Source: Adlercreutzia caecimuris B7 (GTDB lineage: Bacteria; Actinomycetota; Coriobacteriia; Coriobacteriales; Eggerthellaceae). Taken from it: a stretch of 64,000 nucleotides of DNA. A model generated the notes under the pieces. The model saw only the letters and a program-made list of their open reading frames with translations. It made no database searches and was not told the DNA's origin. The position numbers were made by a program, and so were the translations under genes. Shown in pieces: positions 1 to 64,000 of the stretch (position 1 is the first letter of the stretch; the number at the start of each line of letters is the position of its first letter). The stretch spans positions 576,424 to 640,423 of the forward strand of contig NZ_KE159646.1 of assembly GCF_000403355.2 (NCBI RefSeq). The letters are read 5' to 3'.

Positions 1-2555
1 GGGACTGCCACGGCCAGCCTATCGAGCACATGGTGGAGGTGACCATCGGCCCTGAGCGCATGGCCGAGATCAGCCAACCGGAGCTGCGCCAGCTGTGCCG
101 CGAGTGGGCCGAGAAGTACGTCGATATCCAGCGCGAGGGCTTCAAGCGCCTCGGCGTGAACGCCGACTGGGAGCATCCCTACCTCACGTTCATCCCGAAC
201 TACGAGGCGGGCAATGTGGAGATCTTTAAGGATCTGTACCTGAAGGGCTCGGTCTACCGCGGTCGCAAGCCCATCCACTGGTGCACGAACTGCCACACCG
301 CCCTGGCCGAGGCCGAGATCGAGTACGGCGACGAGGTGTCGCCGTCCATCTACGTGAAGTTCAAGCTGGACGCCATGCCTGGCATCTTCGAGGCCGCCGG
401 GGCCGCAGGCGACGCCTATCTGCTCATCTGGACCACCACTCCCTGGACGCTGCCCGCGAACACCGCCGTGTCGCTGGCGCCTGAGGCCGATTACGTGATG
501 GTGCAGGTGGAAGGCTCCAACCTCATCATGGCCAAGGAGCTGGTGGAGACCGTGGCCGAGGTGGCCGGCTGGGAGGACTACGCGCTCGTGGCCGGATCGT
601 CTGGCGAGCCGGTGGCGCTGAAGGGCAAGCAGCTGTTCGGCCTCACCTACACCGCGCCCGTGCGTCACGATATCACCGGCACGGTCATCTACGGCGATCA
701 TGTCACCCTGGACACCGGTACCGGTGCTGTGCATACGGCTCCCGGGCACGGTCAGGACGACTACCTCGTGGCGCTCGAGTTCGACATTCCGCTGCTCATG
801 CCCGTGGATGACAACGGCGTGTTCACCGACGAGGCCGGCCGCTTCGCGGGGCTTTCCACCGACGAGGCCAACCCGGTTATCATCGACTGGCTGCGCGAGC
901 AGGGGACGCTTGTGGCCGAGAAGAAGATCAACCACTCCTACCCGCACTGCTGGCGCTGCCATCAGCCGGTCATCTTCCGCGCCACCGACCAGTGGTTCGT
1001 CTCCATGGACAAGAACGCCCTGCGGGAGCGAGCGCTCACGGCCATCAACTCTGAGGTGAGCTGGGTGCCGGCCTGGGCGAAGAACCGCATCGGGTCCATG
1101 GTGGCCGACCGTCCCGACTGGTGCATCTCGCGTCAGCGCAGCTGGGGCGTGCCCATCCCCGTGTTCAAGTGCGCCAAGTGCGGCTCCACCGTGGCCACCG
1201 AGGAGACCTTCGACGCGGTGATCGAGCTGTTCAACACCAAGGGCGCCGACGCGTGGTTCACCATGGAGCCTTCCGAGTACCTGCCGCGCGGCACGAAGTG
1301 CGAGGTCTGCGGCTGCACCGAGCTTCTGCCCGAGAAGGACATCTTGGACGTGTGGTGGGAGTCCGGCGTGTCCCACACCAGCGTGTGCCGCCACCGCGCG
1401 AGCGAGGGCCTGCGCTTCCCGGCCGATCTGTACCTGGAAGGTTCCGACCAGCACCGCGGCTGGTTCCAGTCGTCGCTGCTCACTTCCATCGGCGCCTTCG
1501 GCGTGCCGCCCTACCGCTCGGTCATGCACTGCGGCTTCACCGTGGACGAGGAGGGGCGCAAGATGTCGAAGTCTCTCGGCAACGGCATCGACCCGGTGGA
1601 GATGTGCGAGAAGTTCGGCGCCGACGTGCTGCGCCTGTGGGTGTCCTCCTGCGACTATTCCCAGGATGTGTCCATCTCCGACGGCATCTTGAAGCAGGTG
1701 TCGGACGCCTACCGGCGCTTCCGCAACACCTTCCGCTTCCTTTTGGGCAACCTGGACGACTTCGGCCCGGCCGACTTTGTGGACTGGGACGATCTGGAGC
1801 CCATCGACCAGTGGCAGATGGTGCGCACCCTGCAGCTGCTCTCCGAGGTCGAGGCGGCTTACGAGGCGCTGAAGTTCAACGCCGTGTACCGTGCGCTCTA
1901 CGAGTACGTGAACGACCTGTCGGCCGTGTACATGGACGTGACCAAGGACCGTCTCTACGCCGAGGCGCCCGCATCCCCGCGTCGCCGCGCCGTGCAGACG
2001 GTGCTCATGAACATCCTCGAGGTGCTCGTCCGCGTGATGAGCCCCATCCTGTCGTTCACCACCGACGAGGTGTGGGACTGCTACCCGCCCGCGTGGCGCG
2101 AGGAGGAGGGCCGTCCCGTGTCGGTGCAGCTGGCCGGCTGGCCCGCTGCCGCCGACTTCACGCCGGCGGTGCCCGCCGACGGCGCGGAGCAGGTGGCGGC
2201 CTTCGAGGAGATGATGGCCGTGCGCGAGGTGGTCACCAAGGCCCTCGAGGACGCCCGCGCGGCGAAGATCATCGGCAAGAGCCAGGAGGCCGCCGTTGTG
2301 ATCACCGCTCCGGCTGCCGTGGTGGCCACGGCGAGCACCTTCGATCCCGCCGTGTTCGAGGAGCTGTTCATCGTGGCGTCGGTGGCCTTCGGGGAGGGCG
2401 CCGACGATGAGGTGAGCGCCGTGGTGACGGTGGCCGCAGGCGAGAAGTGCCCGCGCTGCTGGAACATCCGCGAGCTCGGCGGCGACCCGTCGCATCCCGA
2501 CGTGTGCGAGCGCTGCGGCGCGGCCCTGGACGCCATCGGGTACAAGGGCGAGTAG
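1..2555 (+). CDS. ileS: Isoleucyl-tRNA synthetase, 5' end outside the window
   Basis: Charges tRNA-Ile with isoleucine and edits valine; cytoplasmic class I aminoacyl-tRNA synthetase. The reading frame is open from base 3 and begins inside the catalytic core: the first residues read DCHGQPIEH, next to the HIGH-type site, so roughly 80-90 N-terminal residues are missing. About 850 residues are visible. KMSKS is present (GRKMSKSLGN, near base 1560). A CxxC...CEVC zinc ribbon sits in the core after the GVPIPVF stretch, and a second zinc knuckle (CPRCW...CERC) closes the C-terminus. The stop codon directly abuts lspA, so the two are co-transcribed. Identification is secure; only the start is unseen. 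Confidence 0.97.
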   Translation, partial: DCHGQPIEHMVEVTIGPERMAEISQPELRQLCREWAEKYVDIQREGFKRLGVNADWEHPYLTFIPNYEAGNVEIFKDLYLKGSVYRGRKPIHWCTNCHTALAEAEIEYGDEVSPSIYVKFKLDAMPGIFEAAGAAGDAYLLIWTTTPWTLPANTAVSLAPEADYVMVQVEGSNLIMAKELVETVAEVAGWEDYALVAGSSGEPVALKGKQLFGLTYTAPVRHDITGTVIYGDHVTLDTGTGAVHTAPGHGQDDYLVALEFDIPLLMPVDDNGVFTDEAGRFAGLSTDEANPVIIDWLREQGTLVAEKKINHSYPHCWRCHQPVIFRATDQWFVSMDKNALRERALTAINSEVSWVPAWAKNRIGSMVADRPDWCISRQRSWGVPIPVFKCAKCGSTVATEETFDAVIELFNTKGADAWFTMEPSEYLPRGTKCEVCGCTELLPEKDILDVWWESGVSHTSVCRHRASEGLRFPADLYLEGSDQHRGWFQSSLLTSIGAFGVPPYRSVMHCGFTVDEEGRKMSKSLGNGIDPVEMCEKFGADVLRLWVSSCDYSQDVSISDGILKQVSDAYRRFRNTFRFLLGNLDDFGPADFVDWDDLEPIDQWQMVRTLQLLSEVEAAYEALKFNAVYRALYEYVNDLSAVYMDVTKDRLYAEAPASPRRRAVQTVLMNILEVLVRVMSPILSFTTDEVWDCYPPAWREEEGRPVSVQLAGWPAAADFTPAVPADGAEQVAAFEEMMAVREVVTKALEDARAAKIIGKSQEAAVVITAPAAVVATASTFDPAVFEELFIVASVAFGEGADDEVSAVVTVAAGEKCPRCWNIRELGGDPSHPDVCERCGAALDAIGYKGE

Positions 2556-3143
2556 ATGCGCCGCCGCAACCTGTGCGTGTTCGCTGCCGTGGTGCTTCTG
2601 TGGCTGGCGGCCGACATCGCCACGAAGGCGGTCTGCAACGGCTACGGGCTCGGCGAGGTCATCGCCGGGCCCTTCCTCGGCCTTATCCAGTTCCGCCTGG
2701 CCCACAACACGGGAGCCGCCTGGGGCATGTTCGATGACTCCACTTTCGCCCTCGGCGTCATGTCGCTTCTGGTCTGCGCGGCGCTTACGGCCTACCTTGT
2801 CGCCACGGCGAAGCGGGCGAACCTTGCGGAGGTCATCGGCGTCGCGCTCGTGGTGGCCGGCGGCCTCGGCAACGCGCTCGACCGCTTCACCTTGGGCTAC
2901 GTGGTGGACTTCATCGACACCACCTTCATCGAGTTCCCCACCTTCAACGTGGCTGACATCGGCGTCACCTGCGGGTTCGTGCTGTTCTTCGCGGGCATGC
3001 TCTGGGGGATGCGACGCGACGGGCTTACGACGGCTTGTGTGGACGCGGGGCAGCCTGGGGCCGACGATGCCGCCGACGAGGCGGCCGGGCCGTCCGGCGA
3101 TGTACCCCGAACGGGCGATGCTTGTGGTCCCCAAGGTCGGTAA
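2556..3143 (+). CDS. lspA: Lipoprotein signal peptidase (signal peptidase II)
   Basis: Removes signal peptides from diacylglyceryl-modified prolipoproteins at the membrane. 195 residues with four hydrophobic segments. The two catalytic aspartates lie in the expected family blocks: Asp109 in GNALDR and Asp134 in FNVADI; the NTGAAW block is also present. The tail after residue ~155 is an Asp/Ala-rich extension longer than in most family members. The ATG follows the ileS stop with no gap, implying translational coupling. It is the natural processing enzyme for the lipobox-bearing proteins encoded elsewhere in this window (three flavoproteins and the lipoprotein at 52276-52872). Confidence 0.96.
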   Translation: MRRRNLCVFAAVVLLWLAADIATKAVCNGYGLGEVIAGPFLGLIQFRLAHNTGAAWGMFDDSTFALGVMSLLVCAALTAYLVATAKRANLAEVIGVALVVAGGLGNALDRFTLGYVVDFIDTTFIEFPTFNVADIGVTCGFVLFFAGMLWGMRRDGLTTACVDAGQPGADDAADEAAGPSGDVPRTGDACGPQGR

Positions 3144-3153
3144 GGTGGGTTCC

Positions 3154-4212
3154 ATGACAAGATCGCTCTGCCATATCGTTTCCGCCGAGGATGCCGGCAG
3201 CCGCCTGGACGCGCTTGCCGCGGCCCGGGGCTTGTACGTGTCGCGTTCGGCGGCGGCCCGGGCCATCGAGGAGGGCCGGGTGTTCGTGAACGGTGCCACG
3301 GTTTCCAAGAAGCACGCCGTGGTCGCGGGCGATACCATTGTCTACGAGGTGGACGACGAGCCGGAGTCTGTCGTGGTCTACGGCGAGCCCATCGATCTGG
3401 ACATTCGCTACGAGGACGAGGATGTGCTCGTACTCTCCAAGCAGGTGGGCCTTGTCTGCCATCCCTCGGTCGATCATACCCACGGGACGCTGGTGAACGC
3501 GCTTATCTGGCATTGCGGCGAGGAGAACCTCTGCAACGTGCAGGGGGAAGAGGCCGATCGCCTCGGCATCGTGCACCGGCTCGATCGCGACACCTCCGGG
3601 CTCATGCTGGCGGCCAAGACCGACGAGGCCGGTCGCGAGCTCATGGCCCAGATCCAGGATCGCGCGGTGGACCGCCACTACCTTGCCCTCGTCCACGGTA
3701 TCGTGGCTCACGACACCGGCATGATCGACGCTCCCATCGCGCGCTCGGCCGACGAGCGCTGCCGCATGGCCGTACGCGACGTGCCGAGCGCCCGCGAAGC
3801 CATCACCACCTTCCGCGTGCTGGAGCGCTTCGAGGCCGGCCCCAAGGACGACGGCTACAGCCTTATCGAGTGCAAGCTGTTCACCGGGCGTACCCACCAG
3901 ATCCGCGTGCACATGCAGTACACGCGCCATCCCATTGTGGGGGATCCGGTCTACAACGCCCACGGGCCGCGGGATGAGCGGGCCCAGTTGGGCCTGCGCC
4001 GCCAGTTCCTCCATTCCTACAGCATCGCCTTCGAGCATCCTGCAACCGGCGAGCCCATGGCCTTCGCCGATCAGCTGCCCCGCGATCTCGCCGAGGCCCT
4101 GGACGAGCTCGCGTCGCGCTCGGTCGGGGTGACGGATGCCGGTCGCGAGGTGTACGCCCTCATGGAGTCGTCGCCTGCGCCCTCGGTGGAAGGGGTGGTG
4201 CCCAGTGAGTAG
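3154..4212 (+). CDS. RluA/RluD-family rRNA pseudouridine synthase
   Basis: Isomerises specific uridines in ribosomal RNA to pseudouridine. 352 residues. An N-terminal S4 RNA-binding domain (about residues 5-65) precedes the RluA catalytic domain, with the conserved HRLDRDTSG block placing the catalytic Asp at residue 144 and a TGRTHQIRVH block downstream. The ATG at 3154 is chosen because AAGGTGG lies about 7 bases upstream and translation from it starts just ahead of the S4 domain; an in-frame ATG at 3118 has no such support. It overlaps the hemH start by 8 bases and sits 10 bases after lspA, so it is part of the ileS-lspA-hemH run. Which rRNA site it modifies cannot be read from sequence. 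Confidence 0.92.
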   Translation: MTRSLCHIVSAEDAGSRLDALAAARGLYVSRSAAARAIEEGRVFVNGATVSKKHAVVAGDTIVYEVDDEPESVVVYGEPIDLDIRYEDEDVLVLSKQVGLVCHPSVDHTHGTLVNALIWHCGEENLCNVQGEEADRLGIVHRLDRDTSGLMLAAKTDEAGRELMAQIQDRAVDRHYLALVHGIVAHDTGMIDAPIARSADERCRMAVRDVPSAREAITTFRVLERFEAGPKDDGYSLIECKLFTGRTHQIRVHMQYTRHPIVGDPVYNAHGPRDERAQLGLRRQFLHSYSIAFEHPATGEPMAFADQLPRDLAEALDELASRSVGVTDAGREVYALMESSPAPSVEGVVPSE

Positions 4213-5392
4213 GAAGATCGTACCTGTGCCGGGCAAGGTGGGCGTCGTCATCGCGAATACGGGCACCCCCGCGGCACCGACCAAGAAGGCCGTGCGCAAG
4301 TACCTGTCCCAGTTCCTCATGGACCCGCGCATCTGCCCCATGCCTCGTCCTATCTGGTGGATGCTGCTGCATACGGTCATCTTGGGGAAACGCTCGAAGG
4401 CTTCGGCTGAGAAGTACCGCACCATCTGGACGGCGGCGGGCTCTCCTATGACCGTGGCCTACGAGGCGCTCGAGCGCGGCCTTGCCGACTACTATGCCGA
4501 ACGCGGGCTCGCTGTGGAAGTGCGCGCTGCCATGAGCTACGGCAAGCCCTCGCTCAAGCAGGCGGTCAAGGAGCTCAAGGATGCCGGCTGCACGCGTTTG
4601 GTCGTGCTGCCCATGTATCCGCAGTCAGCGTTCTCCACCACCTCCTCGGTGGCCGACGGCGTGGCCCGGGCCGTGCGCCGAGCCCGCTGGAAGCATCCGG
4701 TCGATTTCATCGACGAGTACAGCGAGAATCCCGTCTACATCCGCGCCATCGCCGCATCGGTTCGCAACGCCGGTTTCTCGGAAGAGCGTGGCGATCGCCT
4801 TCTGTTCTCCTACCACTCCATTCCTCTGAAGGACATCGAGGCAGGGGACGTCTACGAGCTGCAGACCGGGGCCACGAGTCTGGCCGTAGCCGGCGAGCTG
4901 GGGCTCGATCGCCGGAGCTGGACCATCAGCTACCAGAGCCGTTTCGACAAGGGTCGCACGTGGCTTTCGCCCTTCACCCGGCCTACCCTGGTACGTCTGG
5001 CCCGGGCCGCTGAACCGAACAGCCGTCTGTTCCTCGTGTGCCCGAACTTTGCCGTGGACTGCCTGGAGACCCTCTACGATGTGCCTCACGAGTTGGAGCC
5101 GATCTACCGCGCGGCCCTGGCCGGCGAGATCGTGGATGCCGATGAGGAGCCCGGCGCTCTGGAAAACACCGGCAAGCGCGCCGCCCGGTGCGACGCGCAT
5201 CTGGAGGCGCACCGCGATGTGGCGCGTACCGTGCGCATGAAGCGCGCCGCCGACGATTTCCGCCGCGGCGCTCATCGTCAGATTGCCGATGACGAGCCCT
5301 TCGTCTACGTGCCGTGCCTCAACAAGTCGCGGGCCCACCTGAAGGTGCTCGCCGCCGTGCTCGCCCCCTATGTGGGCGATGCCGAGGCCTAG
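4205..5392 (+). CDS. hemH: Ferrochelatase
   Basis: Inserts ferrous iron into a porphyrin at the end of haem synthesis. 395 residues from a GTG start at 4205, chosen because GGAAGGGG lies about 10 bases upstream; the start overlaps the end of the pseudouridine synthase gene. The conserved LLFSYHSIP block carries the metal-site His204, and the CPNFAVDCLETL block carries Glu288. The QSRF/CLETL pattern and length resemble the protoporphyrin-type enzymes of proteobacteria rather than the shorter coproporphyrin ferrochelatases usual in Actinobacteria; this is a by-eye impression. No other classical haem-pathway gene is adjacent. A hairpin at 5426-5450 follows. Confidence 0.93.
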   Translation: MSRKIVPVPGKVGVVIANTGTPAAPTKKAVRKYLSQFLMDPRICPMPRPIWWMLLHTVILGKRSKASAEKYRTIWTAAGSPMTVAYEALERGLADYYAERGLAVEVRAAMSYGKPSLKQAVKELKDAGCTRLVVLPMYPQSAFSTTSSVADGVARAVRRARWKHPVDFIDEYSENPVYIRAIAASVRNAGFSEERGDRLLFSYHSIPLKDIEAGDVYELQTGATSLAVAGELGLDRRSWTISYQSRFDKGRTWLSPFTRPTLVRLARAAEPNSRLFLVCPNFAVDCLETLYDVPHELEPIYRAALAGEIVDADEEPGALENTGKRAARCDAHLEAHRDVARTVRMKRAADDFRRGAHRQIADDEPFVYVPCLNKSRAHLKVLAAVLAPYVGDAEA

Positions 5393-5425
5393 CGCTTTGG
5401 AAGACGCATCGACGCCCGCTACGAG

Positions 5426-5450
5426 GAAAGCCCCCGATTCGGGGGCTTTC
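5426..5450. terminator. Hairpin between convergent hemH and flavoprotein A
   Basis: Perfect 11-bp stem GAAAGCCCCCG / CGGGGGCTTTC with a 3-base loop, in the gap between two convergent genes. No long T-run follows on either strand, so termination strength is uncertain; it could serve both genes. Confidence 0.7.
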
Positions 5451-5519
5451 TCATGGGATGTGCCGTGGCAGGAGGGAGGGTGCGCTGCCGTGGCGGGGAT
5501 GGGCTGATCTGGCTGCGGC

Positions 5520-7187
5520 TTAGGCCTCGGCCAGATCATGGCCGAGCATGTAGCCGAAGGTGATGCAGCGGCCGTGGGAGTTGCCGGCCACGTTGATGGG
5601 GTAGTCCACCGCGGTGATGTCGCCCATGATGTTGCCGAGCACGTAGAGGCCCTCGATGACCTCGCCGTTCTCGTCGAGGCACTGGAAGTCGTTGTTGCAC
5701 TTCAGGCCGCCGCAGACGGCGAGCAGTGCCGGACCGACCTTCAGCGCGTAGAAGGGGCCTTCCTTCACGGGGGTGAGGAACACGGGCTTCTTGTAGTAGT
5801 CGGTGTCCTCCCCGGCCTCGCACATGCCGTTGTAGCGCTCCACCGTGGCGGAAAGCACGGAGGCATCGCAGCCGATCTGGACCGCCAGGTCCTCGATGGT
5901 GTCGGCCTCGTAGGCGATGCCCTGCTTCACGTACTCGGGAATCTGGGTCTTGAAGTACTCGGGGGCCAGCTCAAGGTCGCTGCCGTAGGGACGGAAGCTG
6001 TCCCAGAACATGCCGCCGCCGTAGGGCAGGCCGTTCACGAGGTCGGTCGGCCAGTTGGCGTCGAAGATGGACCACGCTTCGCCGCCCGGCTGCTTGTTGA
6101 TGGCCAGCGACTTGCCCTGCACCCAGGTGTCCTCGCACATGAAGCGCTCGCCGTTGTCGTTCACGAACAAAAACGGCCCGTGGAACCAGCAGAAGGCCTG
6201 GGGGTGCATCATAGTGGGGAAGGGCAGGTCCTGCAGCTGGGCGCCGATCCACATGCCCATCTTATGGCCGTCGCCGGTGTTCGCGCCGGCCGGGGTGTAC
6301 TGGCTGCGGGGCTGGCCGTACTCGGCGCAGATGGGGGCGTAGGCCTCGCACATCTCGAGGCTGCCGCCGATGTCGCCGGTGGCCAGCACGACGCCCTTGG
6401 CGGCGTTGTACTGCACGTAGCCCTCGCCGGTCTCGCAGATGCAGCCGGTCACCTTGCCGGCATCGTCCTTCAGAAGCTGCACGGCGGGGGAGTCGAAGAC
6501 GAACTCGGCGCCGTCGCGCACGGCGTCCAGGTAGCACAGCTCGGCGCCGGCGAATCCGGTGGAAGTGAGGCCGGCCTCCTCGGGGATCATGAGCATGTGG
6601 TAGCCCGGCTGCTCGGCGTACACGTCGTCGTGGCTGTAGAAGGCGCCCACCATGGCGGAGCCGCCCAGGGCCTCGCACTTGTCGAGCAGCCAGTTGGAGG
6701 CCTCCTCGGAGTTGTTGAAGAACTTCACGATGAGGTCCTCGTTCGCGCGGCTGGCGCACTGGGCGATCCAGTGCTGCTTGGCGTTCACCTTATCGACCTT
6801 GACGCCCAGCTCCTCCATGTAGCGGGAGTTGATGGCACCGAAGCCGCCGCCGCGGCCGTTGAAGCTCGAGGTCTTCTCCACTACGGTCACCTTGCCGCCC
6901 TTCTCGGCGGCCGCGGCCGCGCAGGCGCAGCCGGCAAGACCCGCGCCGATGACGAGGATGTCGGTATCGACGGTGGAGGCAATATCGGTGATGGGCTCGG
7001 GAGCGATCTCCCACTCGTAGGCGGTCTGGCCGGTGGCGGCCATGGGCGCGTCGCCGGAAGCGCCGCTTTCGGCGGGGGCCGCCGGGGAGCAGCCGGCCAG
7101 GCCCATGGCGGCCGCACCTGCGGCCGTTGCGGCGCCGAGGCCGAGGAACGCGCGACGGGACAGGCCCTTGGAATTCGTGTTGGTCAT
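5520..7187 (-). CDS. Tat-exported lipoprotein flavoprotein A (FAD_binding_2 / fumarate reductase-like)
   Basis: Probable extracytoplasmic reductase of the fumarate reductase/succinate dehydrogenase flavoprotein family. 555 residues: Tat motif SRRAFLG at 10-16, a hydrophobic stretch, and lipobox LAGC with Cys33, so likely a membrane-anchored lipoprotein. The dinucleotide-binding block VIGAGLAG follows at about residue 80. There is no FMN-binding or cytochrome domain, so electrons must come from a partner. Where fumarate reductases carry HHTMGG and a GAN-R-GGN arginine block, this protein reads LLAVCGG and DYPINVAGN, so fumarate is unlikely to be the substrate. Divergent from the membrane LuxR gene at 7456. 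RBS-like AAAGGGA precedes the ATG. Substrate unknown. Confidence 0.88.
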   Translation of the reverse strand: MTNTNSKGLSRRAFLGLGAATAAGAAAMGLAGCSPAAPAESGASGDAPMAATGQTAYEWEIAPEPITDIASTVDTDILVIGAGLAGCACAAAAAEKGGKVTVVEKTSSFNGRGGGFGAINSRYMEELGVKVDKVNAKQHWIAQCASRANEDLIVKFFNNSEEASNWLLDKCEALGGSAMVGAFYSHDDVYAEQPGYHMLMIPEEAGLTSTGFAGAELCYLDAVRDGAEFVFDSPAVQLLKDDAGKVTGCICETGEGYVQYNAAKGVVLATGDIGGSLEMCEAYAPICAEYGQPRSQYTPAGANTGDGHKMGMWIGAQLQDLPFPTMMHPQAFCWFHGPFLFVNDNGERFMCEDTWVQGKSLAINKQPGGEAWSIFDANWPTDLVNGLPYGGGMFWDSFRPYGSDLELAPEYFKTQIPEYVKQGIAYEADTIEDLAVQIGCDASVLSATVERYNGMCEAGEDTDYYKKPVFLTPVKEGPFYALKVGPALLAVCGGLKCNNDFQCLDENGEVIEGLYVLGNIMGDITAVDYPINVAGNSHGRCITFGYMLGHDLAEA

Positions 7188-7332
7188 AGGTTTCCCTTTC
7201 TTCTCAGTGCGGAGCCCTCCGCTCCGCCTCTGGTCCTAGGGAGTGCCGTCGTGCGCGGTTCGCATAAGGAGACGGCACCGCCCTCCCGCAGAGCATCATG
7301 GCAAAAGTGGCGGGCAGGTAACATCTGACGAT

Positions 7333-7378
7333 TTGACCTATTTTGCCCGATCAGGTAAAAATGGGCCGAAGTGGCCCA
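7333..7378 (+). promoter_or_regulatory. Candidate luxR A promoter and small dyad
   Basis: TTGACC (7333-7338), 17 bases, then TAAAAA (7356-7361) forms a weak promoter-like pair in the divergent gap between flavoprotein A and the LuxR gene. TGGGCC-N5-GGCCCA (7362-7378) lies just downstream and could be an operator. Assigned by eye only. Confidence 0.3.
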
Positions 7379-7455
7379 TAGCATTGACCGCGCGTTTTGC
7401 TACGGTTGAGCAGAGGCGAACGCGCTTGTGGCATCGCGCTTTTTAGGGAGGGACA

Positions 7456-8910
7456 ATGCGGGAATCGATTGAGGGCCCCTTTGCCGATTGGCGGCTGTTG
7501 GGGCTTGGTTTCTGGCAGGCATGGCAGATCGTCACGATGTGCACGAACACGGTGGCCCCCACCGAGGGGCTGCTCTTCTCGGAGGGCAACGCCCTGCTCG
7601 TGCTGCTCGTGCTCATGACGGTCGCCTATGGCGCCGTCGTGGTCATGTCGCGGTGGTTCGCGCCCTTCGTATCGCGCGGGGCCTTCTATGTCGCGGCCGC
7701 CGCCCTCATGGCGGCCGGCACCGTCGCGATGCCCCTTGTCGGCCTCTTCTGCGAAGGCGCCCTCGGCTGGGGGTTGTTCATCGCCGCCGCGGGTGCTGCG
7801 GCGCTCGGCAACGCGCTTCTGCTCATCATGTGGGGCGAGCTGTGGAGTGCTCTGGCCACAGGGCGTGTGGGAAGGCACCTGTACGCCTCCTACACCTTCG
7901 CCTTCGTGCTCTTCTTCGTCACCTACGCGGTCCCGGAGCCGGCGGCCGTGGGGCTTACGGCGGCCTTCCCCGTGGCTTCGGCCGCGGTGCTCTACGCCTG
8001 CCGCCGCGAGCCGCGCCGCGAGCCCTCCGTCGTGCCGCTCGATGTGCGCACCATTCCCGTGGCCCGTCTGCTCGTCTGCCTCTTCGTCATCAGCGTGATC
8101 TGGGGACTGACCCAGGGCATGGTGGTCACCTTCGCCGAGGGCGATCCGCTGGTGGTGCCCAAGGCACTTCTGCTGGCAGGCGGCGGCATCGGGGCCATCA
8201 CCCTTTCCATGATGGTCACCTCCTCGCCCTCCGAGGCGCTCACGCTGTACCGGCCCGTTATTCCCGCTGTGCTCGCGGGTATCGTCCTGCTGCTCCTCAA
8301 GCCCGATGTGTACCCCTTCTTGGGCACGGGGCTCATCATCATGGGCATCTACTGCCTGGATATGCTCATGATGCTCGTCTCCACCGATGTGGCCTTCCGC
8401 GGGCGCATTCCCGTGGCGCTCTCCTTCGGCCTGGCCGTTCTGGCCACCCGCGCCGGCACCCTCGCGGGATCGGTGGGCGCCGACTGGCTCATCTTCTCCC
8501 CCTGGTGGTCGGCCCAGCTGCGCACCGACGTATGCCTTATCGCCATTCTCCTGCTCGCCGTCATCGGCATGCTCTTCTTCACCGTGGCCGATGTGCAGAA
8601 GCTCTATGTCACCCCGCGCATGCAGCGTGCCGACGAATCGTTGGAGCAGAAGTGCGCGGCGGTGGCGGCCATGTGCCATCTGACCAACCGCGAGTCGGAG
8701 GTGATCGTGCTTCTGGCCCGCGGGCGTACCGTTCCCTATATCAGCGACGAGCTCTCTATCGCCCAGGGCACCGCGAAGCACCATGTGAGCAACATCTACC
8801 GGAAAGTGGGCGTGTTCGACCGCCAGGGCCTTTTGGACGCCATCGAGCAAGGAGGCGTGGGGAGGTCGGCGCTCGCGGCGGACCGTCCCGATCGGCCGGC
8901 GAGGGCCTAG
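7456..8910 (+). CDS. Membrane-bound LuxR-type transcriptional regulator A
   Basis: 484 residues. The first ~390 are a chain of about 12 hydrophobic segments in a transporter-like arrangement; the C-terminus (about 406-470) is a LuxR/GerE helix-turn-helix with LTNRESEV, GRTVPYISDEL and GTAKHHVSNIYRKVGV. There is no receiver or PAS domain, so the membrane part is the likely sensor. Regulators of this architecture are known from Eggerthella lenta beside inducible reductases and dehydroxylases. It is divergent from flavoprotein A, its likely target. GGGAGGGAC lies 5-6 bases before the ATG. Its last 4 bases overlap the end of the convergent lysR A gene. The signal is unknown. Confidence 0.9.
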   Translation: MRESIEGPFADWRLLGLGFWQAWQIVTMCTNTVAPTEGLLFSEGNALLVLLVLMTVAYGAVVVMSRWFAPFVSRGAFYVAAAALMAAGTVAMPLVGLFCEGALGWGLFIAAAGAAALGNALLLIMWGELWSALATGRVGRHLYASYTFAFVLFFVTYAVPEPAAVGLTAAFPVASAAVLYACRREPRREPSVVPLDVRTIPVARLLVCLFVISVIWGLTQGMVVTFAEGDPLVVPKALLLAGGGIGAITLSMMVTSSPSEALTLYRPVIPAVLAGIVLLLLKPDVYPFLGTGLIIMGIYCLDMLMMLVSTDVAFRGRIPVALSFGLAVLATRAGTLAGSVGADWLIFSPWWSAQLRTDVCLIAILLLAVIGMLFFTVADVQKLYVTPRMQRADESLEQKCAAVAAMCHLTNRESEVIVLLARGRTVPYISDELSIAQGTAKHHVSNIYRKVGVFDRQGLLDAIEQGGVGRSALAADRPDRPARA

Positions 8911-9878
8911 AAGGCGAGGCGCCTTAAGGCTTCGACGGCCTCGTCGCGCCTCGACGGCGGGGCGGTGGCGGCCAGGTAGGCATCGAGCTCGCCTGTCTTC
9001 CCGAAGTCCCCGACGATGGTGCGGGCGACCCGCAGCGCGCAGGGGGTCAAATCGGGGCGGAAGACGAACACCGAGGCCATATCGAGCGGCGCGTTCACGA
9101 GCGGGCGGCGGCACACCTCGTCGGTGACGAGGCCTAAGGCGTACTCGGTTTGGATGATGAAGCATTGCTTGCGGGTTGAGACATGGGCGAGCATGAGGTT
9201 GCGGTCGTGCAGGATGGCATCGGTGAGGATGCCGTGGTTGCGAAACACCGTCTCGTAGAGCCGTTCCTTGTAGGGGCTCGTCTGAACCACGGTGCGGCCG
9301 CGCAGGTCGCGCACGAAATCCACCGAGGACTTCCGGGCGAGCGGGTCATCGCAGCTGAGCAGGACCGAGAGCGTGTCGTCGGCCAGTTTGATGGACGGCA
9401 GTCCCATATGCTCGGGCGGGGCGATGGTGATGGCGCATTCCATTGTGCCGGCGAGCATGGCCTGCCAGAAGACGTCGTGGTCTCCATCGACGATCTCGAC
9501 TCTCAGATCGTCGTCTTCCTGGAAGCGGCTTAAGAGCTGGCGCTTCTGATCGTAGCCGACGAACATGCTGAGCAGCCCCACGCGCACCGGCTCTGGTTCC
9601 GAGCCGCCGAAGGAGCGCAGACGGTCGAGGCAGCCCTCCCAGGCGCGGTCCTCCTCGTGCAGATGGTGAAGCAGGGCGCGGCCCGCGCGGGTGAGCTTCA
9701 CCCCCTGCTTTCCTCGGGCGAACAGGGGAACGCCGACCGACTCCTCCAGTCCCCGCATACTGCGGGACAGCCCCTGGCGGGACAGATAGAGGCTCTGGGC
9801 AGCCTTGGTGATGTTGCCGGCGGCGACCAGCTCGTAGAAGTAGCGGCGCTGCTCGGCGGTTAGGCGAAACGTGGTCAT
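8907..9878 (-). CDS. LysR-family transcriptional regulator A
   Basis: 323 residues: N-terminal winged HTH (about 1-65, with GNITKAAQSLYLSRQGLSR) and a LysR substrate-binding domain (about 90-300). It is a close paralogue of the regulator at 10300-11223, about three-quarters identical by eye, including the long DDTLSVLLSCDDPL block. GGGAGGA lies 5 bases before the ATG. Its stop overlaps the convergent luxR A gene by 4 bases. No enzyme gene lies divergently upstream, so its target is either distant or has been lost; the neighbouring flavoproteins are candidates. Confidence 0.93.
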   Translation of the reverse strand: MTTFRLTAEQRRYFYELVAAGNITKAAQSLYLSRQGLSRSMRGLEESVGVPLFARGKQGVKLTRAGRALLHHLHEEDRAWEGCLDRLRSFGGSEPEPVRVGLLSMFVGYDQKRQLLSRFQEDDDLRVEIVDGDHDVFWQAMLAGTMECAITIAPPEHMGLPSIKLADDTLSVLLSCDDPLARKSSVDFVRDLRGRTVVQTSPYKERLYETVFRNHGILTDAILHDRNLMLAHVSTRKQCFIIQTEYALGLVTDEVCRRPLVNAPLDMASVFVFRPDLTPCALRVARTIVGDFGKTGELDAYLAATAPPSRRDEAVEALRRLAF

Positions 9879-10299
9879 GGTCTTCCTCCCTCGAGGCCAT
9901 GGCGGACGTGCGCGTGCGGTATGTCGACGCGTTTCGAAGGGGCCACTATAGGGCCTGTGTTTGCGCGCGGCAAGTGCCTATGTGGACCAACGGGGGCTGC
10001 GATGTATCGTGCCTTCCTCTGGCAGCCTTCTGATCTGGGATGATGTAAAACCGCAACGGCGTGGGCGACGCATGGACAAGTCAACTGTTTCTTTTCGACG
10101 CGGCAGGCGGTTTACGCCCTGACGCTATGAGAGCGGTTGGGCGAGTCCTATCGACGGCTATCTATGTGAGGCTATGTGCATGTGGAATTGTCATTGCGCG
10201 ATAAATGGGGGCTTGGAGGCGACGATATCGACTGCAAGGTCTGGAATGGGCGGGCGCTTCTCGCAAGGCTTGTTGTCCTTTGTCGGGAAATGCTGTTCT
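9879..10299. other. Intergenic region between the two lysR genes
   Basis: 421 bases holding the lysR A promoter near its left end. The rest (about 9975-10299) is less GC-rich than the flanks and shows no coding frame with a ribosome-binding site, no RNA gene and no clear terminator. It may be the remnant of a gene once divergent from lysR A, but no recognisable fragment remains. Confidence 0.5.
9945..9973 (-). promoter_or_regulatory. Predicted lysR A promoter
   Basis: On the minus strand TTGCCG (9973-9968), a 17-base spacer and TATAGT (9950-9945) make a good sigma-70-type promoter about 65 bases upstream of the lysR A start codon. Confidence 0.65.
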
Positions 10300-11223
10300 T
10301 CAGGAGGGATGTCGACCGAAATAGGCGTCGAGCTCAGAGGCTTTGCCAAAATCGCCGACCATTGTGCGGGCGACCTGTTGCGCGCGGGGAGAGAGATCGG
10401 GGCGAAATACGAATACGGTTTCCATGTCGATGGGCGCATTCACGAGCGGCCGTCGGCACACCTCGTCGGTCACCAGGTCGCAGGCATACTCGGTCTGTAT
10501 GATAAAGCAGTCGTGCCGTGTCGAGACCTGAGCGAGCATCAAATTCTTGTCGTGCAGAATCGCCTCGCTTCGAATGTCATAGTTTCGGAACACTGTTTCG
10601 TAGAGACGTCCCTTGTAAGGGCTTGTCTGCACGATGGTTTTGCCGCGCAGGTCGCGCGTGAAATCTATCGAGGTTTTGCTAGAGAGAGGGTCGTCGCAGC
10701 TGAGCAGCACCGAGAGCGTATCGTCGGAAAGCTTGATTGAGGGGAGACCTAAGTGCTCAGGCGGCCGCATTGTCAGCGCAAACTCCATATCGCCTGCAAT
10801 GATAGACTGCCAGAATGCATCATGGTCGCCATCGACGATTTCGATGCGTAGCCCCTCATCGTCCTTGAAACGCTCCAGGAGCTGGCGTTTTTTGTCGTAT
10901 CCTACGAACATACTGAGGAGGCCGATGCGTATCGGCTCGGGTTGCCGATTGTCGAGCGAGCGCAGGCGGGCGAGGCACACCTCCCATGCACGATCCTCTT
11001 CGCGCAGATGATCGAGGAGCATCTGTCCGGCCCGCGTTAGCCCGACTCCGCGCTTTCCGCGTGTGAACAAGATCGCGCCGACGGCCTCTTCCAATCCGCG
11101 CATACTACGCGATAGCCCCTGTCGTGATAGGTAGAGCCGACGGGCCGCTTGCGTGATATTGCCGGTCGAGCACAGCGCATAAAAATAACGCCGCTGCTCT
11201 GCGCTTAGACGAAATGGCTCCAT
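10300..11223 (-). CDS. LysR-family transcriptional regulator B
   Basis: 307 residues, the same architecture as lysR A: HTH with GNITQAARRLYLSRQGLSR, then a substrate-binding domain sharing most of its residues with the paralogue. The ATG at 11223 is chosen because GGGAGGAG lies just upstream and the alignment with lysR A begins there; the frame stays open a further 57 codons upstream without support. It is divergent from flavoprotein B (11517), the arrangement typical of a LysR regulator and its target. Its codons are visibly more AT-rich than those of lysR A, suggesting a different history or recent acquisition. Confidence 0.92.
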   Translation of the reverse strand: MEPFRLSAEQRRYFYALCSTGNITQAARRLYLSRQGLSRSMRGLEEAVGAILFTRGKRGVGLTRAGQMLLDHLREEDRAWEVCLARLRSLDNRQPEPIRIGLLSMFVGYDKKRQLLERFKDDEGLRIEIVDGDHDAFWQSIIAGDMEFALTMRPPEHLGLPSIKLSDDTLSVLLSCDDPLSSKTSIDFTRDLRGKTIVQTSPYKGRLYETVFRNYDIRSEAILHDKNLMLAQVSTRHDCFIIQTEYACDLVTDEVCRRPLVNAPIDMETVFVFRPDLSPRAQQVARTMVGDFGKASELDAYFGRHPS

Positions 11224-11287
11224 GATCTCCTCCCTTCGACCATGTAGTGAGGAAAGCCCCTCATTCCGGATGCGCATCCTGCGGCTC

Positions 11288-11316
11288 AATATAGGAGATG
11301 CTTGGCCATTCGACAA
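11288..11316 (-). promoter_or_regulatory. Predicted lysR B promoter
   Basis: Minus-strand TTGTCG (11316-11311), 17-base spacer, TATATT (11293-11288), about 65 bases before the start codon, matching the placement of the lysR A promoter. Confidence 0.65.
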
Positions 11317-11476
11317 GGGTAGACGTACATCGCTCTCACACCGCAAAGCGAAATTTTCCTGTGCGACAAAGCGATGACCAGGCAGTATTGTCATGTGTCG
11401 CCAAGGATGTTGCGTATAGATCGAGCAAAGTGTTTCTTCTCGTGGTAAGAGGCGGCACCTATAGTGAGCCCCGTAA

Positions 11477-11491
11477 ACGGACCTTGTCCGT
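11477..11491 (+). promoter_or_regulatory. Short dyad in the flavoprotein B leader
   Basis: ACGGAC-CTT-GTCCGT, a perfect 6-bp inverted repeat 25 bases ahead of the flavoprotein B start codon, just after a TATAGT box (11460-11465). It could be an operator or a small leader hairpin. Confidence 0.35.
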
Positions 11492-11516
11492 GCTATCCAA
11501 GGAGAGAGGGAGCACT

Positions 11517-13088
11517 ATGAGAAACTTTACACGTCGCGACATTCTGAAGGGCTTTGCGTTTGGCACGCTGGCCGCTGCTTCAGGCGGGGCCCTCGCAGGC
11601 TGCGCACCCTCAAGTGATGCCGACACGGCAGTTGCGGAGACCGGTGCCTCTGCCTACCGCTTCGCCAAGCGCGTGAGCGAGGTGGCCGACCGTGCCGAGC
11701 TCGAGGCCGACGTACTGGTGATCGGCGGCGGCGGGGCGGGGCTGTGCGCCGCACTTTCCGCAGCTGAGCAGGGCGCCACGGTGATCTTGTGCGAGAAGAC
11801 CTCGGCCTTCGGAGGCGCTACGACGCTCTCGAGCGGCAAGATTCCCGCCGTGGGCACCGCCCAGCAGCTCGAGAAGGAGGACGGCGACAGCATCGGCGCC
11901 TGCGTCATGGACATCATGCGCCCGAGCAACTACAGTGTGCGCCCCGATTTGGTCTACACCGTTGTCGAGCAGTCGCGCGATATCGTGGAGTGGACCGAGG
12001 GCCACGGCGCGGTGTGGACGGTGGACGACGCGCTCTACTACGGTCAGACCGCCTACCGCATGCACACCACTGACGGCGCGGGCACGGGCCTGACCGATGC
12101 GCTCATCGCCAGCGTGAACGGCACCGAGGCTATCGAGACGCTGCTCTCGTGCGAGATGCAGGGCCTGGTGCTGGACGACGAGGCCGATGTGGTCGTGGGC
12201 GCCTACGGAAAGAACGGATCCGAGCCCATAGTCGTGTTCGCGGAGAACACCGTTCTCGCCACGAGCGGCTTCGCCAACAATCCCGACATGCTCGAGCAGT
12301 ACTGCCCCGAGGCGGTGCCGGCGGTGAAGGTGGTGGCGCCGGGAGCCACGGGCGAGGGCATCCTGTGGGCCGAGGAGCTCGGCGCTTCGCTGCAGAACAT
12401 GGGCGCCTACCAGGGCCATGCCTTTCACGGCGTGGACAACGACAAGACCTTGGAGCAGGGGGTGGCCAACAACGGCGGCATCATCGTGAACCAGGACGGC
12501 AACCGTTTCATGAACGAGTACGGCGGGTACTCCGAGATGTCGCCCCATGTGCTCGCCCAGCCCGACGGCATCGGGTATCTGTGCTTTACCGACCTGCAGC
12601 GCGAACAGAGCAAGAAGTTCGCGGAGTGGGAGGAGGAGGGCGTTGTCCTGCGCGGGAACGACGCATCGCAGCTGGCAGCCGCCATCGGCGCCGATCCCGC
12701 GAAGTTCGAGCGCACCGTTTCCGACTACCAGAAGGCCATCGGCACAGGTATGGACAAGTTCAATCGCTCCCATCTGCCCGCTAGCTTCGAGCCCCCCTTC
12801 TACGCGGTGAAGCTCACCGGCGAGATTCGCCACACCCAGGGCGGCATGGCCACCGATGTGGCCGGGCACGTGCTGCGTGGCGACGGCAGCCTCATCGAGG
12901 GGCTCTACGCCGCCGGCGGCTGCACCGAGGGGTTCTCGTGCCGTGGCGGCGCGGCCTACATGAGCGGCAACGGGCTCATCCAGGCGCTCGTGTTCGGCAA
13001 GATCGCCGGCGCGGCCGCAGCGACCGAAGCTCGCGGCAGCGCGGAAGTCGCCCAATGGGAGAAGACCGATATCGACGCCTATCTGTAG
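11517..13088 (+). CDS. Tat-exported lipoprotein flavoprotein B (FAD_binding_2 family)
   Basis: 523 residues. Tat motif TRRDILKG at 5-12 and lipobox LAGC with Cys29, then VIGGGGAGLCAA for FAD binding. Compared with flavoproteins A and C it keeps a histidine in the position of the fumarate reductase HHTMGG block (here RHTQGG) and has a distinct GFSCRGGAAYMSGNG block near the C-terminus, so it belongs to another subfamily. No FMN-binding or haem domain is present. GGAGAGAGGG lies upstream of the ATG at 11517. It is divergent from lysR B, which probably controls it. The likely role is reduction of an unsaturated or oxidised organic acceptor outside the cytoplasm; the substrate is unknown. Confidence 0.88.
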   Translation: MRNFTRRDILKGFAFGTLAAASGGALAGCAPSSDADTAVAETGASAYRFAKRVSEVADRAELEADVLVIGGGGAGLCAALSAAEQGATVILCEKTSAFGGATTLSSGKIPAVGTAQQLEKEDGDSIGACVMDIMRPSNYSVRPDLVYTVVEQSRDIVEWTEGHGAVWTVDDALYYGQTAYRMHTTDGAGTGLTDALIASVNGTEAIETLLSCEMQGLVLDDEADVVVGAYGKNGSEPIVVFAENTVLATSGFANNPDMLEQYCPEAVPAVKVVAPGATGEGILWAEELGASLQNMGAYQGHAFHGVDNDKTLEQGVANNGGIIVNQDGNRFMNEYGGYSEMSPHVLAQPDGIGYLCFTDLQREQSKKFAEWEEEGVVLRGNDASQLAAAIGADPAKFERTVSDYQKAIGTGMDKFNRSHLPASFEPPFYAVKLTGEIRHTQGGMATDVAGHVLRGDGSLIEGLYAAGGCTEGFSCRGGAAYMSGNGLIQALVFGKIAGAAAATEARGSAEVAQWEKTDIDAYL

Positions 13089-13305
13089 GCACCGCCTGAA
13101 ACATATCCTCCCCGCTACGCCCGCACGGCCGTCCCTTCCCCGAGGATGCGGCCGCGCGGGCCTCTTCGCGTTCCCGGTCCGCCGCATGCGCGCGTCCGGT
13201 GCCGGGCCGGCGGATGCGACGTCGCCGATGCGTCGGGCTCCGGGGCGGTTTGTGCATTCCCCATACCTAAGGCGGCGGGGTCGGCCTTCTCCCATTCGGT
13301 AGTGC

Positions 13306-13311
13306 TACAAT
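13306..13311 (+). promoter_or_regulatory. Extended -10 element before the radical SAM gene
   Basis: TGcTACAAT gives an extended -10 about 35 bases before the start codon. No convincing -35 box is seen. Confidence 0.45.
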
Positions 13312-13346
13312 GCGCCTTACGCTTGTACCGACCAGGAGGTTTCCGC

Positions 13347-14672
13347 ATGCTCTCAGAGCGCTTGCTCACCACCGTCGTCCGCTCCATGACCGACAAAACC
13401 TTGGCGCTGCACCCCGTGCCCACGGGCACCCTGCCCGACCCGGTGCCGGGACGTGCCTACACGCTCTATGTGCACGTGCCTTTCTGCGAGCGCTTGTGCC
13501 CCTACTGCTCGTTCAACCGCTTTCCCTACCGGGAAGAGCGGGCGCGTACCCATTTTGCGGCCCTACGCGAGGAGATGCGCCTTCTGAAGGAGAAGGGCTA
13601 CGACTTCGAAAGCGCCTATATCGGCGGGGGCACCCCCACGGTGGACATCGACGAGCTGTGCGAGACCATCGACTACGCCCGCGATCTGTTCTCCATCAAG
13701 GAGATCAACTCCGAGACGAACCCGAACCACCTGATTCCCTCGTATCTGGAGAAACTCAAGGGCCGCATCCAGCGTTTGTCGGTGGGCGTGCAGTCCTTCG
13801 ACAACGAGCTTCTGCGCCAGATGGACCGCTACGAGAAGTACGGCAGCGCCGAGGAGATCTTCGAGCGCATCGGCGAGGCGGCCCCGTACTTCGAGTCGCT
13901 CAACGTGGACATGATCTTCAACTTCCCTTCCCAGACCGAGGACATCCTCATCAACGACTGCGAGAAGATCGCCACCTGCGGCTGCCATCAGACCACCTTC
14001 TCGCCGCTGTACCAGTCCCACGCCACCACGCGCAAGATGGAGAGCGTGCTCGGACGCATGGACTACGACAAGGAGCGTCGCTTCTACCATATCCTCGACG
14101 AGATCTTGAATGAAGGCGACCGCCCGCTGTTCGAGCGGCGCACTCTGTGGACCTTCAACCGCCTCGACGAGAATTTGCGCCGTCGCCAGAACCTGGAGGT
14201 GGACGAGTACGCCGTGGCCTACGAGGAGTGCGTGGGCGTCGGGTCGGGCTCCATCACGCATTTGGGCGACAACCTGTTCGTGAACACCTTCAACCTGGAG
14301 GAGTACGCGCAGATCGTGGGGGAGGGACGCCTGCCGCTCATGGGCTGCACCGACCTGCCGCGCCGCGATCTTATGCGCTACAAGTTCCTGCTGCAGCTGT
14401 ACAGCCTGCGCTTCGACAAGCGCGAGTTCATGCGCGACTTCGGCGTATCGGTGGAGCGGGGGCTGCCCGTGGAGATGGCCTTCATGCGGGCCAACGGCGC
14501 CTTTGCCACCGACAACGACGAGGAGCTGACGCTTACACGCGCCGGCCGCTACCTCGTGGTAGTGCTCTACCGCCAGTACCTGGCCGGGCTGAACAACCTG
14601 CGCGAGCAGGCGCGCAGCGAGCTTACGGGCCTGGAGCACGACCTTTTGTTCGGCGACGGCACGGAGCGTTAG
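13347..14672 (+). CDS. Radical SAM protein of the HemN/HemW/ChuW group
   Basis: 441 residues. The radical-SAM cluster motif is Cys47-x3-Cys51-x2-Cys54 (FCERLCPYC), followed by GGGTPT and the ETNPN block, all typical of coproporphyrinogen oxidase-like proteins. Members of this group include HemN (coproporphyrinogen dehydrogenase), HemW (haem chaperone) and ChuW/HutW (radical haem degradation); sequence alone does not separate these here. AGGAGG lies 7 bases ahead of the ATG. It stands alone between flavoproteins B and C with no haem-uptake genes beside it, and is followed by a strong palindrome at 14719-14746. Confidence 0.85.
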   Translation: MLSERLLTTVVRSMTDKTLALHPVPTGTLPDPVPGRAYTLYVHVPFCERLCPYCSFNRFPYREERARTHFAALREEMRLLKEKGYDFESAYIGGGTPTVDIDELCETIDYARDLFSIKEINSETNPNHLIPSYLEKLKGRIQRLSVGVQSFDNELLRQMDRYEKYGSAEEIFERIGEAAPYFESLNVDMIFNFPSQTEDILINDCEKIATCGCHQTTFSPLYQSHATTRKMESVLGRMDYDKERRFYHILDEILNEGDRPLFERRTLWTFNRLDENLRRRQNLEVDEYAVAYEECVGVGSGSITHLGDNLFVNTFNLEEYAQIVGEGRLPLMGCTDLPRRDLMRYKFLLQLYSLRFDKREFMRDFGVSVERGLPVEMAFMRANGAFATDNDEELTLTRAGRYLVVVLYRQYLAGLNNLREQARSELTGLEHDLLFGDGTER

Positions 14673-14693
14673 CGCCCGCTGCCCGCAGGCGGC

Positions 14694-14717
14694 AACTAGG
14701 CACGCAACTAGGCACGC
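14694..14717 (+). repeat. Two tandem 12-bp copies
   Basis: AACTAGGCACGC occurs twice in tandem (14694-14705, 14706-14717) directly before the terminator palindrome. Confidence 0.7.
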
Positions 14718-14718
14718 A

Positions 14719-14746
14719 ACGAGGGCTCCCCGCGGGGAGCCCTCGT
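14719..14746. terminator. Palindromic terminator after the radical SAM gene
   Basis: A 28-base perfect palindrome whose arms read ACGAGGGCTCCCCG and its complement. It sits just beyond the radical SAM stop codon. No T-run follows. Confidence 0.65.
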
Positions 14747-14814
14747 CGTTGGGAGAGGGTAGGAATAGCGCCGAGACGCGCTGAAATGTGGCGAGGCGCG
14801 CTGAAATGCGATGA

Positions 14815-14941
14815 AATCGACGGTTCTCGTAGTTTTTGGGCGAATAGCGCCTTCCCTTGGGACAGCACGCGAGCGTTTCCCCAGTTCACGGAAGTTTTGG
14901 AGCGCCATCTGCGCCGGCGAGGGTGCGAGAACCGTGATTTT
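14815..14941. repeat. MITE-like segment with inverted ends
   Basis: ACGGTTCTCG (14820-14829) is mirrored by CGAGAACCGT (14926-14935); allowing one inserted base, the ends match over about 15 bases (AAATC-ACGGTTCTCG). Inside are two related blocks, AGTTTTTGGGCG...GCGCC and AGTTTTGGAGCGCC...GCGCC. No coding frame. It fills most of the gap between the radical SAM gene and flavoprotein C. Confidence 0.45.
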
Positions 14942-14960
14942 CTCCGCGAAACGGCCGGGT

Positions 14961-16742
14961 CTAGGCTCGGCTCATCGCCTCGATGTCGGCCCCGGCGGCG
15001 TTCATGCCGGCCAAGCGCCCGAAGGACAGTGCGGTGCCCAGCGAGATGCCGGCCACGGTGACCGGGTACTCCACGAGATAGCGGCCGCCCTGCACGTTGC
15101 CGGTAGCGTACAGGCCCTCGATGGGCGCGCCCTCGGCGTTCAGCGGCTGGAGCTTCTTGTTCACTTCCAGGCCGCCCATGAGCACGAGCATGCCGGCGCT
15201 GCCGAAGGGGTAGGCGTAGAAGGGCGGCTCGCTCACGGGGAACAGGCGACGGGGATCCTTGCCGAAGTCGGCATCGTGGCCGGCGGCGCACAGCTCGTTG
15301 TAGCGGTTGACGGAGGCCACGACAGCCTCGACGGGCAGGTTGCACTGCGCGGCCAAGTCCTCGATGGTGTCGGCCACGATAAGGCCCTCGGTTCCCTCCA
15401 CCATGGCCTTGGTGGTGTAGCCCAGGCCGAAGCCGGAAAGCACGGTGGCGTAGGCGTCCACCTCATCGTCGGCGACGAAGTGGTTCACGTAGCCGTGGCC
15501 GTCGGGCATCTTGGCGATCTCGGTGGGCCACTTGGCATCGAAGATCTGCCAGGAGCGCAGGTCGTCGGCGCCGCTCATGGGGTTCGGGCCCACGGGCACG
15601 CGGGAGAGCTGATCGGCGATGTTCTGGCCCGGAATATCCTCGTTCATGAAGCGCTCGCCGTTGATGTTGAGCTGCAGGTAGCCGTCAACGCCCAGGGGGC
15701 CGCCCATATGGTGGGTCATCGGCGCGTGGGGTCCGAGTTCCATGTGCGCTCCGGCCCACAGGCCCATGAGGTGCCCGTCGCCGGTGTTGCCCACGTTGCC
15801 CGCGGCGTCCATGGTGGTGTAGAAGCTCATGAACTCGTTGGCCCAGGGTATGTAGTAGTCGCGCATGTCCTGGTTGTTGCCCCAGTCGCCGGTGGCGAGC
15901 ACGACGGACTTCGCGTTGATCTGGGTGTAGGCACCATCGGCATCGTGCACGTAGGCGCCCACGACGCGACCGGAATCGTCGGTGATGAGCTGCTCGCCCC
16001 AGGTACCGTAGATCATCTCGGCGCCTTTGGCCTCGGCGGCGGCCACAGCGGCCTCGAGGGTCCACTGCATGTTGGGGTTGGTGGTGATGGTGCCGTGGAA
16101 GTAGGGGTAGTACTCGGTTGTGTAGTCGTAGCCCTCCAGGGCGGGGAAGCACTTGGGGCGGATATAGCAGGGCTTGTCGGTCTCCTGGTTGGCGGCCGTG
16201 CTCTTCAGCACCTCGAAGTCGGCGCCCTCGACGAACCAATCGAAGTCCTCGCCGGAGTGGTCGTACCAGTAGCCGAGGAAGTCGGGGGTGGGGCGGTAGC
16301 ACATGTCCTTCATGAGCTGGTTGACGATAACGTCCTTGCCGGCCCACTTAATGCCGAGATCCTTCTGGATCTGCGAGCCTACGACGCCGAAGTCGCCGGC
16401 CATGGATACGGCGGCCAGTTCCGGGGACTTCTCCACGGCGATGACCTTCGCGCCTTCCTCGGCTGCGGCCTTGGCGGCCGCGCAGCCCGACAGGCCCAGG
16501 CCGATGACGAGCACATCGCAGTCCTTCGTCTCGGCCACGCTCTCGGGTACGGCCGGCGCGGTCATGAAGTTGGGCACGAAGTCGGCCGGCGCGCCGCCTG
16601 CCGCGGGCGCGGCATCGGTGCCGGTCTGCGGGGCGGGGGTGGCGCTCTGCGGCTGGCTGCACCCGGCAAGCCCCATGGCGCCGGCCGCGGCAGCCGAAGC
16701 ACCCAGGCTGAGGAATGCGCGGCGGCTAAGATTCTGTTCCAT
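14961..16742 (-). CDS. Tat-exported lipoprotein flavoprotein C (FAD_binding_2 family)
   Basis: 593 residues. Tat motif SRRAFLS at 6-12, lipobox LAGC with Cys28, an Ala/Pro-rich linker, then VIGLGLSGCAAAKAA for FAD. It shares the C-terminal signature of flavoprotein A: the fumarate reductase HHTMGG block is GMLVLMGG and the arginine block is replaced by EYPVTVAGISLG. A and C are therefore sister subfamilies with a non-fumarate active site. No FMN or haem domain. GGGAGGG lies upstream of the ATG. It is divergent from membrane luxR B (17059), and the shared gap carries several dyads, pointing to direct regulation. Probable respiratory reductase; substrate unknown. Confidence 0.88.
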   Translation of the reverse strand: MEQNLSRRAFLSLGASAAAAGAMGLAGCSQPQSATPAPQTGTDAAPAAGGAPADFVPNFMTAPAVPESVAETKDCDVLVIGLGLSGCAAAKAAAEEGAKVIAVEKSPELAAVSMAGDFGVVGSQIQKDLGIKWAGKDVIVNQLMKDMCYRPTPDFLGYWYDHSGEDFDWFVEGADFEVLKSTAANQETDKPCYIRPKCFPALEGYDYTTEYYPYFHGTITTNPNMQWTLEAAVAAAEAKGAEMIYGTWGEQLITDDSGRVVGAYVHDADGAYTQINAKSVVLATGDWGNNQDMRDYYIPWANEFMSFYTTMDAAGNVGNTGDGHLMGLWAGAHMELGPHAPMTHHMGGPLGVDGYLQLNINGERFMNEDIPGQNIADQLSRVPVGPNPMSGADDLRSWQIFDAKWPTEIAKMPDGHGYVNHFVADDEVDAYATVLSGFGLGYTTKAMVEGTEGLIVADTIEDLAAQCNLPVEAVVASVNRYNELCAAGHDADFGKDPRRLFPVSEPPFYAYPFGSAGMLVLMGGLEVNKKLQPLNAEGAPIEGLYATGNVQGGRYLVEYPVTVAGISLGTALSFGRLAGMNAAGADIEAMSRA

Positions 16743-17058
16743 GATGATCCCTCCCTTAAGGGTTTCGCGGGGGCGCGGCCTCTCCGCGCCCTTTGACGAG
16801 GGGCACTCTACGGGAAAGCGAGCCGCGTATCTTCACCAGACGACGGGTGAATTTTTCCGCAACGATGTCGCCCTCACTTCACCTGATTCGTGTGAAGCGC
16901 CGCCGAGCGACTCTTCTGAACAGGGAAAACACTAGTCCTGTATATCTTTCTCCCTGAAAGCGGGCACCGGAGCGACACCAAGTGCGATCATGGGAACTTG
17001 TCTTGTTCCCTGGGGGCGCGCCGCGGAAAACCTCTATACTAAAGGAGGGAGGAAACTT
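16743..17058. promoter_or_regulatory. Divergent regulatory region of flavoprotein C and luxR B
   Basis: 316 non-coding bases with three dyads. TTCACC-N8-GGTGAA (16832-16851); CTTCAC-N9-GTGAAG (16877-16897), which also contains TTCACC; and GGGAAC-N7-GTTCCC (16992-17010). A TATACT -10 box lies at 17035-17040 ahead of luxR B, with no good -35, as expected for an activator-dependent promoter. The first two dyads are centred about 45 bases apart. Confidence 0.55.
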
Positions 17059-18585
17059 GTGAATCGATTCAAAGACACCATAGCGGATCTCTCGGGCCGG
17101 GACGGTCTGCTGGCGGCCGGCTACGCGCTGTACCTGGCATTCAGCTTCGTCGCCTTCCACTCCGCCACGCTGCTCTCGCCGGCTGCGGCCGTCGGGCACG
17201 GCGGCGGCGTGCTGTTCTCGGGCTGCGCTATGGCCGGCCGCATCGCGGCGGCGCTGCTTTCCGTGACGACGGTGCTCCTTGCCGTAACGAGGGGCAAGCG
17301 CCTTCGGCCGAGGGTCGTCACCTGGGTGCTGGCGGGCCTGTGCATCGCCGCGGCCCTCGCGGCCTTTCTCGTGCTGGCCATGGTCTTCCATCTCTCCGAT
17401 GCCGTGCCCCCGTCGCTCATGCTGCCGTGGCTCGCCTTGGCAGGTGCGCTTCTCGGAGCGGCCGATCTTCTGGCGACGTTGTTGTGGGCCCGCTTCTCCG
17501 CCACGCTCAGCTTGCGGACCGTCTATATATATGTGACGGTGGCAAACGGCGCGAGCCTTGTGCTCTACGCCGTGTTCACCCTCGTGTCCGCTGCTGCCGT
17601 GCTGCCCTTGGCGGCGCTGCTCTTCCTCGTGGCGGTGCTCTGTGCCAAGCGGGTGCTCGATGCCCGCGCACCCGAGGAGGACTTCGGGTTTCAGGTGTCG
17701 GCGTTTCACGGGCTCGTGTGCGATTTGTGGCATCCGGTGCTCGGCACGGCCATCCTCTGCTTCATGGGCGGCCTTATGCTCCAGATATCGGGGCAGCAGG
17801 ACATTCCCCTCGGCGAGTTCCAGCAAACGTCGCTGTGGGCGAGCGCGGCGGCCATTGCCTGCCTGTTCGTGCCGGCCCTTGTGGTGCGCAAGCCCCTGAA
17901 CCTGAGCCGCGTGTACTCGGTGGCCCTGCCCCTCTCGGCAGCGGGCTTTCTGCTGCTGCCGCTCATCTGGAATGCCGCTGGCGGCATCGTGAACGCTTTC
18001 GCCCAGGTGGGAGCTATGGTCGCGGCGCTTATCCTCTGGTGCATGCTCGCCGACGGGGCACGGCGCACGCGCACCTCGCCAACGCTGCTGTTCTCGCTCG
18101 CGCTCATTGTCACGAATGTGGCCACGCTCGCGGGAACGCTGCTCGGAGCGGCCCAAGCGCAGAATATCCGTCCGGGAGATGTGGTCCTCACCGCCGTGGC
18201 GCTTGTGTCGGTGTACCTGCTGCTCATAGCCGCCATCGTGCTCTTCCGCAATCGGGAGGGCGGCGGCGCGGTTCAGGCGCCGGCCCGCTCCGGCGGGGAA
18301 TCGGCGCCTTCAATTGAGGTTGCGCCGACGCCCGAGGAGGTGCTGGCGACCCGTTGCGCTGCCTTGGCCGAGCGATACGGCCTGACTCCGCGGGAGCGCG
18401 ACATCTTCCCGCTGCTTGCCCAGGGGCATACCATGCCCGCCATCTCCGAGCGCTTGTTCGTGTCCGAGAACACCGTGAAGTCCCACGCGAAGCGCATCTA
18501 CCAGAAGCTCGGCATTCACGCGCGCGCCGAGCTCATCGACCTGGTGAACCGCACCGGGGACGAGGATGCAGCGCGGGAGCAGTGA
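17059..18585 (+). CDS. Membrane-bound LuxR-type transcriptional regulator B
   Basis: 508 residues from a GTG start; GGAGGGAGG lies 6-10 bases upstream and an upstream ATG at 16990 lacks a ribosome-binding site. About 12 hydrophobic segments occupy residues 10-400, followed by an Ala/Pro/Ser linker and a LuxR HTH (about 443-500: LTPRERDIFPLLAQG, ENTVKSHAKRIYQKLGI). Same design as regulator A. It is divergent from flavoprotein C, its likely target. It ends 19 bases before the convergent PIN gene. Confidence 0.9.
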   Translation: MNRFKDTIADLSGRDGLLAAGYALYLAFSFVAFHSATLLSPAAAVGHGGGVLFSGCAMAGRIAAALLSVTTVLLAVTRGKRLRPRVVTWVLAGLCIAAALAAFLVLAMVFHLSDAVPPSLMLPWLALAGALLGAADLLATLLWARFSATLSLRTVYIYVTVANGASLVLYAVFTLVSAAAVLPLAALLFLVAVLCAKRVLDARAPEEDFGFQVSAFHGLVCDLWHPVLGTAILCFMGGLMLQISGQQDIPLGEFQQTSLWASAAAIACLFVPALVVRKPLNLSRVYSVALPLSAAGFLLLPLIWNAAGGIVNAFAQVGAMVAALILWCMLADGARRTRTSPTLLFSLALIVTNVATLAGTLLGAAQAQNIRPGDVVLTAVALVSVYLLLIAAIVLFRNREGGGAVQAPARSGGESAPSIEVAPTPEEVLATRCAALAERYGLTPRERDIFPLLAQGHTMPAISERLFVSENTVKSHAKRIYQKLGIHARAELIDLVNRTGDEDAAREQ

Positions 18586-18604
18586 GCCCGTCGGGCGGCG
18601 AACG

Positions 18605-19060
18605 CTAGAGATCGATGAAGTCGTACACGAGGCTGTGCTCCTGTTCAAGCCAGGCGAACAACTCGTCGCAGTCCATAACGGGAATACGCGATTGCCCGAA
18701 GTCTCCCTTGTTCCGTGTGATGATGGCATCGGCTTTCATCTTTCGTGCGCATTCGTAGAGACAGGCGTCCTCGAAATCGTCCCACGACGAATCGAGGGCG
18801 GTTTCAACTTCGAGTCGCGTGAAGTTACACACATTCAAAGACTTCAGAAGGGTCTTAATAACGCTCTTTGCCGTTGTAGTCGATACTTTTTGCGGACCAG
18901 AGGCGAGGATATAAAAGGCGTCGGTGAATTGCGAGGCGCTCGTCCATAGCTCGCACTCCTTGCAGAAACCGAGGCTGAAGAGCAGATCGGCCTTTTTCTC
19001 GAAAGGCTGCCGTCGGGCCAAAGAGTCCAAGATAATATTGGTATCGACAAACAGTTTCAC
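18605..19060 (-). CDS. PIN-domain toxin (predicted ribonuclease)
   Basis: Type II toxin-antitoxin toxin. 151 residues from a GTG start whose GTGA overlaps the antitoxin stop; GGGAGG lies 4 bases upstream, which favours it over the in-frame ATG at 19072. The N-terminus reads KLFVDTNIILD, the first acidic site of PIN ribonucleases; later acidic residues occur in SSWDDFEDACL and the TRNKGDF block closes the fold. The genes overlap in the order antitoxin then toxin, the usual arrangement. RNA target unknown. Confidence 0.87.
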   Translation of the reverse strand: MKLFVDTNIILDSLARRQPFEKKADLLFSLGFCKECELWTSASQFTDAFYILASGPQKVSTTTAKSVIKTLLKSLNVCNFTRLEVETALDSSWDDFEDACLYECARKMKADAIITRNKGDFGQSRIPVMDCDELFAWLEQEHSLVYDFIDL

Positions 19061-19386
19061 TGTGCCTCCCATCCATCGAAGTGGCCTCGGGAAGCCAGGC
19101 GCTCGCGACGAATCTCGTCATCGGTCATCGTCGCGAAGTGATTATCGAGAGGTAGCACCTTCAGGCTCTGCACCCATGCTTTCGCCTCAGCGATCTCCTG
19201 GGGCGAGAACGTACGCGGCTGAGGTTTGGCTTCGGGAAAGGGGAGCGCCCGCTTCTCGATAACGAGGTCGTAGAGCTGGTTGATGACCTGGGAGGCGTTC
19301 GTGCCCAAATCCTCCAGTATGCGGTTGCCCATTTCCTTCTTCTCCGGTGACATACGGGCCGTCACCATCGCATCGGCGGTAGCCAT
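19057..19386 (-). CDS. RelB/DinJ-like antitoxin
   Basis: 109 residues. The N-terminal half (ATADAMVTARMSPE, then an amphipathic helix with GTNASQVINQLYDLV) resembles the ribbon-helix-helix of RelB/DinJ antitoxins; the C-terminal half is a charged toxin-binding tail. AGGAGG lies just ahead of the ATG. RelB-type antitoxins more often pair with RelE-fold toxins, so pairing with PIN is a mixed arrangement. The promoter carries tandem 7-bp repeats that could be the autoregulatory operator. Confidence 0.82.
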   Translation of the reverse strand: MATADAMVTARMSPEKKEMGNRILEDLGTNASQVINQLYDLVIEKRALPFPEAKPQPRTFSPQEIAEAKAWVQSLKVLPLDNHFATMTDDEIRRERLASRGHFDGWEAQ

Positions 19387-19402
19387 GGAATCCTCCTATG
19401 TG

Positions 19403-19447
19403 GTTGTACGTTGTACATATTGTAGCCTACCGAGAGAGGTGATGCAA
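19403..19447 (-). promoter_or_regulatory. Toxin-antitoxin promoter with tandem operator repeats
   Basis: Minus-strand TTGCAT (19447-19442), 17-base spacer, TACAAT (19424-19419). Two tandem copies of GTACAAC (plus strand GTTGTAC, 19403-19409 and 19410-19416) cover the expected start of transcription, a position suited to repression by the antitoxin. Confidence 0.6.
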
Positions 19448-19529
19448 GGAATAAGCATGGCCGCCGCTACCTCCGCTGGTTTCAGCCCATGATGGGGCGC
19501 GTGAAACGAGCTGCCGCGTACGGGCTTTT

Positions 19530-20381
19530 CTAGCGCAGCGGCATTGTGTACACCGTCAGCGGATCGCAGCGGTAGGTGAGCAGCTCGAAGTCGGCAGCGG
19601 AGAGCCGGTCGATGGCGTCGCGGCCGACCAGCTCGTTGCGGTAGACGATGAAGGGGAGCGTCAGCGTTCGGCTCTCACCGGGTTCGATGGCATCCCATCC
19701 TTCTGGCAGCGTCTTGAAGGGCGCCTTGTCGTCGGGCACCCCGTATATTGCCTGAAGCGCCGCATCGGCGGGATAGGCGATGGCGGGGCCGCCTTGTGCC
19801 GGGGCTTTGAATTTCGCCGACGTGAGGTAGAGGTAGCGTGCGTCGGCGGCCGTATCGCCGTGATTGGCAATCGAGACGTCCACGAGCACGATACGCACAT
19901 CTTCCACCGCATAACTGGGATCGTAGGCAGTGGCATCATCGTAGCCGGGATACCATTCCTCGAAGGCCTCCTCGCTCACGATATGCACGGCTCCGGGAAG
20001 GATGTCGATGTCGTCGAGCTCGAAGCGCCAGTCCGGCGCCTCGGTAATCTCGCGCACCCGTTCCTTCGAGAGCTGGCAAGCCACCTCGGCCCACTCATCG
20101 TCGCTGTAGGTGAATGCGTGGCCGTGCGCGAAGCCCTTCACATTGAGCGGTTCGCCGGCGGCTACCGGCACCACCTCGTAGCTCGTATCGAAGTGGACAG
20201 CATCGTGGAGGCTGTTCACAGCCGAGGGCGTCTCGAGGGGTGCGGCCTTCCGCGGGGCTGCGGGTTCGAGCTGAAGGAGAAACCACCCGAGCACGAGGGC
20301 GAGAGCGACGATGCCCGCGATGCCGAGGGCGATGCGGGTCGGCCTCTGGCCGGTAGGAGCGGAGAGGGAAAGCTGCTGCAT
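19530..20381 (-). CDS. Membrane-anchored protein of unknown function
   Basis: 283 residues from an ATG preceded by AGGAGG. A short N-terminal cytoplasmic stretch, one hydrophobic segment at about 18-38, an Ala/Pro linker, then about 240 mostly polar residues predicted to lie outside the membrane. The acidic C-terminal part has beta-strand-like alternation and a GESRTLTLPF stretch, reminiscent of Ig-like or DUF4352-type extracellular domains, but no named family is recognised. It is divergent from the short membrane LuxR gene at 20564. Confidence 0.6.
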   Translation of the reverse strand: MQQLSLSAPTGQRPTRIALGIAGIVALALVLGWFLLQLEPAAPRKAAPLETPSAVNSLHDAVHFDTSYEVVPVAAGEPLNVKGFAHGHAFTYSDDEWAEVACQLSKERVREITEAPDWRFELDDIDILPGAVHIVSEEAFEEWYPGYDDATAYDPSYAVEDVRIVLVDVSIANHGDTAADARYLYLTSAKFKAPAQGGPAIAYPADAALQAIYGVPDDKAPFKTLPEGWDAIEPGESRTLTLPFIVYRNELVGRDAIDRLSAADFELLTYRCDPLTVYTMPLR

Positions 20382-20477
20382 GGGTGGCCTCCTTCTGGTG
20401 CGATTCCATGATAGCGGCTGCATGCGATGGCAGCGCCGGCTTCTCAAACCTAACAGGAGGAGGGCCCCTTCGGCAAT

Positions 20478-20493
20478 GGTGAAGTTTTTCACC
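20478..20493. promoter_or_regulatory. GGTGAA-N4-TTCACC dyad upstream of the short LuxR gene
   Basis: A perfect 6-bp inverted repeat in the divergent gap between the 19530-20381 gene and the LuxR gene. The half-site is the same hexamer that recurs in the flavoprotein C/luxR B region. Confidence 0.5.
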
Positions 20494-20563
20494 CTTGCGC
20501 CCACCAGGGAAATCATGTTTCATGGAAGAAGAGTCAGCGCGGAGAAGCAAAAGGAGGTTCTCG

Positions 20564-21205
20564 ATGTTCATCGGCGTGATGGAAGGGGCGGCGCTGTTTA
20601 TCCTTATAGGGTTCGCCCTTGCGTGCGCCGCCATTGCGCGAGCTTGCTTTTCCCAGCGCCCCGACGGCACGGCGACGCGCACGGCTCTACTTTGGAGCGC
20701 CGCCTTCGTGGTTCAGGTGCTTGGAGCCGTCATGGCCCGCGACGCCATCGGCGGGGCGGCGCCCCTCGCATGGAGTGCGGCGGCGCTCGTTGCCGCAGGC
20801 GTGGCCTCGCTCGTGTTGGGAAGGCTCTGGCGCGAGCGGGCCATGGAGCGCGAGGCAATGCGGATGAGATCGCTTGCCCCGCAGCCGGATCAGGATTGGC
20901 CGTGCGACGAAGTGTCGAGCTGCATTTCGGCATCCGGGGCCGAGCGATCCGGCGGCGTGGAGGCAAACGGGCCTGCCAGCGATGAGTGCGAGCTAGCCGC
21001 GCGGTGCGCATGGGCGGCGCGGGCGTTCGATCTCACCCGCCGCGAGGAGGACGTGCTCATGCTGCTCGCTTCGGGACGGACGGCCTCCGAGGTGGCCGGC
21101 GAGCTCGTCGTCTCGTCCAATACCGTGAAGACCCACATCCGCAACTTGTACCGCAAGCTCGGTATCAACCGCCGAGGCGACCTAGCCGAACGGCTGGGGC
21201 TGTAG
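20564..21205 (+). CDS. Short membrane LuxR-type regulator
   Basis: 213 residues from the ATG at 20564, preceded by AAGGAGG; an upstream in-frame ATG at 20495 lacks support. About three hydrophobic segments occupy residues 1-90, then a variable linker, then a LuxR HTH (about 157-210: LTRREEDVLMLLASG, SNTVKTHIRNLYRKLGI). It looks like a cut-down relative of the 12-segment regulators. Its target may be the divergent membrane-anchored gene. Signal unknown. Confidence 0.85.
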   Translation: MFIGVMEGAALFILIGFALACAAIARACFSQRPDGTATRTALLWSAAFVVQVLGAVMARDAIGGAAPLAWSAAALVAAGVASLVLGRLWRERAMEREAMRMRSLAPQPDQDWPCDEVSSCISASGAERSGGVEANGPASDECELAARCAWAARAFDLTRREEDVLMLLASGRTASEVAGELVVSSNTVKTHIRNLYRKLGINRRGDLAERLGL

Positions 21206-21328
21206 GGGATGGGGTGCCGCCGCCCGCGGGCGGGCGCCGTTAAGACCAAAATGAAAAAATTTCTCTTGCAATGCTTCAGGGGTAAGGTTATTATAATCAA
21301 GCTGTTTGAGCAGAGGCTTAAACGCACA

Positions 21329-21405
<77 letters not shown>

Positions 21406-21414
21406 AGCTTGCCA

Positions 21415-21446
21415 TCAGGCTCCGACATCGCAAGATGTCGGAGCCT
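21415..21446 (+). terminator. Rho-independent terminator after tRNA-Pro
   Basis: A 14-bp perfect stem (CAGGCTCCGACATC and its complement) with a GCAA tetraloop, followed by TTTG, ten bases beyond the tRNA. Confidence 0.85.
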
Positions 21447-21637
21447 GTTTGCATTCAGCGGCTCCGCTCCATCTCGGCCGTGCGCGGGCCGGTCCCCTTG
21501 GCGCACCGGCGCCCGAGTCATCCCTCATTGCCCGGCGGACTGCTTGCGGGGGCGGTCTCCGACCTGTTCCAGATGATCGAAACCTGCGGGTAACATGGCG
21601 CGCCTACAATAGGGGAAACCGCGAGAAAGGCAAGGTC

Positions 21638-22855
21638 ATGGCACACGTCAACGAGAACTACGGAAAACTGCCGGGAAGCTATCTCTTCTCGGAGATCGCA
21701 CGGCGCACGGCGGCGTTTGCCGCTAAGCATCCCGATGCCGATCTGATCCGCATGGGAATCGGCGATGTGACGCGGCCGCTTGCGCCGGCGGTCATCGAGG
21801 CCATGCACCGTGCCGTGGACGACCTGGCGGCGGCCGAAACGTTTCGCGGCTATGGCCCCGAGCAGGGCTACGCCTTCCTGCGCGAGGCCATCGCCCAGGA
21901 CGATTTCGCGGCGCGGGGCGTGAGCGTCGATGCCGATGAGATCTTCATCTCCGACGGCGCCAAGTCGGATTGCGGCAACATCGGCGATATCTTCTCTGTC
22001 GACAACGTCATCGCCGTGTGCGATCCGGTGTATCCGGTGTACGTGGATGCCAACGCCATGGCCGGGCGCGCCGGCGACTACGACGAGGCGTCCCAGCGGT
22101 GGGAGAACATCGTCTACATGCCCACCACGGCCGAGAACGGCTTTTGCCCAGCGCTGCCCGAGGTGCCCGTGGACATCATCTATCTGTGCAGCCCGAACAA
22201 CCCCACGGGCACCGTGCTCACGCGCGATCAGCTCCAAGCCTGGGTGGATTACGCCAACGAGTGCGGGGCGGTCATCATGTTCGATGCGGCCTACGAGCGA
22301 TTCATCGTGGATGCCGACGTGCCCCACTCCATCTACGAGGTGCCCGGTGCCGAAACCTGCGCCATCGAGTTCCGCTCGTTCTCGAAGACCGCCGGCTTCA
22401 CGGGGGCCCGCTGCGGCTACACTGTGGTGCCCCGGGCGCTCGTGCGCGGGGGAGCGAGCCTTCGCGATATGTGGAACCGCCGCCAGTGCACCAAGTTCAA
22501 CGGCGCCTCCTATGTGATCCAGCGCGGCGCCGAGGCCATCTACACGCCCGAGGGAGCCCACCAGGTGGACGAGGCCATCGCCTACTATCGGGCTAATGCG
22601 CGGCTTATTAAGGAGGGCCTGGAGGCGGCCGGCTACACCGTGTACGGAGCGGTGAACAGCCCCTATATCTGGTGCAAGACGCCTGAGGGCATGGGCTCGT
22701 GGGAGTTCTTCGACCGGCTTTTGAACGAGGCGGCCATCATTACCACGCCCGGGGCCGGCTTCGGCCCGGCCGGCGAGGGCTACGTGCGCCTGACCGCCTT
22801 CGGCGAGCGGGCCGACGCCGAGCGCGCCATGGAGCGAATCCGCGCCCTCGGTTAG
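21638..22855 (+). CDS. dapL: LL-diaminopimelate aminotransferase
   Basis: Converts tetrahydrodipicolinate plus glutamate directly to LL-diaminopimelate, the short route to lysine and peptidoglycan DAP. 405 residues, close to the usual ~410. The start has the [13 protein letters not shown] and GIGDVTRPL blocks characteristic of DapL; the PLP lysine is Lys250 in [18 protein letters not shown] is also present. The ATG at 21638 is chosen for the family-typical N-terminus. It is convergent with dapF, the next enzyme of the same pathway, with a terminator between them. Confidence 0.95.
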
Positions 22856-22918
22856 CGGTACCACTCGAGCGCGCTCCCCGCCGCGCGTCCGCGCCCTCAA
22901 AGCTGGCCCTGCACGTGA

Positions 22919-22962
22919 AACGCCCCCGCAATCGCGGCTTTCGCCATGATTGCGGGGGCGTT
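22919..22962. terminator. Bidirectional terminator between dapL and dapF
   Basis: A 15-bp perfect stem (AACGCCCCCGCAATC, 22919-22933, and its complement 22948-22962) with a 14-base loop, placed between convergent genes. Confidence 0.8.
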
Positions 22963-23013
22963 GTCGTGCCGGGGGATAGGGGCTTCGCGCGAGCACCCGA
23001 CTGCCGCGGAGGG

Positions 23014-24009
23014 TTACAGCTCCACCTCGCCGATGAAAGCCTCTTCGGCCGGGCCGGTCATGATGACGTGGTCGGTCTCGTCCCAGAGAATATGCAGGGT
23101 GCCCCCGCGCAGGTGCACGTCGTTCTCGCGCTCGGAGCGCTCGGTGAGGGCCGCGGCCACCAGCGTCGCGCAGGCGCCGGTTCCGCAGGCCATGGTCTCG
23201 CCGCAGCCGCGCTCGAAGACGCGCATGGCGATGCCGCTATCATCCACGCAGGCGAATTCCACGTTGGTCTTCTCGGGGAAGGCGGGATGGCTCTCGAAGT
23301 AGGCGCCGACGGCATCCACATCAAAGGTCTCCAGCGACTTCTCGCCGCCCTTGAACAGATGGGCGGGCAGCGCCTCCCAGTCGTCGATGAGGCACACGGC
23401 GTGGGGGTTGCCCATGGACACGCCGACGAAGGCGAACGAGGGGCCGCCAGGGTAGGCCAGCGTCAGCGTGGTGGCGCAAGAGCGCGTCTGCCCGTCGCAG
23501 GGGCGCGCGGCGCGGTCTTCTGCCACCACCGTCGCGGCCTCGTCGGCCGCAGCGGCGTTCAGGGGAACCTCGGCGGCCTCCAGAACGGGGGCGCCCATGT
23601 CCACCTGGGCCGTGGCGAGCCGGCCCGCCTCGTCCATCGTGAAGCGGATGGCCCGCGGCCCGGCCAGGGTCTCCACGGTCAGGCTGCCGCGCGCGGCATC
23701 CACGATGCCGCGGTCCACCACGTACTTCGCGAAACAGCGCACGCCGTTGCCGCACATCTGGGCCAAGGTGCCGTCGGCGTTGATGTAGTACATGAGCCCG
23801 TCGCAGCCCTCAAGGCGGGCGGGGCGCACGAGGATGACCCCGTCGGCCCCGATGCCGAACCGCCGGTCGCACAGGCGCTTCACCTGGTCAACCGACACAT
23901 CCATCGTCTCGTCGCGGTCGTCGAAGAAGACGAAGTCGTTGCCGAGCCCGTGCAGCTTCGCGAAGGGGTAGCGACCCGCAACGCCTGCTCCCGTTATCTC
24001 CATGGTCAT
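23014..24009 (-). CDS. dapF: Diaminopimelate epimerase
   Basis: Interconverts LL- and meso-diaminopimelate. 331 residues. Both catalytic cysteines sit in family blocks: MCGNGVRC and ACGTGACA; LHGLGNDF opens the fold and SMGNPHAV is present. The start is taken at 24009 (ATG ACC ATG) with AAGGA 6 bases upstream; the second ATG at 24003 is equally plausible. It follows glnN by 31 bases on the same strand, so it is probably the last gene of the glutamate synthase/glutamine synthetase operon. Confidence 0.94.
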   Translation of the reverse strand: MTMEITGAGVAGRYPFAKLHGLGNDFVFFDDRDETMDVSVDQVKRLCDRRFGIGADGVILVRPARLEGCDGLMYYINADGTLAQMCGNGVRCFAKYVVDRGIVDAARGSLTVETLAGPRAIRFTMDEAGRLATAQVDMGAPVLEAAEVPLNAAAADEAATVVAEDRAARPCDGQTRSCATTLTLAYPGGPSFAFVGVSMGNPHAVCLIDDWEALPAHLFKGGEKSLETFDVDAVGAYFESHPAFPEKTNVEFACVDDSGIAMRVFERGCGETMACGTGACATLVAAALTERSERENDVHLRGGTLHILWDETDHVIMTGPAEEAFIGEVEL

Positions 24010-24040
24010 CACCTTTCCTTGAATATCTCGTCGCGCACGC

Positions 24041-26134
24041 CTAAGCATAGAAGAGGATCTCATTGTACGACGGCACGGGCCAGTCGCTGTCGGGCACGAG
24101 AATCTCCAGGTTGTCCACGGTCTCGCGCAGGCTCTCCATGAGCGGCAGCAGCTCGTGGGCGTTGGCGTTCGCCGCGGCCTGGGCGTCGTCGATCTTCACG
24201 ATCTCCCTGTGCTTGGCGGCCAGGGCGTCGAACTTCTCCTGCGCCTCGTTCAGCCCGTCCATAATACGCGCGAGCTGGGCTTCCTGGGCGGTCGTGTTGG
24301 CAGCGGGCATGGCCGCCTTCACCGCGGTGATGTGGCCGGCCACCTTAGCGGCATAGGCGCTGATGGCCGGCAGGTACAGTCGCCGCATCATGCGCCGCAT
24401 CACGCGGGCCTCGATGTTGATAAGCTTGTTGTACTTCTCCAGCTTCACCTCGTAGCGGCTGCGCACCTCGCTTTCGGAGAGCACGCCGAACTCCTCGAAC
24501 AGCTCGATGGACTTCGGCGCCACGAAGCAGGGCAGCGCGTCGGCCGTGGTCTTGTGGTTGGCCAGGCCGCGACGGGCGGCCTCCTCTTCCCACTCGGCGG
24601 AGTACCCGTTGCCGTTGAAGATGATGCGCTCGTGATCGCGCAGGGTCTGCTTCACGTAATCCCAGGCCGTCTGTACGAACTCGTCGCCGGTCTTGCCCTC
24701 CAGAGCGTCGGCGAAGTCCTTCAGCGATTTTGCCATGGCCGTGTTCAGCACCATGTTCGCGTCCGACAGGTTCACCGACGATCCGGGCATGCGGAACTCG
24801 AACTTGTTGCCCGTGAAGGCGAAGGGGCTCGTGCGGTTGCGGTCGGTGTTGTCCTTCTGGAAGTTGGGCAGCACGCTTACGCCGAGGTCCATGGACACGC
24901 GGTCCGCCTCGCTGTAGTCGCGGCCCTCGATGAGCGCGTTCACGACCGCTCCCAGCTCGTCGCCGAGGAACATCGAGATGATGGCCGGGGGCGCCTCGTT
25001 GGCCCCCAGACGATGATCGTTGCCCGCGCTGGCCACGGTCATGCGCAGCAGTTCCTGGTAATCGTCGACGGCCTGCACCACGCCGGCGAGGAACACCAAA
25101 AAGCGCAGGTTGTCCATGGGGTGCTCGCCCGGGTCGAGCAGGTTCTTGCTGCCAGCCGAGATGGACCAGTTGTTGTGCTTGCCCGAGCCGTTCACGCCCT
25201 CGAAGGGTTTCTCGTGCTGCAGGCACACCAGACCGTAGCGGCTGGCCAGAAGGCGCATCTTCTCCATGGTGAGCAGGTTCTCGTCGATGCCGCGGTTGGC
25301 CTCGGAATAGATGGGCGCCAGCTCGTGCTGGGCCGGAGCCACCTCGTTGTGCTTGGTCTTGGCGGGCACGCCGAGCATCCACAGCTCGTCGTCGAGCTCC
25401 TTCATGTAGGCGCTCACGGTGGGCCGGATGGCACCGAAGTAGTGCTCCTCCAGCTCCTGGCCCTTGCAGGGGGAATAGCCGAACAGCGTGCGGCCTGTAA
25501 GCATGAGGTCCATGCGGCGCTCGTAATCCTTCTCGGAGATGAGGAAGTACTCCTGCTCGGCGCCGACGTTGGCGACCACGCGCCCGGCGTCCTCCTCGCC
25601 GAACAGCTCCAGCACGCGGCGGGCCTGGGTCTCGATGGCCTTCATCGAGCGCAAAAGCGGCGTCTTCTTGTCCAAAGCCTCGCCGGTATAGCTGCAGAAG
25701 GCGGTGGGAATGCAGAGTACGTCGTCTTTAATGAAGGCGAACGAGGTGGGATCCCATGCGGTGTAGCCGCGGGCCTCGAAGGTGGCGCGCAGGCCGCCGG
25801 AGGGGAAGCTGGAGGCATCGGGCTCGCCCTGAATGAGCTCTTTGCCCGAGAAGGTCATGATGGCGTGGCCGTCGGAGGTGGGGTCCACGAAGGCATCGTG
25901 CTTCTCGGAGGTGATGCCGGAAAGCGGCTGGAACCAGTGGGTGTAGTGGGTGGCGCCCTCCTCGATGGCCCATTCCTTCATGGCGTGGGCCACCACGTTG
26001 GCCACCTCGGGCGCAAGCGGCGCGCCTTCCTTGATGGTGTCCATGAGCTGCTTGTAAGTGGCCTTGGGCAGGCGCTCGCGCATGGTGGACTCGTTGAACA
26101 CAAGGGAGCCGTAGATCTCGGGAACGTTGGTCAT
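24041..26134 (-). CDS. glnN: Glutamine synthetase type III
   Basis: ATP-dependent ligation of ammonium to glutamate. 697 residues, the length of the GSIII family rather than the ~450 of GlnA. Characteristic blocks: VYGSLVF-like start (IYGSLVFNES), THYTHWFQPL, GVNGSGKHNNWS, AGNDHRLGANEAPP and NRTSPFAFTGNKFEFR. AAGGAG lies ahead of the ATG. It lies downstream of the three glutamate synthase genes on the same strand, forming a GS-GOGAT operon. The 95-base gap upstream holds a run of nine G (plus strand 26163-26171) and two copies of ACGACAGGTG. Confidence 0.96.
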   Translation of the reverse strand: MTNVPEIYGSLVFNESTMRERLPKATYKQLMDTIKEGAPLAPEVANVVAHAMKEWAIEEGATHYTHWFQPLSGITSEKHDAFVDPTSDGHAIMTFSGKELIQGEPDASSFPSGGLRATFEARGYTAWDPTSFAFIKDDVLCIPTAFCSYTGEALDKKTPLLRSMKAIETQARRVLELFGEEDAGRVVANVGAEQEYFLISEKDYERRMDLMLTGRTLFGYSPCKGQELEEHYFGAIRPTVSAYMKELDDELWMLGVPAKTKHNEVAPAQHELAPIYSEANRGIDENLLTMEKMRLLASRYGLVCLQHEKPFEGVNGSGKHNNWSISAGSKNLLDPGEHPMDNLRFLVFLAGVVQAVDDYQELLRMTVASAGNDHRLGANEAPPAIISMFLGDELGAVVNALIEGRDYSEADRVSMDLGVSVLPNFQKDNTDRNRTSPFAFTGNKFEFRMPGSSVNLSDANMVLNTAMAKSLKDFADALEGKTGDEFVQTAWDYVKQTLRDHERIIFNGNGYSAEWEEEAARRGLANHKTTADALPCFVAPKSIELFEEFGVLSESEVRSRYEVKLEKYNKLINIEARVMRRMMRRLYLPAISAYAAKVAGHITAVKAAMPAANTTAQEAQLARIMDGLNEAQEKFDALAAKHREIVKIDDAQAAANANAHELLPLMESLRETVDNLEILVPDSDWPVPSYNEILFYA

Positions 26135-26229
26135 GGGAATCTCCTTTTCAGCAGGGGCCGCCGGGGGGGGGTGCTGGGCGGTCCGGGGCAAGACGACAGG
26201 TGAAACGACAGGTGCAGCGGCGGATCGGC

Positions 26230-27033
26230 CTAGTGGGCGTATAGGCCGCCGTAGGGGCGGGCGCTGGCCGGGCGCAGGCGGTGCCAGCTGCTCAGGTCGC
26301 CGCCGAGGGGCGGGCTTTCCCCGGCGAAGGCCTCGTCGTAGGCATCAAGCAGCGCCGTCAGGGTGGGAACATCCTCCTCTCCGACAGGTTCCTGGATAAG
26401 GCCGTCCATGATGCACTCGGTGCTTAAGGGATGGCGCAGGTAGATCAGGCCGCCGTGCATGCCGGTGCCCACATAGTCGCCGGGCGTGCCCCCGACGACT
26501 ATGATGCCGCCGGCCATGTACTCGCCGAGGAAGGCGCCGGCATCTCCGCCGATGACGATGGCCGGGCGCTTGCCCGCGTACTCCTTCATGTGGATGCCCG
26601 CGCGCCAGCCGCAGTCGCCGCGCACGAGGATGGTGCCCCCGCGCATGGCGTAGCCGGCGGCGTCCCCGATGCGCCCGTGCACGACGATGGCGCCGTCGTT
26701 CATGGTGTTGCCCGCCTGGTCCTGGCCGTTGCCGTGCACCACGATGGTGCCGCCGTCCAGATAGCAGCCCAAATCGTTGCCGGGAGTGCCGAGGATGTCG
26801 AGGGACTTGCCCGCCGGCAGCGCGCAGCCCAGATAGCGCTGGGCGTTCGCATCGCGAATGGTGACCGCATCCGCGCGTGCGAGCGCTGCCCGCACGCGCT
26901 CGTTGGCTTCCTTGAAGTGGGCAAGCCCGAGAGTCACCTCGTCTGCGGCCGCCCCGCCGGCCGGCGCCGGAGTCGCTTTGCCTGCGGCCGCCGCGGCTTT
27001 CCCGGCATTCAAGGTATGGGTCGCGTCAGTCAT
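26230..27033 (-). CDS. Glutamate synthase GXGXG-domain protein (GltB C-terminal part)
   Basis: 267 residues corresponding to the right-handed beta-helix (GXGXG) domain of glutamate synthase large subunit, present as a separate protein. Repeated glycine motifs are seen (GGTIVVHGNG, GAIVVHGRIGDAAG, GGTILVRGDCG, GGIIVVGG). The first ~45 residues are an Ala/Lys-rich linker. GGGAGGA lies ahead of the ATG. It sits 14 bases after the FMN-domain gene. The three-way split resembles archaeal-type and GlxBCD/MgsABC-type systems; with glnN next to it, ammonia assimilation is the likeliest job. Confidence 0.9.
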   Translation of the reverse strand: MTDATHTLNAGKAAAAAGKATPAPAGGAAADEVTLGLAHFKEANERVRAALARADAVTIRDANAQRYLGCALPAGKSLDILGTPGNDLGCYLDGGTIVVHGNGQDQAGNTMNDGAIVVHGRIGDAAGYAMRGGTILVRGDCGWRAGIHMKEYAGKRPAIVIGGDAGAFLGEYMAGGIIVVGGTPGDYVGTGMHGGLIYLRHPLSTECIMDGLIQEPVGEEDVPTLTALLDAYDEAFAGESPPLGGDLSSWHRLRPASARPYGGLYAH

Positions 27034-27047
27034 GGCTTCCTCCCGTC

Positions 27048-28562
27048 CTACTCGCCGGCGTATTTCACGCCAAGGATGTCCAGTTCCTTCTCGTTTAGGC
27101 CCACGCCGCGCAGCATGAGGCGGTTGCCCCGCAGGCTGTCCACGGCGTTGATGCCCATGCCGCCCATCATCTCCTGAATCTCGGCGGTCCATCCCCGCAC
27201 GAGGTTCGCCACGCGCTCGGCCGCCTCCTCGGGGCACAGCCGCTCGGTCAGTGCCGGGCGCTGGGTGGCGATGCCCCAATTGCACCGGCCGCTCGAGCAG
27301 TCGCGGCACTGGTGGCAGCCCATGGCGATGAGGGCCGCCGAGCCGATGGAGCAGGCGTCGGCCCCCAGGGCGATGGCCCGCACCACATCGGCGGAGTTGC
27401 GGATGGAGCCGCTGGCCACAAGGCTGACTGTTGAGCGGATGCCCTCGTCGCGCAGGCGCTGGTCGATGGCGGCCAGGGCCAGTTCCGCCGGGATGCCCAC
27501 CGCGTCGCGTATGCGCTTGGGGGCGGCGCCCGTGCCCCCGCGCAAGCCGTCCACCACGATGATGTCGGCGCCGGTGCGGGCCATGCCGCTCGCGATGGCG
27601 GCGGCGTTGTGCACGGCGGCTATCTTCACCGCCACGGGCTTGCGGTAGCCGGTGGCCTCCTTGATGGAGAAGATGAGCTGGCGCAAATCCTCGATGGAGT
27701 AGATGTCGTGGTGCGGCGCGGGAGAGATGGCGTCGCTGCCCTCGGGGATCATGCGGGTGCGCGACACCTCGGCGCTGATCTTCTCCCCGGGCAAGTGGCC
27801 GCCGATGCCGGGCTTGGCGCCCTGGCCGATCTTGATCTCGATGGCCGCCGCCGTGTTCAGGTAGTGCGCGTCCACGCCGAAGCGCCCCGATGCCACCTGG
27901 GCGAAGGCGTGGTCGGCAAAGGGCTCAAGGTCGCGGTGCATGCCGCCCTCGCCCACGTTGAAGAACGTGCCCAGCTCGGTGGCGGCAAGGGCCAGGGCCC
28001 TCTGGGCGTTCAGCGAGATGGAGCCGAAGGACATGGCCGAGAACATGATCGGCACATCCAGCTTCAGCTGCGGCGGCAAAGGCTCGACCACCCGCCGCTC
28101 GCGCTCGTTTATCTTGAGGATCTCGGGCCGGCTGCCCAAAAACACTCGGGTCTCCATGGGCTCGCGCAGAGGGTCGATGGAGGGATTGGTCACCTGGCTC
28201 GCGTTCAGCAGCAGGTGGTCCCAGTAGATGGGGTAGGGGGCGGGCGTTCCCATGGACGACAGTAGCACGCCGCCGGTTTGGGCCTGCTTGGCGATGTCGT
28301 CCATGGCCTCGGCCGTCCAGGTGGCCGAGCCGGTGCCGACCTGGGGCCAGGGCCTGATGGTCAGGGCCAGCTCGGGACAGAACACCACGCAGCGCTGGCA
28401 ATTCACGCACGCGCGGGGGTTGATGGCGATGCGCTCGGGGCCCTTGCGCAGCCGGTGCACCCCGTTGGCGCAGGAGCGCACGCACTGGGCGCAGCCGGTG
28501 CAGGCCGCCTCGTCGCGCACCACCTGGTAGCGGGGGAGCACGCAGTTGGTCGTAGCGTCCAT
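27048..28562 (-). CDS. Ferredoxin-domain/FMN glutamate synthase core subunit
   Basis: 504 residues. N-terminal ferredoxin-like domain with two [4Fe-4S] motifs (Cys21-24-27-31 and Cys52-55-58-62), then the FMN-binding glutamate synthase barrel: GEGGMHRD, KIGQGAKPGIGGHLPG, and the C-terminal 3Fe-4S-type motif in GCHQCRDCSSGRCNWGIATQ. It condenses ammonia with 2-oxoglutarate using electrons delivered through the ferredoxin domain. No NAD(P)H-oxidising small subunit (GltD) lies in the window, so reduced ferredoxin is the likely donor. GGGAGG lies 11 bases before the ATG. It is 5 bases after the amidotransferase gene. Confidence 0.93.
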   Translation of the reverse strand: MDATTNCVLPRYQVVRDEAACTGCAQCVRSCANGVHRLRKGPERIAINPRACVNCQRCVVFCPELALTIRPWPQVGTGSATWTAEAMDDIAKQAQTGGVLLSSMGTPAPYPIYWDHLLLNASQVTNPSIDPLREPMETRVFLGSRPEILKINERERRVVEPLPPQLKLDVPIMFSAMSFGSISLNAQRALALAATELGTFFNVGEGGMHRDLEPFADHAFAQVASGRFGVDAHYLNTAAAIEIKIGQGAKPGIGGHLPGEKISAEVSRTRMIPEGSDAISPAPHHDIYSIEDLRQLIFSIKEATGYRKPVAVKIAAVHNAAAIASGMARTGADIIVVDGLRGGTGAAPKRIRDAVGIPAELALAAIDQRLRDEGIRSTVSLVASGSIRNSADVVRAIALGADACSIGSAALIAMGCHQCRDCSSGRCNWGIATQRPALTERLCPEEAAERVANLVRGWTAEIQEMMGGMGINAVDSLRGNRLMLRGVGLNEKELDILGVKYAGE

Positions 28563-28567
28563 GGCGC

Positions 28568-29767
28568 TTACGCCTCCCTTCTCTTGCGGGGCAGCACGCC
28601 CACCTCGTGTTCCAGCGGCCAATCGCGCACCGCCCGGTTCTCCGCCGCCTCGCCGGCCTTGGCGGCGGCCACGTCGTAGCGCTGCACGACGAAGGGCACG
28701 CCGCCCTCGATGGAGCGCACGTTCTCGGCGTCGGGGCACACCACCTGGATAGCCGCCTGCTCGCTGGCCAGGTACACCACAGGCCCCTTCTCGGCTACCA
28801 TGAGCGCGCGCAGCTTCAAGCGGTCGTTCAGGGCCAAAAGCCCCTCTTCCGACCCCAAGATGACCGAGAACGGCCCGTTCACGAGCGCGCTGGCGTATAC
28901 CGTGCGCAGCGCCGTCTCGAAGGCGGCCCGATCGGGTTCCATGGCGTCTATCTCGCGCCAGGAGGGCGCCGCCATGATGTGGGCGGCCATTTCCTGGGAC
29001 AGGCCGTGGCGGCGGGCCAGGAGGTCGAACAGGTAGGTGATGACCTCGGTATCGGTCTGCAGCTCGCAGTCGTAGCCGAACTGCTCCACGTAGCGGCGGT
29101 TGGCGTCGTAGCTCGAAATCTCGCCGTTGTGGACGATGGACCAGTTCAGCAGCGTGAAGGGGTGCGCGCCGCCCCACCAGCCGGGGGTGTTGGTGGGAAA
29201 GCGCCCGTGGGCCGTCCAGGCCCAGGCCTCGTAGTCGCCGATGCGGTAGAACTCTCCGATGTCCTCCGGATAGCCCACGCCCTTGAACACGCCCATGTCC
29301 TTGCCCGACGAGGCCACGAAGGCGCCCTCGATCTTCCCGTTGATGTGGAAGACGTGCTGCATGGTGTACTCGGCCTCGTCCAGCCCGCTCGCGGCCAGGC
29401 GCATGGGGTGGGGCGCCATGAAGTAGCGCCAGATGTCCGGCGGGTTCTTGATGGCCGGGTGCTCCTCGGTGGGAATGCGCTCCTGCTTCTCGCACAGGTA
29501 GAAGTGCTCCAAATAGGCCTCGGTGGCCGCCCGCGCCTCGCGGCTCTCGTACATAATATGGAAGGCGTACAGGTCGGCGTAGTCGGGGTAGATGCCGTAG
29601 GCGGCGAATCCTCCGCCCAGCCCGTTGCTCCGATCGTGCATGAGCGCGATGGAGCGCAGGATGTCGCCTCCGTCGTGGCGCGCGCCGCTGCGATCCATGA
29701 TGCCCGCGATGGCGCAGCCCGAGGGGATGCGGACCTCGCCCTCGCGGGGAATGTTCCTGCGTGTCAT
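28568..29767 (-). CDS. Class II glutamine amidotransferase subunit of split glutamate synthase
   Basis: 399 residues. Releases ammonia from glutamine for the FMN subunit. The catalytic cysteine is Cys18 in GCAIAGIMDRSG, so a 17-residue propeptide must be removed, as in GltB. NGEISSY (glutaminase Asn/Gly block), the TDTEVI block and the HGRFPTNTP block are typical of class II glutaminases. GAGGAG lies upstream of the ATG. First gene of the minus-strand nitrogen operon and divergent from purF, another class II amidotransferase. Confidence 0.9.
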   Translation of the reverse strand: MTRRNIPREGEVRIPSGCAIAGIMDRSGARHDGGDILRSIALMHDRSNGLGGGFAAYGIYPDYADLYAFHIMYESREARAATEAYLEHFYLCEKQERIPTEEHPAIKNPPDIWRYFMAPHPMRLAASGLDEAEYTMQHVFHINGKIEGAFVASSGKDMGVFKGVGYPEDIGEFYRIGDYEAWAWTAHGRFPTNTPGWWGGAHPFTLLNWSIVHNGEISSYDANRRYVEQFGYDCELQTDTEVITYLFDLLARRHGLSQEMAAHIMAAPSWREIDAMEPDRAAFETALRTVYASALVNGPFSVILGSEEGLLALNDRLKLRALMVAEKGPVVYLASEQAAIQVVCPDAENVRSIEGGVPFVVQRYDVAAAKAGEAAENRAVRDWPLEHEVGVLPRKRREA

Positions 29768-29980
29768 AGCTGCGACTCCTCGTTCGTGGTTTCCAGCGTC
29801 TCCATGCTACGGACGAAACGTTACGTGGAAAGGTCGGGTTTGTTTCCGCTTCGTGCAAGTCTTGTTTCCGATGTATTTCCTCTTCGCCCCGTGCGCCCCT
29901 GTGCGCACATCCCTTGGCTACCATGGGAAACCGCCGATAAGACGAGCAGCCCTACCGTCGTTGAAGGAGCGATGCGAGCC
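29768..29980. promoter_or_regulatory. Divergent promoter region of the GS-GOGAT operon and purF
   Basis: 213 non-coding bases separating two outward-facing operons. Lower GC than its flanks. No clear -35/-10 pair or riboswitch was recognised by eye. Confidence 0.35.
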
Positions 29981-31375
29981 ATGGAAACTGTTGCACGTGA
30001 GATGCCCGATGCCCTTGAGGAGGCCTGCGGTGTGTTCGGGGTGTACGCCCCGGGCGAGGATGTGGCCCGCCTGACAGGCTACGGCCTGCAGGCGCTGCAG
30101 CATCGCGGCCAGGAAAGCGCCGGCATCGCCGTGGGCGACGGAGAGCACCTGAGCTGCTATAAGAACGTGGGGCTGGTGACCCAGGTGTTCGACGATGCGG
30201 TGATGGACGCGCTCGTCGGCAATCTGGCCGTAGGCCACGTGCGCTATTCCACGAGCGGCGCCGCCGCATCGCGCGAGGCGGCCCAGCCCCATCTGTCATC
30301 CATCGACGAGGTGGAAATCGCCCTCGTCCACAACGGCACGCTGCTGAACACCGAGGCGCTGCGCACCTCGCTCGAGCAGGAAGGCGCCGTCTTCGCTTCC
30401 GGCACCGATACCGAGGCGGCGACGTACATCATCGCCGAGGCAACGCGGCGCACCGGCTCGGTTCGCGAGGGCATCCGCCATGCCATGGGGGTGCTCGAAG
30501 GCGCGTACGCGATGATTCTCGCCACGCCCGAGGCCCTCTACGCCTTCCGCGACCCCCACGGCATCCGCCCTCTGTGCATCGGGCGCTTGCCCCAGGGCGG
30601 CTGGGTGGTGTCGTCGGAAACCTGCGGACTCGACATAGCCGGAGCCGCCTATGTGCGCGATGTGGAGCCGGCCGAGGTGGTGCGCCTCGGGCGCGAGGGG
30701 CTCGATGCCGAAAGCGGTCCTGCCGCGCCGCATCGCGCCTCCTGCATTTTCGAGTACGTGTACTTCGCCCGTCCCGACAGCGTCATCGACGGGCAGAGCG
30801 TGTACCAGGCCCGCCGCGTCATGGGGGCCATCCTGTCGCAGGAGGCGCCCGTCGATGCCGACCTGGTGCTCGGCGTGCCCGATTCGGGAACGCCGGCGGC
30901 GGTGGGTTACGCCGAGGCCAGCGGCATCCCCTACGCCTTCGGCATTGTGAAGAACCACTACGTGGGGCGCACGTTCATCCAGCCCACTCAGGCCATGCGC
31001 GAGCGGGGCATCACCTTGAAGCTGAACCCGCTGCCGAGCGTCATCGCGGGCAAGCGCCTCGTGGTCATCGACGACAGCATCGTGCGCGGCACGACGAGCC
31101 GCCAGCTGGTGGCCATGCTCTACGAGGCGGGGGCGGCCGAGGTACACCTGCGCATCGTGAGCCCCGAGGTGCGCTGGCCCTGCTTTTACGGCATCGACAC
31201 GGCCACCCGCGACCAGCTTCTGGCCGCTGGGTGCACGACCGAGGAGATGCGGCAGTGGATCGGCTGCGATTCGCTGGCCTTCATCTCCCCGGAAGGGCTG
31301 CACCGGGCCGTCGGCGGAGCGCGTCACCAGGGGTGGTGCGAGGCATGCTTCACGGGAAGCTACCCGATATCCTGA
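29981..31375 (+). CDS. purF: Amidophosphoribosyltransferase
   Basis: First committed step of purine synthesis: PRPP plus glutamine to phosphoribosylamine. 464 residues. The N-terminal nucleophile Cys follows a short propeptide in EEACGVFGVY; ALQHRGQESAG and GHVRYST are glutaminase blocks; the PRPP loop is VVIDDSIVRGTTS. Cysteines in ASCIFEY, WPCFYG and WCEACF match the Fe-S type PurF of Bacillus subtilis. The ATG at 29981 is preferred (AAGGAG 11 bases upstream); an ATG at 29972 is only 2 bases from the same site. Confidence 0.96.
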   Translation: METVAREMPDALEEACGVFGVYAPGEDVARLTGYGLQALQHRGQESAGIAVGDGEHLSCYKNVGLVTQVFDDAVMDALVGNLAVGHVRYSTSGAAASREAAQPHLSSIDEVEIALVHNGTLLNTEALRTSLEQEGAVFASGTDTEAATYIIAEATRRTGSVREGIRHAMGVLEGAYAMILATPEALYAFRDPHGIRPLCIGRLPQGGWVVSSETCGLDIAGAAYVRDVEPAEVVRLGREGLDAESGPAAPHRASCIFEYVYFARPDSVIDGQSVYQARRVMGAILSQEAPVDADLVLGVPDSGTPAAVGYAEASGIPYAFGIVKNHYVGRTFIQPTQAMRERGITLKLNPLPSVIAGKRLVVIDDSIVRGTTSRQLVAMLYEAGAAEVHLRIVSPEVRWPCFYGIDTATRDQLLAAGCTTEEMRQWIGCDSLAFISPEGLHRAVGGARHQGWCEACFTGSYPIS

Positions 31376-31474
31376 TTCCCCCAGGGCTTTCCTATAGGGC
31401 AGCGGCGTCGCCTATGAATGAGTTCGCGCAGCTTGTGGTACGCTGGCGCAAAACCCGAATCAAGGAGGCGCGCT

Positions 31475-31930
31475 ATGCATACTTTTCTGGCTGTGGAACC
31501 CTGCGACTACGAGATTCGCGGCCTGTACCGCTTCGCTACGCTGAAGGACACCGGCCTGGCCGAGGCTTTGGCCGACGTGTGGCCCGACCAGCCGCGTCTG
31601 CTCATGGTGGCGGCCGATCCCGCCGATGCCACCACCACCGAGAATCTGGCCCTCGATCTGGCCTCGGCCCTGACCAAGGCCGGACGGGGCGTGGGGGAGG
31701 TGCGCGTGCTGGAGCAGGACACCGCCGAACATGCCGCCCCGCTTCTCGCCGGCGCCCAGGTGGTGGTGCTCGCCGACGGCGACGACGAGAAGCGCGCCGC
31801 TTTCTACGCTGACATTAACCTGGCCGACTGTCTGGCAACCGCCGATGGGAACGTCGTGCTCATCGGCCTGGATGGGGCGGCCCTGGAAGCTGCCGGAGTT
31901 GCGGTTTCCGCTGATCGCACGTTCAACTAG
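31475..31930 (+). CDS. Hypothetical protein, 151 residues
   Basis: Not recognised. The ATG at 31475 has AAGGAGG 6 bases upstream, so it is a real gene. No signal peptide or membrane segment. The sequence alternates short hydrophobic strands (RLLMVAADP, AQVVVLADG, GNVVLIGLDG) with helices, suggesting a small Rossmann-like alpha/beta fold. It stands 99 bases after purF and could share its transcript. No catalytic motif is evident. Confidence 0.7.
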   Translation: MHTFLAVEPCDYEIRGLYRFATLKDTGLAEALADVWPDQPRLLMVAADPADATTTENLALDLASALTKAGRGVGEVRVLEQDTAEHAAPLLAGAQVVVLADGDDEKRAAFYADINLADCLATADGNVVLIGLDGAALEAAGVAVSADRTFN

Positions 31931-32308
31931 GCGCGGCGGTCCGTAGCAAGCGGAGCAAAGACCCCGCATGGTCGCATCCGGTCAAATCGGCCTTCATCTC
32001 GCAGAAATGCAAGAAAAGGGCCGATTTGTTCAGGTTGAGCGCGGTGAAACAGTGCAAATCGAACCTCATCTTGCATTTTGAATCCCTTTTGCGGTCCCGA
32101 ACAGTGCAGATCGGCCCCGAACTTGCATTTCTGCAGTTTTGGGGCCGATCTGCACTGGTAACGGCGTCAGGCGCCGTGCTCAACGGACGCTTGACGGTTT
32201 TGTGGCGCTTTGTCCCTTAGCCGACGGGCAGTGCGATGATGTCTCATCATAGTTTTTCTTATAGGGAAGCGCTTGCTCAAGACAGGCATCGTGACGAGGG
32301 GAGGGCTC
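31931..32308. other. Intergenic region before brnQ
   Basis: 378 bases. The first half is the palindromic-repeat cluster. The second half holds ATGATG-TCT-CATCAT (32236-32250), a perfect dyad that overlaps the expected -35 position of a TTATAG box (32259-32264) ahead of brnQ. No coding frame. Confidence 0.55.
31983..32156. repeat. Cluster of three related palindromic (REP-like) repeats
   Basis: Copy 1 (31983-32028): CAAATCGGCC...GGCCGATTTG around GCAGAAATGCAAG. Copy 3 (32103-32156): 16-bp perfect arms AGTGCAGATCGGCCCC and complement around CTTGCATTTCTGC, the exact reverse complement of the copy 1 core. Copy 2 (about 32049-32098) is degenerate (AGTGCAAATCGAACC...CTTGCATTTTG). So the same ~52-bp palindrome appears three times in alternating orientation. 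Confidence 0.75.
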
Positions 32309-33595
32309 GTGAACAAAGACGCGCTCGTAGTGGGCTTGGCGCTGTTCGCCATGTTCTTCGGGGCCGGCAACCTCATTTTCCCGCCGTTTCTCGGCATGGA
32401 GTCGGGCTGGGAGTGGCCGCTCGGCTTGGCGTGCTTCGTTTTCGTGGACGTGGTGATCTCCTGCATCGGCATTGTGGCCATCAATCAGGCCGGAGGATCC
32501 ATCCTCTCCATCGAGGGGGTTCTCGGAAAGCGGCCGGCGCTCGTGCTGAACACGGCGGCCATCCTATGCACGGGCGTGCTCATCGCGAGCCCGCGCACGG
32601 CGGCCACCACCTACGAGATGTCCGTCGCGCCCTTGCTGGGGGACTGGATCGGGCTTCTACCGTTCTCGCTGCTGTTCTTCGCCGTGGTGCTGCTGCTCGC
32701 GCTCCGCCCCACGCGCATCGTGGACATCGTGGGCAAGGTGCTCACGCCGGTGCTCGTGGCGGGTATCGCCATCATGGTGATTGCGGGCATTGTCTCGCCT
32801 TTGGGGCCGGTGACGGCACCGGAGTCGGCCACGGTGGTGGCCGACGGCATCTCGGCGGGCTATCAGACCATGGACATCCTCGCCGTGGTGGGCTTTGCCA
32901 TCATCGTGCAGGAGTCGGTGCGCGCCGCCGGTTACGCCGACGGGAAAAGCCAGCTGGCGGTGACGGCCCGGGCGAGTCTGGTGGCCTGCGTGCTGCTCGC
33001 GCTCGTCTACGGCGGACTTACCTACCTGGGCGCCACGGCGGCTACCGTGGTGCCCCACGATGTGAACCAAGCCACCCTCATCACCCTTATCACCGAGCAG
33101 CTCATGGGCCGTGTCGGGCTCGTAGTGCTCGGCATCGTGGTGGGGTTTGCCTGCCTGACCACGGCCGTGGGCCTGTGCGGCGCGACGGCGGCCTACCTCG
33201 AGCGTATCAGCGGGCGGCGCCTGAGCTACCGCGCGGCCCTCATCTCCGTGGTGGTCATCGCGCTTGCCATCTGCAACCTGGGCCTCACCGCCATCATCGA
33301 CCTCGCGGCACCGATCCTCTCGGTCATCTGCCCGCCGTTCATGATCACGGTCGTGCTCATGCTGTTCCGGCGTCGCATCCGCAGCACCTGGACGTTCAAG
33401 GGGGCTGCCCTGGCGGCTGTAGCGGCAAGCCTGGTGCTGACGGTGCACGACGTGACGGGCCTGTTCTCCTTCGTAGAGGCGGCGCCCTTGTTCGCCTACG
33501 GGTTCAGCTGGCTTCCGCCTGCCCTCGCGGGCGCCCTCGCCGGCGCGCTTCTGGGGCGCAAATTCGATCCGAGGAGGATTACGGCAGCGGCCTGA
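32309..33595 (+). CDS. brnQ: Branched-chain amino acid:cation symporter (LIVCS family)
   Basis: 428 residues from a GTG preceded by GGGGAGGG. About 12 hydrophobic segments; the N-terminal block LALFAMFFGAGNLIFPPFLG is the hallmark of BrnQ transporters. It imports leucine, isoleucine and valine with Na+ or H+. It stands alone between the repeat cluster and the ech operon. The upstream dyad ATGATG-TCT-CATCAT could be an operator. The fit to metabolism is amino acid supply. Confidence 0.92.
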   Translation: MNKDALVVGLALFAMFFGAGNLIFPPFLGMESGWEWPLGLACFVFVDVVISCIGIVAINQAGGSILSIEGVLGKRPALVLNTAAILCTGVLIASPRTAATTYEMSVAPLLGDWIGLLPFSLLFFAVVLLLALRPTRIVDIVGKVLTPVLVAGIAIMVIAGIVSPLGPVTAPESATVVADGISAGYQTMDILAVVGFAIIVQESVRAAGYADGKSQLAVTARASLVACVLLALVYGGLTYLGATAATVVPHDVNQATLITLITEQLMGRVGLVVLGIVVGFACLTTAVGLCGATAAYLERISGRRLSYRAALISVVVIALAICNLGLTAIIDLAAPILSVICPPFMITVVLMLFRRRIRSTWTFKGAALAAVAASLVLTVHDVTGLFSFVEAAPLFAYGFSWLPPALAGALAGALLGRKFDPRRITAAA

Positions 33596-33622
33596 CGGCG
33601 GTTCCTCCTGTGCGTATTTTTA

Positions 33623-33634
33623 GTGCACGTGCAC
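33623..33634. promoter_or_regulatory. GTGCACGTGCAC palindrome upstream of echA
   Basis: A 12-bp perfect palindrome about 165 bases before the echA start, in the only non-coding gap ahead of the hydrogenase operon. Candidate operator; no promoter elements were confidently placed. Confidence 0.35.
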
Positions 33635-33800
33635 AATGAGCCTCACCCTTTTACCGAGCCATAGCCCCCTCATCAGGGAAGGCGGCGGCATCCCTGCGCG
33701 TTCTTTGCTATGGTAAAGCGAAGATCTTCAGGATCTCGCCCGGGCGGGGCGGATAGATTCCGTCGCGTCGGGCCGAAGAGAAGGGTAAGGAGGATCCTGT

Positions 33801-35735
33801 ATGGAACTCAGTCTCGGACTGCTCGGCTTCCTCATCGTGTTCCCCCTCGTCGTTGCCGCCGTGCTCCTTGTGGTGCGGCAGGAGGCTCCGCGGCGCGTCG
33901 TCGTCATCGCGGCGGCCGTCGTCATCGCGCTCGCCTCGGTGGCGCTGGTGATTATGAACCTGGGGGCGTCCACGACTCTGTTCGAATTCCAGAGCGAGGC
34001 GCTCGACTTCGTCTGCACGGGCGTGTCGGCGGCCATCGCTGCGGTCGTCATCGGCTTCGCCGTGCGCTACAAGAACCTGTGGGCCGCCGTGCTCGCCGCC
34101 GTGCAGATCGCCGGCACGCTTGTCCTGGAGTTCGTGTTCGCCCACGAGATCGAGGTGCCCTACGGGCTGTACTTCGACTCCCTGTCGCTTCTGATGACCC
34201 TCATCATCGGCGTGGTGGGCAGCGGCATCTGCGTGTACGCCCTCGGCTACATGGAGGACTTCCAGGCCCACGAGCCCGAGGGCGCGCCGGACCGCCGGCC
34301 GCTGTTCTTCGCGCTCATGTTCGCATTCCTCTCGGCCATGTACGTCATCGTGTTCGCGAACAACATGGAGTGGATGTTCACCGGCTGGGAGGTCACCACG
34401 GTGTGCTCCTTCCTGCTCATCGGCTACACCCGCACCGACGAGGCCATCGCCAACGCCTTCCGCCAGATCATCATGAACCTGGCCGGCGGCCTGGGCTTTT
34501 TGGTGGCGCTGTACTCCTGCGCGATCACCGTGGGCACGTTCTCGTTTTTGGACTTCCTCGTCATCGGCGCCAACAACCCGGCGCTCGTGACCCTGGCCGC
34601 CTGCGCCCTGGCCTTCGCCGGCATCACGAAGGCGGCGCAGATGCCCTTCCAGACCTGGCTTCTGGGCGCGATGGTGGCCCCCACCCCCACGAGCGCCCTT
34701 CTGCATTCGTCCACCATGGTGAAGGCCGGCGTGTTTCTGCTCGTGAAGCTTGCGCCCATCTTCCACGTGGCGCCCGCCCCCTCGGTGATGGTCATGCTCG
34801 TAGGCGGCATCACCTTCGCGCTCTGCTCGTTCATGGCCGTCTCGCAGTCCAACGCCAAGCGGGTGCTTGCCTACTCCACCATCGCCAACCTCGGCCTCAT
34901 CTGCGCCTGCGCCGGCGTGGGGACGCCGGAGGCGGTGTGGGCGGCGAGCTTCCTCATCCTGTTCCACGCCGTCGCGAAGTCGCTGCTGTTCCTGTGCGTC
35001 GGCACCGCCGAGCACCACATCGGCAGCCGCGACATCGAGGACATGGACCTCTTGTTCGACCGCATGCCGCGCCTGGCTCGCTTCATGATGCTCGGCATCA
35101 TGTGCATGTTCATCGCGCCCTTCGGCATGCTCATGGCCAAGTGGGCCACGCTCGTGTCCTTCGTCGACTCGGGCCAGGTGGCCCTCGTCGTCATCCTGGC
35201 CTTCGGCAGCGCGGCCACGTTCATGTTCTGGGCCAAGTGGCTCGGCAAGCTCGCGGGCATCGCGGGCGAGCCCGAGAACGTGGAGGCGACCGTGAAGCCC
35301 ACCGAGTGGGCGTCGCTTTTGCTCATGGCCTGCCTGCTCGTGCTGGGCTGCGTTTTCCTGCCCGTCGTCTCCGCGGCGCTGGTGGAGCCCTACATCGCCT
35401 CGGTGTACGGCGTGCCCGGCCAGGACATCGCCACGGACAACCTGTGGCTCGCCTCCATCTGCACCGTCGTCGTGGTGCTCGTTCTGTTCGCGGGCGTGGG
35501 CGCCCGGCAGAGGGGGCGGCGCGTGGACGTGTACCTCGCGGGTGTGAGCCGCGACGGGGAGGCGCGCTCCTTCCAGAACGCGCTGTCCGGCACGGCCGAG
35601 GCCAGCGCGCGCAACTGGTACATGGAATCGATCTTCGGCGAGGCGCGCATCGCCCCGGTGGGCGTGGTGTTCAACGCGCTCATCATCGTGGCCGCTTTCG
35701 CTGTGTCCTTCGTCGCAACCCCGATCGTCTTCTAG
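33801..35735 (+). CDS. echA: Ech hydrogenase subunit A (NuoL/antiporter-like)
   Basis: 644 residues, largely hydrophobic. Ion-translocating membrane subunit of a group 4 [NiFe] hydrogenase, homologous to NuoL and Mrp antiporters. Family blocks include WEVTTVCSFLLIGY, GITKAAQMPFQTWLLGAM, PTPTSALLHSSTMVKAG and YSTIANLG, with the conserved membrane lysines and histidine. AAGGAGG precedes the ATG. First gene of a six-gene operon whose order matches echABCDEF of Methanosarcina. Confidence 0.93.
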   Translation: MELSLGLLGFLIVFPLVVAAVLLVVRQEAPRRVVVIAAAVVIALASVALVIMNLGASTTLFEFQSEALDFVCTGVSAAIAAVVIGFAVRYKNLWAAVLAAVQIAGTLVLEFVFAHEIEVPYGLYFDSLSLLMTLIIGVVGSGICVYALGYMEDFQAHEPEGAPDRRPLFFALMFAFLSAMYVIVFANNMEWMFTGWEVTTVCSFLLIGYTRTDEAIANAFRQIIMNLAGGLGFLVALYSCAITVGTFSFLDFLVIGANNPALVTLAACALAFAGITKAAQMPFQTWLLGAMVAPTPTSALLHSSTMVKAGVFLLVKLAPIFHVAPAPSVMVMLVGGITFALCSFMAVSQSNAKRVLAYSTIANLGLICACAGVGTPEAVWAASFLILFHAVAKSLLFLCVGTAEHHIGSRDIEDMDLLFDRMPRLARFMMLGIMCMFIAPFGMLMAKWATLVSFVDSGQVALVVILAFGSAATFMFWAKWLGKLAGIAGEPENVEATVKPTEWASLLLMACLLVLGCVFLPVVSAALVEPYIASVYGVPGQDIATDNLWLASICTVVVVLVLFAGVGARQRGRRVDVYLAGVSRDGEARSFQNALSGTAEASARNWYMESIFGEARIAPVGVVFNALIIVAAFAVSFVATPIVF

Positions 35736-35748
35736 AAAGGAGCGCGCG

Positions 35749-36618
35749 ATGTCCCTGATTACGACGCTTGTCGGCACCCTCCTGTTCGCGGTCCTGGGCC
35801 CCGTCGTCGGCTGCCTCCTGGCCGGCCTCGACCGCATCGTCTCGGCCCGCATGCAGGGCCGCGTGGGCCCGCCGCTTCTGCAGCCCTACTACGACGTGCG
35901 CAAGCTCTTCGAGAAGGAGCGCGCCAGCGTGAACTCCGCGGAGCGCGTCTACGTGGCGGCGGCGCTCCTGTTCGCGCTTATCGCCGGCGGCGTGTTCTTC
36001 TCCGGCGGCAACCTGCTTCTGTGCGTGTTCGTCATCACGCTGTCGAGCCTGTTCTTCATCATGGCCGCCTACTCCACCCGCAGCCCCTACGCCGAGGTGG
36101 GCGCCGCCCGCGAGACGCTGCAGGTGATGTGCTACGAGCCCATGGTGCTGCTCATGGCCGTGGCCTTCTTCCAGGCCACGGGCTCCTTCGACGTGGCGGC
36201 CGTGCTGGACATGCCGCACCCCGTCGTCTGCACCATCGGGCTGGTGTTCCTCGGCGTGCTGTTCATCCTCACCATCAAGCTGCGCAAGTCGCCCTTTGAC
36301 CTGGCGCTGTCCCACCACGCCCACCAGGAGATCGTCCGCGGCGTGACCACCGAGATGAGCGGCCCCACCCTGGGGCTGGTGGAGATCATGCACTGGTGCG
36401 AGAACGTGCTGTTCATGGGCTGGATCGCGATGTTCTTCGTGTGGGGCAGCCCCCTCTCCGCGATCGCGGTGGTCGCCGTGGTGGCGCTCGTGTACTTCCT
36501 GGAGATCTGGATCGACAACAACTTCGCCCGCGTGAAGTGGCAGTTCATGTTCAAGTCGGCGTGGCTCGTGGCCCTCGTGGCCGGCGGCGTGAACATCGCG
36601 CTGCTCGCGTTTCTGTAA
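35749..36618 (+). CDS. echB: Ech hydrogenase subunit B (NuoH-like)
   Basis: 289 residues, about eight membrane segments. NuoH-type subunit linking the hydrogenase arm to the ion-pumping subunit. The motif RMQGRVGPPLLQPYYD followed by RKLFEKE is the NuoH/HycD signature, and the loop SPYAEVGAARETLQVMCYEP is typical. AAAGGAG lies ahead of the ATG; 13 bases after echA. Confidence 0.94.
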   Translation: MSLITTLVGTLLFAVLGPVVGCLLAGLDRIVSARMQGRVGPPLLQPYYDVRKLFEKERASVNSAERVYVAAALLFALIAGGVFFSGGNLLLCVFVITLSSLFFIMAAYSTRSPYAEVGAARETLQVMCYEPMVLLMAVAFFQATGSFDVAAVLDMPHPVVCTIGLVFLGVLFILTIKLRKSPFDLALSHHAHQEIVRGVTTEMSGPTLGLVEIMHWCENVLFMGWIAMFFVWGSPLSAIAVVAVVALVYFLEIWIDNNFARVKWQFMFKSAWLVALVAGGVNIALLAFL

Positions 36619-36630
36619 GGAGGGACGAAA

Positions 36631-37074
36631 ATGGCATTCGCATCGAAATCGCCCTGGGTCATCCACTACGACGGTTCCAGCTGCAACGGCTGCGACATCG
36701 AGGTGCTGGCCACGCTCTGCCCTGGATTCGACGGCGAGCGGTTCGGCGTCATCAACACCGGCAACCCCAAGCACGCCGACATCTTCCTCGTCACCGGCAG
36801 CGTGAACGAGCAGAACATCGGCGTGGTGCGTGAGATCTACGAGCAGATGCTGGAGCCGAAGGTCGTCGTGGCCTGCGGCATCTGCGCCTGCTCGGGAGGG
36901 GTGTTCCACGACTGCTACAACGTCGTCGGCGGCGTTGACAAGGCCATTCCCGTGGATGTGTACGCCCCGGGCTGCGCCGTGCGCCCCGAGCAGCTCATCG
37001 ACGCCATCGTGGCCGGCGTGGCCAAACTCGACGAGAAGTCGGCGGCGATGAAGGCCGCCCGGAAGGGAGCGTGA
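36631..37074 (+). CDS. echC: Ech hydrogenase subunit C (small subunit, proximal Fe-S cluster)
   Basis: 147 residues, NuoB-like. Carries the proximal [4Fe-4S] ligands: Cys18 and Cys21 (SSCNGCDIE), cysteines at 82-87 (ACGICACSGG) and Cys115 (PGCAVRP). It passes electrons between the [NiFe] site of EchE and ferredoxin through EchF. 12 bases after echB, with AAGGAGG upstream. Confidence 0.95.
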   Translation: MAFASKSPWVIHYDGSSCNGCDIEVLATLCPGFDGERFGVINTGNPKHADIFLVTGSVNEQNIGVVREIYEQMLEPKVVVACGICACSGGVFHDCYNVVGGVDKAIPVDVYAPGCAVRPEQLIDAIVAGVAKLDEKSAAMKAARKGA

Positions 37075-37080
37075 GCGCCC

Positions 37081-37671
37081 ATGGACCGATTCAGCCAAGT
37101 GTTCAACGAGGTGCCCCTGGCCGAGGTGCACGATCTGGCCGCCCGCCGCGCCGAGGAGGGCTGGCGCTACGTGCAGATCCTCGCGGTGAACACCGAGGAG
37201 GGCATCGATCTGGTGTACTCCTACATGAAGGACGGCCTGCTGGAGAACGACACGGTCGCGGCCGTGGGCGCCGATGATGCGGTGCCCTCCATCACCGACC
37301 TGTTCCTGGAGGCCTTCGTCTGCGAGAACGAGATCCACGACCTGTACGGCGTGGCCATCGAGAACATCGCCATCGACTTCGGCGGCATGTTCTACCAGCT
37401 GGCCGAGAAGGCCCCCATGACCGTGGTGAGTCCCGAGCAGCTGGCCGCCCGCGAGAAGGCGAAGAAGATCGCCGCCGCCAAGGCCGCCAAGGAGGCCGCG
37501 GCCCAGAAGGAGCAGGCCGCACCGGCCGCTCCTGCCACCGTCGCCGGTCCCACCGAGGAGGAGATCCAGGCCAAGATCGCGGGCCTCGATCCGGAGAAGG
37601 CCGCCAAGGTGCGCGCCGCTCTGGAGGCGAAGGCCAAGAAGGCTGCGGCCGCAGCCGGGAAGGGGGAGTAG
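37081..37671 (+). CDS. echD: Ech hydrogenase subunit D (NuoC-like) with Ala/Lys-rich tail
   Basis: 196 residues. The first ~115 form a NuoC/30-kDa-like domain with EAFVCENEIHDLYGV, which binds the large subunit. The remaining ~80 residues are almost entirely Ala, Lys and Glu with a proline patch (about 140-150), predicted to form a long helix or coiled coil; typical EchD proteins lack such a tail. No metal ligands. 6 bases after echC. Confidence 0.9.
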   Translation: MDRFSQVFNEVPLAEVHDLAARRAEEGWRYVQILAVNTEEGIDLVYSYMKDGLLENDTVAAVGADDAVPSITDLFLEAFVCENEIHDLYGVAIENIAIDFGGMFYQLAEKAPMTVVSPEQLAAREKAKKIAAAKAAKEAAAQKEQAAPAAPATVAGPTEEEIQAKIAGLDPEKAAKVRAALEAKAKKAAAAAGKGE

Positions 37672-37672
37672 C

Positions 37673-38761
37673 ATGGGCAAGGCGACCGTCATTCCCTTCG
37701 GCCCGCAGCACCCCGTGCTGCCGGAGCCTCTGCACCTCGATCTGGTGGTGCAGGACGAGACCGTCGTGGACGTGCTCCCGCAGATCGGGTTCGTGCACCG
37801 CGGCCTGGAGAAGCTCGTGGAGACCCGCGACTACAACCAGTTCATCTACATCGCCGAGCGCATCTGCGGCATCTGCGCCACGGGCCACTCCATCGGCTAC
37901 GCCGAGACGGTGGAGTCGCTCATGGGCGTGGAGATTCCCAAGCGCGCCGAGTACCTGCGCATCATCTGGCACGAGCTGTCCCGCGTGCATTCGCACCTGC
38001 TGTGGCTGGGCCTGGCCGCCGACGCCTTCGGCTTCGAGTCCATGTTCATGCACTGCTGGCGTTTGCGCGAGCGCGTGCTCGACCTGTTCGAGAAGACCAC
38101 CGGCGGCCGCGTGATCCTGTCTGTGGTGAAGGTGGGCGGCGTGGTGCGCGACATCGACGCCACCCAGATGGCCGAGATCATCGCGGTGCTCGATGGGCTG
38201 AAGGACGACTACACCAAGATCATGAACACCCTGCTCACCGACGCCTCGGTGAAGAACCGCACCGTGGGCGTGGGCCACATCTCCACCGAGGATGCCCGCT
38301 CGCTGTCCATGGTGGGTCCCTTCGCCCGTGCCTCCAACCTGCCCTACGACGTGCGCTCCTTCGGCAAGGGGGCCTATGGCGACCTGGCCGACTTCCAGCC
38401 CATCGTGGCCACTGAGGGCGATTGCTACGCCCGCGTGAAGGTGCGCTGCCTGGAGGTGCTCCAATCCATCGAGATCATCAAGGAGCTGGCGGCGAAGATC
38501 CCCGCCGGCGATATCGAGGTGGCCGTGAAGGGCGCCCCGGCCGACGGGGCCCAGGCCTCCAACGTGCTGGAGCAGCCCCGCGGCGAGTGCTACTACTACG
38601 CCCGCGGCAACGGCTCGAAGAACCTCGAGCGCATGCGCATCCGCACGCCAACCTCGCAGAACCTCGCCGGCATGACCGTGGCGCTCAAGGGATGCGACCT
38701 GGCCGACGTGAACATGATCATCCTGACCATCGACCCCTGCATCAGCTGCACGGAAAGGTAG
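37673..38761 (+). CDS. echE: Ech hydrogenase subunit E (catalytic [NiFe] large subunit)
   Basis: 362 residues. The nickel ligands are intact: Cys65 and Cys68 (RICGICATGHS) and Cys356 and Cys359 (DPCISCTER). The protein ends at the arginine of the second motif, so no C-terminal propeptide exists to be cleaved during maturation, unlike HycE-type enzymes. Group 4e (Ech) assignment rests on the six-gene context. GGGGGAG precedes the ATG, one base after the echD stop. No hyp maturation genes are in the window. Confidence 0.95.
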   Translation: MGKATVIPFGPQHPVLPEPLHLDLVVQDETVVDVLPQIGFVHRGLEKLVETRDYNQFIYIAERICGICATGHSIGYAETVESLMGVEIPKRAEYLRIIWHELSRVHSHLLWLGLAADAFGFESMFMHCWRLRERVLDLFEKTTGGRVILSVVKVGGVVRDIDATQMAEIIAVLDGLKDDYTKIMNTLLTDASVKNRTVGVGHISTEDARSLSMVGPFARASNLPYDVRSFGKGAYGDLADFQPIVATEGDCYARVKVRCLEVLQSIEIIKELAAKIPAGDIEVAVKGAPADGAQASNVLEQPRGECYYYARGNGSKNLERMRIRTPTSQNLAGMTVALKGCDLADVNMIILTIDPCISCTER

Positions 38762-38767
38762 GCCGCC

Positions 38768-39118
38768 ATGGGAAGCTTCAAACTGGGGGGCATGACCCTC
38801 GGATCGCTGTTCAAGAAGCCCGAGACCTTGCTGTACCCCGCCGAGCAGAAGTCGGCTCCGGCCGGGCTGAAGGGCCATATCGAAAACGACGCGTCCCTGT
38901 GCATCCTGTGCGGTATCTGCGCCAAAGCCTGCCCAGCCGACGCCATCGTCGTAGAGAAGAAGGAGCGCACCTGGGCCATCGACCCGTTCCGCTGCGTCCA
39001 GTGCAGCAGCTGCGTGCGCGCCTGCCCCAAAGCCTGCTTGCATATGCTGCCGACCTATACCCCCATCGCCACAGCGCAGTCGTGCACGGTGGTGGAGGTG
39101 CCCGATCCGAAGGCCTAG
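38768..39118 (+). CDS. echF: Ech hydrogenase subunit F (2x[4Fe-4S], NuoI-like)
   Basis: 116 residues with two ferredoxin motifs: Cys45-48-51-55 and Cys76-79-82-86. This is the polyferredoxin subunit that takes electrons from soluble ferredoxin. Last gene of the operon, 6 bases after echE; a GATCGCCC hairpin follows at 39119-39145. Confidence 0.94.
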   Translation: MGSFKLGGMTLGSLFKKPETLLYPAEQKSAPAGLKGHIENDASLCILCGICAKACPADAIVVEKKERTWAIDPFRCVQCSSCVRACPKACLHMLPTYTPIATAQSCTVVEVPDPKA

Positions 39119-39145
39119 GATCGCCCGCCTGCCAGAGGGGCGATC
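39119..39145 (+). terminator. Hairpin after echF
   Basis: GATCGCCC (39119-39126) pairs with GGGCGATC (39138-39145) directly after the echF stop. No T-run follows, so it is a weak candidate. Confidence 0.45.
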
Positions 39146-39231
39146 GGCGCTTCTCCGTCTGGCTTCGCGAGCGTCGCTTTTCGGTGACGGAATCGTAAGG
39201 TGAACGCTGCGTTAAGTTTCATGGGAAAGCG

Positions 39232-39258
39232 TTGAGCGGGGCATCCTTCTGGTAGAAT
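39232..39258 (+). promoter_or_regulatory. Predicted pgsA promoter
   Basis: TTGAGC (39232-39237) and TAGAAT (39253-39258) separated by 15 bases, somewhat short, 72 bases before the pgsA start. Confidence 0.45.
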
Positions 39259-39276
39259 TGAAAGAGCTGGCATGAC

Positions 39277-39308
39277 AGTCCGGACTCCGCGAGGGGTCCG
39301 GACTTTTT
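39277..39308 (+). terminator. Terminator-like hairpin in the pgsA leader
   Basis: AGTCCGGAC (39277-39285) pairs with GTCCGGACT (39296-39304), followed by TTTTT: a textbook intrinsic terminator placed between the predicted promoter and the pgsA start codon. It may attenuate pgsA or end a small leader RNA. Confidence 0.65.
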
Positions 39309-39329
39309 GAGAAGAGGAAGTGCATCGCG

Positions 39330-39998
39330 ATGGTCGATACCGCGGATCGTACGACGAGGGAGTCCGAAGAGGCGTCTCGCGCTATTTTCACGCTGGCCAA
39401 CGTTGTGTCCTTTGTGCGCCTGCTCATGGTGCCCCTCTATCTGTTTCTGCTGATGAACGGGCAGAACCTGGCCGCCACCCTGGTATTTGCCACGGCTGCG
39501 GCAACCGATTTCCTCGACGGGCAGATCGCTCGGCGCACCCACACGGTTTCGAAGCTGGGCCAGCTGCTCGATCCGGCCGTCGACCGCGTTCTCATGGTCA
39601 CGGGCGTTCTCGGCGTGTTCCTCGTGGGGCGCATTCCCCTCTGGGTCATCGTCGTGGTGATCGTGAGGGATGCCTATCTACTCATCGGCGGTGCCTGCCT
39701 CCTCTCTCGCCATCGTATCCGCATACCGGTTGTCTATCCCGGCAAGTTCGCCACCACCTTTCTGTTCATCGGGTTTTCGGGCCTGCTGCTGAACTGGCCG
39801 CTTGTTCCGGGGCTCGGCTGGTGCGATGCATCGTGGCTGCCCGGCTTCAACGGCGCGCCGGTCTCCTGGGGCATTTGGTTCATCTACGCCGGGCTCGTGC
39901 TCTCCCTCGGCGTGACTGCGTACTACTCGGTCTGTGCGGCGCGTCAGCTGAAGGAGGCGCTTGCTCGAGAGAGGCTCGAGGGCCATGGTGCCGCGTAG
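39330..39998 (+). CDS. pgsA: CDP-alcohol phosphatidyltransferase (PgsA-like)
   Basis: Probable CDP-diacylglycerol--glycerol-3-phosphate phosphatidyltransferase, which makes phosphatidylglycerophosphate in the membrane. 222 residues, about five to six hydrophobic segments. The family motif DxxDGxxARx8GxxxDxxxD is intact (DFLDGQIARR...GQLLDPAVDR). The opening TLANVVSFVRLLMVP block is typical. The end overlaps the next gene by 14 bases. Other CDP-alcohol transferases (cardiolipin synthase type) cannot be excluded. Confidence 0.85.
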   Translation: MVDTADRTTRESEEASRAIFTLANVVSFVRLLMVPLYLFLLMNGQNLAATLVFATAAATDFLDGQIARRTHTVSKLGQLLDPAVDRVLMVTGVLGVFLVGRIPLWVIVVVIVRDAYLLIGGACLLSRHRIRIPVVYPGKFATTFLFIGFSGLLLNWPLVPGLGWCDASWLPGFNGAPVSWGIWFIYAGLVLSLGVTAYYSVCAARQLKEALARERLEGHGAA

Positions 39999-42315
39999 CG
40001 GGGCCTCGGGAGGCGACAGGCCCCCGACATCGCGGCCGGCGGCGGGAACGTCCCGATCGCCCCTGCAGATGCCGTCGGTTCGCGACGGGCGCAGCCGCCC
40101 CTCTCCAGCTGGCCGCCGTCCGGTGTCCGGCCCGTCGCCCGACTCCCGTCGGCGCACCGACCCGCACGGCCGGTCCCGGGTGAGTCGCCCGCACGGGTCG
40201 GCAAGACCGGCCCCGCGCACAGCGCAGGGCCGCTTTTCGGAACCGTCGACCCGGGCCGACCGGGGTGCGGCGCGGACGGCGTCTTCCCGCCTGCGGCATA
40301 CCGGCGCCTCCCACGGCGCGGCCCCGTATGCCGCCCCGCACATCCAGGCGTCTCCTCTTGCCGCTTCCAGGCGGCCGCCCTTCGCCGTCATCGTGTTCGT
40401 CGTCGTCGCACTGCTCGCCGCTGCAGTGTTCGGCATCGACCAGATTGTGAACGGATCTCGTATCTACCAGGGAGTTTCCGTGGGATCGGTCGATGTGTCC
40501 GGCATGACCGCCGACGAGGCTCGCAGCGCGGTGGCCGCAGCCTACGGCGACAGGCTTTCCGGTGCGCGCGGTTACATCTTCGCGAGCGAGGAGGCGCGCG
40601 GGACCGTTGACGTGGACACCGAGCTGGCCGAGCAGGCGGCCCAGGCCGAGCAGCTCTCCGTCGAGGAGGCGCGGGCCGATAAGAAGCTCTGGGTAGCTGA
40701 GGCCGGCGCCCTGGGCGCCCGCATCCCGGTGAGCGAGCTGGTGGACGAGGCCTTTGCCGTGGGCCGGGCGACCGGCCCGGGTGGCCGCCTCCAGGCTGCG
40801 ACCGGCGGCGTGAACGTGCCAGTTCGGCTCTCCTTCGACGACGAGGCGGTGGAGGCCCTGGCCTCCGACATCGACGAGAGCATCGGTCGGCCCCGCCAGG
40901 ACTGGGATATCGAGGTGGACGACGAGGGCCGGGCGAGCCTGGTCGAGGGCCATGACGGCACCATTGTCGATCGGACCGAGCTCACCGCGCTGCTGACTCA
41001 GGGGTTTCTCGGCGGCGATTCGAGCGGCTTCAGCTTCGTGGCCGAGGCTGGCTACGCCCCCTTGCGCATCGACGAGGGGGCGGCGGAGAGGACGCGGGCG
41101 GCGGTGCAGGCCGTGCTCGACGAGGGCATCGCGTTTACATTCGAAGGGGACACCTGGCAGCTTTCCGGGCGCGATATCGCGCCTTGGATCGCAACGGACG
41201 TGGAAGCAGCGGGGGAGGGGTTCTACCTTGCGCCCCATCTCGATGACGCGCGGGCCCGGGCCGATATCGCCCAGATGATCCGCGATGCGGGCTTCGCCAC
41301 GGCGGTAACGGTTTCCTTCGAGGTCGCCGAGGGCGAAGTGTGGGTGTCGGCGGCCTCGGGCTCCCGCTACCCGCTCGTCGCCGACGCTCTGGCCGATGCC
41401 GACGAGATGCTGTTCGGCTCGTTTGACGGCGGAGGCTCTTTCTCGCCGCCGGCTTCTCCCTCGGTGGAGATCGGCTGGGGCGCCGCACCGGAGCGCACCA
41501 CCTTCGACGAGGCGATCCAGTGCGGTCTGATCGGAGAGATTTCCTCGTTTACCACCGAGTACAACGACGGGGCCGGCGCGGCGAGCCGCCGCCACAACAT
41601 CCACCGCGCCGCCGACCTGCTCACCGACTCGGTGGCCGCCGCCCAGGGCGGCCAGTGGTCCTTCAACGCGGTGATGGGGGAGGCCAATGAGGGCAACGGC
41701 TTTCAGGCCGCCCACGCCATCGTGAACGGCGAGTACGAGGACGCCATCGGCGGGGGCATCTGCCAGGTGGCCACCACGGTGTTCAACGCCGTCTTCGAGG
41801 CGGGCTATCCCGTGACCGAGCGGCGAAACCACTCCCTGTACATTTCCAGCTATCCCACGGGCCGCGATGCGGCGATCGCGTATCCTGATCTTGATCTTAC
41901 GTGGGTAAACGATGGAACATCCGATGTGCTTTTGCGAACCCGCTATACCGACTCGTCGTTGACGGTTACGCTGTACGGGGTCGATCCGGGCTACGTGGTT
42001 GCATCGCAGACCGGTGAGTGGACCGAGGGCGATCCCTTCGGGAAGCGGGTCGTGATCGATGAGAACGAGCCCGAGGGCACGCGCTACGTGAAGACCGCCG
42101 GTGCCGACGGGCGTTGCGTGACCGTGCACCGCACCGTGCGCGACCGGGCCGGCACGGTGCTTCACGAGGAGGATTTCGCATCGAGCTACGCGCCTATCGA
42201 CGAGGTGACCGTCGTGGGCCCCCATACGCCGACGGCCGAAGAGGAAGAAGCAGATGAGGGGAGCGAGAGCCCCGGAACGGATAAGGAGGATGCCCGTGTT
42301 TCAACCGGAGATTGA
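39985..42315 (+). CDS. VanW-family membrane-anchored cell-wall protein
   Basis: 776 residues from the ATG at 39985; a TTG at 39961 is an alternative. Residues 1-130 are a disordered, Arg/Pro/Ser-rich cytoplasmic region, then one membrane segment (about 133-154), an acidic PG_binding_4-like extracellular region (about 170-480), and a VanW domain (about 503-650) with GGGICQVATTVFNA and YPTGRDAAI. VanW-family proteins are associated with cell-wall modification, biochemical role unresolved. The start overlaps pgsA and the end overlaps paaK1, so all are likely co-transcribed. Confidence 0.86.
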   Translation: MVPRSGASGGDRPPTSRPAAGTSRSPLQMPSVRDGRSRPSPAGRRPVSGPSPDSRRRTDPHGRSRVSRPHGSARPAPRTAQGRFSEPSTRADRGAARTASSRLRHTGASHGAAPYAAPHIQASPLAASRRPPFAVIVFVVVALLAAAVFGIDQIVNGSRIYQGVSVGSVDVSGMTADEARSAVAAAYGDRLSGARGYIFASEEARGTVDVDTELAEQAAQAEQLSVEEARADKKLWVAEAGALGARIPVSELVDEAFAVGRATGPGGRLQAATGGVNVPVRLSFDDEAVEALASDIDESIGRPRQDWDIEVDDEGRASLVEGHDGTIVDRTELTALLTQGFLGGDSSGFSFVAEAGYAPLRIDEGAAERTRAAVQAVLDEGIAFTFEGDTWQLSGRDIAPWIATDVEAAGEGFYLAPHLDDARARADIAQMIRDAGFATAVTVSFEVAEGEVWVSAASGSRYPLVADALADADEMLFGSFDGGGSFSPPASPSVEIGWGAAPERTTFDEAIQCGLIGEISSFTTEYNDGAGAASRRHNIHRAADLLTDSVAAAQGGQWSFNAVMGEANEGNGFQAAHAIVNGEYEDAIGGGICQVATTVFNAVFEAGYPVTERRNHSLYISSYPTGRDAAIAYPDLDLTWVNDGTSDVLLRTRYTDSSLTVTLYGVDPGYVVASQTGEWTEGDPFGKRVVIDENEPEGTRYVKTAGADGRCVTVHRTVRDRAGTVLHEEDFASSYAPIDEVTVVGPHTPTAEEEEADEGSESPGTDKEDARVSTGD

Positions 42316-43600
42316 GGCGATGCCCCGCGAGGAGCTTCGCGCGCTGCAGCTGGAGCGTTTGCGCGAGTCGGTGCGCAACGCCTACGAGAACGTGCCGCTC
42401 TACCGCGAGCGCTTCGATGCGGCGGGAGTAAGTCCCGACGACATTGAGAGCTTGGAGGATCTGGAGAAGTTCCCCTTCGTGGTGAAGCAGGACATGCGCG
42501 ACAACTACCCCTTCGGCATGTTCGCCCGCGAGAACGCCGATGTGGCCCGCATCCATGCCTCCTCGGGCACCACGGGCCAGGCCACGGTGGTTGGCCACAC
42601 CGCCGCCGACCTAGAGAACTGGGGCGACTGCTTCGCCCGCGGCATCGCCATGGTGGGCGGCTCGCGCGAGTCTACCATCCAGGTGTCCTACGGCTACGGC
42701 CTGTTCACCGGCGGCTTGGGCGCGCACGCCGGCGGCGAGGCCATGGGCTGCACGGTCATCCCCACCTCTTCGGGCAACACCAAGCGCCAGGTGCAGATGC
42801 TCAAGGACTGCAAGACCGACATTCTGTGCTGCACCCCCTCCTACGCCCTGCTCATTGCCGATACGGCCATCGAGATGGGCTACGACCCGGCCACCGAGTT
42901 CCAGATCTCCGGCGGCATCTTCGGCGCCGAGCCCTGCTCGGAGAACATGCGCCAGGAGATCGCCGACAAGCTGGGGCTGCAGTACTGCGACGTCTACGGG
43001 CTCTCGGAGATCATGGGCCCGGGCGTGGCCATGGAGTGCGCCGAGCGCGGCGGCCTGCACATCGCCGAGGACCAGTTCTACTGCGAGATCATCGATCCGG
43101 AAACCCTCGAGGTGCTGCCCGACGGGGAAGTGGGCGAGCTCGTCATCACCACGCTTACCCGCGAGTGCTCGCCGATGATCCGCTACCGCACCCGCGACGT
43201 GACCACTATCAATGCCGAGCCGTGCGCCTGCGGGCGTACCCACCGCAAGATCGGACGCTTGCTCGGCCGCACCGACGACATGCTCATCATCCGCGGCGTG
43301 AACGTGTTCCCGTCCCAGATCGAGCAGGTCATCACCGAGTTCCCCGAGGTAGCCACCCAGTATCAGATCGTGCTCACGACCCGCGGCCCGCTCGACCATG
43401 TGGAGCTGCAGGTGGAGACCGAGCCCGATTTCCCCATCGACGAGGTGCGCGCCCTGGAGGATCTGCGCGGTCGCCTCGCCGCCGCGCTCAAGAGCAACCT
43501 GCAGGTGGCCGTCGATATCAAGTTCGTGGAACCCAAGACCATCGCGCGCTCGGAGGGCAAGGCCAAGCGCGTCATCGACCTGAGAGGAGAGGACAACTAA
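42296..43600 (+). CDS. paaK: Phenylacetate-CoA ligase family protein 1
   Basis: AMP-forming arylacetate--CoA ligase. 434 residues. The ATP loop is HASSGTTGQ (Ser89-Gly94); SGGIFGAEP, DVYGLSEIMGPG and the C-terminal RGVNVFPSQIE hinge are diagnostic of PaaK. GTG at 42296 is chosen because AAGGAGG ends 6 bases before it; the ATG at 42290 touches the AAGGAGG. In the forward direction it activates arylacetates; in reverse with excess acyl-CoA it could yield ATP. First of two PaaK paralogues flanking iorAB. Confidence 0.92.
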   Translation: MFQPEIEAMPREELRALQLERLRESVRNAYENVPLYRERFDAAGVSPDDIESLEDLEKFPFVVKQDMRDNYPFGMFARENADVARIHASSGTTGQATVVGHTAADLENWGDCFARGIAMVGGSRESTIQVSYGYGLFTGGLGAHAGGEAMGCTVIPTSSGNTKRQVQMLKDCKTDILCCTPSYALLIADTAIEMGYDPATEFQISGGIFGAEPCSENMRQEIADKLGLQYCDVYGLSEIMGPGVAMECAERGGLHIAEDQFYCEIIDPETLEVLPDGEVGELVITTLTRECSPMIRYRTRDVTTINAEPCACGRTHRKIGRLLGRTDDMLIIRGVNVFPSQIEQVITEFPEVATQYQIVLTTRGPLDHVELQVETEPDFPIDEVRALEDLRGRLAAALKSNLQVAVDIKFVEPKTIARSEGKAKRVIDLRGEDN

Positions 43601-44031
43601 TGATCTCGCAGCTCACTGTCTTCCTCGCTAACGAGAAGGGGCGCCTGGCAGCTGCCAGCCGAGTGCTTTCCGATGCCGGCATCAACATGCAGGCACTGTT
43701 CATCGCCGACACGGCCGACTTCGGCATCGTGCGCATCTTCTGCGACACCCCGGCTCTCGCTGCCGCCAAGCTCGCCGAGGCGGGCTTCCGCGCCACGATC
43801 ACGCCGGTTATCGCCGTATCGGTCGCCGACGAGCCGGGCACACTGGCTCGCCTCCTGGAGTTCTGCCACCAGTCCTCGATGAACATCGAGTACGGCTACT
43901 GCTTCGCCGCCGGCGACGGACGAGCCATCGATGTGCTGAAGATCGAGGGGGAGGGGGCCGAGGAGGCCCTGGCTGCAGCAGGCTTCAAGGTCCTCGCACC
44001 GGAAGAGGTTTACGTTGTCGACCCGAGCTAA
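43600..44031 (+). CDS. Tandem ACT-domain protein 1
   Basis: 143 residues made of two ACT-like halves (QLTVFLANEKGRLAAASRVL and IAVSVADEPGTLARLLEFC). ACT domains bind amino acids or related ligands. Stand-alone tandem-ACT proteins beside paaK/ior genes are a recurring arrangement. TAATG overlap with paaK1 indicates translational coupling. It is a relative of the ACT protein at 48408-48851. Confidence 0.9.
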   Translation: MISQLTVFLANEKGRLAAASRVLSDAGINMQALFIADTADFGIVRIFCDTPALAAAKLAEAGFRATITPVIAVSVADEPGTLARLLEFCHQSSMNIEYGYCFAAGDGRAIDVLKIEGEGAEEALAAAGFKVLAPEEVYVVDPS

Positions 44032-45562
44032 CCTCACGTTTCCCGCTCGGCCCGCGCGCGCCTGTCTGACCAGACGGGCGCTCGCCTGTTTGTTGGCCTT
44101 CTCTCTCGCCGCCTCCTCGCTGGCGCCCGTCGCGGCTTGGGCCGATGTGCGCCCAGCTGACGAGATCCTCGGTGAGACGGTGGAGGCCCGCGGCCTTCCG
44201 GCGGTGGCCTGTCCCAACGTGACGGCCCGCTATGCCCTGGTCATGGATGCCGACGGCATGGTGTACTTCTCCCGCGACGCCGACGAGCGGGGCCATATCG
44301 CCTCCATTACCAAAGTGATGACCGCCATCGTGGCCCTGGATTCGGGCGTCTCCCTCGACAGCACGGTGACGGTGACACCCGAGGCCGCTCAAATCGGCGA
44401 GTCGTCGGCCATGCTCCAAGCAGGAGACACGCTCACGCTGAAGGCGGCCATCACCGGGCTTATGGTATCGTCGGGAAACGATGCGGCCATCGCCATCGCC
44501 GAGGCGTTGGGGAGCGGCATGAAGACCTCCGACGACCAGACGGCCAACGACGCCTTCGTGGCGGCCATGAACGCCAAGGCCGCCGAGCTCGGCATGGACA
44601 ACACCTTGTTCTCCAATCCGCACGGTCTCGATATCGGCGACTACGACAACGAGATGTACTCCACCGCCCGCGACGTCGCCCTCATGTGCGCCTATGCGAT
44701 GAGGAACGAGACGTTCCGCTCCATTGTCGGGCAGGAGAAGGCCCAGATCACGGTGAACCGCACCGGCGGCAAGGCCGTGACCATCGATTTGACTTCCACC
44801 GACGTGCTGCTCGGCAGCTACGAGGGGGCCTGCGGCGTGAAGACGGGCTACACGGAGCAGGCAGGGCAGTCCTTTGCCGGCGCTTGCAACCGCGGCGAGG
44901 GCGACCTGTACGCCATCGTGCTGGGGGCGCCGTCGGATGCCGCGCGCTTCGATGATGCCAAGACCTTGTTCAACTGGGTCTACGACAACCAGGTGAGCTA
45001 TGCGCTCGCCCATACGGACCAGACGACCACGATGACGGTGGACGGCACTGCCACCGAAGTGCCCCTCATCGCAGAGGTTCCCTTCACGGCATGGCCCGAC
45101 AAGCGCGTCAAGGCCACCTTCGCCGATCCCGACGCCGCCGTGGACGTGTTCGCTCCGGCGGGCAACGTGAGCCAGGAGTTCCATTTCCGCGAGCTGACGG
45201 GCAGCGTGAGCGCGGGAGATGTGGTGGGCAGCGTCAGCTTCTACCAAGGAGGCGAAGTCGTGGCTACCCAGGATCTGGTGGCTACCGAGGATGCGGCAGC
45301 CCCCGACCCGCTTCAGGCTATCGGCATTTGGTGGGATCGTCTGTGGCAGGGCTTCGGCGGCAAGGACCTGGTGGCCGCCCCTCTCGTCCAAAACGACACG
45401 CCGCTCATCTACGATAAGGCAGCTACTCGCGCCGATGGGGCGAGCGTGGCCGATATCGCCTCGGGTAAGACCGGGGAGACCGATGCAACCGACACTGCCG
45501 AGGGCGGCCTGGACGCCGCAGCCTCGGATGGGGCATCGCCCTCGGGCGATGCCGCTGAATAA
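44015..45562 (+). CDS. D-alanyl-D-alanine carboxypeptidase (low-molecular-weight PBP)
   Basis: Trims stem-peptide D-Ala in the cell wall. 515 residues from a TTG start inside the ACT1 gene, with GAAGAGG 7 bases upstream. Signal peptide (basic N-terminus, hydrophobic 22-36, AWA cleavage). Catalytic motifs: Ser97-x-x-Lys100 (SITK), Ser153-Gly-Asn155 and Lys276-Thr-Gly278. A C-terminal PBP5-like domain follows. No C-terminal membrane helix is evident; the last ~70 residues are acidic and Ala-rich. Its position between paaK1/ACT1 and iorAB is unexpected. Confidence 0.92.
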   Translation: MSTRANLTFPARPARACLTRRALACLLAFSLAASSLAPVAAWADVRPADEILGETVEARGLPAVACPNVTARYALVMDADGMVYFSRDADERGHIASITKVMTAIVALDSGVSLDSTVTVTPEAAQIGESSAMLQAGDTLTLKAAITGLMVSSGNDAAIAIAEALGSGMKTSDDQTANDAFVAAMNAKAAELGMDNTLFSNPHGLDIGDYDNEMYSTARDVALMCAYAMRNETFRSIVGQEKAQITVNRTGGKAVTIDLTSTDVLLGSYEGACGVKTGYTEQAGQSFAGACNRGEGDLYAIVLGAPSDAARFDDAKTLFNWVYDNQVSYALAHTDQTTTMTVDGTATEVPLIAEVPFTAWPDKRVKATFADPDAAVDVFAPAGNVSQEFHFRELTGSVSAGDVVGSVSFYQGGEVVATQDLVATEDAAAPDPLQAIGIWWDRLWQGFGGKDLVAAPLVQNDTPLIYDKAATRADGASVADIASGKTGETDATDTAEGGLDAAASDGASPSGDAAE

Positions 45563-45573
45563 GGAGGCGAGTT

Positions 45574-46014
45574 ATGACCGAACGTTGTCCTGTATGCTCT
45601 CATGAGGTGGATCCGCGCGATCCGGTATGTCCCACCTGCGGTTTCAAGCTGCTCGGTGCCACTCAGGCCTTCAAGCCGCTTGCGATGGAGGCCGAAATGG
45701 CGCCGGCGGGCGAGGCTGCCCCGGCGCGTGCCTCGCTTGCGGTGGTGCGCGGGCCGAAGGTGGGCATGGCCTACGCGCTCGGCAGCGAGCCGGTCACCAT
45801 CGGCCGCTCGCCCCAGTGCACCATCTTCTTAAACGATATGACCGTCTCGCGTATGCACGCTACCATCGAGCCCGAGGACGGCTGCTACGTCATCCGCGAT
45901 GCAAACTCGTTCAACGGCGTGTGGGTGAACAACGAGAACGTCGAGGCGCGCACGCTGCGACCGGGCGATTTCATCCAGATCGGCACCTTCTGCCTGCAGT
46001 ACGAGGAGAACTAG
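45574..46014 (+). CDS. Zinc-ribbon FHA-domain protein
   Basis: 146 residues. N-terminal zinc ribbon (CPVC...CPTC, residues 5-22), a short linker, and a forkhead-associated domain (about 55-146) with TIGRSPQC, SRMHATI and NSFNGVWVNN, which binds phosphothreonine peptides. It implies a Ser/Thr kinase pathway; no kinase is in the window. AAGGAGG precedes the ATG; 11 bases after the carboxypeptidase gene, suggesting a cell-wall link. Confidence 0.9.
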   Translation: MTERCPVCSHEVDPRDPVCPTCGFKLLGATQAFKPLAMEAEMAPAGEAAPARASLAVVRGPKVGMAYALGSEPVTIGRSPQCTIFLNDMTVSRMHATIEPEDGCYVIRDANSFNGVWVNNENVEARTLRPGDFIQIGTFCLQYEEN

Positions 46015-46071
46015 GCGCCGGGCGGGGACCGCGCGCCGCGGGCCCCGGGGCGCGGGGAAGCGAGGAGATAC

Positions 46072-47796
46072 ATGGAACTGATGTCGGGAAACGAGGCCAT
46101 CGCCCAGGGCGCGTGGGAGGCGGGGTGCTCCATCGGCGTGGCGTATCCGGGAACGCCTTCCACGGAGACGCTGGAGGCCTTCGCCGCCAAGGAGGGCGTC
46201 TACGCCGAGTGGTGCGTGAACGAGAAGGTGGCGGTGGAGGTGGGCATCGGCGCCTCGGCCGCCGGCGCCCGGGTGCTCGCCACCATGAAGCACGTCGGCG
46301 TGAACGTGGCCGCCGACCCCCTGTTCACCGCCGCCTACACCGGCGTGGGCGGCGGGTTCGTCATCCTGGCCGCCGACGATCCGGGCATGTATTCCTCCCA
46401 AAACGAGCAGGACTCCCACTACTACGCCCAGGCTGCGGCCATTCCCTGCCTCGATCCGGCCGACTCAGCCGAGGCGCTCGCCTTCGCCCGCGACGCCTTC
46501 GACATCTCCGAACGCTTCGATGTGCCGGTGCTGCTGCGCTCCTCGGTGCGCATCTCGCATACGAAGACGCCGGTTGCGCCCGGTGAGCGCGTCGAGCGTC
46601 CGCTTGTACCCTACGAGAAGGATCCCGCGAAGTGGGTCATGATGCCCGCCTTCGCCAAGCCCCGCCGCGCCGTGCAGCTTGCGCGCATCGACGATTTGCG
46701 GGAATGGGCGGAGACGTGCCCCTACAACGAGGTGGTGCGCCGCGGCGACGAGGTCGGCGTGGTGTGCGCCGGCGCAGCCTATCAGCATGTGGTCGAGGCG
46801 CTGCCCGAGGCCTCCGTTTTCAAGCTGGGCCTCACTTGGCCTTTGCCCGCGGCGGCTCTGCGCGCCTTTGCCGGAAGCGTGGAGCGCCTCTATGTGGTGG
46901 AGGAGGGTTCCTGCTATCTGACCGACGCCGTGGCTGTCTGCGGGGTAGCCGTGAGCGAGCCGCCCTGCGCGCTTCCCCGTGCCGGAGAGCTCTCCCCGGG
47001 CCTCGTGCGAGCTGCCTTCGGCTTGGACACGCCGCCCCATGCCGATGCCGCGCCCGACGTGCCGGCACGTCCTCCGGCGCTGTGCCCGGGCTGCCCGCAC
47101 CGGCTTGTCTTCAAGGAGCTCGCCCGCATGCGCGCCATCGTCACCGGGGACATCGGCTGCTACACCTTGGGCGCGCTGCCGCCGCTGTCGGCCATGGACA
47201 CCACGGTGGACATGGGCGCGTCGGTGTCCATGGCCCACGGTTTCGAGCTGGCCTTGGCCGGCGTCGAGCACAGGCCCGTCGTCGCCGTCATCGGTGATTC
47301 CACGTTCGCCCACTCGGGGCTTTCCTCGCTCATCTCCACGGTATACAACCGGGGCGCGGGTACCGTATGCGTGCTTGACAACCGCACCACCGCCATGACC
47401 GGGCGCCAGGGCAACCCCTTCAACGGCGTGACCCTGCAGAACCGCCCGAGCCGCGAGCTGAACATCGAGGCGGTGGTGGCGGCCCTGGGGGTGGAGGACG
47501 TGCGCACCGTGGACCCCAACGACGCCGCCGCGGTGCGCACCGCCCTCAAGGAGGCCGTGTCCACCGACGACATCTCGGTCATCGTGTTCCGCTCGCCCTG
47601 CGTGCTTTTGGAGCGCAAGGCGGCGCGGCCCCTATGGGTGAATGCCTCGTGCACAGCCTGCGGCTCGTGCGCCACGCTGGGCTGTCCCGCCATCGCCCGC
47701 GACGAGCAGGGCATCGCCTTAATCGACGCGGCCTTGTGCATCGGCTGCGGCCAGTGCGTCCAGTACTGCCGCTTCAACGCGATCGTTCCGGAATAG
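46072..47796 (+). CDS. iorA: Indolepyruvate:ferredoxin oxidoreductase alpha subunit
   Basis: Oxidatively decarboxylates aryl-2-oxoacids to aryl-acetyl-CoA, reducing ferredoxin. 574 residues. GNEAIAQGAWEAG and AYPGTPSTE open the fold; the thiamine diphosphate region includes GDIGCYTLG and GDSTFAHSG; a C-terminal pair of cluster motifs (CTACGSC, CIGCGQC) sits at about 527-570. The second motif set is intact, the first is CxxCxxCx4C. GAGGAG lies ahead of the ATG. Followed at once by iorB. Confidence 0.94.
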   Translation: MELMSGNEAIAQGAWEAGCSIGVAYPGTPSTETLEAFAAKEGVYAEWCVNEKVAVEVGIGASAAGARVLATMKHVGVNVAADPLFTAAYTGVGGGFVILAADDPGMYSSQNEQDSHYYAQAAAIPCLDPADSAEALAFARDAFDISERFDVPVLLRSSVRISHTKTPVAPGERVERPLVPYEKDPAKWVMMPAFAKPRRAVQLARIDDLREWAETCPYNEVVRRGDEVGVVCAGAAYQHVVEALPEASVFKLGLTWPLPAAALRAFAGSVERLYVVEEGSCYLTDAVAVCGVAVSEPPCALPRAGELSPGLVRAAFGLDTPPHADAAPDVPARPPALCPGCPHRLVFKELARMRAIVTGDIGCYTLGALPPLSAMDTTVDMGASVSMAHGFELALAGVEHRPVVAVIGDSTFAHSGLSSLISTVYNRGAGTVCVLDNRTTAMTGRQGNPFNGVTLQNRPSRELNIEAVVAALGVEDVRTVDPNDAAAVRTALKEAVSTDDISVIVFRSPCVLLERKAARPLWVNASCTACGSCATLGCPAIARDEQGIALIDAALCIGCGQCVQYCRFNAIVPE

Positions 47797-47805
47797 GGGA
47801 GGCCA

Positions 47806-48411
47806 ATGATGGACAACAAGACAAAAACCGTGCTTTTGTGCGGTGTCGGCGGCCAGGGCACTATCCTGGCGGCCGACCTTCTGGCCGCGGCCTGCCTTGC
47901 GGCGGGGCGCGACGTGAAGGTGTCCGAGATCCACGGCATGGCCCAGCGCGGCGGTGCCGTCACTACGGTGGTGCGTGTGGGCGAGCATGTCTCGTCGATG
48001 GTGTCCGATCTGGGTGCCGCCGATGTGGTGGTGTCTTTCGAGACCACCGAGGCTCTGCGCAATCTGCCCCAGCTTGCCGAAGGGGGCTCACTCATCGTGA
48101 ACGATGAGGCCATCAAGCCCCTGCCCGTGCTCACCGGGGCCGCGAAGATGCCCGAGCATGCCCGGGAGCGCCTTGCCGAGGCGGGTGCCCTGCTCGTTCC
48201 CGCTGCCTCCATCGCCCGATCCTGCGGAAACGCCAAGTGCGCGAACGTGGTGCTCGTGGGGGCGCTCTCGGCGATGCTCGATATTCCCGCGGACATCTGG
48301 GAGCGCATAGTGGCGGGCCGCGTGCCCGAGCATACCGTGGAGGCGAACCTCGCAGCGCTTGCAGCCGGCCGCTCCTTCGTAACCGAGCGAGAAGGGGAGG
48401 AGACCCTATGA
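47806..48411 (+). CDS. iorB: Indolepyruvate:ferredoxin oxidoreductase beta subunit
   Basis: 201 residues. LCGVGGQGTILAADLL and SEIHGMAQRGGAV are the diagnostic blocks of the 2-oxoacid oxidoreductase gamma-type domain. It forms the dimeric enzyme with IorA. GGGGAGG lies 3 bases before the first ATG and 6 before a second at 47809; the latter spacing is better. The stop overlaps the ACT2 start (ATGA). Confidence 0.94.
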   Translation: MMDNKTKTVLLCGVGGQGTILAADLLAAACLAAGRDVKVSEIHGMAQRGGAVTTVVRVGEHVSSMVSDLGAADVVVSFETTEALRNLPQLAEGGSLIVNDEAIKPLPVLTGAAKMPEHARERLAEAGALLVPAASIARSCGNAKCANVVLVGALSAMLDIPADIWERIVAGRVPEHTVEANLAALAAGRSFVTEREGEETL

Positions 48412-48851
48412 CCGTTTCCCAGATCAGCGTTTTCGCCAATAGCCGTCCCGGCCATATGAGCCGGGTGCTGGCCCTTTTCGAAGAGGCCGGCGTTAGCGTG
48501 CGGGGCTTCTCCGCGGCCGATACCGGCGAGTACGGCATCCTTCGCTTCGTGGTGGACCGTCCCGAGGCGGCCCTTGCGACGCTCAAGGAAGCCGGTTGCG
48601 CCTGCACCGTCACGCCGGTGCTTTGCCTGAAGCTGGAAGATACGCCCGGCGAGCTCTTGCGCGTTATCGGAGTGCTTGCCCGCTGCGGTATTAACGTGGT
48701 CTACTGCTACTCGATGATCTCCACCTACATCGTGCTCTCGGTGACCGACACCGAGCAGGCCCGCGATCTTCTGGCCGCCGAGCCTGTGGAGATGATCTCC
48801 CAGGACGATATCGCCCGCTACATCGCTGAGCGCGACGGGAAGGAGGCGTAG
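48408..48851 (+). CDS. Tandem ACT-domain protein 2
   Basis: 147 residues with two ACT-like halves (QISVFANSRPGHMSRVLALF and LKLEDTPGELLRVIGVL). Paralogue of the protein at 43600-44031. The ATGA overlap with iorB and AAGGGGAGGAG upstream show translational coupling. Likely ligand-binding regulator of the neighbouring IorAB/PaaK pathway; not a DNA-binding protein by itself. Confidence 0.88.
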   Translation: MTVSQISVFANSRPGHMSRVLALFEEAGVSVRGFSAADTGEYGILRFVVDRPEAALATLKEAGCACTVTPVLCLKLEDTPGELLRVIGVLARCGINVVYCYSMISTYIVLSVTDTEQARDLLAAEPVEMISQDDIARYIAERDGKEA

Positions 48852-48853
48852 TC

Positions 48854-50236
48854 GTGGTGGATGCCGCCAATTTCGACGTGACCGCCAAAGGAGGGGCCCT
48901 TGCCGCGGCAGCGGCTGGGCGCTTCGACGCGCTTCCCGTCTACAAGCCCGAGATCGAATGCGCGTCGCGTGAGGAGATTCGCGCTGTGCAGCTCGCCAAG
49001 CTGAAGGAGACGGTGGCCTACGCCTACGAGCGCGTGCCGTACTACCGTGAGAAGATGGACGAGATGGGCGTGGCGCCTGCCGACATCCAGACCCTCGACG
49101 ATGTGTGCCGGCTTCCCTTCACGGACAAGGCCGTGCTGCGCGACACCTTCCCTTTCGGCCTGTTCGCCGTGCCCATGAACGAGATTCGCGAGCTGCATTC
49201 CTCGTCGGGCACCACGGGCAAGCCCGTGGTGGTGGGCTACACCGAAGACGATATGGATATGTGGAGCGAGTGCATCGCTCGGCTCGTGCAGATGGCGGGC
49301 GTCGTGCCCGGCGATGTGGCCCAGATGGCCTTCGGCTACGGTATGTTCACCGGCGGTTTCGGGCTGCATTACGGCCTGCAGCGGCTGGGCTGCGCCATGA
49401 TTCCGGCCGGATCGGGCAATACCGAGCGTCATATCCAGATGATCGAGGACTACGGCACCACGGTGCTCGTGGCCACGCCCTCCTATGCCATGCACATCTG
49501 CGAGGTGGGGGAGGCCATGGGCTACGACTGGGGGGCCTCGCCTTTGCGCGTGGGGCTTTTCGGCGGGGAGCCGTGCCCTCCGGGCCTGAAGGCCGAGATC
49601 GAGCGGCGCATGCACATCGTGTGCACCGACAACTACGGGCTCACCGAGGTCATGGGGCCCGGCGTGTCGGGCGAGTGCCTGGCCGAGCGCTTCCAGCAGC
49701 ACATTGCCGAGGATCATTTCCTGTGGGAGGTGGTCGATCCCGTTACCGGCGAGCCGGTAGGCGAGGGTGAGGTGGGCGAGCTTGTGCTTACGCCGCTCGG
49801 CAAGCAGGGCATCCCGGTGCTGCGCTATCGCACCCACGATCTGACGGCCGTGCACACCGAGCCTTGCGCTTGCGGACGCACCTTGGCGCGCATGGACAAA
49901 GTGCGTTCGCGCTCGGACGATATGCTCATCATCCGCGGTACCAACGTGTTTCCCTCGCAGATCGAGGACGTGCTCACGGGCATCGAGGAGGTCACACCCC
50001 ACTACCACATCATTGTGCGCACGAAGGGCGGCATGGACGAGCTCGTCGTGGAGACCGAGCTGCGTCCCGAGGCGTTCTCCGATTCCTTCGAGTCTATGGA
50101 TGCCCTACGCGCTCGGATCGTCGAGAAGCTGAAGAGCACGCTGCTCGTGGCGCCGACGGTACGCCTCGTGGAGCCCGGCGGCATCGAGCGGGCTGTAGGC
50201 AAGGCGAAGCACGTCGACGACCAGCGCGTGAAGTAG
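48854..50236 (+). CDS. paaK: Phenylacetate-CoA ligase family protein 2
   Basis: 460 residues from a GTG with AAGGAGG 7 bases upstream. Same fold as the 42296-43600 protein: HSSSGTTGK ATP loop, GLFGGEP, DNYGLTEVMGPG and RGTNVFPSQIE. It carries about 20 extra N-terminal residues. Together with ACT2 it mirrors paaK1-ACT1 on the other side of iorAB, so the two ligases probably serve different arylacetates or opposite directions. Substrate unknown. Confidence 0.92.
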   Translation: MVDAANFDVTAKGGALAAAAAGRFDALPVYKPEIECASREEIRAVQLAKLKETVAYAYERVPYYREKMDEMGVAPADIQTLDDVCRLPFTDKAVLRDTFPFGLFAVPMNEIRELHSSSGTTGKPVVVGYTEDDMDMWSECIARLVQMAGVVPGDVAQMAFGYGMFTGGFGLHYGLQRLGCAMIPAGSGNTERHIQMIEDYGTTVLVATPSYAMHICEVGEAMGYDWGASPLRVGLFGGEPCPPGLKAEIERRMHIVCTDNYGLTEVMGPGVSGECLAERFQQHIAEDHFLWEVVDPVTGEPVGEGEVGELVLTPLGKQGIPVLRYRTHDLTAVHTEPCACGRTLARMDKVRSRSDDMLIIRGTNVFPSQIEDVLTGIEEVTPHYHIIVRTKGGMDELVVETELRPEAFSDSFESMDALRARIVEKLKSTLLVAPTVRLVEPGGIERAVGKAKHVDDQRVK

Positions 50237-50263
50237 CTCGCGGCGCGAAGGGAGCTGCCGTCA

Positions 50264-51226
50264 GTGAACGCGTCGCCTCGAACCCCCGGCACGAATGCGC
50301 AAGCGCCCGTTGTCGGGCGCTTCGCGCCGTCTCCCACAGGACGTATGCATGCGGGAAATATTTTCTGCGCGCTGGTGGCGTGGCTCGTCGCGAAATCCCA
50401 AAACGGGCGGATGGTGCTGCGCATCGAGGATTTGGACCGGGAGCGCTCGAAGCCCTGCTTCGTCGATGCGGTGCAGCGCGATTTCGCCCGTCTGGGCCTC
50501 ACTTGGGATGCGGGCCCCTTTTTCCAGCATGACCGCGACGAGGCATATCGCGCGGCGTTTCAGTCCCTTGAGAAGCGCGGGCTCGTGTACCCGTGCTACT
50601 GCACTCGGGCCGACCTGCACGCGGCTTCGGCGCCCCACCGCGGCGAGAAGCCGGTGTATCCGGGCACATGCCGCCGCCTGACCGATGCCGAGCGCGCCCG
50701 CCGGGAGCGCGAGGGGCGTTCGGGGGCAGCGCGTCTCGTCGTGCCTGACCGCGTGGTCTCGCTGCACGACCTGGTCCAGGGCGATTACGCGCAGAACCTT
50801 GCCGCCGACTGCGGTGACTTTCTCGTGCGTCGGGCCGACGGGGCCTTCGCCTACCAACTGGCCGTCGTGGTCGACGATGCCGACCAGGGAGTGAATTCAG
50901 TGGTGCGAGGAGTAGATCTGCTGTGCTCCACGCCGCAGCAGATCTATCTGCAAGAGCTTCTGAGGCTCCCCCATGCGAGGTATGCCCATGTGCCGCTTAT
51001 CGTAGGCGAGCTGAATCGGCGTCTGTCGAAACGCGACCGAGACGCCGCCCTCGACGAGCTCATGGTGCGCTTCAAGACCCCCGAGGCGATTATCGGCCAT
51101 ATCGCCGGCATCACCGGCCTTGCTCCTTCCGCAGATCCGATAACGCCCGAAGCACTGCTCGCCGAGTTCTCCCTGGAAAGGCTCCAGGGCATCTTCCCCG
51201 ATCCGATGCAGATTCTCTGGCGCTGA
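50264..51226 (+). CDS. gluQ: Glutamyl-Q tRNA(Asp) synthetase
   Basis: Attaches glutamate to queuosine at position 34 of tRNA-Asp; a GluRS-like catalytic core without the anticodon-binding domain. 320 residues. FAPSPTGRMHAGN carries the HIGH-type site, LSKRDRD the KMSKS-type site; the zinc site is built from CYC and GTC around residues 115-140. The GTG start has AAGGGAG 11 bases upstream. Convergent with menA, 23 bases apart. Confidence 0.9.
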   Translation: MNASPRTPGTNAQAPVVGRFAPSPTGRMHAGNIFCALVAWLVAKSQNGRMVLRIEDLDRERSKPCFVDAVQRDFARLGLTWDAGPFFQHDRDEAYRAAFQSLEKRGLVYPCYCTRADLHAASAPHRGEKPVYPGTCRRLTDAERARREREGRSGAARLVVPDRVVSLHDLVQGDYAQNLAADCGDFLVRRADGAFAYQLAVVVDDADQGVNSVVRGVDLLCSTPQQIYLQELLRLPHARYAHVPLIVGELNRRLSKRDRDAALDELMVRFKTPEAIIGHIAGITGLAPSADPITPEALLAEFSLERLQGIFPDPMQILWR

Positions 51227-51249
51227 GCCTTCCCGCGGCGCGGGCGCGC

Positions 51250-52179
51250 CTACAGCATGAGGGCGGCGGAGTAGAAGGCGCCGAGCACGACGTTCAGGCT
51301 GCTGATCTGCGCCATGGCCCCGATGCGGGACACAGGCGCGAGCGGATTCTTCCACAGCGCCGCCGCGAGGGGATAGGCGGCAAGCACCATGAAGACCATG
51401 ATCGCGAAACCGGCGGGGAACCACAGGCGCACGACGAGCACGATGCTCGCAATCCAGGCGATCATGAGGCCGTGGTAGAGCGAGCGAGCACGACGGCGGC
51501 CGAGCAGGACGGGCAGGGTGCGCCGTTTCGCCTCCTCGTCTTTCTCGATATCGCAGGTGTTGTTGGTCATCATGATAAGCCCGACCCCGATGATAGTGGG
51601 CAGCGCCCATACGAGCACGACGAGATTGAGGGAGCCGGCGAGTACCTGGTAGCAGGCGAGGGGAATGAGCCCTCCCATGACCAGGCCGCTCACGATCTCG
51701 CCAATGGGCAGGTAGGACAGCGGCGTCTTGCCGCCCGAGTAGGCAACGACGGCGACAGCTCCGATGAGAGCGATGATAAGCGGGATGGGGCCGGCCCGGT
51801 AGATGACGATAAGGCCGAGCAGGAAGGCCGCCACCAGAAATCCGATGGCGAGCCAGAGAACGGAGCGCGGCCTCACGGCATTGTAGACAAGCACCGCATC
51901 GGTGACCTCCACGTTGTCGTCTGCCGAGTCAGCACCCTTGACGAAATCGAAGTAATCGTTGAACGTGTTGACCGACGATTGCATGAGGATGCAGATGACC
52001 AGCAGCAGCACGGCCATGGTAGGGGAGAAGCCCCCGGCGGTGGTTGCAGCGAGGCCGACGGCGATCAAGACCGGCATGATGGAAGCCGGCCAGGTATGGG
52101 GTGCTGCGAGCTGCAGCGCGAGGGTGGGGGAGAGCGGTGTCGCCTCTCCCCTCTTGTCAGATTCGGTATCGGTACACAT
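51250..52179 (-). CDS. menA: 1,4-dihydroxy-2-naphthoate polyprenyltransferase
   Basis: Prenylates DHNA to demethylmenaquinone in the membrane. 309 residues, about eight to nine hydrophobic segments of the UbiA family. Both Asp-rich sites are seen: NTFNDYFDFVKG and NTCDIEKDEEAKRRTLP; the APHTWPASIMPV start is typical of MenA. ATG at 52179 is preferred because GAGGAAAAC lies 9 bases ahead; the upstream ATG at 52194 has no ribosome-binding site. Supplies the quinone that would feed the exported flavoproteins. Confidence 0.92.
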   Translation of the reverse strand: MCTDTESDKRGEATPLSPTLALQLAAPHTWPASIMPVLIAVGLAATTAGGFSPTMAVLLLVICILMQSSVNTFNDYFDFVKGADSADDNVEVTDAVLVYNAVRPRSVLWLAIGFLVAAFLLGLIVIYRAGPIPLIIALIGAVAVVAYSGGKTPLSYLPIGEIVSGLVMGGLIPLACYQVLAGSLNLVVLVWALPTIIGVGLIMMTNNTCDIEKDEEAKRRTLPVLLGRRRARSLYHGLMIAWIASIVLVVRLWFPAGFAIMVFMVLAAYPLAAALWKNPLAPVSRIGAMAQISSLNVVLGAFYSAALML

Positions 52180-52214
52180 GTTCGTTTTCCTCATAGAACG
52201 ATTCGATTGGCACC

Positions 52215-52220
52215 ATTATA
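52215..52220 (-). promoter_or_regulatory. menA -10 box
   Basis: Perfect TATAAT on the minus strand about 36 bases before the menA start codon. No matching -35 box; the preceding bases form the terminator hairpin of the upstream gene. Confidence 0.55.
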
Positions 52221-52223
52221 AGA

Positions 52224-52251
52224 GAAGGCATCCGACAAGCCGGATGCCTTC
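52224..52251. terminator. Hairpin between the lipoprotein gene and menA
   Basis: GAAGGCATCCG (52224-52234) pairs with CGGATGCCTTC (52241-52251) around a 6-base loop, between the end of the lipoprotein gene and the menA promoter on the same strand. Confidence 0.7.
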
Positions 52252-52275
52252 GTTGCCACAGGATTCGTCTACGCG

Positions 52276-52872
52276 CTAATTGGTCATGAGCGCCGCTGCA
52301 ATATCGCCGGAGGTCGACGAGGCGGCTTCCCAAGTGTTGTCTACCTTGGTGTACTTGATCGTCACCGGCTCGGTGGGCTTCAACTCGACGCCGTTGAGAG
52401 ACTGGATCACGATCTCGCCGATCTTCTTGTTGATATCGTCGTTGGACATGCCCGCGATTTCCTCGGGATTGGCGGTGATGGCATCCACTGCCTCCTGGAG
52501 CGCCTTCTGGTACCCTGAATAGCTTTTGCAGGTGAGCGTCAGCTGGGCCTGGGCCGTCTCTCCGTCGACAGTCACCGAGTCGATAGTGTAGTCGAATCCC
52601 TCGAGATAGGAGCGCATGAACTCCATGCCGTCGATGCCGTAGAGCGACAGGCGGCTCATGTCGACTGCTTCGGAAATCTCGTTGACGAACTTCTCATCGA
52701 GATTCTTGATACTGTCCAGCTCCGAGGCCAGCGATGAGCGAACCAGTTCCTCATCGGATTGCTGGGAAGAGCTGCATCCTGCAAGAGACAGAAGCCCGAC
52801 GCCGAGCAGCGCCGCAAAAACAGCGTAGGCGACCCGAGTAAGGGTATGTGATTTTAACTTTACATAATCCAT
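52276..52872 (-). CDS. Predicted lipoprotein, unknown function
   Basis: 198 residues. N-terminal signal with a hydrophobic core and lipobox LAGC followed by SSSQQSDEE; the mature part is acidic and helical with an ELVRSSLASELDSI start, resembling DUF5105-type lipoproteins of Gram-positive bacteria, but assignment is uncertain. The ATG at 52872 starts just before the basic region of the signal. Last chromosomal gene seen before the conjugative element. Confidence 0.75.
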   Translation of the reverse strand: MDYVKLKSHTLTRVAYAVFAALLGVGLLSLAGCSSSQQSDEELVRSSLASELDSIKNLDEKFVNEISEAVDMSRLSLYGIDGMEFMRSYLEGFDYTIDSVTVDGETAQAQLTLTCKSYSGYQKALQEAVDAITANPEEIAGMSNDDINKKIGEIVIQSLNGVELKPTEPVTIKYTKVDNTWEAASSTSGDIAAALMTN

Positions 52873-53258
52873 AACATGCAAACCTGCCCTTCTATTTCCG
52901 TGAGGTGCGGATCCTGCAGTAGCACTGTTGTACATCAATTTCTACACCTAAATCGTTTTCGTCCAAATGTGCGTCTTATTCATTCTAGCAGTCTTCAAAA
53001 TACGACGCTTTCGTTTTGGCTCGCGCAGTGGTTAAACCATGCAAATTGCAGAGCTGCGACTACGACAAAAAGAGCGCAAAATGCTCTGACGCGATGCGCT
53101 CAGCCGGGAATTGCGAATTGGGCTAATCTGAAGCGCCTCAGCCCCTCGTTGCTGAAGCAAGCGCAAGCGGAGGGCCGAAACATCGAACGGCCGCATATGA
53201 GCTTTGATATGAAAGCTACGGCCCATAGATTCCTTTTAAGGAGAAAGGAAGGTGCTGC
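52873..53258. other. Gap containing the chromosome/ICE junction
   Basis: 386 bases, visibly more AT-rich than the chromosome. The left part holds the lipoprotein promoter; a small AGAGC/GCTCT hairpin lies at 53071-53087. The ICE left end is expected between about 52967 and 53258, but no direct repeat or tRNA end could be identified without the other junction. Confidence 0.4.
52939..52966 (-). promoter_or_regulatory. Predicted lipoprotein-gene promoter
   Basis: Minus-strand TTGGAC (52966-52961), 16-base spacer, TAGAAA (52944-52939), about 65 bases before the start codon. Confidence 0.5.
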
Positions 53259-53708
53259 ATGAAAGAATACATTGACTCCTCGCCGCCCACAACCCATGCT
53301 GCTATTGCTCCGTACAAAGAGGACATGGAGCAAGCTCGGGGCGGTGCGTCTAATGCACCTGGCTTTCTGATAGGCGGATTCGGCCTCATACCTCAGGCCG
53401 TAACCTCTAATCCTGATATCTCCCTGCCAGCGAAAGCGCTCTACGCCTATGTAGCATCGAAGGCCGAGTCTTCTGAGCGTGTGGATATATCCTACGACGA
53501 CATTCTTTCGGATCTCCATACGACGCGCCGAACGCTGAAGCGCCTCTGCCGCGAGCTTCTCAGCGCCGGGCTTATGCGAGCTTACATTCGGCGCGACGCT
53601 ATTGCGGTCGGCGTGCGAGATCTCCCTTACGGGATCGTGCGATTCTGGATCCCAAGAGGACCAATCCCGGCAGATAGACGTCGAGGAGGTGCCCTCTATG
53701 TCCTCTAA
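53259..53708 (+). CDS. ICE winged-helix protein, possible regulator
   Basis: 149 residues; AAGGAGAAAGGAAGG lies upstream of the ATG. The middle region (GFGLIPQAVTSNPDISLPAKALYAYVASKAE, then an HTH) aligns with the N-terminal part of the next protein, so the two are paralogues. No C-terminal replication domain is present. It overlaps the next gene by 11 bases. Probably a DNA-binding regulator or accessory initiator of the element; function not proven. Confidence 0.7.
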   Translation: MKEYIDSSPPTTHAAIAPYKEDMEQARGGASNAPGFLIGGFGLIPQAVTSNPDISLPAKALYAYVASKAESSERVDISYDDILSDLHTTRRTLKRLCRELLSAGLMRAYIRRDAIAVGVRDLPYGIVRFWIPRGPIPADRRRGGALYVL

Positions 53709-55068
53709 CACGGCGAGGGATAAAGAGGATGAGAACATTCTCGCATCTCCAGCGCAGGATGTTATGAGCTTGGGCTACGGCCTCTGCCCTCAAATGGTAT
53801 TTCGAGACGCCCGGCTTGAGCCAGGCGCAAAGGCAATATACGGATATCTCGCATCCTTCGCAGGCGCCGGAATGACCGCATTCCCCTCGCAGCGCCTCAT
53901 GCTCGAAGAGCTCAAGATGAGCCGACCCACGTATTCGAAACATTTGAAGCAACTTCAGGCATATGGATACGTGAAGGTCGAGCGCAGGAAGAACTCGCGC
54001 AACGAGTACATGTCGAACGTTTACGAGCTGGTACGTGAGCCAATGATCGACGATGAGCGAATGGAGGCCTACCGAGAGCTCCGCATACGATCTTTAGAAG
54101 CATCGAGGCTTGCAAGGAGAGAGCGCAACGTTTCTCGCGATGAGGCTCGAATAGACGAGATAGCTTCGATCCTTGGCAGCCGGGAGCTTGCCGAGCGAGC
54201 GATGCAGGCAGTTTTCAGCGATCTAGATCCGGCTGGAAAACCCCCACTGTCAAATTATTTTACAGTGGAAGAAAATCCCAGTTCGGAGCCAGTGTCAAAT
54301 AATTTTACAGTGGATACGCCAGTGTCAAATATTTTTACAGAGCCAGTGTCAAAAAACTTTACACTGGCTAATAGTGTTAATAGTATCAAGGGAAAAGTAA
54401 CAACCTACCAACCAACCAGGGACGGTTCTCAGGTTGAAGAACCGAGCGAGGCGAAGATCGAGGCTGGCGGGAAGGGATCGAAAGGAACCGACGATCCCCC
54501 CGAGTCTCTTCGCGCTCTGCTCGGGATAAGCATGAAGCCGGTGGCCCCAAGGCGCATGGAGGCTGTGCGCAGGGCTTACGAGCAGCGAATAGCCGAAGGT
54601 TACAGCGAGTCGGATATCGAACGCTCCTACGAGGCCTACCGAGCGGCCTACCTCTCAGAGCACAAAACCCTCAAGCAGGCCAAGCAGCTCGACCGGTGGC
54701 TGGTCGACGGAGACGGGATCATATCGTACGCAGCTATAGTCGGCGTCGGTCCGAAATACCGCTCCGGCGCAGACCCGGACGCCGACGCCTCGACGCCGGT
54801 GAACAACGCGGAGCGCCGCGCCCTTGCGCGGGCAAGTACCGAGGATCTTCAGGAGGCGCTCGCGCGGGCAGACTCGGCATTCAGGGCCCTCCTCGTAAAC
54901 CTTGAGCAAGCAAAGAGATCAAAGGACTGGGGTCTCGCGGGCGACCTTACCGACCAGGCCTGCGTATACCTGACGAGGCATCGGAGACAGGCGGTCGGCG
55001 AGTATCTCAAATCGCTGAGGGCGAGAGCGCGCGAAAATGTGCGCGATAGGGAAGGAGCTGGGAAATGA
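53698..55068 (+). CDS. ICE replication initiator with iteron-like repeats inside the gene
   Basis: 456 residues from the ATG at 53698 (GAGGAGG 8 bases upstream). N-terminal winged helix (about 25-115: YGLCPQMVF, GAKAIYGYLASFAG, MSRPTYSKHLKQL) of the type found in plasmid and phage initiators. Residues about 180-225 contain four short repeats of PVSNNFTV type, encoded by 25-bp dyad repeats at 54244-54367. A charged C-terminal helical part (about 270-456) follows. The layout, with repeats inside the initiator gene and an AT-rich stretch after them, recalls lambda O and Firmicute phage initiators. The end overlaps the next gene (ATGA). Confidence 0.72.
   Translation: MSSNTARDKEDENILASPAQDVMSLGYGLCPQMVFRDARLEPGAKAIYGYLASFAGAGMTAFPSQRLMLEELKMSRPTYSKHLKQLQAYGYVKVERRKNSRNEYMSNVYELVREPMIDDERMEAYRELRIRSLEASRLARRERNVSRDEARIDEIASILGSRELAERAMQAVFSDLDPAGKPPLSNYFTVEENPSSEPVSNNFTVDTPVSNIFTEPVSKNFTLANSVNSIKGKVTTYQPTRDGSQVEEPSEAKIEAGGKGSKGTDDPPESLRALLGISMKPVAPRRMEAVRRAYEQRIAEGYSESDIERSYEAYRAAYLSEHKTLKQAKQLDRWLVDGDGIISYAAIVGVGPKYRSGADPDADASTPVNNAERRALARASTEDLQEALARADSAFRALLVNLEQAKRSKDWGLAGDLTDQACVYLTRHRRQAVGEYLKSLRARARENVRDREGAGK
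54244..54367 (+). repeat. Four 25-bp iteron-like dyad repeats (candidate ICE origin)
   Basis: Copies at 54244-54268, 54289-54313, 54319-54343 and 54343-54367. Each follows CCA-n-TGT-n-AAAT...ACA-n-TGG, i.e. an imperfect palindrome: copy 1 CCACTGTCAAATTATTTT..., copy 4 has perfect 7-bp arms CCAGTGT/ACACTGG. Start-to-start spacings are 45, 30 and 24 bases. An AT-rich stretch (54368-54405) follows. All lie in frame within the initiator gene. Confidence 0.7.
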
Positions 55069-56351
55069 CGATAGGAGATGCCGGGGACGACTTCGCCGAG
55101 CAGGTGCTGCGAACATCCATGGACCTCGCGAAGGACATCCTGCGCTATATCGACGGCCTCGACATGCCCCACAAGAGCTGGGCGGACAAGTACGAGATCG
55201 CCCGGGAAGACGCCTCTCGGGTTGCCGAGGCGGCGTTTGCCGAGGCTGAGGACGAGTTGTCGGAGACGCAGGCAACATGGCTTTGGGCACCGAACGAGAG
55301 AGAGGCAGACGAGCTGTGCGCCAACCTTGAGCGAAAGGGCTACGAGTTCACACGCGCGAAGGCGCGCAAGAGCGACGGTGTTGTGAAGGTCCGCGTCGCC
55401 CACAACAACGGCTGCGTGCCCATCGCCGAGGGAGGGGAGTACGATCCCGTGGATTTCAGCGATTCGGAGACGCTGGCGGTGCTCGATGCCTACTCCTACG
55501 AAAGTTGCAAGGAGTACCTGGGAATACTGGCCGAAGCCGAAGCGCTCAAGAAGGCCCTGGTCGAATCGTCCGAGAACATCGATTACGTGCCCCACTCGCC
55601 GGAAAACTGCGTGTTCACATTCACAACCGTGCCGTGGGATCGAGATGGAAATGTGCTCCTGGACTACCTCGACAGAGCGGGCATCGGCAACGAGAGCTGG
55701 ATATGCGAGATGCCGGCCTCCGAGGCGGGGCTTCCCGGGCCAGACGACGTGCAGGGGATCGCCGTGGAGTTCAACGCGCGCAACGCCCCACACGTCCAAG
55801 CAGCCGTCGATGCCCTTTTGAGAAGCGGCATACGAGGCCTTGATCAGAGCAGATTCCCGCAGTTCGCCAAGGCAATGCGGGAGGCGCAGACGCGCGCATC
55901 GAGCCTGTACGGCCAGGAAGGGCTCGGGTACGAGAGCCTGTCTGTGACCGACGAGACGACTGCGGGAGCCGTGCGGTGCGCGCTCGTCGAAGAAGGCGTT
56001 GCGTGCGCTGCCATCAACCGGGCCGAGGCGGGCAACTGGGAGATCGTCGTCGATCGGGCGGATGCCATCGCATCTCAATGGCGTATAAAGCAACTCGCAA
56101 GAGAGTACGAGGCGCCAGCGAGGCAGGCCAAGAAGGATGCCGAGGCGCTTTCACAATCCGCGCATCGGAGGGAGAAGCCGGACAACGTGGCGGCCCGTAG
56201 GCGATCGAGCAAGTACGCCAAGAAGTCGAAGGACACGCCAAGCCGAGACGAGCTTGCCGCGCGAGAGGGCGCCGAACGCGTAAACCGCGCCCGCAAGCGC
56301 GGGATGGCCATCGACACACCTTCTTTGACGCATAAGAAGCCGTCGCGCTAG
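55065..56351 (+). CDS. ICE protein of unknown function
   Basis: 428 residues, no signal peptide or membrane segment. Acidic N-terminal two-thirds with several helical and alpha/beta stretches (YVPHSPENCVFTF, GNWEIVVDRADAI), and a basic Arg/Lys/Ser-rich tail (about 350-428). No recognised domain. The ATGA overlap with the initiator gene couples their translation, so a role in replication, relaxation or mating-pair formation is likely but unproven. The gap after it (56352-56520) holds no gene. Confidence 0.7.
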   Translation: MTIGDAGDDFAEQVLRTSMDLAKDILRYIDGLDMPHKSWADKYEIAREDASRVAEAAFAEAEDELSETQATWLWAPNEREADELCANLERKGYEFTRAKARKSDGVVKVRVAHNNGCVPIAEGGEYDPVDFSDSETLAVLDAYSYESCKEYLGILAEAEALKKALVESSENIDYVPHSPENCVFTFTTVPWDRDGNVLLDYLDRAGIGNESWICEMPASEAGLPGPDDVQGIAVEFNARNAPHVQAAVDALLRSGIRGLDQSRFPQFAKAMREAQTRASSLYGQEGLGYESLSVTDETTAGAVRCALVEEGVACAAINRAEAGNWEIVVDRADAIASQWRIKQLAREYEAPARQAKKDAEALSQSAHRREKPDNVAARRRSSKYAKKSKDTPSRDELAAREGAERVNRARKRGMAIDTPSLTHKKPSR

Positions 56352-56520
56352 CCGCTAGACTGCTGAGATTTTTTCGACAAAGGGCTTGCGAAAAGTTTAA
56401 TACAGTTCCTAAAGTCTAAGAAAGGCCACGTCAAAGAAGGGAAGGCGTGACTGAGAGAGCGCAAGGCAATCGAACTTCCACCTCGATACCTTGCGGCAAG
56501 GAAGAGACAAAGGAAGACTT

Positions 56521-59388
56521 ATGGAGCGTGCAGGCCGTATTGCGGCTACCGTGCTCACTGTTGCCGCCCTGGGCACGTCCCTCGGCGCAATAGTGGGCTC
56601 GGCGGTTGAGATTTTCCAACACATAGGACTCTCGTCGATAGTCCTGGGCCACGTGGGCGCAGCCGAGATCGTCGAAGCCTGCGAGGGAGTGTCCGCAGGG
56701 CTGATCGCCACGGCTGCTTCCCTCCTACTCGCTCTCTTCTCCTGTGCATGCGGGGCGCATCGCAAGGTGCAGCTGGCGCTTGCCGGCGCATCGCTCGCTA
56801 CCCTCTCGGCCTCGGCGGTCATCCCGGCGGGCGCCGGCTATCTGCTCAAGGGCGGCATCTCGTCCGCCGCATTCCTCATCGTCGCAATCGTGTGCGCCGT
56901 CTTCGCCGCATCGGCGCTCAGCTCGATGTTCAAGGCGAACTACGACACCGGGTCCGAGCACGGCGCCGAGAGGATGGCCGAGGGGGAGGAGCTCAGCTTC
57001 CTCGCAGACACCGAGCACTTCTACAACAACATCGCCTACTCCGAGCATGCCGGCCAGGCGCTCGTGGCGACGACCGAGAAACTCGAAAGCGCGCTGCACG
57101 CCCGAAATCGGAACGACATCACAATCGGCACATCCGGCCTCGGCAAGACGCACCATCGCGTGGAGCCCGAGCTGCTGAACGCGATGGGGGATTTTCCGGT
57201 CCCCGTAATGCCCGGGCATCTGCGCAAGGCGGAGCACGCCATGGAAGCGGCGGACTGCGCGGCCGCAGCGCGGAAGATGTCGCATGCAATGGAACCCGAG
57301 ACGATCGCGAACCGGAAGCGCGCGGGATCCCCGCTCGGTGACGGCTACGACTTCATTGCGACGGATCCTAAGGGCGACACTATGCGAGCCCTCGGCAACT
57401 TCCAGGCGGCCTGCGGCACGGACATCAGGATCTTCGACACTGTGGAGTTCAAGGGCCACGGCTACAACCCGCTCGACGAGCACTACATCCCTCCGCATAA
57501 GACCGATGTGTGCGAAGTGGAGTCAATCCGATGCAGCATCGCACCCCTGGCCCGCTACTCCGACGAAGGGGAGCCTGCCTGGGAGGAGGGCACGCCGCTC
57601 AAGCTTGCGGTGGAGGACGCCGGGTTGGACGAGCCGCCCTGCTCTCTGAAGATCGGCGAGCCGCGGATCTCGGTCGATGCCGAAATGACCTACCGGCAGC
57701 GCCTCGAGAGCTGCGATCTGGGAAATATGGGGGTTAAGGACGACGATATCGACGAAGGCGGGTATCTCGATTGGAAGACCGGCGAGATCACCGGCGCCGG
57801 GTGGTCCGGAAAGAGCGAGTGGGAATCAGTCGCCGTTCTACGTTCAATCGCCTACAAGCAGACCCGGTGCTTCATCGCCATAACCGTGCGCAACGAGCTG
57901 GGACGAGGCGATGCGGCAGACGTGCGCCTCGAAATCGATCTCGATCGGGCGCTCGCGCTCGATCCGGAGAGCATCAGCGCAGAGAGGGGCGGCGCCTCGT
58001 CAGTTTCGGCCGACGCTTCGAAGCCGTCTCATTTGAGGATTGAGATCGAGAAGCTGCCCCACAACGGGATGGCCGTTATCCGCTTCGAAGCGGACATAGA
58101 GTCGTACATCGTCCCCGACGGCGTGGCGCTCACGAAGACCGTCGAGTGCCTCGTTGCGAACCTCAAGCACGCGGACGCGCCGTCAACTAACCAGGACCCG
58201 TTTTGGGAGGAGTGCAAGCGCCTCGCGTTCCTGTCGCTCTGCGCAGCCGCATACGAGTGGTACGCAAACGACGATCGAAACCTCAACACGGTCGCCCGCT
58301 TGCTCAACATGGCCCTGCCCGAGGAGGGCGGAATGGACCAGATGTCGCCGCTCGGATACCTCATGCGCAGGTGGGAGAGGGGCGAGGTGTTCGCCGAAGA
58401 GGACGGCGAGTCAGGTATCACATCGCTGTTCGGAGGCGCGAGGAAGAAGCGGGAGAATTGGAGCGAGGACCCCTCGCGGGTGCCGCACTCCAGGACGAAC
58501 TCGCTAGCCCTGCACTGCTTCTACGCATTCACATCGGGCGCGCCTGAAACCGTGCAGTCGGTGATCATCACCTGCCAAACGGCCTTCGTCTCCCTTCTGG
58601 CCCCGGATGTGAAGAAGATGCTCGCGAGAGACGAGATGAGGCTCACCGAATTCGGCGAGGCGGGACGCCGGCAGGCCATGTACATCGTGACCAAGGACAC
58701 CGACAGTCCCTACGACTTCCTTACGGCGCTCATCGTGTACCAGACGATCGACCTGCTCCTAGACAAGGCCTACCACAACAAGGGGAAGCTCGACCGTCAC
58801 GTGCGATTCTCCCTCGACGAGTTCGCGAACATCGGAAAGATCCCGATCATGACGAGGGCCATGGCGGTGGTGCGAAGCCGGAATATGTCGATATCGCTCT
58901 ACGTGCAGTCGCGCTCTCAGATCGAGGTTGTCTACGGTGAGAAGGAAGCCCAGACGATCATCAACAACTGCACGACGCAGATGTTCCTCGGCGGGCACGA
59001 CGCCAACACGCTCAAGGAATTCTCCGAGACCATAGGCGACGAGACCATCTACTCGCGGATAACCAACCGGTCGTTCAACGGTGGAATGGCCGTAGGGCCT
59101 CAGTCGATCAGCGAGTCGATTCAGGCCACGGGCCGCAAGGTGCGCTCCGCCGCGCAGCTCCGCCAGATGGAGAACACGAAGATGCTCGTGTTCATCCAGG
59201 GGGCCCGGGTTATCGAAGACACCAAGTACCCCACGTCGAAGCACCCCTACTACCCCTATGTGTACACGACGCATCCCCGCCCGGAGGACTGCGGTATCGC
59301 ACGCTGCAGAGAGCCTTTCGACCCAGTGGAGTACATCGCCCGAAAGCAGGTCGAGAGAAGCGGGAGAGGCGGGGAGCCATGGAAGTAA
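56521..59388 (+). CDS. Type IV coupling protein (VirD4/TraG) with large inserted domain
   Basis: Couples the relaxosome to the conjugation channel. 955 residues; AAGGAAG precedes the ATG. About four membrane segments within residues 1-130. Walker A is GTSGLGKT (203-210) and Walker B ends in Asp766-Glu767 (FSLDEFANIG). Between YNPLDE (315-320) and the ECLVANL/DPFWEE blocks (542-562) lies an extra segment of about 215 residues, partly beta-rich (RCFIAITVRNELG, HLRIEIEKLPHNG), absent from typical family members. First gene of the transfer module. Confidence 0.92.
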   Translation: MERAGRIAATVLTVAALGTSLGAIVGSAVEIFQHIGLSSIVLGHVGAAEIVEACEGVSAGLIATAASLLLALFSCACGAHRKVQLALAGASLATLSASAVIPAGAGYLLKGGISSAAFLIVAIVCAVFAASALSSMFKANYDTGSEHGAERMAEGEELSFLADTEHFYNNIAYSEHAGQALVATTEKLESALHARNRNDITIGTSGLGKTHHRVEPELLNAMGDFPVPVMPGHLRKAEHAMEAADCAAAARKMSHAMEPETIANRKRAGSPLGDGYDFIATDPKGDTMRALGNFQAACGTDIRIFDTVEFKGHGYNPLDEHYIPPHKTDVCEVESIRCSIAPLARYSDEGEPAWEEGTPLKLAVEDAGLDEPPCSLKIGEPRISVDAEMTYRQRLESCDLGNMGVKDDDIDEGGYLDWKTGEITGAGWSGKSEWESVAVLRSIAYKQTRCFIAITVRNELGRGDAADVRLEIDLDRALALDPESISAERGGASSVSADASKPSHLRIEIEKLPHNGMAVIRFEADIESYIVPDGVALTKTVECLVANLKHADAPSTNQDPFWEECKRLAFLSLCAAAYEWYANDDRNLNTVARLLNMALPEEGGMDQMSPLGYLMRRWERGEVFAEEDGESGITSLFGGARKKRENWSEDPSRVPHSRTNSLALHCFYAFTSGAPETVQSVIITCQTAFVSLLAPDVKKMLARDEMRLTEFGEAGRRQAMYIVTKDTDSPYDFLTALIVYQTIDLLLDKAYHNKGKLDRHVRFSLDEFANIGKIPIMTRAMAVVRSRNMSISLYVQSRSQIEVVYGEKEAQTIINNCTTQMFLGGHDANTLKEFSETIGDETIYSRITNRSFNGGMAVGPQSISESIQATGRKVRSAAQLRQMENTKMLVFIQGARVIEDTKYPTSKHPYYPYVYTTHPRPEDCGIARCREPFDPVEYIARKQVERSGRGGEPWK

Positions 59389-59662
59389 AGCACGATGGGA
59401 GCCGCGCTCCGCCCTAGAAAGGGGGGAGGCGGCGGCCGAACGCGCCCGCGGCGGTGTTCCACGACCGCATCATCTGATGCCGAGGCCACGCATCGCGTCA
59501 GCCGCACACCCCTAGTCGGAAGAGACAACTGAGACCCAGGAGACCGCATGCGGCCGGTCTGAGCCGGTTGTTCTCTGGCCCTTGGGGCCGCAAATCATTC
59601 TACACCAAATGGGCGCCGGCTCGCCGCCGGCGATACCAATAAGTTACGCATAGGAGATAACA
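59389..59662. other. Non-coding stretch between VirD4 and Maff2 genes
   Basis: 274 bases with several short GC hairpins (for example GCGCCGGC/CGCCGGCG near 59608). A 45-codon frame starting at 59395 is open but has only a weak GGAAG site and no recognised product; it is not called a gene. Confidence 0.4.
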
Positions 59663-59881
59663 ATGCCCAACGAAGCAAAAGGAGCAATCGTCTTCGTGCT
59701 CGGCGTGCTGTCGGGCCTCGCATTCGTGTTCGCGCTCGTCATGTGGGGTATCAACAAGTTCGGAGACCAGCAGGGCGGTCTTGCCGAGAAGTCGATGATG
59801 GGCGGTATTTCGGCGGGAGTCGCGTTCGCGGCGGCCGCGGTCATGGTGCAGGGCATCGATATGAACTACACGGGTGCATAG
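59663..59881 (+). CDS. Maff2/TrbC-like small membrane protein of the conjugation system
   Basis: 72 residues with two hydrophobic segments (about 8-28 and 47-63) separated by a short loop with GDQQGGLAEKSMMGGIS, the pattern of Maff2-type proteins that follow VirD4 in Tn1549-like elements. Possibly the pilin-like subunit. AGGAG lies ahead of the ATG; PrgI follows 3 bases later. Confidence 0.75.
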   Translation: MPNEAKGAIVFVLGVLSGLAFVFALVMWGINKFGDQQGGLAEKSMMGGISAGVAFAAAAVMVQGIDMNYTGA

Positions 59882-59884
59882 GCC

Positions 59885-60265
59885 ATGGCCTCGATAAAGA
59901 TCCATCAGGACCTCTACAACTTCAAGCGAAAGCGCAACGGCATGACCGCGCGCCAGATCGGCTCGATCGTAGCCGCCATTCCCTGCATCGCATTCGGCGC
60001 CTGGCTTCTCGTGTGGTGCCTCGGGCTTCCCATCGAGCTCACGGGTTTTGCGGCCGTGCTGTTCGCGGTGCCCGCGATCGCATGCGGCTGGTTCCCCGTG
60101 TGGGGAATGCCCCTGGAGAGGTTCCTCTTTCGCGACAGGCAGATGGATCGTCGCGGAAACTGCATCGTTTCGAAGTGGGATGCCTACGAACCCGAAGGGA
60201 GTGTGTTGACCGGTGCTCAGATCAAAGCAGAAAAAGCAAAGGGATATGAATCTCGCGCACGATAA
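59885..60265 (+). CDS. PrgI-family conjugation protein
   Basis: 126 residues. N-terminal KIHQDLYNFKRK, two closely spaced membrane segments (about 25-70), then a basic cytoplasmic tail. PrgI proteins (VirB3/TcpE role) accompany VirB4 in Gram-positive elements and help anchor it. The 3' end overlaps the VirB4 gene by 20 bases when ATG 60246 is used. Confidence 0.8.
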   Translation: MASIKIHQDLYNFKRKRNGMTARQIGSIVAAIPCIAFGAWLLVWCLGLPIELTGFAAVLFAVPAIACGWFPVWGMPLERFLFRDRQMDRRGNCIVSKWDAYEPEGSVLTGAQIKAEKAKGYESRAR

Positions 60266-62873
60266 TACGAAAGAGGTGGCGCCCGGCTGCTCGAACTGCG
60301 GATGCCCGATGCCCCAGGATGCGGCATTCTGCCCTCATTGCGGCCATGCGCGTCCACTCGCCCAGGAGAGCGCAGAGCTGCCTAAAAGCAAGAAGGCCCG
60401 CCGCAGCCTGAGGGAGAAGATGGAGAGGATCGCCGGAGGATCCCTCTCCGAGTGCACGAACGATCTTGTGGCGTTCGAGGTCATGACCGCATCGGGGCTC
60501 GCGCGAGACGAGCGCGGCCGGTGGTCGCGGACGCTCATGTTCGGCGACACGGCCTACGACCAGGAACGCCGCGAGCAGCGAGACGACATCTACGACAAGA
60601 TGTGCCAGTTCCACTCCGTCTTCCCGGCGGGGTCGGCTTACCAGATCAACCTCCTCAACATGCCGGAAACGCGCGATGCGCAGGCCGCGGCAGCCCAGCT
60701 GCTTCCGACCGACGGCGCCGACGCCGACATGGCGCGCCATTACAACGGACTCATCAAGAGGAAACAGGCGGAGGGGAGAACCGAGATCCGCCGGATCAAC
60801 CTCGTCACATTCTCGATCCAGGCCGAGGACGAGCAGGCCGCAGAGAACCTGCTCGCAACGATGCGCGAGAACGCCGCCGCGCACCTGGGGAGAATGCAGG
60901 TGAGAGCAGAGTCGCTGGACGGAGATGCGCGTATGAGGATCTTTCACGACCTGCTGCGCGGTCCTGAGTCACCGTACACCTTCTCGTATGCCTCCCTCGG
61001 CGCACGGGAGCGGGCGCGCGCATCGGTCGCCCCGGACTTCGCGGCCTACCCCGATGTCGACGCAACGTTGCGCCGCACCATCCTGACGCCGAATTTCTAC
61101 GTGAAGACGCTGCATATCGCCGATTTCGGCAGCGAGTTGTCGGATGCCGCCATCCGGCGAATCCGGGCCCTACCAGTTCCTATGAACATCTCCCTGACAT
61201 TCTTCCCGCAGCCGAAGGGGGAGATCATCAGAAAGGTGCAGCAGAACATCAACGCCGTGCAGGGCGAGATCGTCACCCTTCAGTCGAAAATGTCCAGGCA
61301 GGGGATGGACCCGACTATCCTGCCGCCTGCCATGGAGGACAAGGAGGCCGACGGCAAGGAGCTGAGATCGTTCCTCATAGAGGACGACCAGCAGGTGTCC
61401 TGGTTCCAGGGCCTCATCACCATATACGCGAAAACCCCTGCGGATATGAGGCGGTACACCTCTATGATCCTCGATGAGGCGCAGGTCTTCTCGCTCTCCG
61501 TCGCGCAGGTACCGCTCTACCAGGAGGAGCTGTGGAAGAGCTCCCAGCCGGTGGCCGACACGTTCGTACCCGACAAGATGCGTTCGCTCACCACGGCCGA
61601 GAGCGCCATCATGATGCCGTGGACCAGCGAATCGGTCTTCCACGACCCGCGCAACTCGTACTTCTTCGTGCAGCACGCGACGACTCTGGCGCCCCTCTTC
61701 ATCTCGCCCGACGAGCTGGGCAGCCCGCATACCATGGTGTTCGGAATGACGGGCTACGGCAAGGGGATGCTGCTCAACACCATCATCGGGCACCTGGTCG
61801 CCTCGTGGCCCCGCACTGAGACCGATGACGGCGACGACTGGGCCCGCTGCCCCGATCCCGCGGCCCCGCAGGTCTTCGTGTTCGATCAGCACGCCGAGTA
61901 CACGCCCCTGGCAAACGCGCTTTCAGCGCCCATCTACAAGTTCAGCCCCAATGGGCGATGGCGCCTCAACCCGTTCGACCTGAACTGCCGGGAGGGCGAG
62001 CTCACCATGGCCGAGGTGTCGCGCAACGCGGACTTCTTCAAGGCGCTCGCCCAGGACGTGCTGGACGGCGCCCTGACCAAGAGACACGAAGCTGTCGTAG
62101 ACCGATGCCTGCGCATCGTGTTCCAGCCCCATCTGGGCAAGACGACGCGTCCCGTCTTGAGCGACTTCGCCGAAGCGCTGCGGCAGCAGCCCGAGACCGA
62201 GGCGGTGGACATCGCCCTCGCCTTCGAATCCTTCATCGACGGCCTGGCGAACTCGTTCAACGGCCAGACGAACGTGCGGGACGCGCCCCATCTCACTATC
62301 TACGACTGCTCCGAGCTCGGGAAGAGCCTCGAGGTCATGGCCATGCTGTCGATGCTGCAGCACGTGCGAAACGCGTGCTTCCGCAACAACGCCGCCGGCA
62401 AGCCCACGTACCTGATCATGGAGGAGGTGCAGATCCTCCTCGAAAACGAGCCTGCAGCTCGCATGCTCAACGACTTCTACGCGCAGATGCGCAAGTGGGG
62501 CCTGCACATGGTGTGCGTGACCCAGCACCCGATTACGATGCTGGAGCACCCCATAGGCAAGAAGATGTACGAGAACACGGGAATGCACGTGTTCCTCCCC
62601 ATGCAGAACCTCAATGCTGAGTACGTGGCCGAGTACTTCAAGCTCTCGCCAACCCAGAAGGACATGATCGACGTACGCGGCGACAACAAGGGCCGCGGCC
62701 TCGTATCGGCGGCCGGCATGAAGATCCCCTTCAACGCGTGGATCGACCCGAAGTGGGACAAGGAGCTCTACGAGACCTTCAACACGGATCCCAACGCGCG
62801 GAAACGCGTGTTGGAGGCCGTCGCTGCAACCGCGCCCGAGGAAGAGGGCGCCGAAGCGCGCGAGGGGCGATAG
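60246..62873 (+). CDS. VirB4-type conjugation ATPase with N-terminal zinc ribbon
   Basis: 875 residues. An N-terminal zinc ribbon (Cys15, Cys18, Cys29, Cys32) precedes a TraE/VirB4 region. The nucleotide loop reads GMTGYGKG (500-507), so the Ser/Thr after the Walker A lysine is replaced by Gly507. The Walker B block is YLIMEEVQIL with Glu726-Glu727; VCVTQHPITML is the typical later motif. ATG 60246 has AAAGGG very close upstream; GTG 60213, 11 bases after AAGGGAG, is a real alternative adding 11 residues. Confidence 0.9.
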   Translation: MNLAHDNTKEVAPGCSNCGCPMPQDAAFCPHCGHARPLAQESAELPKSKKARRSLREKMERIAGGSLSECTNDLVAFEVMTASGLARDERGRWSRTLMFGDTAYDQERREQRDDIYDKMCQFHSVFPAGSAYQINLLNMPETRDAQAAAAQLLPTDGADADMARHYNGLIKRKQAEGRTEIRRINLVTFSIQAEDEQAAENLLATMRENAAAHLGRMQVRAESLDGDARMRIFHDLLRGPESPYTFSYASLGARERARASVAPDFAAYPDVDATLRRTILTPNFYVKTLHIADFGSELSDAAIRRIRALPVPMNISLTFFPQPKGEIIRKVQQNINAVQGEIVTLQSKMSRQGMDPTILPPAMEDKEADGKELRSFLIEDDQQVSWFQGLITIYAKTPADMRRYTSMILDEAQVFSLSVAQVPLYQEELWKSSQPVADTFVPDKMRSLTTAESAIMMPWTSESVFHDPRNSYFFVQHATTLAPLFISPDELGSPHTMVFGMTGYGKGMLLNTIIGHLVASWPRTETDDGDDWARCPDPAAPQVFVFDQHAEYTPLANALSAPIYKFSPNGRWRLNPFDLNCREGELTMAEVSRNADFFKALAQDVLDGALTKRHEAVVDRCLRIVFQPHLGKTTRPVLSDFAEALRQQPETEAVDIALAFESFIDGLANSFNGQTNVRDAPHLTIYDCSELGKSLEVMAMLSMLQHVRNACFRNNAAGKPTYLIMEEVQILLENEPAARMLNDFYAQMRKWGLHMVCVTQHPITMLEHPIGKKMYENTGMHVFLPMQNLNAEYVAEYFKLSPTQKDMIDVRGDNKGRGLVSAAGMKIPFNAWIDPKWDKELYETFNTDPNARKRVLEAVAATAPEEEGAEAREGR

Positions 62874-62876
62874 GAG

Positions 62877-64000
62877 ATGGCAGAAACCCCGCAGATCAGG
62901 CACGAGGACGATGTGAGGGCATCGAGCCGCCTCATGAACGAGGGCCCGGGGCGCTCCGGTGCCTCGCGCCTGATCGAGGGCAGGAGCCGGAGCGAGAAGC
63001 TGCGCAGCGGCAGCTCCGTTAGGCTTCGGCACACTGCGCGCAAGCTGGGGGAGGAGCAGCTCGACGAGCGCACGCGCGCGGCCATATCGAAGCTCACGCG
63101 CCGCGACAAGGCCGCCCTTGCCCGGGACATTGAGGCCCTGACCGGACAGGAGGACGATGGAGACCCTGGCAGCACTGCAGTTCAAAGGGCGATCGCAGCC
63201 TTCTCGCTCGGGCGCCGCCTGGGCAGCTCACCGCGAACCAGCTTGACGGAGGCCGAGGAGGCGGCCACGTCGAGCGCCTGCAATCCCGATCCCGGTCCGC
63301 GCCGCTCGTTCGGGATGAAACGGCCCGATCGTAGCGGGGAGGCTCCGGCAGCTGCGCGTCCTTCTGCCAGACTCACCTACGGAGACGAGCCATCTTCGGG
63401 TGCCGCAACGGCGAAGCCGCACCGCGCCGAGGGGCGGAAGGCGAGGGCCGTCCGCAAGATCAGGGCCAGAGACGCGATGAAGGCGAAGCGGAAGGCGCAG
63501 ATCGTCGTAGCGGCCCACAAGGCCGAGGCAGCCGCGTCAGCCGCAAAGGCAACGAGGGCCGCAAGTGGAGTCAAGGCGGCGGCGTTCGCGGCGAAGGGGG
63601 TGGGCGCGGCGTCGATTGCCGCCCTGCCCGTGATCCTCGCCTGCGCCCTGTTCCTCATGATGGTCATCGGCCTGGTGTCGGTCGCCGACGAGGCGACCGA
63701 CACCCCTCCCGCGGCCAACGAGCTCCTGCCCGAGGCGTGCGAGATCTGGCGGCCCGTCGTCAACGAGGCCTGCGAGGCGATCGTGGGAGACACGAAGTGG
63801 GCAGATCTCGCCTTGGCGATGATGGCCCAGGAGTCCGGAGGAAACCTCAATGTCACCTGCTTTCCCGGCGCGGTGAAGCGCCAGGACATCATGCAGGCAT
63901 GCGAGGGAGCCTACGGCAGCTGGATCATATCGGGAGGCGGCCCGTACAACCTGGTGGCCTGCACCCCAAAGGCGTCCATCTACGCGGGCGTCGCCGAGAT
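62877..64000 (+). CDS. CwlT-like cell-wall hydrolase of the ICE, 3' end outside the window
   Basis: Open from ATG 62877 (AGGAG just upstream) to the window end, 374 codons. About 245 residues of basic, Arg/Ala/Lys-rich cytoplasmic sequence, one membrane segment (about 248-270), then a lysozyme-like domain with LAMMAQESGGN (putative catalytic Glu) and DIMQACEGAYG, as in the CwlT/Tn916 Orf14 proteins that open peptidoglycan for DNA transfer. An NlpC/P60 domain is expected beyond the window. The long cytoplasmic tail is unusual. Confidence 0.82.
   Translation, partial: MAETPQIRHEDDVRASSRLMNEGPGRSGASRLIEGRSRSEKLRSGSSVRLRHTARKLGEEQLDERTRAAISKLTRRDKAALARDIEALTGQEDDGDPGSTAVQRAIAAFSLGRRLGSSPRTSLTEAEEAATSSACNPDPGPRRSFGMKRPDRSGEAPAAARPSARLTYGDEPSSGAATAKPHRAEGRKARAVRKIRARDAMKAKRKAQIVVAAHKAEAAASAAKATRAASGVKAAAFAAKGVGAASIAALPVILACALFLMMVIGLVSVADEATDTPPAANELLPEACEIWRPVVNEACEAIVGDTKWADLALAMMAQESGGNLNVTCFPGAVKRQDIMQACEGAYGSWIISGGGPYNLVACTPKASIYAGVAE

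Follow-up and report, generated by a model that had tools for sequence, protein, structure and literature searches.

The initiator gene and the element around it

The window, the whole 64,000-nucleotide stretch of Adlercreutzia caecimuris B7 DNA under analysis, holds the left end of an ICE, a replication initiator gene with a second winged-helix copy upstream, and three genes of a conjugation apparatus.

52857-52873, strand -: attL, left end of the ICE, 17-bp direct repeat TATGGATTATGTAAAGT (genome C1:629280)
53259-53708, strand +: 149-aa ORF, winged-helix domain alone, second copy (phrog_270 2.3e-4; 5.1e-6; 6.8e-8)
53698-55068, strand +: replication initiator gene, 456 aa
53770-54033, strand +: winged-helix (HTH_36) domain, residues 25-112 (PF13730 45.5 bits, cut-off 25)
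54235-54549, strand +: disordered linker, residues 180-284 (pLDDT <50), holding the putative origin
54550-55065, strand +: C-terminal helical part, residues 285-456, partly common to a second initiator family
56491-59388, strand +: VirD4-like coupling protein (NF045973 275 bits, cut-off 250)
59885-60265, strand +: PrgI family T4SS protein (PF12666 35.9 bits, cut-off 27)
60213-62873, strand +: VirB4-like T4SS ATPase (NF045971 464.6 bits, cut-off 325)

A second copy of the att repeat lies outside the window (genome C1:685075-685091), 55.8 kb from attL, and the genome contains these two copies only at up to two mismatches. The 55.8-kb ICE also encodes a relaxase (PF03432), SSB, ParA and a tyrosine integrase; a NikA-like match is weak and below its cut-off. 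It thus has the integrase, relaxase, coupling protein and T4SS ATPase of an ICE; its att sites form a direct repeat, and relatives show the site empty. In another genome (G058) the initiator gene likewise marks the edge of a block: PrgI- and VirB4-like proteins, judged by eye and position, lie beyond it, and chromosomal genes flank it on the opposite side.

The initiator gene likely starts at the ATG at 53698, which overlaps the stop of the upstream ORF. HTH_36 is the sole Pfam domain above cut-off in the 456-aa protein, and this winged helix (residues 25-112) is the presumed binder of the iterons described below, and the C-terminal part (residues 285-456) presumably contacts the host replisome. 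PHROGs matches are to a DnaD-like helicase loader (3.6e-21) and several replication initiation families. An AlphaFold2 model (mean pLDDT 67, pTM 0.37) is confident in the winged helix and a long helix and of middling confidence in the C-terminal helices; residues 183-224, encoded by the dyads, fall within the stretch modelled as disordered. The 149-aa ORF overlaps the start of the initiator gene and possibly encodes a regulator or a competitor for the initiator's iterons.

A Foldseek search with the model returns no match at E<=0.001. The best matches include RepA_N initiators and the N-terminal domains of DnaD and DnaB, tied with unrelated winged helices, and the best RepA_N structure is 5kbj (E 0.013). 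The N-terminal fold aligns with RepA_N structures 4pql, 4pt7 and 5kbj at Z 9.5, 9.5 and 8.8, and other winged helices tie with these scores. The fold thus agrees with an initiator without proving RepA_N membership. RepA_N proteins carry PF06970 and the lambda O family carries Phage_rep_O, whereas neither profile is among the Pfam matches of the ICE initiator at E<=1. When solved structures are searched by sequence, 1tbx is best (E 0.0011 with an alignment), and the protein alone finds nothing better than E 0.44.

Iterons and AT-rich stretch

The sequence-only reading had described four in-frame 25-bp repeats at 54244-54367 followed by an AT-rich stretch. Both are confirmed, but the right arm of iteron 3 is damaged.

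54244-54268, strand.: iteron 1, 25-bp dyad CCACTGTCAAATTATTTTACAGTGG, in frame with the initiator gene
54289-54313, strand.: iteron 2, 25-bp dyad CCAGTGTCAAATAATTTTACAGTGG, in frame
54319-54343, strand.: iteron 3, 25 bp, right arm damaged, in frame
54343-54367, strand.: iteron 4, dyad reaching 54341-54369, in frame
54369-54387, strand +: AT-rich stretch TAATAGTGTTAATAGTATC, directly behind the dyads

Arm pairing, determined by reading, is 7 of 11 positions in iteron 3 and 10, 9 and 9 in the other three, so that there are three good dyads and one poor one. Iterons 3 and 4 share one base (54343), and the iterons are direct repeats as well as dyads. The pattern TGTNAAANNNNTTTACA has eight matches in the window at up to two mismatches (four sites, both strands) where 0.26 are expected, a count that 0/100 shuffles reach. 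At up to one mismatch the whole genome has seven matches, all within the four iteron sites, and a reversed control pattern has three.

GC content falls to 36% in 54244-54400, compared with 55% in the gene before it and 62% after it. The AT-rich stretch, which includes TAATAGT twice (54369-54384), occupies the same position as the AT-rich stretch behind the repeats of relatives and is a likely candidate for a DNA-unwinding site. TTGACA/TTTACA hexamers occur within the dyads, and promoter-like matches are found on both strands (window 54299-54386); these are probably incidental, with an antisense promoter being possible.

The dyads might be operator sites only, bound by the initiator or the 149-aa protein for transcription control, with the origin elsewhere. 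The second winged-helix copy just upstream of the initiator would suit such a role, as would the four sigma-70-like promoter sites in 52850-55100 (1.2 expected), three of which overlap dyads or the AT-rich stretch. However, some 550 bp of the gene precede the sites, repeats of other sequence hold this place in relatives, often with an AT-rich stretch behind them, and known cases with such a layout are origins, all of which makes an operator role alone very unlikely.

DNA-level constraint

The palindrome score of the linker is 26, whereas gene-wide synonymous shuffles peak at 15 (0/1000 reach 26) and 1/1000 linker-only shuffles reach it; these values uphold the earlier proposal that the constraint is on DNA rather than protein. 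Over the whole initiator gene the palindrome excess is weaker (1/60 shuffles) because the signal is local. The gene contains 17 repeated 10-mers against a null mean of 2.0, a number reached by 0/200 and, separately, 2/1000 synonymous shuffles. Codon usage within the iterons is similarly restricted. CCA, TCA, TTT and ACA are constant in all four copies, and in four other ORFs of the element these codons make up 8, 7, 7 and 10% (range 6.7 to 10%) of their synonymous sets. The centre codons vary by copy (TAT, AAT, ATT, AAC), so that the arms stay while amino acids change.

The initiator protein sequence thus fails to explain the dyads. A protein feature, with PVSNNFT-type peptides repeated for their own sake and the DNA playing no role, would account for all copies being in frame and encoding similar peptides. 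It is hardly credible, since the dyads are lost under codon shuffling that leaves the protein unchanged, the dyad centres alter amino acids without disturbing the arms, and the linker is predicted to be disordered. A second alternative is that the dyads act as mRNA hairpins in attenuation or translation control. The stretch does fold at -49.4 kcal/mol versus -33 for shuffles (z -4.0), but any DNA dyad folds in RNA. The iterons are also direct repeats, and in two relatives (L006 and L011) the repeats are significant and the palindromes are not; a role as hairpins is therefore extremely improbable.

Relatives in the window's family and a second family

A search of 138 genomes matched 23; the match covers the winged helix in 10 of them and is confined to the C-terminal part in 13. 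With L008 (contig end) and L017 (175-aa frame) dropped from the 10, eight winged-helix genes remained for testing, one of them the window's own; they represent about six lineages because L010/L012 and L006/L011 are close. Their repeated 10-mers are reached by 0/200 shuffles in seven genes and 1/200 in L009. Palindromes are reached by at most 3/60 shuffles in six genes and are not significant in L006 (10/60) and L011 (23/60). L010 and L012 carry other dyads, of the CCGTGTACCAAAAATTGGTACACGG type. Five more distant genes give a mixed picture: 10-mers are positive in L045, L064 and L067 (0/200 each) and reached by 4/200 shuffles in L065, and L044 is negative for 10-mers and positive for palindromes.

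The sequence-only reading predicted that the DNA repeats would persist while the rest of the gene diverged. This is the case within lineages and fails between them, where the repeat sequence is replaced. Of two pairs taken from the window's family, one has repeat codons conserved above the rest of the gene; in the L006/L011 pair codon identity in the linker is not higher (0.78 vs 0.84 elsewhere). Homologues that keep the protein and lose the repeats, named beforehand as evidence against an origin, are absent among the eight full-length family members, but 6/39 viral homologues miss p<=0.05.

The exact dyad itself is narrowly distributed. A scan found eight single sites in genome contigs, estimated to be about chance level, and two in viral contigs, never more than one per contig. 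A protein scan of the genome contigs gave 31 stretches, none a relative, and blastn of 54229-54430 against plasmids gave no match.

The second initiator family shares the common C-terminal region. The within-gene repeat test is positive in 2/19 of its genes at p<=0.01 and 4/19 at p<=0.05. Codon comparison of 15 of the 19 genes (L019, L022, L027 and L033 left out) shows that the stretch RTGK...SVSGKAT...INYSS has a codon identity of 0.83 at identical residues, versus 0.65 elsewhere (p 5e-4), and that this identity reaches 1.0 at most repeat positions. Short direct repeats of the TATCTGG type occur in this family, with codons nearly invariant across the 15 genes. The genome that carries the ICE also holds a second-family initiator (L030, C1:2268222-2271467).

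Relatives in phages and plasmids

Viral HTH_36 initiators show a family trait. From 59 viral loci, 17 near-duplicates (>=85% identity) and then 3 of the remaining 42 genes, those shorter than 160 aa, were dropped, leaving 39. Repeats exceed codon shuffling in 33/39 at p<=0.05 and 26/39 at p<=0.01, compared with 2/92 and 0/92 control ORFs from the same loci, which are mechanical ORFs of 200-500 aa rather than curated genes. The test thus parts initiators from controls cleanly at p<=0.05. The positive controls, lambda O and pCF10 RepA, are reached by 0/1000 shuffles, and the pCF10 RepA gene contains its origin; the negative controls lambda P, lambda cII and pCF10 ParA are not significant. Annotated records supplied 11 further genes of plasmids or phages, of which 8 are significant at p<=0.05 and 4 at p<=0.01; the other three (Sarcina, Selenomonas, Pseudosulfitobacter) are clearly negative. 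Codon shuffling offers a simple route to the origins of elements without a known origin.

In viral initiators the repeats are centred at residues 90-170, immediately after the winged helix. In all five phage groups compared, identical residues share their codon more often in the linker than elsewhere (0.76-0.98 vs 0.46-0.66). Repeats behind the winged helix are thus, by sequence comparison, a trait of the HTH_36 family in which the repeat sequence changes between lineages and the position stays constant. Members of the family can exchange their C-terminal domain: other HTH_36 initiators end in Bac_RepA_C, DnaB_2 or Phg_2220_C.

Change in the iterons appears linked to change in the winged helix. 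Among 1081 pairs, the sharing of repeated 8-mers rises with the identity of the two winged helices (Spearman 0.38), and 80-83% of pairs above 65% winged-helix identity share such 8-mers versus 9-13% below 45%. The correlation is supportive only, because the pairs are non-independent and the 8-mers include the AT-rich stretch.

In databases, the ICE winged helix has its closest relatives in the phage-plasmid EF62phi and in plasmids where the gene neighbours that of ParA; ParA adjoins the initiator in EF62phi and two plasmids, which are autonomous replicons. The initiators of EF62phi and the Carnobacterium plasmid pL21581-3, both with ParA adjacent, are 45-46% identical to the ICE winged helix over about 90-95 residues, and their linker repeats are reached by 9/200 and 3/200 shuffles, respectively. 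Their linker repeats and C-termini differ from those of the ICE, with Bac_RepA_C in the Carnobacterium protein.

A recurrent motif behind the iterons

Beyond the repeats, a short, strand-specific motif recurs in the linker. TAACAGT is present in the linkers of 32/47 initiator genes (L089-L147 and the window's family) versus 6.4 expected from codon shuffles, and its reverse complement in 1/47 (0.9 expected). Linkers contain 23 7-mers at z>=6, compared with 1 in winged-helix and 0 in C-terminal coding parts. TAACAGT is also present in 5/9 genes outside this set, of which at least EF62phi and a Listeria phage have close relatives inside it. The window's variant, TAATAGT, is not enriched (6/47 genes, 8.9 expected), and among the scanned linkers of the other seven winged-helix genes TAAYAG is found in L006 only. 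The signal is therefore chiefly a property of the viral set, and the window's AT-rich repeat was set aside as a proven member of the motif. Among the literature matches listed for TAACAGT, nothing looked relevant by title.

A speculative and rather doubtful extension is that the in-gene origins of HTH_36 initiators, whether from phages, plasmids or ICEs, are all built of two parts. Iterons that change fast and match the winged helix would come first, and behind them an AT-rich, strand-specific motif (TAATAACAGT-type) that changes more slowly and is read by a conserved host factor, which loads helicase on one strand; the ICE would have a diverged form (TAATAGT twice). If this were true, the initiator gene alone could reveal the origin in thousands of mobile elements.

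A proposed origin

An origin within the initiator gene, as in lambda O, had been proposed from the window alone and is the reading best supported by the comparisons, given the dyads, the disordered linker, the family trait and the ParA-adjacent relatives. We consider it likely that 54244-54387 is the replication origin of the circular form of the ICE. After excision, the winged helix of the initiator would bind iteron half-sites (core CCAcTGTnAAA), and several molecules would bend or wrap the DNA and thereby open the AT-rich stretch behind the dyads (54369-54387). The C-terminal part would then recruit host helicase-loading or primase machinery, theta replication would maintain the ICE circle, and ParA would partition it. 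The linker segment of the protein is probably a passive tether, as has been reported for pSK41 Rep. The dyads could have other functions in DNA.

One such function would be in partition, with the repeats as a centromere on which the element's ParA depends. The ICE does encode ParA, the initiator has ParA as its neighbour in EF62phi and two plasmids, and no ParB-like match was seen among the element proteins scanned. On the other hand, the ParA gene is at the opposite end of the ICE from the initiator, and such repeats in lambda O are an annotated origin. As a replacement for the origin a centromere is very improbable; the two readings are compatible, and the origin could double as a partition site.

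Comparison with known systems

Lambda has four 18-bp iterons annotated inside gene O, which passes the shuffle test as the ICE gene does. So does pCF10 RepA, whose gene adjoins that of ParA. The RepA_N plasmids pSK41 and pCF10 share with the ICE initiator a winged helix, mid-gene repeats that encode a linker, and a C-terminal domain. In pSK41, Rep is reported to bind four boxes within the gene that encodes it; its middle is a dispensable linker, and its C-terminus contacts DnaG.

The nearest published layout is that of pPR9/pUSA03-type staphylococcal initiators, which have an N-terminal HTH of the same Pfam family as the ICE initiator, pfam13730 (PMC5703833). In pPR9 the swapped segment takes in the origin region as well as the N-terminal domain, and an autonomous mini-replicon is reported (PMC5703833). 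The pPR9 type has the C-terminus of pSK41 Rep and a plasmid host, whereas the gene described here has a different helical region and resides in an ICE. The gene 38 initiator of phage SPP1 is described as binding repeats in its own gene, at oriL, with an AT-rich unwinding element (PMC6316719). By description, the in-gene repeats and AT-rich stretch liken oriL to the ICE; unlike the ICE, SPP1 is a lytic phage with a second origin, oriR.

These precedents narrow the novelty first claimed for the locus, since HTH_36 initiators with an in-gene origin are already published for staphylococcal plasmids. In-gene origins and the HTH_36 layout (pPR9) are known; what is new is the occurrence in an ICE and the evidence from across the family. 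A 2011 survey of actinobacterial ICEs lists other replication proteins (PMC3218068), and its 15 extra initiator families, with RepA_N among the profiles, added a single ICE, whose initiator is of the Rep2 type (PMC3218068). The literature covered, with subscription papers and preprints largely outside it, yielded no description of an in-gene origin in this lineage. The ICE very probably joins the elements that replicate from an origin hidden in their own initiator gene, and because such an origin would accompany partition and single-strand-binding genes, here too little separates an ICE from a plasmid.

Insertion site and cargo

The 17-bp att repeat consists of the 6-bp centre and the 11-bp XerD half of GATAATATGGATTATGTAAAGT (52857-52873; genome C1:685075-685096), and the insertion site looks like a chromosomal dif site. 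It resembles the dif suggested for Frankia. A dif-like site is present in 24/31 genomes, the element's own counted, and three congeners have it without the ICE, with both flanks clear in two (L173 and L174). The cargo of the ICE (L035, genome C1:652218-665250) includes secreted or surface-protein-like genes of 1270 and 1719 aa with a sortase-like ORF between them, all identified by eye, and a Y-family polymerase-like ORF (PF00817) is located at genome C1:670198.
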